From Actinomycetota bacterium (lineage in GTDB: Bacteria > Actinomycetota > Acidimicrobiia > Acidimicrobiales > Microtrichaceae), in NCBI GenBank assembly GCA_963169245.1, contig CAUJEC010000018.1:1-33771 (forward strand): DNA of 33,771 bases, written 5' to 3'. Below, piece by piece: positions 1 through 33,771 of this stretch. The translations under genes and the position numbers were made by a program. The first letter of the stretch is position 1. Every line of letters begins with the position of its first letter. Below the pieces are notes generated by a model. That model was not told the origin of the DNA. It did not search any database and was given only the letters and a program-made list of their open reading frames with translations.

Positions 1-234
1 CACATCACGGAGACGAACCGTGAAACTCTGATCCTCGAGTTCCGATAGATCCGCTCCCGCACAGAAGTGTCCGCCCGCGCCCGAGACGATGAATGCCCTC
101 ACCTCTGCCTGAATCGCCTGGTCAACTGACTCGCTGATCTCCTCGAGCAATCCGAAGTTGATCGCATTTCGGCGCTCAGGACGGTTTATCTGAAGGTGGG
201 CGACATTGCCGTTAATGTTGAACTCGATCGTCAT
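1..234 (-). CDS. Enoyl-CoA hydratase/isomerase family protein (N-terminal part, truncated by window edge)
   Basis: Reverse-complement translation from ATG at 234: MTIEFNINGNVAHLQINRPERRNAINFGLLEEISESVDQAIQAEVRAFIVSGAGGHFCAGADLSELEDQ; NRPERRNAI and GxxFCAGADL are crotonase motifs. Confidence 0.85.
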   Translation of the reverse strand, partial: MTIEFNINGNVAHLQINRPERRNAINFGLLEEISESVDQAIQAEVRAFIVSGAGGHFCAGADLSELEDQSFTVRLRDV

Positions 235-299
235 TCGCGTCTCCTCTTGGGTTCAAATCCCTATGTTGGGTATCCCGATTTCGCTTGGGCTCGTCGGTG

Positions 300-677
300 T
301 CAGGGCTGCCAGATCATGAGCACGAGCCCGACGAGGAGAAGCAGGTGCATCACACCACTCAGTGGCGCCACGGCCGTGGTTCCCTTCCGATGTGCCGAGA
401 TGAGCAGGTAGAGGACGACCGCCATTGCGAACCAGACCACGAATGCCGCTGAGATCCATGTCTCCTTGAATATGCCGTCGACCGAGGAGGACACGGCGGT
501 CAGAATGCCGGAGATCAACAGAACGGCCAGCGCCGGAGCCTGAAGGTACAGGCCCACCTTGGCGAAGGATTCCCCCGAACCCTTTACCTCACGCCCAATG
601 AGTGGTTGTGAGAACAGAACCCCGAAGGCGACAATCGCAGAGAGGATGTGGAGAAGGAGCCAGAAGTCGTTCATCAT
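300..677 (-). CDS. Small integral membrane protein (DUF2269-like)
   Basis: 125-aa ORF with about 4 hydrophobic segments (LLLHILSAIVAFGVLF..., LAVLLISGILTAV..., FVVWFAMAVVLYLL...), co-directional with the hydratase. Confidence 0.6.
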   Translation of the reverse strand: MMNDFWLLLHILSAIVAFGVLFSQPLIGREVKGSGESFAKVGLYLQAPALAVLLISGILTAVSSSVDGIFKETWISAAFVVWFAMAVVLYLLISAHRKGTTAVAPLSGVMHLLLLVGLVLMIWQP

Positions 678-760
678 CTCGTTCTAGTCGACTAAGCGAT
701 GCCCGTCAGAACGCGCACCGGATACCTCGATCGGGTGGATCGGCAAACTAGCGTCATGAC

Positions 761-1456
761 GTGGCTCTCATCCTTACGGGCGTCGCTCTCGCCATTGGAG
801 TTGTGCTGGGACTCAGGTCGGGCGGCGAACTCTCCAACGTGACCTTTTGGCAACCGCTGCTGTGGCAGGGGCTGGTGGGCGGCGTGGCGACCATCGCGTT
901 CGTCGACCTGGTGGGTATCACCGGGGGTTTAGGAGCGTTCCTTGTGATTGGGGCCACCGCCGCGATTCTGGCGTTCGCTGTGCTCAACGTCCGCGTCGGA
1001 GGAATGGTGATGATCGTGGCGGGCGTGGGCTTGAACCTGTTCGTGACAGTCATCAACTGGGGACGACCAGTCAGCGCCTCGGCCCTTGTGAGCGCCGGGA
1101 TTGTTCAGAAGGCCGAGCTGGCAAAGGTCGCTCTGACAGGTGGGCGCTCGATCAACGGCGGTGCGACGCTCGGGTTCCTGGGCGACGTGATTCCGCTGCC
1201 ATGGGGTCAGGTGATCTCGATCGGCGACGTCCTCATCCTCATCGGCACCGCCCTGGTCACGTCCAGCGTCCTACGACTGCGCGGCGTGAGCGGAAGGATG
1301 AGCCCGTTCACGAACCCGAGAGGATCGGGCTATTCGAACGCACTAGATGTACTTGGCCGGGGACCTGCACCTAGGCGGGGGCCGGGCCTTCACCCGTCAC
1401 GGTTGAATGGCCGGCCTACCGGACGCGGATCGCAACCGGGGAGGCATCCCCGCTGA
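761..1456 (+). CDS. Membrane protein, DUF5317-like
   Basis: GTG-start ORF with repeated hydrophobic helices and MVMIVAGVGLNLFVTVINWGRPV / NGGATLGFLGDVIPLP segments typical of DUF5317 proteins; C-terminal tail is low complexity. Confidence 0.6.
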   Translation: MALILTGVALAIGVVLGLRSGGELSNVTFWQPLLWQGLVGGVATIAFVDLVGITGGLGAFLVIGATAAILAFAVLNVRVGGMVMIVAGVGLNLFVTVINWGRPVSASALVSAGIVQKAELAKVALTGGRSINGGATLGFLGDVIPLPWGQVISIGDVLILIGTALVTSSVLRLRGVSGRMSPFTNPRGSGYSNALDVLGRGPAPRRGPGLHPSRLNGRPTGRGSQPGRHPR

Positions 1457-1523
1457 CAAGACCGACAAAACACTGTTCCATCATCAGCGCCGGACAGTCC
1501 GGCGAATCCGAAACGGAGGAACA

Positions 1524-1790
1524 ATGGCTCAACTCGGTCTAGATCCCGAACAGATGCTCGTACTGCAGAAGTCGCTGCAGCGTGAGGCAGGCACCATTCG
1601 GTCACTCGCGAAGCAACTCGACGGGCAACTGAAGTCGGCTTGGTGGAAGGGCAAGGACTCGGAGCGGTTCCGCTCCGAGTGGGACAGCGGACATCGCGCC
1701 CAGTTGGAGAAGGTCTCTGCTGCTCTCGAAGCTGCCGCCAAGACCGTCGCTGCCAATATCGCCCAACAGAACCAGGCCAGTCAGGGCTGA
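1524..1790 (+). CDS. WXG100 family type VII secretion target/chaperone
   Basis: 88-aa helical protein MAQLGLDPEQMLVLQKSLQREAGTIRSLAKQLDGQLKSAWWKGKDSERFRSEWDSG...; WKG turn between two helices; RBS-like ggagg upstream; next to an EccC-like gene. Confidence 0.8.
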   Translation: MAQLGLDPEQMLVLQKSLQREAGTIRSLAKQLDGQLKSAWWKGKDSERFRSEWDSGHRAQLEKVSAALEAAAKTVAANIAQQNQASQG

Positions 1791-1840
1791 GCGTCACTCG
1801 ACGCCATATCGGAGGCCGAGGGCCCCCATGGAGATGAGCG

Positions 1841-4800
1841 ATGCGGTTCGCCATTCAACTCGACGGTGGCCCGAATGGGTCCACCGACCTTCAGATCGAT
1901 CTTGCGGCAGACGCGACCGTGGGCGAGTTGGCCGATCATCTGGCCGCCGGTTTCGGGCTCGGCTCGGGGCTGACGGTCGATGATCTGGACCGCTCGGCAC
2001 TCGTGAGCGAGGTCGGCCCACGTTCCGGATCGGTCGTGACGCTACGCAGGTCCTTGAGCCGACCCCATCGTCGTGACGCCGACAACGAAGCTGTCGAGCA
2101 GTTCGACGTGTCGCCGGTTCGGGTGATCCACAGCATCATCGACGGAGACCCCGTCGCTGATGCTGTGGTCCTCCACTACGGGCTCAACAATCTGGAAGGC
2201 GTTGGGGTCCGTGTGACCGATCGGGTCGAGATCCTCACCGATGGATCCGCGCATGTTCTCGTCGATGGTCAGCGGGTGATCGGTACACGCCGCGTGAGCG
2301 ATGGGGATCTGATCTCTGTCCACTCCAAGGCGTCTACGGGTACAGCCGGAGGGGCACTGGCCGAACCATCGGTGGCGCTGACACAGAGCAGTTGCCAAAG
2401 GGCATTCGTGGTGGCAATCGACTCCCGACTCGAACCACCGTCACGGGGGCCCTTCATCCCTCATCGCAGTTCACCCAGAACTCACCGCGACTTCATGCCA
2501 AGGAAGGTCGGCTTTCCCACCCCACCCGAAGCGGCTCGCCTTCCCGGAATGCCGGTTCTGTCCGCAGTCGTCCCACTCCTGCTCGGCGCCGGCCTGTGGG
2601 TGGCAACGAGGTCGATTCTCAGCGCGGTGTTCGTCCTGTTCAGCTTCGTCTATGTGGTGGCATCAGGGATCGAGTCGCGTCGAGAGTTCCGCAAGGAACT
2701 GGAGTTCAGGGAGGAACAGTTCCACGAGGGTGTCGACCGGGCATTCGACGACCTCACCGAGGCTCACTTTGAAGAGCGCAAATTCGGCGACGAAGTGTGC
2801 CCGAGCATCAGCGAACTCGAGTCGATCATCGCCACGAGAGGAGCACGATTGTGGGAACGATCATTCGCGGACTCGGCGGGTGGGGCCCTACGGGTTCGCC
2901 TCGGCACCGCTGTCCAAAGGGGTTCGACCCCGGTCGAATGCCCGTCGCAGGGCAGGCCCGATCTGCTTGATCCCCTCGTTGAGTCGATCAGCGATTCCCT
3001 GATGCACAGGCTCGCTGTTGAGGTTGACCTCGACCGTGCCGGCGGTCTCGGTCTGATCGCCGCCGATGAGACCGCCACCGATGTCGCCCGGTGGGTCGTT
3101 GTTCAACTCGCCGCCCTCACGAACCCGAATGAACTGCGAGTCGCTGTCGCTGCCTCACCGGAGAGGACAGATGAATGGAAATGGGTGGCATGGCTCCCCC
3201 ACTTCCGGTCGCGACCGACACAGGTTCGAACCGTTGTCATCGTCGACGGAGCAACTGACGATGACATCACCAACCTGATCGGCTCGTTGGATCCCGGGAC
3301 CGTACGGTTCGTCTGGATCACGACGAATCGTAGGAATCTTCCCGCGTCGGTCGGCCAGTCCATGGCGATTGGTGACGATGACGAGTTGATCGTCTGCACG
3401 ACCGATGAGGAACCGATTCTGGTGGCCTCCGAGATCAGCGATCTCGCCGTGGAGACCGTGACCGGGGAGGCGGCCAGGACTCATTCGATGGCATTGTCAC
3501 CACTCGTGCCCGATCAACCGCTGGGCTTGCGAGTCGGCGAGTCAGGCGAGGTCTGTGACCTGGCGAGCATCCTCGGATCGAGTCCCATCGAGGACCCAGC
3601 AACGATTCGCGACCGGTGGCATTCGACATCGGAGAGCCCGTCGCTGTTCGCAAAGGTTGCCAGCTGTGGTGGTGACCCTGTATCGATCGATCTGTTCTCA
3701 GACGGCCCCCATGCTCTCATTGCCGGCATGACCGGTTCGGGTAAGAGCGAGTTGCTCAGAACCTGGATCACGTCATTGGCGTTGACCCACGCTCCCGAGA
3801 AGCTGACGTTCCTGTTGATCGACTACAAGGGAGGCTCCGCGTTTGGGTCGCTCGTGACACTGCCCCACACCGTCGGATTCATCACCGACTTGGACCCGGC
3901 TCTGGCTGATCGAGCTGTTGTGTCGCTTCGAGCGGAACTGCTCCGTCGTGAGCGATGGTTGGCCGAGGTCGCAATGTCATCGCTGGCTGAGGCGTTCGCA
4001 GTCCCCGGCAGGCCGCCTGCACTTGTGGTTCTTGTCGATGAGTTCGCAACTCTTAGCAAGGAGATTCCGCACTTCGTTGACGAACTCGTAGACGTCGCCC
4101 AACGTGGACGCAGTCTCGGCATCCACCTGGTCCTTGCCACCCAGCGACCCCATGGCGTCGTGAGCGATTCGATCCGTGCGAATACGTCTCTTCGGATAGC
4201 GCTTCGCGTTGCCGACGGCGATGACAGCCTCGATGTCATCGGAACTGCCGAAGCTGCCTCAATCCATCGCGAAGACCCGGGTGCCGCCATAATCAGAGTC
4301 GGACAGGCAACCTCGAATCTGGTGAGGTTCGCCTATTCGTCAGGTCCCCTCTCCATGGCTGCTCGTGTCGCATCCGCGCCACTCAGCCTGAACTCAGGTA
4401 GCTCCACAGGACGTATCGACCAGAATCGGACCGCGATCGATGCAGCTGTCAGGAGCATCGCCGATGCTTTCAGGCACTCGGGCGTGGCGCCACCTCGACC
4501 GCCATGGGTGGAGCCGCTCCCGGATGTACTACACCCTGAGACAATCGCCACTTCAGTCATCAGCACTTCAGCTATGGGCTCTGACGAACACGCTGGTCTG
4601 CGGCCTGTCGTAGGACTTCTCGACAATCCCGAGCACCAGCGAACCGAGGCGTTTCGGCTCGATCTCGAGACGACTGTGGGAGTCGTCATTTTCGGCTGCC
4701 CGGGCTCGGGCCGTTCGGAGGCACTGTCGACGATCTCAGAGGCACTGTTTCGCCAGCACCCGTCGGTCTCGGTGTATTCCATTGGCCGAACTCTGCCTTT

Positions 4801-6160
4801 CGCCGCCGATTCGGTCGGACTATACGATTCCGAACGCGTCCTACGTCTGTTGAGATCCATCGATGCGTTACTCGACGGTCGACGATGGGACTCGGTCCAC
4901 CACGGGGAACGAACCGTGGTGATCATCGACGACATGGCCATGTTCGAACGGACCTACGAATCGATCAACCATGGTGAGGCCACAGGCATCCTTGAACGGA
5001 TCTGCCGCGAGGGTGCCACTGCCGGGGTGAATCTGGTTGTCGGAGCATCAAGGCGAATAGAGGTCGACCCGGTTCTGGCCGTGGGTTTCGGCTCTCCTGT
5101 GGTGCTTCGGGTGGCATCGGAGGACGAGGCGTCGCTACTGGGTATGGCCTCACCCCTTGCCGGTCCAATTCCAGCAGGGCGAGGAATGTACCGGGGGAAG
5201 TGGATCCAGTTCGCCGAGCCGTCGTCCGCTCGCGGATCTGGGACAGTAGAGGCCATCGATGTCGCCGGGGTAACGGCCATACGTTCGAATCCCATCCCCA
5301 CCTGCCCCGATCCGGTTCAACTCGTCAGTGCCACAGCGCACGTGAGTGGTCGGGGCATCTGGCGAATTCCCATAGGAGTCGACTCCGACGCGCTACACAG
5401 TGTCGACCTCGACCTCTCCCATGCCAACGCCGTGGTCGCAGGCCCGCGACGAAGCGGCCGATCGACAGCACTTGAGACCATCGCACGCTCATTTCGGGCC
5501 CGGGCAGAAGTCGTGGTTCGCCCGGATCCAGTAGATGATGATCCAGTCGGGTCCATTACGGTGCTGATCCGCTCGGGCCACCTTGTCGGCTCATCACCTC
5601 ATGATCCACGCGACTGGAGCGGCCACAGAAGCTCGGACTGTAGAGGCGAGGCGGCCGTCGGCCAGAGCACCGGCCGCATATGGGACCACATCTTCACGCC
5701 GCACGCCGAAAGAGTCGACTCACATGAGTCAATTCTCGGGGAAGGTGAACGGGAATTTTCGGAACACTCTGGACTTGGGTCACTTCGCACCCTCATTTCG
5801 ACCTCGCTCGCAGAGTCACGTCCGGTTCTCGTCTGCGTCGATGACCTGCCCGACCTCCTCGAGCAGGAAACCGGTCCCCAGGTCGAGGAACTCATCGCTT
5901 CACTGGTCTCTACCTCTCGCTCCAGGCAGATCCGCCTCGTTGTCTCTGGAGAGATGGGCGCTGTGTCGCGCTGCTACTCAAGCGCACTCACAAGTGTCCG
6001 TTCCGGACGGACAGGCATCCTGTTGAACCCGGACTGCGATACCGATGGAGCCCTGCTGGGCGCCGAGTTGGGAAGGCGGGATGAACAGGCACGGACAGCC
6101 GGGTCGGGTTGGCTTGTCAATGCCTCGATCGCTTCACCGGTAAAGGTCGCGATCAGATAG
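1841..6160 (+). CDS. EccC/EssC-like FtsK/SpoIIIE type VII secretion ATPase with N-terminal FHA/ubiquitin-like regions, TM pair and three ATPase domains
   Basis: 1439 aa; TM pair (VLSAVVPLLLGAGLWVATRSILSAVFVLFSFVYVVAS); D1 Walker A GMTGSGKSE and Walker B LVVLVDEFA; D2 GCPGSGRSE and VVIIDDMA; D3 GPRRSGRST and VLVCVDDL; FtsK-like ATQRP. Confidence 0.9.
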   Translation: MRFAIQLDGGPNGSTDLQIDLAADATVGELADHLAAGFGLGSGLTVDDLDRSALVSEVGPRSGSVVTLRRSLSRPHRRDADNEAVEQFDVSPVRVIHSIIDGDPVADAVVLHYGLNNLEGVGVRVTDRVEILTDGSAHVLVDGQRVIGTRRVSDGDLISVHSKASTGTAGGALAEPSVALTQSSCQRAFVVAIDSRLEPPSRGPFIPHRSSPRTHRDFMPRKVGFPTPPEAARLPGMPVLSAVVPLLLGAGLWVATRSILSAVFVLFSFVYVVASGIESRREFRKELEFREEQFHEGVDRAFDDLTEAHFEERKFGDEVCPSISELESIIATRGARLWERSFADSAGGALRVRLGTAVQRGSTPVECPSQGRPDLLDPLVESISDSLMHRLAVEVDLDRAGGLGLIAADETATDVARWVVVQLAALTNPNELRVAVAASPERTDEWKWVAWLPHFRSRPTQVRTVVIVDGATDDDITNLIGSLDPGTVRFVWITTNRRNLPASVGQSMAIGDDDELIVCTTDEEPILVASEISDLAVETVTGEAARTHSMALSPLVPDQPLGLRVGESGEVCDLASILGSSPIEDPATIRDRWHSTSESPSLFAKVASCGGDPVSIDLFSDGPHALIAGMTGSGKSELLRTWITSLALTHAPEKLTFLLIDYKGGSAFGSLVTLPHTVGFITDLDPALADRAVVSLRAELLRRERWLAEVAMSSLAEAFAVPGRPPALVVLVDEFATLSKEIPHFVDELVDVAQRGRSLGIHLVLATQRPHGVVSDSIRANTSLRIALRVADGDDSLDVIGTAEAASIHREDPGAAIIRVGQATSNLVRFAYSSGPLSMAARVASAPLSLNSGSSTGRIDQNRTAIDAAVRSIADAFRHSGVAPPRPPWVEPLPDVLHPETIATSVISTSAMGSDEHAGLRPVVGLLDNPEHQRTEAFRLDLETTVGVVIFGCPGSGRSEALSTISEALFRQHPSVSVYSIGRTLPFAADSVGLYDSERVLRLLRSIDALLDGRRWDSVHHGERTVVIIDDMAMFERTYESINHGEATGILERICREGATAGVNLVVGASRRIEVDPVLAVGFGSPVVLRVASEDEASLLGMASPLAGPIPAGRGMYRGKWIQFAEPSSARGSGTVEAIDVAGVTAIRSNPIPTCPDPVQLVSATAHVSGRGIWRIPIGVDSDALHSVDLDLSHANAVVAGPRRSGRSTALETIARSFRARAEVVVRPDPVDDDPVGSITVLIRSGHLVGSSPHDPRDWSGHRSSDCRGEAAVGQSTGRIWDHIFTPHAERVDSHESILGEGEREFSEHSGLGSLRTLISTSLAESRPVLVCVDDLPDLLEQETGPQVEELIASLVSTSRSRQIRLVVSGEMGAVSRCYSSALTSVRSGRTGILLNPDCDTDGALLGAELGRRDEQARTAGSGWLVNASIASPVKVAIR

Positions 6161-6935
6161 GCGGCAGCCGCTCGAGATCAGCGATGGTGACAAGTGGAGC
6201 GATCAGTGCGTGTTCCACGAGGCGGTTACGCCTGTCCATCGCATTTCCACCGACCTCGTTGCGGAGCCCACGAACCCCCGCGCGCTGAAGCTTCTCGCAA
6301 AGGTGGTCCAGCTTTCGGTTGAACTTGCTGATCGTCCAACCAAGTCGCACAGCGGCCTGACGATTCGTGATCATTGGAGCATCGGCAATGCTCGGATTCA
6401 GGAGATACTGCTCACAGAGCGCCAGAATCAGATCAAGTTGGTCGTCATTGAGGGTAACTCGCGCCCAGTCAACGGTCTCGACACCGTCTATGCCCCCATC
6501 CCCCAGAATGTCGCTGTCCCACTCATGTGACTCGAGGGTTCCGATGATCTCATAGGGCGTAGGTCCGGAGGTGAAGGAGCACTTGAACTCGCCGAAGAGG
6601 ACCGCTGCCGATCGCCCAGGTGCCACCGAGATGACACTCGGGCCAGACAGGTCACGGATCTCGATCATCTGGTGCTTCGAACGATTGTCGATCCACCAGA
6701 TCCCGCGCCGATTCCGAAATCGACCAATCACTCGATGCATGTAGGGGTTGTTGTCTATTACTAGGTCGGCACTGCGTCCGAAGGTGAGGCTTTCACCAGC
6801 AGACAGCTTCCGTTCATCGCCACAGAACTCGATATAGATACCCCATTCAAGTCCGTCGACAGCCCCGGCGGAGGGTTGCCCATTTGATGTGGTGTTCGTG
6901 TGTTCATACGGCCGACGGGATGAAAGAAGAGACAT
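6153..6935 (-). CDS. FHA domain protein with C-terminal winged-helix-like region
   Basis: 260 aa; LTFGRSADLVIDNNPYMHRVIGRFRNRRGIWWIDNRS is an FHA signature; ITNRQAAVRLGWTISKFNRKLDHLCEKL resembles HTH. Stop overlaps the convergent EccC-like stop by 8 bp. Confidence 0.75.
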   Translation of the reverse strand: MSLLSSRRPYEHTNTTSNGQPSAGAVDGLEWGIYIEFCGDERKLSAGESLTFGRSADLVIDNNPYMHRVIGRFRNRRGIWWIDNRSKHQMIEIRDLSGPSVISVAPGRSAAVLFGEFKCSFTSGPTPYEIIGTLESHEWDSDILGDGGIDGVETVDWARVTLNDDQLDLILALCEQYLLNPSIADAPMITNRQAAVRLGWTISKFNRKLDHLCEKLQRAGVRGLRNEVGGNAMDRRNRLVEHALIAPLVTIADLERLPPI

Positions 6936-7035
6936 TAAATGATATTACATATCTTTTCACTTATCTCATGATATTCGAGTGGGGCATTCCTAGGGCCCCG
7001 TCACAGATCCGCCTTTCCGGCAAGCGGATCAGTTC

Positions 7036-8199
7036 TCAATCGTCCACCACCACAAGACCGGCCCAGGACTGGGGCCTGGCCCCTCCGCCCTCACCCGTCT
7101 CGGCGTCCCAATACTCAGAGAACCCTGACCCGAGCGCACCCCGATGCGCCCTACCCCGGATTCGATCCGAGCCCTCCCGCTCCAGCGATGTGTCGCCACA
7201 ACGTTGAGCCAAGGCAAGTCCCATCAGGTAGTTGAGCTGTGGCCAACTTGCGCCACGCCAGTAGCCGGAGGGGTCATAAGCGGGCTCCGCTCGGTGCACC
7301 TGACGGAATCCGAACTCCCCCCTGAATGCGTCACTGTCGAGCAGTTGACCAACGACCGTTTCACGAATCTCGTCTCTCTGGTCAACAAGCATCGGCAGGA
7401 GCGCCTCTAGAGTTCTGATCCCGCCCGAACCCGACTCGGTGGTGCCCTCGTCCACCCATGTTCGCAGTTCCGGGTTCCAGCGCCGATCCAGGGCCACGCT
7501 GATCCCCCGAGCACTGTCATGAAGATGCGCGTCACCGGTCACCTGAGCCAGCTCGAACGCAGAGAACGCGACAAGAGAATTGAACGCGACCGATCCGATG
7601 GCACAGGCATCAGAACTGATCGGCGAGCCGTCGATCAGATTCACTGCATCAACGAGCTCCCCTTTGCGTGTGAACCATCGGTCAAGGTCATAGCCGTGCC
7701 CGTCGGGATCAAAGAGCGAGTCCCATCGTGGGGAATGATCGCAGCCCGACTCCCACGGGTGGACGATCTCGATCAGACCACCGGGGGTCCGGCGACGCTG
7801 CTCGAGGAGGAACCGGAGTCCCAGAGTCGCTCGACCCACGAGTTCTTCGGGCACGGCTATTCCCTTGCGAATGAGTGCTGCAACGGTGTGCCCGTATATC
7901 GGCGGCTGGGTGATCGATGAGGTCCCGTTCGCTCTCCAGAAATCGTCGTGGTCACGAAATCCGTCGTAGTAGACGACATGGGGAACGAACCCGCTCCGAT
8001 GCTGGGACGCGAGCGCGGACCGCAGTTCCATGACCGCCCGGTCGGGCCGGCCGAGATGCGCCCAAATCAGTGAGTGAAAACACGAGTCCCAGAGCCAGAG
8101 CCACGGGTAGGTCTGGGCATTGGGGCAGGTGAAGCCAGGCTCACGCCATTGCGACTCCATGAAGTGCCTGACTTTCTCCGGGTCCATCGGGCGGAGCAT
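7036..8199 (-). CDS. MGH1-like / GH63-type glycoside hydrolase (mannosylglycerate/glucosylglycerate hydrolase-like)
   Basis: (alpha/alpha)6-like motifs: PWLWLWDSCFHSLIWAHLGR, GFVPHVVYYD, ITQPPIYGHTVAAL, YWRGASWPQLNYLMGLAL. Confidence 0.8.
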   Translation of the reverse strand: MLRPMDPEKVRHFMESQWREPGFTCPNAQTYPWLWLWDSCFHSLIWAHLGRPDRAVMELRSALASQHRSGFVPHVVYYDGFRDHDDFWRANGTSSITQPPIYGHTVAALIRKGIAVPEELVGRATLGLRFLLEQRRRTPGGLIEIVHPWESGCDHSPRWDSLFDPDGHGYDLDRWFTRKGELVDAVNLIDGSPISSDACAIGSVAFNSLVAFSAFELAQVTGDAHLHDSARGISVALDRRWNPELRTWVDEGTTESGSGGIRTLEALLPMLVDQRDEIRETVVGQLLDSDAFRGEFGFRQVHRAEPAYDPSGYWRGASWPQLNYLMGLALAQRCGDTSLEREGSDRIRGRAHRGALGSGFSEYWDAETGEGGGARPQSWAGLVVVDD

Positions 8200-8271
8200 A
8201 ACTTGGAAGCACGTCGCCCCAACCCAGGTGGCACAAATCCTTCACCGGTCCGTCCGCACCAGGTTTCGTCG

Positions 8272-9342
8272 ATGCCACCACTAGCCGCCTTCATCTCATT
8301 CAGATTCAGCCCCACAGATGGCGTCTCGGCCGTCACCCGAACGTGGATCACGGCATTCGAGTCCCTGGGCTTCGAGACCCTGACCGTATCGGGTGAGACG
8401 GGCTCTGATGTGGTGGTCCCAGGCCTTGGGCTCGTCACAACTAGTCGAGATATCTCCGAGATCGCCTCGGACCTCTCCTCTGCGATCGAGGGAGCGGATC
8501 TCATCATCGCCGAGAACCTGCTGACAATCCCGATGAATCTCGACGCCTCTGCCGCTGCGCTCAGGGTTCTGCGGGGTCGGCGCACCCTGGTCCATCATCA
8601 CGACCCACCGTGGCATCGCGAGCGTTTCAGACACATCACCGATCTTCCCGTTGACTCGCCCGGCTGGCGCCATGTGTCCATCAACAGAGTGCTACAGCAC
8701 GAACTCGCGGATCGTGGCATCGCCTCGACCCTCATCTACAACGGCTTCGAGATCCCGGACCCGGAAGCGCTCAACCATCGCGAGTCGGTCAGAGAGCAAG
8801 TCCGATCGAAGCTGTCTGTGTCAGCCGAAGAGACTCTCGTCGTGCATCCGGTCCGAGCAATCGAGCGTAAGAACATTCCGGAGGCGATAGCGCTCTGCGA
8901 GTCCCTAGGAGCGACCTACTGGCTCACCGGCCCACCGGAGGAGGACTACGCAGATGAACTCGATCGACTATTGGGTTCGGCCAGGTGTCGTGTGATCCAT
9001 CGAAGCGCGTCATCCACTTTCAATATGTATGCGGCCGCTGACCATGTGACCTTCCCGTCGACATGGGAGGGGTTCGGCAATCCGCCGATCGAGGCGGCGC
9101 TGCATCGTCGGAGTGTGAGCGTCGGCAGGTATCCCGTAGGAGGTGAGCTTCGTGAACTGGGTTTCATCTGGGCGGACAGTTCCAGACCATCACAGGTCAA
9201 GGCGATGCTCGATCCGGCCAACAGAGTCGAGACCAACGAGTTGTTGGACCACAACGAGCGGATTGCCCGAAGCCACTTCTCCTTTGAGAGAATGACCGAG
9301 TCCCTCGAGAGACTGCTCTCAGACGCAGGATGGTTGCCGTGA
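8272..9342 (+). CDS. Glycosyltransferase family 4 protein
   Basis: From ATG 8272 (MPPLAAFISFRFSPTDGVS...); HRSASSTFNMYAAADHVTFPSTWEGFGNPPIEAALHRRSVSVGRYPVGGELRELGF is a GT-B donor site with EGFGNxxxEA. Confidence 0.8.
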   Translation: MPPLAAFISFRFSPTDGVSAVTRTWITAFESLGFETLTVSGETGSDVVVPGLGLVTTSRDISEIASDLSSAIEGADLIIAENLLTIPMNLDASAAALRVLRGRRTLVHHHDPPWHRERFRHITDLPVDSPGWRHVSINRVLQHELADRGIASTLIYNGFEIPDPEALNHRESVREQVRSKLSVSAEETLVVHPVRAIERKNIPEAIALCESLGATYWLTGPPEEDYADELDRLLGSARCRVIHRSASSTFNMYAAADHVTFPSTWEGFGNPPIEAALHRRSVSVGRYPVGGELRELGFIWADSSRPSQVKAMLDPANRVETNELLDHNERIARSHFSFERMTESLERLLSDAGWLP

Positions 9343-9725
9343 AGTCCAACGAGACCCACAACAGTGATGAGTCCGAAGCCCAGTCATCGTCGAAGTCGAC
9401 CACTGAGCCAACCTCGGGATCACCCTCAGCCCCAACCTTGCCCGAGGGCTCGGCCCCGATGATCGACCCTGATGATCCGATCGTGATCCGTCGCGCACGA
9501 ATCAAACAGCTGTGTGAGACGGGCTCCCGGATCGGCTACAGCCTTTTCGGGCTGGCGATCGTCTTGTTCTTCGTGGCTCTCTTCAGCGGGTTTCCCAAGG
9601 TTCTCGTATACGGGGTTCTGGTCGCAATGGCAGTCGGGTCCGTGGTACTACTGCCCGCAATCGTCCTCGGATATGGCGTAAAGGCCGCCGACGCGGAGGA
9701 CCGCGGCGAGAAGTTCGGCTACTGA
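9330..9725 (+). CDS. Hypothetical membrane protein with disordered Ser/Thr/Pro N-terminus and two TM segments
   Basis: 131-aa ORF overlapping the preceding gene by 13 bp; TM segments IGYSLFGLAIVLFFVALFSGF and VLVYGVLVAMAVGSVVLLPAIVLGYG. Confidence 0.6.
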   Translation: MVAVKSNETHNSDESEAQSSSKSTTEPTSGSPSAPTLPEGSAPMIDPDDPIVIRRARIKQLCETGSRIGYSLFGLAIVLFFVALFSGFPKVLVYGVLVAMAVGSVVLLPAIVLGYGVKAADAEDRGEKFGY

Positions 9726-9762
9726 GCAGCCGCTAACGGAACGACTGGAACACAACGGATCC

Positions 9763-10839
9763 TCAGCGCGCGTGCGTCGCCACCTCACGGGCGCCCTCGA
9801 CCATCCACACCGGTTCAACCTTGTACTCCGGTTCTGCGATCACGCCGCACGTGATCTGTGGTACATGTGCGGCGACGGCGACTCGCACCTCGAACGCTCG
9901 ACGTTCGCCATCGGCCAGGAACCCCGTGATCCGCAAGTCGGTTGCCAGGGTCCGACGCTCGAATCCGAGCAGTTCCACGGACCGGCGTGCATCTGCCCAG
10001 TCCCAGCCGACCTCACACAGGCCATAGCGGTCAGCCACCTGTGACGGCCCGGCGGGAATCAGGCTCGATCCCCGGCAGTGGAAGGCGAGTTCACTGGGGT
10101 GAACCGAACGTTGTGTTACGGCTCGGACCACATCGACGTCGAGGTGCGCCCACGCATAGCCGTCGGGCATCGATATACCGGTCGCGGCGAAGCGATGTCC
10201 TCCGGTGTGGGAGCAGCGGCGTAGTTCCACATCCGCGCCGGTGATCACCTCGGGGCTGTTCTGTGTGAAGTCCAACTCCGATGGCCCTCGTCCACTCAAC
10301 CGTGTGAGCAGGTCCATACCCATCGATCCACAACACACGTCACGCTGACCGTGTGTACAGAGGTAGAACGCCGTTGATGACGTTGGAACACGGTAGGACT
10401 CAAAGTGGGCCAAAGCATCCGGGGACCCACCCACGAGGGCTCGGGAGAGGTCAAGCACCTGTGCTGGTTCGACTCGCCAGTCGGTGCGCCGAAGTCGACC
10501 AGCTCCCGGGTCACCGGTCACCGCCGCTGGGGTGGATTCCCACGCGGTCAACTGCACCAGCGATGCCCCCTCAGCCCCCTCACCACTCGCTATTGAGTCC
10601 GGCACTAGACCCTGTGGTCTCCACCTCCTGCCGTCCCCACCCCTGATCGCTGCCGACGGCGCCTCGCACATCGAGGCGAACGGCTCATTCATCGAGATGT
10701 CCCGTTGCCACGGGAGCGGGACCTCGACGCAGAGGAACGCGTCGTAGCAGGCCGCTGATCCGATCGGGTCAGCGCCGAGTGACTGATGAAACGGCGAGCA
10801 CCGAAGCTTGGGGATCTGGACGTCGGAGGGCGAATCCAT
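9763..10839 (-). CDS. Sucrase/ferredoxin-like (Apd1-like thioredoxin-fold [2Fe-2S]) protein
   Basis: 358 aa; RCSPFHQSLGADPIGSA N-terminal pattern, CTHGQRDVCCG and CSHTGGHRFAAT motifs. Confidence 0.85.
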   Translation of the reverse strand: MDSPSDVQIPKLRCSPFHQSLGADPIGSAACYDAFLCVEVPLPWQRDISMNEPFASMCEAPSAAIRGGDGRRWRPQGLVPDSIASGEGAEGASLVQLTAWESTPAAVTGDPGAGRLRRTDWRVEPAQVLDLSRALVGGSPDALAHFESYRVPTSSTAFYLCTHGQRDVCCGSMGMDLLTRLSGRGPSELDFTQNSPEVITGADVELRRCSHTGGHRFAATGISMPDGYAWAHLDVDVVRAVTQRSVHPSELAFHCRGSSLIPAGPSQVADRYGLCEVGWDWADARRSVELLGFERRTLATDLRITGFLADGERRAFEVRVAVAAHVPQITCGVIAEPEYKVEPVWMVEGAREVATHAR

Positions 10840-10922
10840 GGACCCACCATATGACTCGACGCACGGTCCGCTGTGACTGGTGTCAGCCCGAGGTCCGCGG
10901 TGAGGTCATCTCGACGATCACT

Positions 10923-10940
10923 TGTTACCATTGGGTAACA
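10923..10940. promoter_or_regulatory. Perfect palindrome TGTTACC-ATTG-GGTAACA abutting the TetR start codon, candidate operator
   Basis: 7-bp perfect inverted arms with 4-nt spacer; last base is the A of the TetR gene's ATG; lies between the divergent sucrase/ferredoxin and TetR genes. Confidence 0.7.
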
Positions 10941-11527
10941 TGAGGCTTCCGGCAGAAGAACGACGCAAACAGCTTCTCGCTGTGGCGGTCGATGTATTCG
11001 CCGAGAAGGGTTTTCATGCGGCGTCAATGAACGATGTCGCCGAAGCCGCCGGTGTCACCAAACCGGTCCTGTATCAGCACTTCACATCCAAGCGTGACCT
11101 GTTCGTCGAGTTGCTCGACGAGATCGGAAACGACCTACGCGAGACCATCGCCAAGGCCACATCCAACGCCGATGGACCACGTCAACAGATCGAGGACGGC
11201 TTCCGTGCGTACTTCGTCTTCGCCAGCCAGAAGACGAGTTCATTCACCGTGCTATTCGGCTCAGGGGCACGGCGCGATCCCGAGTTCTCGTCATTTGCCC
11301 AGTCCGTCGAGAGTTCCATCGCCCAGACGATTTCCGAACTGATCGTCGTGGAGGGCCACCCGGCCGAGTACCGACTGCTGCTCGCCGACGCAATCGTCGG
11401 AATGACCGAATCCGCCACGCGACACTGGCTCGCGAGTGGCTGCGTTCCCGATGTCGAGACGCTCACCGAACAGATCGCCGGACTCGTGTGGTCAGGCCTG
11501 CGGGGAATCAGAAACCCCGGCCAGTGA
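10940..11527 (+). CDS. TetR/AcrR family transcriptional regulator
   Basis: MRLPAEERRKQLLAVAVDVFAEKGFHAASMNDVAEAAGVTKPVLYQHFTSKRDLFVELL is the canonical TetR HTH. Confidence 0.93.
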   Translation: MRLPAEERRKQLLAVAVDVFAEKGFHAASMNDVAEAAGVTKPVLYQHFTSKRDLFVELLDEIGNDLRETIAKATSNADGPRQQIEDGFRAYFVFASQKTSSFTVLFGSGARRDPEFSSFAQSVESSIAQTISELIVVEGHPAEYRLLLADAIVGMTESATRHWLASGCVPDVETLTEQIAGLVWSGLRGIRNPGQ

Positions 11528-11597
11528 CGCTGTATGGTCGATTTGATGCCCTCATCTGCTGCCGGAGTCTCTTGGGTTCGGCGCTAGATTCAATCCA

Positions 11598-12089
11598 ATG
11601 AGTCAACCCGAATGGCACGAAGTGATCGTCGAGATCCCCCAGGGATCCCGCAACAAGTACGAGATAGACCATGACAGCGACGCCATCTGGCTGGACCGCC
11701 ACCTGTTCTCCCGCACGGTCTACCCGGCCGACTATGGGTTCTTCCCGAACACACTCGCCGAGGACGGAGACCCGCTCGACGCACTCGTACTTCTTGATGC
11801 GCCCACTTTCCCCGGCTGCCACCTGCGGGCACGTCCGGTCGCCGTTTTGGAGATGAGTGATGAAGCAGGACGTGACATGAAGGTCCTGTGTGTTCCTTTC
11901 GGTGACAACCGTTGGGACCACTATCAGGATGTCGAAGACATCCCTGAGCACCTCCTCGCCGAGATCCGTCACTTCTTCGAGGTCTACAAGGATCTGGAGC
12001 CCGGTAAGAACAGCATTGTTGGTGATTGGCAGGCTCGGTCGGTGGCTGAGGCCGCGATCGTCGATGCGCGGGAGCGCTATCCCCACTGA
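11598..12089 (+). CDS. ppa: Inorganic pyrophosphatase
   Basis: VIVEIPQGSRNKYEID, YPADYGFFPNTLAEDGDPLDALVL, family I PPase signature. Confidence 0.95.
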   Translation: MSQPEWHEVIVEIPQGSRNKYEIDHDSDAIWLDRHLFSRTVYPADYGFFPNTLAEDGDPLDALVLLDAPTFPGCHLRARPVAVLEMSDEAGRDMKVLCVPFGDNRWDHYQDVEDIPEHLLAEIRHFFEVYKDLEPGKNSIVGDWQARSVAEAAIVDARERYPH

Positions 12090-12095
12090 CATGGG

Positions 12096-12113
12096 CGCCC
12101 GATTTCCCGGGCG
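12096..12113. terminator. Stem-loop between convergent ppa and YihY genes
   Basis: CGCCCG-ATTTCC-CGGGCG inverted repeat directly after the ppa stop; no U-tract. Confidence 0.45.
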
Positions 12114-12115
12114 AC

Positions 12116-13114
12116 TCAGGACACTCCAGCGTCGGCTGGTTCTCCCCCACCGTCAGGCATCTCAACGGTCACCTGGGCAGCCTCCACGGTCAGGGCCTTG
12201 GTTGCCATCAGCCGAAGCGCCCGTTGGTCGGCCTCACCGAGGTTTCTTCCCGTCAGGCTGCGCGGCCAGAGCCGATCGCTGAGCACAGCCGAAATCTCGG
12301 TTGCATATACGAACATTGTGCCGAGCAGGAAGCTCCACGACAGAAGTCCTAGAACCACCGCAAACGCGCCGTAGGTGTCGGATGCGTTCTTGACGACCCG
12401 GTTGAAGTAGTAGTTGCCGAGGCTGAACAGCGCCCACCACCCGACCGCGGTCGCTATTGCCCCCGGCACGAGATCGACGAACCGAAGATTCCGAGCGCAG
12501 AGGATCTTGTGTATCCCCACCGAGGCGATGAAGCCTGCGGACAACGGAAACATCGCTGTGATAACACTCCGGAACGGCTCAGCGAGCCCACTTGCAAGCA
12601 CGTAACTACCCACACCCGAGAGCCCTGCACATAAGAGAAGGAGCAGCACCCCTCCCATCGCGCGCGCGCGTCGAGGAATCCATCCCGGGCGCTCGAATCT
12701 TGGGACGTTCCAGACCGTGTTCAACGCCTCCTGAATCATGTCGAGCAGACCAAGCCCAGCCCAAAATGCGAGCAATATCGAGAGCACCAGAACCAGTCCG
12801 CTGCCATCGAAGGCCGATGTCTCCGAGATGCTTGTTCCCAGGACCGGAATGCTCGACAGAGCTGAGTCGATCATCTTCTTCTGGAGCTCTGGGTCATCCT
12901 TTAGGACGAGTCCGATGACCGAGACAGAGGCGAGCATCAGCGGGAACATCGAGAAGAACCCGCTGTAAGCGAGCAGCTTCGCCAAATGCGACCCTCGGTC
13001 GTCACCAAACTTCTTCACCACGGCGACCACCACCGCTGCGGGCCCCACCGACCTCTGACGTTCGTCAGCCCGGTCGGCCAGTTCATTCAGTCTCGCTGTG
13101 AAATCCTCGGGCAC
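12116..13114 (-). CDS. YihY/virulence factor BrkB family membrane protein
   Basis: LLAYSGFFSMFPLMLASVSVIG, LLDMIQEALNTVWNVP, VPGAIATAVGWWALFSLGNYYFNRVVKNASDTYGAFAVVLGLLSWSFLLG. Confidence 0.88.
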   Translation of the reverse strand: MPEDFTARLNELADRADERQRSVGPAAVVVAVVKKFGDDRGSHLAKLLAYSGFFSMFPLMLASVSVIGLVLKDDPELQKKMIDSALSSIPVLGTSISETSAFDGSGLVLVLSILLAFWAGLGLLDMIQEALNTVWNVPRFERPGWIPRRARAMGGVLLLLLCAGLSGVGSYVLASGLAEPFRSVITAMFPLSAGFIASVGIHKILCARNLRFVDLVPGAIATAVGWWALFSLGNYYFNRVVKNASDTYGAFAVVLGLLSWSFLLGTMFVYATEISAVLSDRLWPRSLTGRNLGEADQRALRLMATKALTVEAAQVTVEMPDGGGEPADAGVS

Positions 13115-13223
13115 TAGATGAACTCCGGTTCTCGATGATCCTCAATCATCAACAGCATCAAGGTTAGGTGGCAGTCGGGCACCTTGACCCGACGGGGTCG
13201 GCGGCGACGACTAGCTTGCTCTG

Positions 13224-14015
13224 GTGTCTTTCGAACCACAGTTTCCCGCAACACCACCTCAAGCCCCGGGCCAAGCCACCTATCAGGCGACCAACTGGGC
13301 AGCCCAGGTTCTCAACGGCTACAAGATCTATGGTTCTGGTGAGAACGAGGTTCGTGCGCTCAACGGGGTGACCGTCGGATTCGAAAGCGGACGGTTCACC
13401 GCCATAATGGGGCCTTCCGGGTCGGGGAAGTCGACGCTCATGCAATGTGCAGCGGGACTCGACAAACTCTCATCTGGCGACGCGATCATCGGCGAGGTCA
13501 ACATCTCTCGCCTGAATGAGAAAGCCCTCACCCTGCTGCGCCGAGAACGAGTCGGGTTCATCTTCCAGCAGTTCAACCTGTTGCCAGTGCTCAACGCACA
13601 GGAGAACATCCTCTTTCCTCTGACCTTGGCCGGACGTCAACCGGATCAGGCGTGGATGGATCAGGTGATCGACACGGTCGGCCTTCGAGATCGTCTCTCA
13701 CACAAGCCATCAGAACTCTCGGGCGGTCAGCAGCAGCGAGTTGCCGTAGCGCGGGCGCTGGTCGAACGCCCCCAGATCATCTTCGCCGATGAACCAACCG
13801 GCAACCTCGACTCCCATTCGTCGGCAGAGATTCTCGCCTTTATGCGCAGCGCCGTGACCAACTTCGGTCAGACCGTGGTCATGGTCACCCACGACCCTGC
13901 AGCAGCCGCATACGCGTCCAGAGTCCTCTTCCTGGCGGACGGTCAGATCGTCGACGAACTGATGGATCCAACTCGCGATTCGGTCCTCGAACGCATGCGA
14001 ACGCTGGGCAACTGA
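13224..14015 (+). CDS. ABC transporter ATP-binding protein (MacB/LolD type)
   Basis: Walker A GPSGSGKST, FIFQQFNLLPVLNAQEN, LSGGQQQRVAVARALV, FADEPTGNLDS, H-loop VTHD. Confidence 0.93.
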   Translation: MSFEPQFPATPPQAPGQATYQATNWAAQVLNGYKIYGSGENEVRALNGVTVGFESGRFTAIMGPSGSGKSTLMQCAAGLDKLSSGDAIIGEVNISRLNEKALTLLRRERVGFIFQQFNLLPVLNAQENILFPLTLAGRQPDQAWMDQVIDTVGLRDRLSHKPSELSGGQQQRVAVARALVERPQIIFADEPTGNLDSHSSAEILAFMRSAVTNFGQTVVMVTHDPAAAAYASRVLFLADGQIVDELMDPTRDSVLERMRTLGN

Positions 14016-14019
14016 AGTC

Positions 14020-16545
14020 GTGTTCCGCTACTCACTCAAATCTCTCCGGGCGAATATCACCCGGTTCGTCGCCACTTCCATCGCAATCATTCTGGGCATC
14101 GGCTTCCTCGCTTCGGGCTTGATGCTCACCGATGCTGTCCGCGTCGGTCTGACCGGAAACGTCGAACAGCGCTATGCCAACGTCGACCTGGCCGTCGTCA
14201 TGAGGAGTGACAGCGCCGAAATGGGACTCCTTCAGGGGGTACCGGCCGAGTTTCTGGCCAAGGTCAAAGTGGTCGACGGTGTTGATGCGGCGGCCGGCGA
14301 GATGTCGGCGGTGACGCGTGTCCTCAAGGACGACGGAACGGTCGCGAATCTGCGTTCCATGGGACGCAACTGGATCCCGGACGACAAGCTCAATCCGCTT
14401 CAGCTGGTCGACGGTCGCGCTCCGAAAACCGACAGCGAGGTCGCCCTCAGCCGAGACGCGGCCGAAGCGGCTGACGCGAAGATCGGTGATGAAATCGATC
14501 TGGAGACCCCGATCGGTCCCCGTCAGGCCAAGGTCGTGGGGATATCGAAGTTCGGCTCGAGCGACGCGCTCGATGAGGGCGGAACGATTTCGTTCTCGGA
14601 CTCTGCCGCACACCAGATTCTCAACACAGGAACTCCAACATTCGAGGACATCGTCATCCGAACCTCCGAAGACCCTGCGCTGGTACAGCGCCGTGTCGCC
14701 CAGGCGCTACCCGACAGCGTCTCGGTCAGAACGCGTGGGCAGTTGGTCGAGGACGCAACCGAATCAAGCCTCCAGTTGATCAGTTTCCTGAGGCCTGTGC
14801 TTCAGGGGTTTGCATATCTTGCGATGTTCGTGTCGGGGTTCGTGATCTTCAACACCTTCTCGGTGGTCGTCACCCAGCGATACCGCGAACTCGCTCTGAT
14901 CCGCGCTATCGGTGGCAGCCCCAAACAGGTTCGCAGATCGCTTCTCACCGAGGGGCTCGGCATTGGGGTTGGTGCCAGCGCGATCGGAATCGTTCTCGGG
15001 GTCGTCCTGGCAAAGGGTCTGCAGATCATCCTCGGAAGATTCGACCTCTCGCTGCCCGGCACCGGGGTGAAGATAACGCTCGGAACGATCGTCCTCTGCA
15101 TGATCGTCGGCACAGTGGTGACGCTGCTGTCGGTCGTGGTTCCGGCATTCCGCGCAGGAAGGACCAAGCCTGTCGAGGCCATGCGTCAGAGTGCGGTCGA
15201 CAACTCAGGCACCTCGATGCTCAGGGCTGTCTTCGGCGGACTCTTCCTTGGTGGTGGCGTAGCTCTCCTACTGCTAAATGTCTTCTACAAGGCCGTCTGG
15301 TTCTTCATCGGACCAGGCACCCTCCTGCTCTTTGTCGGGCTGTTCATCGGTGGCCCCCTATTGGCACGACTCCTCGGCAGGGCCCTTCGGTTGCCGTTGT
15401 CAGCGGTCGGGCTCACCGGCCGAATCGCGGCCGACAACGTCGTCAGGAATCCAAAACGCACCGCAACGACTGCCAACGCCTTGGTCATCGGCCTATTTCT
15501 AGTGACGCTCGTGACCGTTTCGGGCGAGGCGCTCAAGACATCTGCTGTAGACGAACTCAACAAGTTGTCGTCATCGGACTTCATTGTCGTCTCGGATTCT
15601 GCAATTGCCCCAGCGCTAGTCGACAAGATCGACAAGGTAGAGGGCGTATCACAGACGGCTCCGGTCCGTTCGATGCCGGTAACCGCCGACACCGGCCTCA
15701 CTACATTTGTGTCTGGCGTGGATTTCGATCGGCTCCAACAGACCACCGGCATCAAGGTCACCAAGGGCTCGATCGATGAGGTTCTGAGCGGTAACGGCGT
15801 CGCTGCCGTCGACTACGAATCCGTCGGTGGAGGCGGGACCAGCCAAGGAGTTACCAGCCGACTCGGAGAGGAGATGACCGTCACGGGCGTGGACGGACAG
15901 CCGATACCCCTCCGGGTCGTCGCACTTTTCGAGTTGAAGCTCGACTCGATGTTCCTGGGCGATGTCGTGAGTCCGGAGACCTTCAAACGCATCGCAGGTG
16001 ACAAGCCGGTCACACAGATGTTCGTGCGGGTCGAGCCGGGGCAGGCCAATGCCGTAGGACCTCGACTGGATAAGGCGATCCGTGGTTACACCAGCGTCGA
16101 GATCATGCCCGGGAACTTCATCGGTGAGATCGTCGGGAAGGTCTTCGACTTTCTCATCGGAGCTGTCAATGCCCTCTTGGCGATGAGCGTGATCGTGGCG
16201 CTCGTGGGCATCGTGAATACGATGACGCTTGCAATATTTGAGCGGAGAAGTGAACTGGGCCTTGTCCGGGCGCTTGGAATGACCCGTTCCCAGGTTGCCA
16301 CGATGGTTCGCCTGGAGGCTGTCCTAATGGGCGTCATGGGGACGATCATCGGGATGGCTGCAGGGGTGTTCCTGAGTTGGGTGCTCATCTCGACTATCGA
16401 CGATCTGGAGATCGGCCTGTCGTTCAACTGGGCGCGGGTGGGCCTCATCTTCTTGGTCGGACTGCTCGTAGGAGTCCTAGCTTCCATCATTCCAGCACGT
16501 CGGGCAACCCGCCTGGACATGCTGGATGCCATCCGATCCGAGTAG
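14020..16545 (+). CDS. FtsX-like permease ABC transporter (MacB type), two FtsX modules
   Basis: 841 aa; FNTFSVVVTQRYRELALIRAIGGSPKQVRRSLLTEG and VNTMTLAIFERRSELGLVRALGMTRSQVATMVRLEA; directly downstream of the ATPase. Confidence 0.92.
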   Translation: MFRYSLKSLRANITRFVATSIAIILGIGFLASGLMLTDAVRVGLTGNVEQRYANVDLAVVMRSDSAEMGLLQGVPAEFLAKVKVVDGVDAAAGEMSAVTRVLKDDGTVANLRSMGRNWIPDDKLNPLQLVDGRAPKTDSEVALSRDAAEAADAKIGDEIDLETPIGPRQAKVVGISKFGSSDALDEGGTISFSDSAAHQILNTGTPTFEDIVIRTSEDPALVQRRVAQALPDSVSVRTRGQLVEDATESSLQLISFLRPVLQGFAYLAMFVSGFVIFNTFSVVVTQRYRELALIRAIGGSPKQVRRSLLTEGLGIGVGASAIGIVLGVVLAKGLQIILGRFDLSLPGTGVKITLGTIVLCMIVGTVVTLLSVVVPAFRAGRTKPVEAMRQSAVDNSGTSMLRAVFGGLFLGGGVALLLLNVFYKAVWFFIGPGTLLLFVGLFIGGPLLARLLGRALRLPLSAVGLTGRIAADNVVRNPKRTATTANALVIGLFLVTLVTVSGEALKTSAVDELNKLSSSDFIVVSDSAIAPALVDKIDKVEGVSQTAPVRSMPVTADTGLTTFVSGVDFDRLQQTTGIKVTKGSIDEVLSGNGVAAVDYESVGGGGTSQGVTSRLGEEMTVTGVDGQPIPLRVVALFELKLDSMFLGDVVSPETFKRIAGDKPVTQMFVRVEPGQANAVGPRLDKAIRGYTSVEIMPGNFIGEIVGKVFDFLIGAVNALLAMSVIVALVGIVNTMTLAIFERRSELGLVRALGMTRSQVATMVRLEAVLMGVMGTIIGMAAGVFLSWVLISTIDDLEIGLSFNWARVGLIFLVGLLVGVLASIIPARRATRLDMLDAIRSE

Positions 16546-17970
<1,425 letters not shown>

Positions 17971-17978
17971 GGGCCCTC

Positions 17979-18039
17979 GGGAACGCTCAACGGCCCGGGC
18001 AACATGACTCACCCTGTGTGGCCCGGGCCCTGGGTTCCC
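17979..18039. terminator. Long stem-loop downstream of gdhA
   Basis: Nested arms GGGAAC(17979-17984)/GTTCCC(18034-18039) and GGCCCGGGC(17992-18000)/GCCCGGGCC(18021-18029). Confidence 0.5.
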
Positions 18040-18135
18040 TCAGCGACCCACACCTCAGCGGTCCCCGCCTGAGCGGACCCACCTCCGTGGCCACCACATC
18101 AGCGGCTGCAACATCAGCGGCCTGAGTGGCCCCAA
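18038..18135. repeat. Degenerate ~15-bp tandem repeat, about 7 units
   Basis: Units CCTCAGCGACCCACA / CCTCAGCGGTCCCCG / CCTGAGCGGACCCA / CCTCCGTGGCCACCA / CATCAGCGGCTGCAA / CATCAGCGGC / CCTGAGTGGCCCCAA. Confidence 0.6.
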
Positions 18136-18159
18136 GTCCCCCAATACAGACCCAGTGAT

Positions 18160-18204
18160 CGAGGGTCTGATCTGCCCACTCACATGAGGTAGATCAGACC
18201 CTCG
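18160..18204 (-). terminator. 14-bp perfect inverted repeat enclosing the stop codon of the phosphodiesterase gene
   Basis: CGAGGGTCTGATCT(18160-18173) 17-nt loop AGATCAGACCCTCG(18191-18204); stop codon (18180-18182, -) lies in the loop. Confidence 0.55.
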
Positions 18205-19685
18205 CCTATATCCCGATAGGCGACGCCGGTCTCGGACAGGGTCGAGTGCCAGTGACCACTGACCTGTGGATCTGCCTGTTCCATTCCGTGGTCGGAGATG
18301 ACCAGGAATGCGGTCTGGGCAAGGGACCCGGCCCGGTCGACTGCGGCCACGATCTCGCCGACCCTGCTGTCGCTGTCGATGATCGCCTGCATCGCCAGAT
18401 CTCCGTGGGGTCCGGAGCGGTGACCCGCCTCATCAGTCAGCGCGAGGCTGCACCACGTCAGAATTGGCAGTGGATTCCCAGCATCCTGGCCCCACGCGGC
18501 AATCGTTTGGTCCATACTCAGATGATCAACAGTCGAGTAGAACGCGTATTTCCCCTCCTGCGCCGCGACCGGGTTGACGTGACGACACTCAGATAGGTCA
18601 GGCAGGGCTCCCCCCGTACCCTCCCTGACCATCTCGAAGGTAGACATCGATGCACCTCGGTCACAGAACTCGAACGTCGCTGTCGTGTAGCCACCGGGCC
18701 GCTGTGTCGCGATCACCTCGAAGATCGTCTCAGTCCCCTCGGACAGATGCGAGGCCGACCAGAACATCTCCTCGAACGACAGCAGGTCAGGCACCTCGCC
18801 GGTAGACCGCTTGAGCCATGTGTGATGGAGAACACCGGAATGGCCAGGGTGTCGCCCCGTGATCTCTGCGGTGTGATTGGCAAGGGTCGCCGTAGGCAGC
18901 GATGCGACCATCCCGTGTTCCATCATCGAACCTGAATCGACCAGAGCCGACAGGTTCGGAGCATGGCCACTCACCATCACCTCGCGCAACAGGTTCGTGT
19001 TACAGCCATCGAGCAGGATCACCACCACGTGTGAGGCGCCGGAACCACTGAGTATGTGATCCAGAACACGACCGTCCTGTCCTCTCAGATGGCTGCCGTT
19101 GGAGTTAGGAGCCAGATCGAGGAGCGCAGCGATAGTCGGAGCTATGTCCACTGTCCGCTCGGCCGACGTGGTCACGGCCGACTGCCGGATCCCTGCACCT
19201 GATCCGATCATCAACGCCCGTGCCTGCACCACTCCCAGCGAACCGTGCTGACCGATATTGCCCTCCGGATCGAACTCTCCACTGCGACAGACATAGAGAT
19301 CAGGAGCATCGGGAGAGTCAAAGAACTGAGCGATGGACTCGAACGCGTTCGGGTACGTCTGGCTCGTCCCACCGTTCGCACCGGTCCGAATCCCGCCGGC
19401 TACGCCACTCGCTCTGTCGGCCTTCTCGGCCTCCAGCGATCCGATTGCAGAAATGGACTGCTCTGCCAGCGGATCGTTGCCACAAATCTCGGTCACCTCG
19501 AAGGACGAACCGAGGCCTTTGTGAGTCACCAGTGCGTCGGAACGTCGTCGCTCGAAGTTTACCGATCCGCTCGACGATGCGACCCGGTACTTGTCGACGC
19601 CGGGGCTGGAGAGAACCAGATCCACCTTGTCGCTCAGGTCAGAACTGACCAGTGCCTCCTCCAGAAGCCGGGCATCACGGTTCAT
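18180..19685 (-). CDS. Alkaline phosphatase superfamily (nucleotide pyrophosphatase/phosphodiesterase-like), motifs in permuted order
   Basis: VVVILLDGCNTNLL, SLPTATLANHTAEITGRHPGHSGV, DEAGHRSGP, VISDHGM; the C-terminal subdomain motif GQHGSLGVVQ...RTVDIAPTIAALLDL is at the N-terminal side. Confidence 0.88.
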   Translation of the reverse strand: MNRDARLLEEALVSSDLSDKVDLVLSSPGVDKYRVASSSGSVNFERRRSDALVTHKGLGSSFEVTEICGNDPLAEQSISAIGSLEAEKADRASGVAGGIRTGANGGTSQTYPNAFESIAQFFDSPDAPDLYVCRSGEFDPEGNIGQHGSLGVVQARALMIGSGAGIRQSAVTTSAERTVDIAPTIAALLDLAPNSNGSHLRGQDGRVLDHILSGSGASHVVVILLDGCNTNLLREVMVSGHAPNLSALVDSGSMMEHGMVASLPTATLANHTAEITGRHPGHSGVLHHTWLKRSTGEVPDLLSFEEMFWSASHLSEGTETIFEVIATQRPGGYTTATFEFCDRGASMSTFEMVREGTGGALPDLSECRHVNPVAAQEGKYAFYSTVDHLSMDQTIAAWGQDAGNPLPILTWCSLALTDEAGHRSGPHGDLAMQAIIDSDSRVGEIVAAVDRAGSLAQTAFLVISDHGMEQADPQVSGHWHSTLSETGVAYRDIGEGLIYLM

Positions 19686-19833
19686 GCCGCTCACCTTACA
19701 GACACGACCACTCGCTCGCGACTCCACGCCACAGGCGACATGATTCACCGGCGGACCATCCGCGGCGAACCCAACCCGTGCGCAGAACACCTTGCAAAAC
19801 GCGCTTGTGAGCAGTTATTGCTATGCGAATCAA

Positions 19834-19865
19834 ATGTAATCTCGCCATCCGATACATGTAATCTC
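19834..19865. promoter_or_regulatory. Direct repeat ATGTAATCTC x2 (22-bp period) upstream of the Rrf2 gene
   Basis: Identical 10-mers at 19834-19843 and 19856-19865, 5 bp before the Rrf2 ATG. Confidence 0.5.
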
Positions 19866-19870
19866 CAAGT

Positions 19871-20302
19871 ATGCGACTAGAGGTCACCAGGAAGTCTGAC
19901 CTCGCCACCAAGGCGGTAATCGAACTCAACTCCCTCGGCCGAAAGACCAAGGCAGCCGAGCTCGCCAAGCGCGTGGGAACCACACCGGGGTTTCTCTCCC
20001 AGGTCCTCACACCACTGGTTGCGAGTGGCTGGGTACGTTCAGAGCCCGGTCCCACCGGCGGGTACTCGGTCATTGCGGACATGACCACGATCAGTGTCGT
20101 GGATGTCATCGAGGCTGTCGAGGGGCCCACGGATTCTGGCCGTTGCGTGCTCGAGGATCGCAGTTGTTCCGATGCGGCGCCGTGCGTCATGCACCATGCA
20201 TGGACCCGGGCCAGGAAGATGCTTCTCGACGATCTGCGTAAGATCCCGCTGTCCAAGCTCTCCTCCGAAGCGCTGGCCAAGGCCATCGACGTCAAGGCCT
20301 GA
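19871..20302 (+). CDS. Rrf2 family transcriptional regulator with three-Cys cluster motif
   Basis: MRLEVTRKSDLATKAVIEL...TKAAELAKRVGTTPGFLSQVLTPLVASGWVRSEPGPTGGYSV; C-x6-C-x5-C (CVLEDRSCSDAAPC). Confidence 0.9.
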   Translation: MRLEVTRKSDLATKAVIELNSLGRKTKAAELAKRVGTTPGFLSQVLTPLVASGWVRSEPGPTGGYSVIADMTTISVVDVIEAVEGPTDSGRCVLEDRSCSDAAPCVMHHAWTRARKMLLDDLRKIPLSKLSSEALAKAIDVKA

Positions 20303-20362
20303 CGGTCCCCCACTCGCTTCCGCGCTGATCAAGGCGTAACTGCGCTGCCAGACGGGGCCCGC

Positions 20363-22255
20363 TCAGGCGACCTCGGATGCCGGAGCACTGAACTGGGAGT
20401 TGTACAACTCGTAGTAGGCGCCCCTCGCCCCAAGCAGTTCGTCGTGGTTGCCCTGCTCCACTATCCGCCCGGATTCCATCACCAGAATTGTGTCGGCGTC
20501 ACGAATGGTCGAGAGCCGGTGTGCGATGACAAAACTCGTTCGGTTCGACCGCAGCGCGGCCATCGCCTCCTGAATGAGCACCTCGGTTCGGGTGTCAACC
20601 GAACTGGTGGCCTCGTCGAGGATCAGGATCGCAGGATCCGCAAGGAATGCACGAGCAATGGTCAGAAGTTGCTTCTCGCCCGCGCTCACGCTGCCGCCCT
20701 CGTCGTCAACAACTGTGTCGTAGCCCTCGGGCAGCGAACGGACATAGCGGTCCACGAAGGTCGCCTTGGATGCTGCGAGCACCTGCTCATCGGTCGCGTC
20801 GAGATTTCCGTACGCGATGTTGTCCCAGATGGTCCCAGTGAACATCCACGTGTCCTGGAGGACCATTCCGATCCGGGATCTCAGGTCACCTCTGGGCATC
20901 CGTGAGATGTCATGGCCATCGAGTCGGATCACTCCACCGTCGATGTCATAGAACCGCATGATTAGATTGACCAGCGTGGTCTTACCCGCGCCGGTGGGAC
21001 CAACGATCGCGATGGTCTGACCGGGTTCGGCAACCAACGAAAGGTCTTCGATCAATGGCTTGTCCGGCGTGTAGGAGAATGACACGCTGTCGAACTCGAC
21101 ACGACCGCTGGTCTCGGTCGCCACGACCTCGTCGTCCACATCAGGAGACTCCTCTGGGGCATCGAGTAGCTCGAAGACCCGCTCCACCGATGCCACACCT
21201 GACTGGAACACATTCGCCATCGAAGCCAACTGTGTCAGCGGCATGGTGAACTGGCGCGAATACTGGATGAACGCCTGTATGTCACCGATGGTCATGGCAC
21301 CGGCAGCAACCCTGAGCCCACCGACCACAGCGATGGCCACGAAGTTCAGGTTGCCGATGAACATCATCACCGGCTGAATGGTTCCCGAGAAGAACTGAGC
21401 GCCGAAGCTCGCCTTGAACAGCTTGTCGTTCTCCTCGGCAAAGCGTTCACGGGTGCGGTCGGTCTGACCGAACACCTTCATGAGCGAATGACCCGTGAAG
21501 GCCTCCTCCACTTGGGCATTCAGGTTTCCGGTGTGTTTCCACTGCGCAAGGAACCTGACCTTGGAACGCTTGGCGATCTGCTTGACCGAGGTCAACGACA
21601 CCGGGATGACGATCGCTGCGATGATCGCCAACGGCCACGAGATGTAGAACATCATTCCGAGCACGCCGACGATGGTCATGGTGGACGTGAGCATCTGGCT
21701 CAGTGTCTGTTGCAGGCTCTGTGAGACATTGTCGATGTCGTTGGTGACGCGGCTGAGCAGGTCGCCTCTGGGCTGCGAGTCGACATATTCGAGTGGCAGG
21801 CGATGAAGCTTTTCCTCGACCTCCTCACGCAGTTCCTGCATGGTCCGCTGAACGAGCGTCGCCAGCAGAAACGCCTGACCCCATGCAAGAACAGCAGAGA
21901 CCACATAGAGCCCGACCACGAAGGCCAACAGGCGGTGGAGCCGGGGGAAGTCGATCCCCGTTCCGGAAATGAACCCCTCGACCACGATGTTGGTTGCGTT
22001 GCCGAGGAGCTTCGGCCCGACGACCGTGAGCGACACGCTCGCCACCGCCATGACCAACACGACCAGCACCTGGTTTCGATGCGGTCGCAACAGCCGCAAC
22101 AGTCTGGCGGTCGAGGTCTTGAAGTCCTTGGACTTCTCCGCTGGCATACCAGCAGCCGACCAACGGTTCGAGTGCGAACGCAGGTCCTCTGGACGTGCCT
22201 TCGGCGCTTCGTCCATAGACGCCGGTTCGCTCGGGGTGGTCTCCTCGGCGCTCAT
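20363..22255 (-). CDS. ABC exporter half-transporter B (TMD-NBD)
   Basis: Walker A GPTGAGKTT, degenerate signature VSAGEKQLL, Walker B ILILDEATSSVD, H-loop IAHRLSTI. Start at 22255 overlaps the upstream stop (ATGA). Confidence 0.92.
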   Translation of the reverse strand: MSAEETTPSEPASMDEAPKARPEDLRSHSNRWSAAGMPAEKSKDFKTSTARLLRLLRPHRNQVLVVLVMAVASVSLTVVGPKLLGNATNIVVEGFISGTGIDFPRLHRLLAFVVGLYVVSAVLAWGQAFLLATLVQRTMQELREEVEEKLHRLPLEYVDSQPRGDLLSRVTNDIDNVSQSLQQTLSQMLTSTMTIVGVLGMMFYISWPLAIIAAIVIPVSLTSVKQIAKRSKVRFLAQWKHTGNLNAQVEEAFTGHSLMKVFGQTDRTRERFAEENDKLFKASFGAQFFSGTIQPVMMFIGNLNFVAIAVVGGLRVAAGAMTIGDIQAFIQYSRQFTMPLTQLASMANVFQSGVASVERVFELLDAPEESPDVDDEVVATETSGRVEFDSVSFSYTPDKPLIEDLSLVAEPGQTIAIVGPTGAGKTTLVNLIMRFYDIDGGVIRLDGHDISRMPRGDLRSRIGMVLQDTWMFTGTIWDNIAYGNLDATDEQVLAASKATFVDRYVRSLPEGYDTVVDDEGGSVSAGEKQLLTIARAFLADPAILILDEATSSVDTRTEVLIQEAMAALRSNRTSFVIAHRLSTIRDADTILVMESGRIVEQGNHDELLGARGAYYELYNSQFSAPASEVA

Positions 22256-23991
22256 GCCGCCGCCTGCGCCTTCTGGGACTCGACGATCTCGCGGTACGTC
22301 TCGCAACTCCGGAGCAACTCGTCGTGGCGGCCGAGTCCGACCTGGCGTCCGGCATCGATCACCAGGATCTGATCCGCGTCAGCAATGGTGGAGACCCTCT
22401 GCCCGACGATGATCGACACCGCATCGCTCACCACCGGCTTGAGCGCAGCGCGAAGTCGGGCATCGGTCGTCAGGTCGAGAGCGGAGAACGAGTCGTCGAA
22501 GAGATAGACCTGAGGCCTCTTGATCAACGCCCGGGCGATTGCCAGTCGCTGTCGCTGACCTCCGGAGACGCTGGTGCCGCCCTGGGTTATGAAGGTATCC
22601 AACTGATCGGGCATGGCCTCGACAAAGCCCTTGGCCTGAGCAGTTTCGAGTGTCGACCAGATTTCATCCGCAGAGGCATCCGGGTTGGAGAAATGGAGGT
22701 TCTCGGCCACCGTTCCTGAGAACAGGTAGGGCTTCTGGGGGACCAGGCCGACGGCTGCCCACAACTCCTCGGGGTCAAGTTCCTTCACGTCGACTCCGTT
22801 GATGAGCACCTGGCCACTCGTCGCGTCGAAAAGCCTGGGGACCAGGTTGACCAGCGTCGTTTTGCCGGCGCCGGTGCTACCGATGATGGCGAGGGTCTGA
22901 CCAGCATCGATACTGAAGTCGATATCGGTGAGTACCGGTAACTCGGCCCCCGGATAGGAGAATCCGACTCCACGGAACTCCAGTCGTGTCGGCCCCTGAC
23001 CCATGGGAGAAGGGCTGGCTGGAGCATGAACCGAGGCCTCGGTGTCGATCGCCTCGATGATGCGGTCCGCACACACCGCAGCACGCGGGATCATCACCAC
23101 GACAAAGGTCGCCATCATCACCGACATGAGAATCTGGACCAGATAGGTGAGAAAGGCGACGAGGGATCCGATGCCCATGTCGCCGGCGCCCACACGATCG
23201 GCCCCGAACCATACCGCAGCAACACTCGACGCGTTGAGGACGACCATCACCGTGGGGAACATGATCGCCATCAGATGGCCCGCACGAAGGGAGACATCGG
23301 TGAGTTCCTGATTGGCAGCCGAGAATCGCTGCCGCTCATGCGGCTCACGGACGAACGCTCGAACGACCCGCAGTCCGGTGATCTGCTCACGCAGCACCAA
23401 GTTCACCTTGTCGATGTACTCCTGCATCGCAGCGAACTGCGGCACAAGGCGCACCACGACCGAGCCGACGCTGAGCACCAGCACTGGCACGCTGACAACC
23501 AACAACAGAGACAGCGGCCCGTCCTCACGAACGGCCATGAACACACCGCCGATCATCATGATCGGCGCACCCACCAAGAGCGTGCACGCCATGACGACCA
23601 GGGTCTGGACCTGAGTGACATCGTTGGTGATTCGGGTAATCAACGAAGGAGCACCAAGGCGGGTGACCTCCTCGGCCGAATACGCCGTGACCGAGTCGAA
23701 GATCGCTCCTCTCACATCCCGACCGAATCCCATTGCGGCCCTTGCGCCGTAGTAGACCGCCACAATGTTGAACACGACCTGGACGAGGCTCACCAGCAGC
23801 ATCAGAGCCCCTGCTCTCCAGATATATGGAAGGTCGGGCTCGGGCTGGTGAAGCACTCCCTTGTCGATGACTCGGGCCGTGAGAGTCGGGAGGGTCAGGG
23901 CAGCGAATGTCTGCACTGTCTGCAGGGCGACGATTGCCAGAAGCGCGTTGCGATAAGGAGCGAGGTATTTACGAAGCAGACGGAGCAGCAT
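22252..23991 (-). CDS. ABC exporter half-transporter A (TMD-NBD)
   Basis: Walker A GSTGAGKTT, signature VSGGQRQRL, non-canonical Walker B VYLFDDSFSALD and switch GQRVSTI. Confidence 0.92.
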   Translation of the reverse strand: MLLRLLRKYLAPYRNALLAIVALQTVQTFAALTLPTLTARVIDKGVLHQPEPDLPYIWRAGALMLLVSLVQVVFNIVAVYYGARAAMGFGRDVRGAIFDSVTAYSAEEVTRLGAPSLITRITNDVTQVQTLVVMACTLLVGAPIMMIGGVFMAVREDGPLSLLLVVSVPVLVLSVGSVVVRLVPQFAAMQEYIDKVNLVLREQITGLRVVRAFVREPHERQRFSAANQELTDVSLRAGHLMAIMFPTVMVVLNASSVAAVWFGADRVGAGDMGIGSLVAFLTYLVQILMSVMMATFVVVMIPRAAVCADRIIEAIDTEASVHAPASPSPMGQGPTRLEFRGVGFSYPGAELPVLTDIDFSIDAGQTLAIIGSTGAGKTTLVNLVPRLFDATSGQVLINGVDVKELDPEELWAAVGLVPQKPYLFSGTVAENLHFSNPDASADEIWSTLETAQAKGFVEAMPDQLDTFITQGGTSVSGGQRQRLAIARALIKRPQVYLFDDSFSALDLTTDARLRAALKPVVSDAVSIIVGQRVSTIADADQILVIDAGRQVGLGRHDELLRSCETYREIVESQKAQAAA

Positions 23992-24013
23992 GAGGGATCT
24001 GGGTCAACCTACA

Positions 24014-24027
24014 TGAGTGAACACTCA
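24014..24027. promoter_or_regulatory. Perfect palindrome TGAGTG-AA-CACTCA in divergent promoter region, candidate TetR-type operator
   Basis: 6-bp perfect arms with 2-nt spacer between the ABC exporter start (23991, -) and acylase start (24069, +). Confidence 0.55.
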
Positions 24028-24068
24028 ATAGCACGCCGGTCATCAGCGATAGTTGTAGCCTCGCCACC

Positions 24069-26720
24069 ATGATGCGCTTGCGTTTCCGACGATCATTCAG
24101 GGTACTGGCGTCAGCAGCCACGCTCGCTGTTGCGGCGACTTCGCTCGCCTCGTGCAGCGACCCTGTGGACTGGTCCGCTCCTCCCGACTCCGACACGACG
24201 ACCACGGGAAATGACGCAGAAATTGCCGACGGCAACTACAGGGCAACGATTCGCCGAACGGCCGACCGGGTCGCACATATCGAGGGATCGAGTCTGGCCA
24301 ACGCATCGTTCGGACAGGGTTGGGCGAGCTTCGAGGATCGGGCATGCGACCTCGCCGATCAGGTGGTTAAGGTCAACAGCGAGCGTTCACGATATCTGGG
24401 ACCCGGTGAGGACGACGTGAACCTGAACTCCGACTTCGCTTGGCTGACCGTGGGCATGCGCAAGATCGCCGAGGACGACTGGAAGACAACAACGAAGGAA
24501 ACCCGATCATTGTTCACGGCATATGTGTCGGGTTGGAACGCCGCATTGCGCGACACAGGGGCGGAGAACATCAAGGACTGGTGTGCTGGACAGCCCTGGG
24601 TGAAGGAACTCGAACCGGTCGACGTCTACACCTATGCGCGCTCGGTCGCAGTACTGGCCTCGAGCGGGGCGGTCATCAAGATGATCGGCACCGCTGCGCC
24701 TCCGGGTTCCGAGACACAACCCGCCACCGGCAGCGATACCGCTGGCACTGACACCGCCACAGCCACCACGACGACCACCCCGGCCACACCGGAATCCACG
24801 GGGTCCACAGCATCGGAGGAGGCTCTCGCCTCGCTCGCCTCAACCCGACGGAATCTCGGCTCCAACGGCTGGGCCGTCGGGCCCGAGCGTTCGGCCGACG
24901 CAAAGGGACTTCTGCTCGCCAACCCGCACTTCCCCTGGGAGGGTGAACTCCGCTTCTGGGAAGTCCACCTGAGCGTTCCCGGGAAGGTGAACATGTATGG
25001 CGTACAGCTATCGGGGATCCCCGGTATCGGCATTGGTTTCAACGAGCATTTCGGATGGACCCATACCGTCTCCGCAGGCAACCGCATGACGGCTTACACG
25101 CTCGACCTGGTCGATGGTTCGCCCACCACCTATAAGTACGGCGACGAGACACGACAGATGACATCTGAGACTCACACGATCAAGGTTCGTGGCGAGGACG
25201 GCAAACTCAGCGATCAGTCCCGGACGACTTGGCGCAGTCACTATGGCCCGATCCTCGACTTCCCAGGCATCGGTTGGAGCGCCGCTCAGGCCGTTACGAT
25301 GCGCGACGCCAACATCGACAACGATGAGTTCATCACCCAGTACATCGCCATGCTCAAGACTCGCGATCTCGATGGGCTGATCGCTCTCAACCGTCGCTAT
25401 ACAGGCGTTCCGCTCTTCAACACGATCGCTGTTTCCGACGACGGACGCGCCTGGTACGCGGATACTGCGGCGACGCCGAACCTGTCGAAGGAAGCCCAGG
25501 ACGCTTATCAGGCTTCGCTCGAGACCAACTTCCTTGTGAAGGCCGCATCGGAGAGCGGCGCAGTTCTCCTCGACGGTTCTGACCCCAAATTCGAATGGCA
25601 ACTCGTCGAAGGAGCTCGCGACCCCGGACTCGTCCCCTTCGACGAGATGCCTCAGGTCGAACGTTCCGACTATGTCTTCAACGCCAACGACTCGTTCTGG
25701 ATGCCCAACGCAACACACATGATCGAAGGCGACTATTCGATCCTGCACGGCCTGCAGCGCACCTCGCGTTCGCCCCGAACCCGTGAGAACGCGACCGTTC
25801 TCGAAAGCGCGGGCACCGACGGCCCGGCTGGAGAGGACCGCAAGTTCTCCTTCGCCGAATTCAAGGATGCCGCGCTTCTCAACCGTGGATTCACCTCTCG
25901 CACTCTCAAGGATGCCGTCGTCGAGCGGTGCACCGGCGCGGCCCCGGTTCAACTTGCTGAGCTGACCGATGAGGAGGACGGGACCCTGCCAGCCGCCTCG
26001 ATCGACGTGAGCGAGGCGTGCAACGTGCTTGGCGACTGGGACGGCAAGTACGACGTCGACAGCCGCGGACCGATCATATGGCGTGAGCTGATGGCGAAGT
26101 ACGAGGACTCCGATCTGCTCGACAAGGGTGCGCTCTGGGCCGATGCCTTCGACTACAAGCATCCTGTCGAAACCCCGTCGGGTCTCGCCGGGGGCGGTGG
26201 AGCTGAAGACCCGTTGCTGGCGAACCTCGCCCGTTCGGTTCAGGGCCTCGAGGCCGCCGGTCTCTCTGTGGACACTCCGCTGGGTAAGGGGCAGTTCTCC
26301 TATCGGAACGGGACCTTGGTACCGATCCACGGCGGCACTGGCTCCGACGGCACCACCAACGTAGTCGCCTGGTCAAGGAGCTTCTCGACCCTCGATCCGA
26401 TGCTCACTTCGCTCGAAGCCAAGCGAGTCACCCCCAAGACCGCCGCCATAAGGACGACCGGACTGGACATCAATGGCAAGGAGTTCTCGATGACCGGGTA
26501 CCCCGTCATCTTCGGAACATCGTTCCTGATGGCCCTTGAGTACACCGACAAGGGTCCAAAGGCCGAGACCTTCCTCTCCTATGGCAACACGGCGTCGCGC
26601 ACCGATCCCGACTATCGGGCAGCTACAAAGCGTTTCTCCGAAAAGAACTGGAAGAAGGCCAGCTTCTCGGAGTCCGACGTCCGCCGCAACGCCAAGTCAT
26701 CGAAGACGGTTACAGACTGA
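24069..26720 (+). CDS. Penicillin acylase family Ntn hydrolase, predicted lipoprotein
   Basis: Signal with lipobox LASC; processing site GSNGWAVGPERS (Ser codon 24861-24863); LLLANPHFPW, GIPGIGIGFNEHFGWTHTVSAGN. Confidence 0.92.
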   Translation: MMRLRFRRSFRVLASAATLAVAATSLASCSDPVDWSAPPDSDTTTTGNDAEIADGNYRATIRRTADRVAHIEGSSLANASFGQGWASFEDRACDLADQVVKVNSERSRYLGPGEDDVNLNSDFAWLTVGMRKIAEDDWKTTTKETRSLFTAYVSGWNAALRDTGAENIKDWCAGQPWVKELEPVDVYTYARSVAVLASSGAVIKMIGTAAPPGSETQPATGSDTAGTDTATATTTTTPATPESTGSTASEEALASLASTRRNLGSNGWAVGPERSADAKGLLLANPHFPWEGELRFWEVHLSVPGKVNMYGVQLSGIPGIGIGFNEHFGWTHTVSAGNRMTAYTLDLVDGSPTTYKYGDETRQMTSETHTIKVRGEDGKLSDQSRTTWRSHYGPILDFPGIGWSAAQAVTMRDANIDNDEFITQYIAMLKTRDLDGLIALNRRYTGVPLFNTIAVSDDGRAWYADTAATPNLSKEAQDAYQASLETNFLVKAASESGAVLLDGSDPKFEWQLVEGARDPGLVPFDEMPQVERSDYVFNANDSFWMPNATHMIEGDYSILHGLQRTSRSPRTRENATVLESAGTDGPAGEDRKFSFAEFKDAALLNRGFTSRTLKDAVVERCTGAAPVQLAELTDEEDGTLPAASIDVSEACNVLGDWDGKYDVDSRGPIIWRELMAKYEDSDLLDKGALWADAFDYKHPVETPSGLAGGGGAEDPLLANLARSVQGLEAAGLSVDTPLGKGQFSYRNGTLVPIHGGTGSDGTTNVVAWSRSFSTLDPMLTSLEAKRVTPKTAAIRTTGLDINGKEFSMTGYPVIFGTSFLMALEYTDKGPKAETFLSYGNTASRTDPDYRAATKRFSEKNWKKASFSESDVRRNAKSSKTVTD

Positions 26721-26867
26721 GCCGTTGGAGCCCGAGCGCGACTCCTCAGCCGCGATCTCCGACGGGTTCCGCCGGTCTGGCTGCTGGACCCGGCCGACTC
26801 GCGCCACCCCTGACAGGTCGGCCACGCCGTCTGCGGGCCCGCGGTCCGGTCCATTCACGAACCCCAT

Positions 26868-26916
26868 TAGTTGGTTGCTGTTATCGCGGAGGGGTCGCGA
26901 TAACAACAACCAACTA
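26868..26916. repeat. 21-bp near-perfect inverted repeat (hairpin) downstream of the acylase gene
   Basis: TAGTTGGTTGCTGTTATCGCG (26868-26888) / CGCGATAACAACAACCAACTA (26896-26916), one mismatch, 7-nt loop. Confidence 0.75.
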
Positions 26917-27090
26917 GCGCTCGTCGGGCCCGACTGCGTCTGAAGTACCGCAGCCAACTCGACGCCGCTCAAAGTGCGTTCGGCCGAACGTGACCGATTA
27001 CCTGAAAGGTTCGCTTCACAACGCGCGTTAAATCATCTAGTCTCAAACTATAGAACTCTAGGTCGGTGGCCCGACGAGATTGGAGCACAG

Positions 27091-27801
27091 ATGCCAGATA
27101 TCGATCCACAGCAGACACTCGCCCGACTGGTGACCGAACTGCCGGGTTCAGCGCGGATCTTCGAACGCTGGGGCATCGACTACTGCTGCCATGGACAACG
27201 TGCACTCCAAGCCGCGTGCGCGGATCTCAATGTCGACACCCGATCCGTGATCGCCGAGTTGGATGCCCTCGGAGAGCCATCCCCGGAGGAGTGGGCGACC
27301 ATGGCTCCCGATGAGCTAACCGAGCACATCGTCTGTGTTCACCACGACTACCTGCGAGAGGAGCTTCCTCGCCTGATCGCTCTCGCAGAGAAGGTCCACT
27401 CGGTTCACGGTGGGCGGCACGGCGAACTGTCCGAGGTTGCAGCGCTGGTCCGTATGACAGAAGCGGATCTGACTCCTCACATGCAACGCGAGGAACTGGT
27501 CGTCTTCCCCGCTATCCGTCAGATGTCGACCAATCCGGACTTCCAGCCCAAGTTCGGAAACTTCGATGGCCCGCTCTCAGTCCTGATGGCAGAACATGAC
27601 AATCAGGGTCGCCTGCTGGACCGCCTGTCGGAGATCACGGCGGATTACACCCCACCAGCCGATGGCTGTGCCAGCTACGCCGCACTCTACGACGGCCTCC
27701 GTCAACTCGATCAGGACACCAGACTCCATGTCCACAAGGAGAACAACATCCTGTTCCCCGCAGTCAAGGAGATGGAAGCCGCCGTCGCGGTCAGCTCCTG
27801 A
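27091..27801 (+). CDS. ytfE: Iron-sulfur cluster repair di-iron protein (RIC; ScdA/YtfE/DnrN type)
   Basis: DUF542-like N-term RIFERWGIDYCCHGQ; hemerythrin-like His/Glu motifs HHDYLREELPRL, HMQREELVVFPAI, EHDNQGRLLDRL, HVHKENNILFPAV. Confidence 0.92.
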   Translation: MPDIDPQQTLARLVTELPGSARIFERWGIDYCCHGQRALQAACADLNVDTRSVIAELDALGEPSPEEWATMAPDELTEHIVCVHHDYLREELPRLIALAEKVHSVHGGRHGELSEVAALVRMTEADLTPHMQREELVVFPAIRQMSTNPDFQPKFGNFDGPLSVLMAEHDNQGRLLDRLSEITADYTPPADGCASYAALYDGLRQLDQDTRLHVHKENNILFPAVKEMEAAVAVSS

Positions 27802-27807
27802 AGATCT

Positions 27808-27835
27808 GGGTCGGGCCTTGCCCGTGGCCCGACCC
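27808..27835 (+). terminator. Stem-loop terminator downstream of RIC gene
   Basis: GGGTCGGGCC-TTGCCCGT-GGCCCGACCC, perfect 10-bp stem, 7 bp after the stop codon. Confidence 0.65.
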
Positions 27836-27843
27836 ATCCACGC

Positions 27844-28004
27844 AATGAGTAGGCGCCCCCCCCGAGGGGGGGGCCAACGCAGTTGTTGTACCGGGGGGGG
27901 TGTGGCCGAGTGGTTTGTTTAAACGGGTGGGGGGGGCCGTGCCGGTGCCCCGCCCCACCCCCCCCCGGTGTCGCCCCACCCCCCAGGGGGGGCCCCTACT
28001 CATT
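27844..28004. repeat. Homopolymer G/C-run element bounded by 10-bp terminal inverted repeats
   Basis: AATGAGTAGG (27844-27853) ... CCTACTCATT (27995-28004); internal runs C8 (27856), G8 (27866), G8 (27893), G8 (27929), C9 (27958), C6 (27979), G7 (27986); GTTTAAAC at 27917-27924. Confidence 0.6.
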
Positions 28005-28087
28005 TGTTGTACCGGGTGCTTTGATGCCGATTGTTTTGATACCACGGTTGTGAGGTTCGACAAGGCGCCCGATTAGGGTCTAGCCCC

Positions 28088-28198
28088 ATGGCAGGTCAAA
28101 GACCGGAGCACCCCAACGGTGCCGCTGCGCTACTAATGATCGGAATTGTGGTGCTGCTAATCCTGATCGCCGTCGTCAGCACGTTCGGAGGACGCTGA
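28088..28198 (+). CDS. Putative 36-aa single-TM microprotein (not in the ORF track)
   Basis: ATG...TGA: MAGQRPEHPNGAAALLMIGIVVLLILIAVVSTFGGR; polar N-term plus one hydrophobic helix. Confidence 0.4.
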   Translation: MAGQRPEHPNGAAALLMIGIVVLLILIAVVSTFGGR

Positions 28199-28239
28199 CA
28201 CCCTCTGCGCTAGTAGCGGTGCTTATTGCAAGCGCCCGC

Positions 28240-28267
28240 TACGCGGCCTGGTTTACGCGGCCTGGTT
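28240..28267. repeat. 14-bp perfect tandem duplication
   Basis: TACGCGGCCTGGTT repeated twice head-to-tail. Confidence 0.6.
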
Positions 28268-28323
28268 CTTCGCCTATGCATCCAATCGGTTGGGTGGCCG
28301 GCCCGGAGCCTCGGTACGGAGCC

Positions 28324-29220
28324 TCAGGTCGTGGGCTCGAGCGATTTCAGGTTGAGCTCGGAGGTCTCGCGAATATTTGCTGGACCTCTCAGGTTGATTT
28401 CTCGAACGATCTTGACAGGCAGCCAGTCATCAACTGCCATCCAGATGGTCTCGGACCACGGCCCAGATACCTTGCCAGATGCCACATAGTTGATCGCTAC
28501 GGGCCGTGCCTGCACAGCGGTTCCTCCGACATCGATCGCCTCGGGCGCCCCTACGGTCAGTGAGCCGGTCATATCGGCGTTGACCTCCATAGGGCCCCCA
28601 CCGAGCACGAGCGAACACTTGATGTCCGACAGGTTCGCACCCTCGCTAATCACTAGTTCCGGGTCACAGGTCAGAGTCGCCACAGGGTTTGCCGGACCCA
28701 TCTTCATCTGCATCGTATGCGCTGCGATTCGCAGTTGGTTCACTGCCTTGTCCCCCTTGCCGGAGACCGACGCACAGTAGGTGGTCTTCTCAATGTGTTC
28801 TGCCAGCAGACTCAGTTCGTAGTCAAAGCACTTTTCGACCGACCCCGTATCGACACCCGAAGCCTTGTCGGCTTTTGCAGTGGTGGTAGTCGACCCATCA
28901 GCGGCAGCCGCTGGTTCCTTCACGCTTGCAACGATCTCGGTCGGAAAGATCCTGGTATCAGCGGGGAATGGGCCCAGCTTGACCTCTTCCTGACCGACGG
29001 CAGCAAACGTATAAACCCCCTTGGCCGGTATGGACACCGGCTGTTGGACCTCGCCGGACTTCTCATCCGACTTCGACTCATCCGACTTCGACGAGCCTTG
29101 TCTGAAGTCCTTTACGGCGTCATGCTTCTTGACCGCTGTTCCGCCGCGAGGCCATACCACGACTGCTATGACCACAGCGAGGATCACCACAACCGGAATC
29201 ACGAAGAGCTTCTTGTTCAT
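28324..29220 (-). CDS. Hypothetical membrane-anchored secreted protein
   Basis: MNKKLFVIPVVVILAVVIAVVVWPRGG signal anchor, charged linker, then a predicted extracellular domain; starts 1 bp after the upstream methyltransferase stop. Confidence 0.7.
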   Translation of the reverse strand: MNKKLFVIPVVVILAVVIAVVVWPRGGTAVKKHDAVKDFRQGSSKSDESKSDEKSGEVQQPVSIPAKGVYTFAAVGQEEVKLGPFPADTRIFPTEIVASVKEPAAAADGSTTTTAKADKASGVDTGSVEKCFDYELSLLAEHIEKTTYCASVSGKGDKAVNQLRIAAHTMQMKMGPANPVATLTCDPELVISEGANLSDIKCSLVLGGGPMEVNADMTGSLTVGAPEAIDVGGTAVQARPVAINYVASGKVSGPWSETIWMAVDDWLPVKIVREINLRGPANIRETSELNLKSLEPTT

Positions 29221-29221
29221 C

Positions 29222-30061
29222 TCAGGCAACCCGCTCCGCGCTGATCATCACGGCTTCGAGCACGTCATCATTACCGCTCATCGCCCTGCGCATCGAGATG
29301 ACCCGCGACCGGGCCTCGCTGTCGGAGAGAACACGCAGCGCGAACTTTGCGGCGCCGACCATGCCCTCGTCGGCAATGAGGCGCCTCGGCTCCAGAAGGT
29401 GCAGCGGTGCGGTCTCATGAGCCGTCACCCGGAATCCATTGTTGGAGAGAAGGTCCTTCCACTCTTCTTCACCGAGCGGGCTCACATGGACCTTGATCGC
29501 CGAGCGCAGTTCCTCGGTCACCCGCTCTCGATCCGCGTTGGAGACCCCGGATCGGAACGCCACCTCGTGTATCGCCATCCGACCGCCGGGACGGAGAATA
29601 CGGCGCAACTCGGCCACGATCCGCTCCTTCTGCGATGTCGGCTGCATAGTCAGGTACGCCTCACCGAACGCCACGTCAGCAGATTCGTCATCGAGACCAG
29701 TGTCTGCGGCGGTTCCCTGCACTACCGACCGGTTGGGGCCGGCAGCGAGCATCGCGACACGCTCGACCGCCACCGGGTCACGGTCCACTCCCCTGTAGCT
29801 CTTAGGACTGCGGTCCAGGATCAGCTGAGTCGTTGCACCAAGACCGGGCGCGAGTTCGACGACGTCGTCACCCCGCTTAATGTCCACCGCTGCGAGCAGT
29901 TTGGCTGTCAGTTCCACTCCCCCAGGACGCAGAATCCGCTTGCCCAGCCGTGCAAGCAGCCAGTGCCCAGCCATTCGGTCCGCGTCGACCCCTTCTGCGG
30001 GTAGGCGATCAGCTGTCCTTATCGTCCCAACAGTCTCTGTAGACCCATCGGTGGCATCCAT
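29222..30061 (-). CDS. Class I SAM-dependent methyltransferase
   Basis: DDVVELAPGLGATTQLIL (motif I), YRGVDRDPVAVERV, LRRILRPGGRMAIHEV. Confidence 0.88.
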   Translation of the reverse strand: MDATDGSTETVGTIRTADRLPAEGVDADRMAGHWLLARLGKRILRPGGVELTAKLLAAVDIKRGDDVVELAPGLGATTQLILDRSPKSYRGVDRDPVAVERVAMLAAGPNRSVVQGTAADTGLDDESADVAFGEAYLTMQPTSQKERIVAELRRILRPGGRMAIHEVAFRSGVSNADRERVTEELRSAIKVHVSPLGEEEWKDLLSNNGFRVTAHETAPLHLLEPRRLIADEGMVGAAKFALRVLSDSEARSRVISMRRAMSGNDDVLEAVMISAERVA

Positions 30062-30086
30062 CGGGAACCCCTATCAATCGTGAGTG

Positions 30087-30100
30087 TTAGGTAACCCTAA
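30087..30100. promoter_or_regulatory. Palindromic TTAGGTAACCCTAA, iron-box-like candidate operator
   Basis: TTAGG-TAAC-CCTAA inverted repeat 26 bp upstream of the methyltransferase start. Confidence 0.35.
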
Positions 30101-30148
30101 TTCTCAAGTGTCGGGGTGTGCAACAGGGACCGCCAGCGGCGTGTCGGG

Positions 30149-30436
30149 TCAGTGGGCTGCGAACTCCGGGTGCTGCTTCTCCCAGTTCTCCTGGTGCAGG
30201 TTGTAGAGCGCCATGCCAGCCATCAGACCGAATCCCGGTCCGCCGAACAGAGCGGTGAAGAAAGCCACCGAGAGCCCACCGACCCAGGAACCCATGAACA
30301 GAGCGAGAGGGATTCCGACGCCGAAGAACATGACACACCATGTGGTGGCGATGGATCGGATGATTGACTTTCGCATGTCTGGGCGACCGGACTGGTCAAT
30401 ACCCGATGCTGAATCTGCAACTGACTGGGATGCCAT
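30149..30436 (-). CDS. Small hypothetical membrane protein
   Basis: 95 aa with two hydrophobic segments (ATTWCVMFFGVGIPLALFMGSWVGGLSVAFFTALFGGPGFGLMAGMALY). Confidence 0.55.
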   Translation of the reverse strand: MASQSVADSASGIDQSGRPDMRKSIIRSIATTWCVMFFGVGIPLALFMGSWVGGLSVAFFTALFGGPGFGLMAGMALYNLHQENWEKQHPEFAAH

Positions 30437-30603
30437 ACGTCCCCAATCTATACCGAAGCACGCTCAGCTTCGTACCTGACAGCCGTCACAGCGTCAAGTG
30501 CCCCATGAACCCGCTGCCCGGCTAGGTCCGCGAAACCCCATGGCCATGGCTGATGACAGTGCCGATAACCTGCTCTGAGCCAATCCACGCGATCGAACCG
30601 GAC

Positions 30604-31821
30604 ATGAAGACACTCCAGCAGTCGACAAAGCTACAGAACGTCGTATACGAGATCAGGGGCCCCGCCAACGCCGAAGCCGCAAGGCTCGAAGCCGAGGGGC
30701 ACCGGATCATGAAGCTGAACATCGGCAGCCCTGCCCCGTTCGGATTCGATGCGCCTGACGAGATCGTGCGAGACATGATCGCTCAACTGCCTGATGCGGC
30801 GGGGTACTCCGAGTCGAAGGGCATCCTCTCGGCCCGCCGAGCCGTCGTCGCCCGCTACCAACTCGTTGCTGGATTCCCAGACATGGATGTCGACGACATC
30901 TACCTAGGCAACGGTGTCTCGGAGCTGATCATCATGACGATGCAGGCGCTCCTCGATGACGGCGACGAGGTGCTCATCCCGACGCCCGACTATCCCCTCT
31001 GGACCGCAGCGGTGAGTCTCTCTGGAGGAACTCCGGTCCACTATCGAACCGACGAGTCCGATGAGTGGAACCCTTCGATCGAGGACATCGAAGCCAAGAT
31101 CACGCCGCGCACCAAGGCCCTTGTGGTCATCAATCCGAACAACCCGACCGGAGCGGTCTACAAGCGCGACGTGCTCACGAAACTCGTCGACCTCGCCCGC
31201 GAGCATCAACTTCTGTTGCTCGCGGATGAGATCTATGACCGAATCCTCTACGACGATGCGGAACACATCTCGATCGCGACCCTTGCGCCCGATCTTCTCT
31301 GCCTCACCTTCAACGGACTCTCCAAGACCTACCGGGTGGCCGGGTTCAGATCCGGGTGGCTGGCGGTCAGCGGTCCAAAGGCCCACGCCTCGAGCTTCCT
31401 CGAAGGAGTGGATCTCTTGGCATCCTCGCGGCTCTGTCCCAACGTTCCGGGTCAGCATGCGGTCCAAGCCGCGCTCAGTGGCCACCAGAGCATCGAGGCG
31501 CTTATCCGTCCCGGCGGTCGTCTATATGCCCAACGGGACGCCGCTGTTGACGGTTTGAATTCGATTCCCGGAGTCAGTTGCGTCCGCCCCAAGGGAGCGC
31601 TCTACGCCTTCGCACGCCTCGACCCCGAGGTGCACGAGATCCATGACGACTCGAAGTTCGTACTGGATCTGCTGATACAGGAGAAGCTGCTGGTCGTCCA
31701 GGGCACAGGATTCAACTGGCCTGAACCGGACCATTTCCGTATCGTCACGCTTCCCTCGGTGGACGACCTGAAGATCGCCATCGAACGCATCGGCAATTTC
31801 CTGGCGAGCTACCGCCAATAG
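30604..31821 (+). CDS. PLP-dependent class I aminotransferase (AlaA-like)
   Basis: YEIRGPANAEAARLEAEGHRIMKLNIGSPAPFGFDAP, VVINPNNPTGAVY, LLADEIYDRILYDD, FNGLSKTYRVAGFRSGWL. Confidence 0.92.
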   Translation: MKTLQQSTKLQNVVYEIRGPANAEAARLEAEGHRIMKLNIGSPAPFGFDAPDEIVRDMIAQLPDAAGYSESKGILSARRAVVARYQLVAGFPDMDVDDIYLGNGVSELIIMTMQALLDDGDEVLIPTPDYPLWTAAVSLSGGTPVHYRTDESDEWNPSIEDIEAKITPRTKALVVINPNNPTGAVYKRDVLTKLVDLAREHQLLLLADEIYDRILYDDAEHISIATLAPDLLCLTFNGLSKTYRVAGFRSGWLAVSGPKAHASSFLEGVDLLASSRLCPNVPGQHAVQAALSGHQSIEALIRPGGRLYAQRDAAVDGLNSIPGVSCVRPKGALYAFARLDPEVHEIHDDSKFVLDLLIQEKLLVVQGTGFNWPEPDHFRIVTLPSVDDLKIAIERIGNFLASYRQ

Positions 31822-31936
31822 ACGCCGGAGCCCAGCCGTCCGTAGCCCAACCGGCCTCGGGCAGCATCTCCAGCCACATGACTCCGGGCTCGGCTATCCA
31901 CCGCTACTGAAACGCCGCTCCCCAGCTATCCCACGC

Positions 31937-32371
31937 TCAGCGAGCCGCCGGCTCCAGGAGAACCACTGGAATCTCTCGCCCGGCACGATCCTGGTACCCG
32001 TCGTAGTACTTGTAGACCTTCGTGATCCTTGGCCACAGGCGCTCTCGTTCCTCTGGATTCGCGACCCGGGCGATCATGGGCTCCGCCGGACGCCGACGTC
32101 GCGAAACGCCAACATTGGGATCGGCGCTCAGATTCAGGAACCACGCCGGGTTCTTGGTGTCGCCTCCCCTCGATGCGATTACCACGATTGCATCCCCATC
32201 CTTAATAGGGGATGTCAGCAGGACGGTTCGTTCCGCTCCCGACTTGCGCCCTGTTGTTGTCAGAGCAATGACTTCCATTCCAAGCAGACGCCACCCGAAG
32301 CGCCCACGACTCGCTTTGAGAACGAACCGATGAGTTCGGTTGAGAATCTGAAACTTGCGATCACCCTTCAT
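31937..32371 (-). CDS. Nitroreductase/deazaflavin (F420)-dependent oxidoreductase, Ddn-like
   Basis: IALTTTGRKSGAERTVLLTSPIKDGDAIVVIASRGGDTKNPAWFLNLSADPNVGV, Ddn-family signature. Confidence 0.9.
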   Translation of the reverse strand: MKGDRKFQILNRTHRFVLKASRGRFGWRLLGMEVIALTTTGRKSGAERTVLLTSPIKDGDAIVVIASRGGDTKNPAWFLNLSADPNVGVSRRRRPAEPMIARVANPEERERLWPRITKVYKYYDGYQDRAGREIPVVLLEPAAR

Positions 32372-32447
32372 CTGGAACCTTCACTGCCAATCCCGGCCCC
32401 ACCCGACAATGCTCCGCCTGGGCTCGCCCTGAGCTCACGCTGCTCGG

Positions 32448-32477
32448 GCTCTGCTCTGCCCTGCTCTGCTCTATTCT
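32448..32477. repeat. Pentanucleotide microsatellite (GCTCT)~6
   Basis: GCTCT GCTCT GCCCT GCTCT GCTCT ATTCT. Confidence 0.6.
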
Positions 32478-32514
32478 GCAATGCAATGCGATCCGGAACT
32501 CAGTCATTGCACTG

Positions 32515-33366
32515 TCAATCACGTCCCTCGCCTTTCGGGGCTCGACCAGTTCCTGGTGGTCCGGCGAATGCCTGCGCAATCTCGGTCCACCTACGGGCGT
32601 CATCACCGACAGTCACGATCCTCAGATCATCGAGATGTCGTCGACGGGTGACCAAGAGGCAGAAGTCAAGAACGCACCCAGTGACGGACTGCTCGGCATC
32701 CTCGGGGCCGAACGAAAGGATCTGCTCGGACTGATCGACTCCAACCTTCGGGAGGCTCAACTCAACCCGAAACTCCTGAGCCGGTGGTTCGATACCGTTC
32801 GAGAGGTAGGCGAAGTCGCGAGTCCGTACACCCAGATGGGCAATGTGTCTGAGACGGGGGGTGGCTCTGGGCTCCACTCCGATGGCGTCTCGGATGTCCT
32901 GGCCGTGCGCCCAAGTCTCCATGAGCCTTGCAGTGGCCATCGAGATCACCGACATCGACGGGCCAAACCATGGGACTCGGGCTGACCGACCCTTGTCCCG
33001 CATCGCCTGTTGAAGGTGAGTCCTAGCGGTGGTCCATCGGCTGAGCACGAACGGAAAATCGCCGCGGCCCCCCTCGAGAGCGTTGTCGTCGACGAAGTTC
33101 TCGACGTCACCGGCAGAGGCCTCGTTCAGTAGACGGTTCAACCACTCGGTGAACTCGTCGGGCTCCATTACGGCCTTCAGTGCAACCTCATCGGTCCACT
33201 TGAGGTGACCAATCGTCGTGCGGATGTCCCAGCCCTCAGCCGGCGTCGCCGCCGAGAGTTGTCGGTCGCTGAGCCACTCGACAGTCGAGGAGAGTTCGTC
33301 TGCCTCATCATTGAGATCCTTCAGCAGCTCAATGAATTCGTCGTCGGCGTCAACCACTGAACACAC
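32515..33366 (-). CDS. TIGR03084-like / maleylpyruvate isomerase-type (DinB-fold) metal-binding protein
   Basis: EGWDIRTTIGHLKWTDEVAL, MATARLMETWAHGQDIRDAIG, GHLxxxD and THAHGQDI-like metal ligands. Confidence 0.8.
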   Translation of the reverse strand: MCSVVDADDEFIELLKDLNDEADELSSTVEWLSDRQLSAATPAEGWDIRTTIGHLKWTDEVALKAVMEPDEFTEWLNRLLNEASAGDVENFVDDNALEGGRGDFPFVLSRWTTARTHLQQAMRDKGRSARVPWFGPSMSVISMATARLMETWAHGQDIRDAIGVEPRATPRLRHIAHLGVRTRDFAYLSNGIEPPAQEFRVELSLPKVGVDQSEQILSFGPEDAEQSVTGCVLDFCLLVTRRRHLDDLRIVTVGDDARRWTEIAQAFAGPPGTGRAPKGEGRD

Positions 33367-33420
33367 CCCCTCATGAGATCTCCGCCACCCAACGCAGCGG
33401 CACGTGAGTATTCGTCGACA

Positions 33421-33714
33421 TCAGTCGGCCCGGCCAGAGGAGTCCTGGATCAGGTCGGCAACCTCTGCGACCTCAAGCATCTTCCGCACCAGATGCGTCG
33501 GATTCTCCACTACCAGCCCACCTCCATTGGACCGCCGCCTCTGCGACTCCTCGACCAGTACCTTCACGCCCGTTGAGTCGATGAATCGCACTTCGGAACA
33601 GTCGAGATGGACAACAGCGTCCGCATCGATCTCGAACAGTTCGCCAGCGAAGCGCTCGGCTGTTGCCGGGTCGATTTCTGGTGGTGCAAGCAGTCGAACC
33701 AAACCTGGACTCAT
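33421..33714 (-). CDS. STAS domain protein (anti-sigma factor antagonist-like)
   Basis: DADAVVHLDCSEVRFIDSTGVKVLVEESQRRR, STAS signature with DSTG phospho-acceptor loop. Confidence 0.85.
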   Translation of the reverse strand: MSPGLVRLLAPPEIDPATAERFAGELFEIDADAVVHLDCSEVRFIDSTGVKVLVEESQRRRSNGGGLVVENPTHLVRKMLEVAEVADLIQDSSGRAD

Positions 33715-33771
33715 ATCCGGCTCACCTTAGCCGTCGACCCCAAACCAGAACGCTCACAGGAACACCCGACC

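Follow-up and report, generated by a model that had tools for sequence, protein, structure and literature searches.

Gene, coordinates and chain order

The window, by which we mean the whole stretch of 33,771 nucleotides analysed here, carries on its reverse strand a gene for a protein matching the Pfam family PF01663. Its neighbours, named from sequence, are a gene for an Rrf2-type regulator, which is divergent from it, and a gene for a glutamate dehydrogenase, which is convergent with it. The longest reading of the frame, 18180..19790 (-), starts from a GTG at 19790 and encodes 536 aa; the upstream extension that it includes shows no conservation among relatives. The conserved start is an internal ATG at 19685, with TAAGGTGAG just before it, giving a protein of 501 aa and agreeing with the limits of 18180-19685 set for the gene in the preliminary description. 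Residues are numbered here on the 501-aa form, i.e., the number in the 536-aa frame minus 35, so that H182 becomes H147. A TAGNNT-like -10 element lies a few bases ahead of the start codon in several relatives (L003, L010, L011, L012, L013, and L020), and its closeness to the start suggests that these genes may give leaderless transcripts. The features of the gene are as follows.

18180..19685 (-), permuted gene for a predicted phosphodiesterase, 501 aa (open reading frame comparison with relatives; PF01663 E 3e-30)
18180-18182 (-), stop codon of this gene
19086..19685 (-), residues 1-200, equivalent to the C-terminal lobe (C-lobe) of canonical relatives: helix, small beta subdomain, YPNAFESIAQFF helix, His motif, VDIAPT helix (hhalign)
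19239..19253 (-), GQHGS with the metal-ligand His H147 (H182 in the 536-aa frame), the last ligand in canonical proteins (invariant, n=23; equivalent to SPAP His491)
19113..19157 (-), RTVDIAPTIAALLDL helix, after the His motif (family alignment and hhalign)
19038..19112 (-), linker, residues 192-216, from former C-terminus to former N-terminus (position of domain B in the long relatives)
18183..19037 (-), catalytic core, residues 217-501, N-terminal in canonical relatives (A3 profile and Foldseek of a model)
19005..19016 (-), LLDG, metal-ligand Asp D226 (invariant)
18873..18896 (-), PTATLANH, nucleophile Thr T267 (invariant; aligned with PSLTFPNH of Xac NPP)
18408..18434 (-), DEAGHRSGP, metal ligands D418 and H422 (invariant; Xac NPP alignment)
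18282..18293 (-), DHGM, metal ligands D465 and H466 (invariant; Xac NPP alignment)
18183..18200 (-), C-terminal strand GLIYLM, the new C-terminus (aligned with canonical ALLYL after rotation)

From N- to C-terminus, the chain thus runs through a helix and a small beta subdomain, the YPNAFESIAQFF helix, GQHGS, the VDIAPT helix, the linker, LLDG, PTATLANH, DEAGHRSGP, and DHGM to the strand GLIYLM. The Pfam match to PF01663 is well above the curated cut-off (106.4 bits versus 23), starts only at residue 220 (255 in the 536-aa frame), and covers profile positions 1-239 of 342; in L060, a canonical relative of similar size, positions 1-330 are matched. For the NCBIfam equivalogs PafA, PhoY, and PhnA, the protein scores 24 to 27 bits, below cut-offs of 407 to 1000.

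Distribution of the permuted order

The family to which the protein belongs, referred to as T1, is matched in 28 of 61 close-relative genomes, mostly colinearly over nearly the whole protein, and the permuted order is common to all 22 close relatives that were aligned at full length, each in a single colinear stretch. In a survey of the window's class, with genomes drawn evenly and a threshold of E <= 1e-40, T1 was detected in 62 of 296 genomes and 43 of 149 genera, to which can be added 49 of 297 genomes of a second class (that of G145) and all five genomes of a third (that of G070). Most survey matches span about 480-500 of the 500 profile positions in one frame, with a minority of fragments cut by contig ends or frameshifts. 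Two frameshift-broken T1 genes were seen in draft genomes (L033:4953-6594 and L074:1022-2262), reflecting either sequencing error or decay. Named records carrying T1 are Microthrixaceae and Frankiales metagenome-assembled genomes. No T1 relatives were found on viral contigs, and plasmids gave no T1 match.

The canonical linear order, with the His ligand last, was found in no T1 member, the His motif coming first in all of them. Each motif occurring once and in permuted order, as first noticed in the window protein, holds there and in 51 of 51 family open reading frames scanned by motif using DHG; a stricter pattern of DHGM or DHGF leaves 37 of the 51 in order. An assembly or binning artefact of the metagenome-assembled source genome, a draft of 239 contigs with a completeness of 87%, is hardly credible in view of the identical order in many independent genomes, including the single-contig T1 carriers G005 and G034. 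Assembly error is excluded by this recurrence, and with it falls the alternative named in the preliminary description, namely orthologs of normal order and a mis-assembly at this locus. The swapped order is a real, long-standing natural rearrangement shared by related actinobacteria, with well over a hundred genomes carrying it.

Profile tests of circular permutation

The N-terminal halves of T1 were built into a profile (A2) and compared with an actinobacterial PF01663 family of canonical order (L050-L064). Using hhalign, A2 positions 25-181 align with canonical positions 346-487 at a score of 68.9 over 131 columns and a probability of 96%; no score above 23 came from 30 column-shuffled controls, and reversing the profile gave 18.7. 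Searched against the PDB, A2 gave individually weak matches (E 0.02 to 0.5), all of which, short beta-trefoil ones aside, are superfamily members, with the match falling on the C-terminal His region, namely ENPP4 315-377, sulfatase 288-326, iPGM 471-515, PafA 479-526, and an LtaS-type protein 289-326. The matches to designed beta-trefoils, confined to profile positions 27-64, are short and were taken as chance.

The whole T1 profile yields two separate matches to the canonical profile, one for the core (117, 245 columns) and one for the lobe (69). When the canonical profile is doubled, these merge into one continuous match scoring 174, which leads from the lobe of the first copy to the core of the second, and rotating the T1 alignment in silico gives 175 over 415 columns, spanning canonical residues 9-487 of 498. 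Canonical controls are flat on doubling (523 versus 521; 474 versus 474). Because the rotated and doubled alignments outscore the unrotated one and the controls do not move, the classical sequence test identifies T1 as circularly permuted. In the rotated alignment, the C-terminal GLIYL of T1 pairs with canonical ALLYL and the T1 N-terminal segment corresponds to what comes next, which places the cut, as judged from the alignment, immediately behind the (L/I)YL strand of canonical proteins. The earlier proposals of one complete domain with relocated termini, and of a protein ending where its own start continues, are both borne out by these comparisons.

A Pfam search in which the N-terminal half alone has no match might raise the suspicion that, with no permutation involved, a truncated NPP core has acquired an independent domain at its N-terminus by fusion. 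Such a fusion is very improbable: the N-terminal half aligns with the canonical C-lobe over most of its length (25-181 to 346-487) and supplies the His ligand that the core lacks, and the core has no C-lobe of its own. Fusion with an unrelated domain is ruled out at the sequence level by the hhalign lobe match and the rotation test. At this level, the comparisons show an ancestral chain of core plus C-lobe that has been rotated, with the old termini joined by the linker and new termini created after the (L/I)YL strand that follows DHG. T1 is thus very probably a natural circularly permuted hydrolase of the alkaline-phosphatase superfamily, of the NPP/type I phosphodiesterase kind, and forms a conserved family of Actinomycetota.

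Active site and predicted function

Seven metal-ligand or nucleophile positions (H147, D226, T267, D418, H422, D465, and H466) are invariant in the 23-sequence family alignment. In SPAP, one zinc is held by D300, H304, and H491 and the other by D49, T89, D345, and H346 (PMC3145672), and from this assignment the equivalent of H491 is the sole ligand on the moved segment. Likewise, H147 with D418/H422 would bind one metal in T1 and D226, T267, and D465/H466 the other, in a chain expected to fold into the usual alpha/beta sandwich. The superfamily mechanism relies on a Thr nucleophile, two metals, and a covalent intermediate (PMC3145672); in T1, Thr267 would attack phosphorus and a metal-bound water would free the product.

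The profile of the catalytic core (A3) matches Xac NPP (2gsn) with an E of 9e-27. Two AF2 models, from alignments of only 4 and 7 rows, are of low confidence (pLDDT 42.8 and 52.2, pTM 0.43 and 0.55), and the location of H147 in space is for this reason a presumed one. With the first of these low-confidence models, the Foldseek list was headed by Xac NPP (7n1s, E 3e-6) and further NPPs, over about 260-280 columns, which is the length of the core; the second, likewise of low confidence, gave no match below 1e-3. Xac NPP is therefore the best PDB match of the T1 core both by sequence and by (low-confidence) model.

In Xac NPP, Asn111 contacts the phosphate through bonding. Its equivalent is Asn in most T1 relatives and His in the window protein (GVLHHTWL) and its genus sister L002, as might be expected of a pseudo-enzyme that has retained the fold and lost hydrolysis in this lineage. 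Such a loss is unlikely, since neither the metal ligands nor the nucleophile vary in the 23-sequence alignment and the full motif set is present in all 51 scanned frames. For T1, the name phosphodiesterase denotes a function predicted from the fold. Since no signal peptide was seen in the 501-aa form of the window protein, an intracellular substrate is favoured, and a phosphodiester or nucleotide is predicted as the most likely one.

Genomic context

The arrangement of Rrf2-type regulator, T1, and glutamate dehydrogenase genes is confined to the window's genus, and the window's own order offers no conserved operon as a functional clue. The contexts outside the genus are conserved and differ from class to class. 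In other families of the window's class (L162-L179), T1 has rplM-rpsI-glmM-glmS on one side, in divergent orientation, and truA-rplQ-rpoA on the other, in convergent orientation. In the class of G145 (L121, L122, and L142-L161), the usual position of T1 is immediately downstream of a WhiB7-like gene (RGRPR hook) and facing an ABC1 kinase gene with partial similarity to MABP-1, in a block that also holds genes for a UvrD/PcrA-like helicase, a mycoredoxin, and tesB. A link of T1 to translation-inhibitor stress is possible in this class. The conserved contexts suggest that T1 is inherited vertically in these groups and serves in housekeeping or stress.

Comparison with known systems

With Xac NPP (2gsn, 7n1s) and PF01663 in general, T1 shares the core motifs, their order within the core, and the DxxGHxxGP element, and it differs from them in carrying the C-lobe, with the last His ligand, ahead of the core. 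The alkaline phosphatases PhoK/SPAP and PafA have the same Thr nucleophile and two-metal ligand set and a weak NCBIfam resemblance; in contrast to T1, which falls far under their curated cut-offs and belongs by Pfam to the Phosphodiest family, their order is canonical. The canonical actinobacterial PF01663 proteins (L050-L064) align with T1 over the whole C-lobe and core once the permutation is undone, although their order is core then C-lobe and their core is only distantly similar.

Another hydrolase superfamily has members permuted in nature whose catalytic residues have stayed in place, namely the SGNH hydrolases AlgX, AlgJ, and PatB (PMC9487903); their fold and chemistry are different, and they serve as precedent only. 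The alkaline-phosphatase superfamily is represented in a survey of structural outliers by phosphonoacetate hydrolase, which has an insertion and not a permutation (PMC3779223). Our search of the open-access literature found no report of a permuted member of this superfamily. Annotation that relies on motif order can overlook permuted members or label them as truncated. To our knowledge, descriptions of the superfamily presuppose one order of metal ligands.

Related architectures and origin

The closest relatives of both T1 halves occur in long proteins of 1181-1389 aa (L065-L068), which have a nested order of lobe A, core B, lobe B, and core A. Their genes are as follows.

L065:1121-4948 (+), long nested form
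L066:1074-4616 (+), long nested form
L067:1216-5244 (-), long nested form
L068:828-4994 (-), long nested form

Unlike T1, these proteins carry a complete canonical domain (domain B) between the halves and are predicted to be secreted, as they start with a signal-peptide-like sequence; the C-terminal end of L067 is an LPFTG-type anchor. Domain B is colinear with the canonical single-domain protein L093 (50% identity over 474 columns, versus L065). Core A is sister to the T1 cores (support of 95/86 in the full tree and 93/82 minus three long branches), and lobe A clusters with the T1 lobes at 89/89 in a C-lobe tree from which L066 lobe A is absent and in which the row L066_lobeB, taken from core sequence in error, is disregarded. 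Since domain B is canonical and core A and lobe A group with T1, the two halves of a permuted domain here enclose a canonical one. The genome of G070 contains both L065 and the T1 gene L043.

The linker between lobe and core is variable in length and, in the long proteins, includes an entire domain, which would leave room for a swapped dimer in which the N-terminal lobe of one permuted chain completes the core of another. We regard this as quite unlikely, for lobe and core lie in one chain in canonical proteins and only some tens of residues make up the linker in T1. The permutation of T1 itself might go back to a tandem duplication whose outer halves were lost, or to a similar path through a nested form like the long relatives, and the latter may resemble a permutation intermediate. 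Pot II inhibitors provide a precedent for tandem duplication with circular permutation (PMC2259423). Together, the large conserved permuted family and the nested form constitute a natural experiment on how a metalloenzyme copes with relocated termini.

A second permuted PF01663 family, T2 (L058, L083-L088, L097, and L102), comprises proteins of about 560-680 aa with N-terminal hydrophobic sequences, often encoded in several copies per genome and predicted to be mostly membrane-anchored or exported. Here too the C-lobe precedes the core, with the cut lying later in the canonical chain than that of T1, and the score against the canonical profile rises from 57 to 81 on doubling. In the core tree, canonical groups fall between T1 and T2; the AU test does not reject one permuted clade (p 0.25), and independent origins of T1 and T2 are for this reason not claimed. 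A permutation series within Actinomycetota, from canonical proteins through the nested lobe A/domain B/core A form to T1 and T2 with their different cuts, produced by duplication or nesting followed by trimming and possibly more than once, is a tentative reading whose chances we put slightly short of even.

The window's genome also encodes a canonical-order relative of 387 aa (L076:1273-2433 (-), contig C231), which ends in GRHGSLTADEMYVPLLVYR, so that both orders coexist in one cell.
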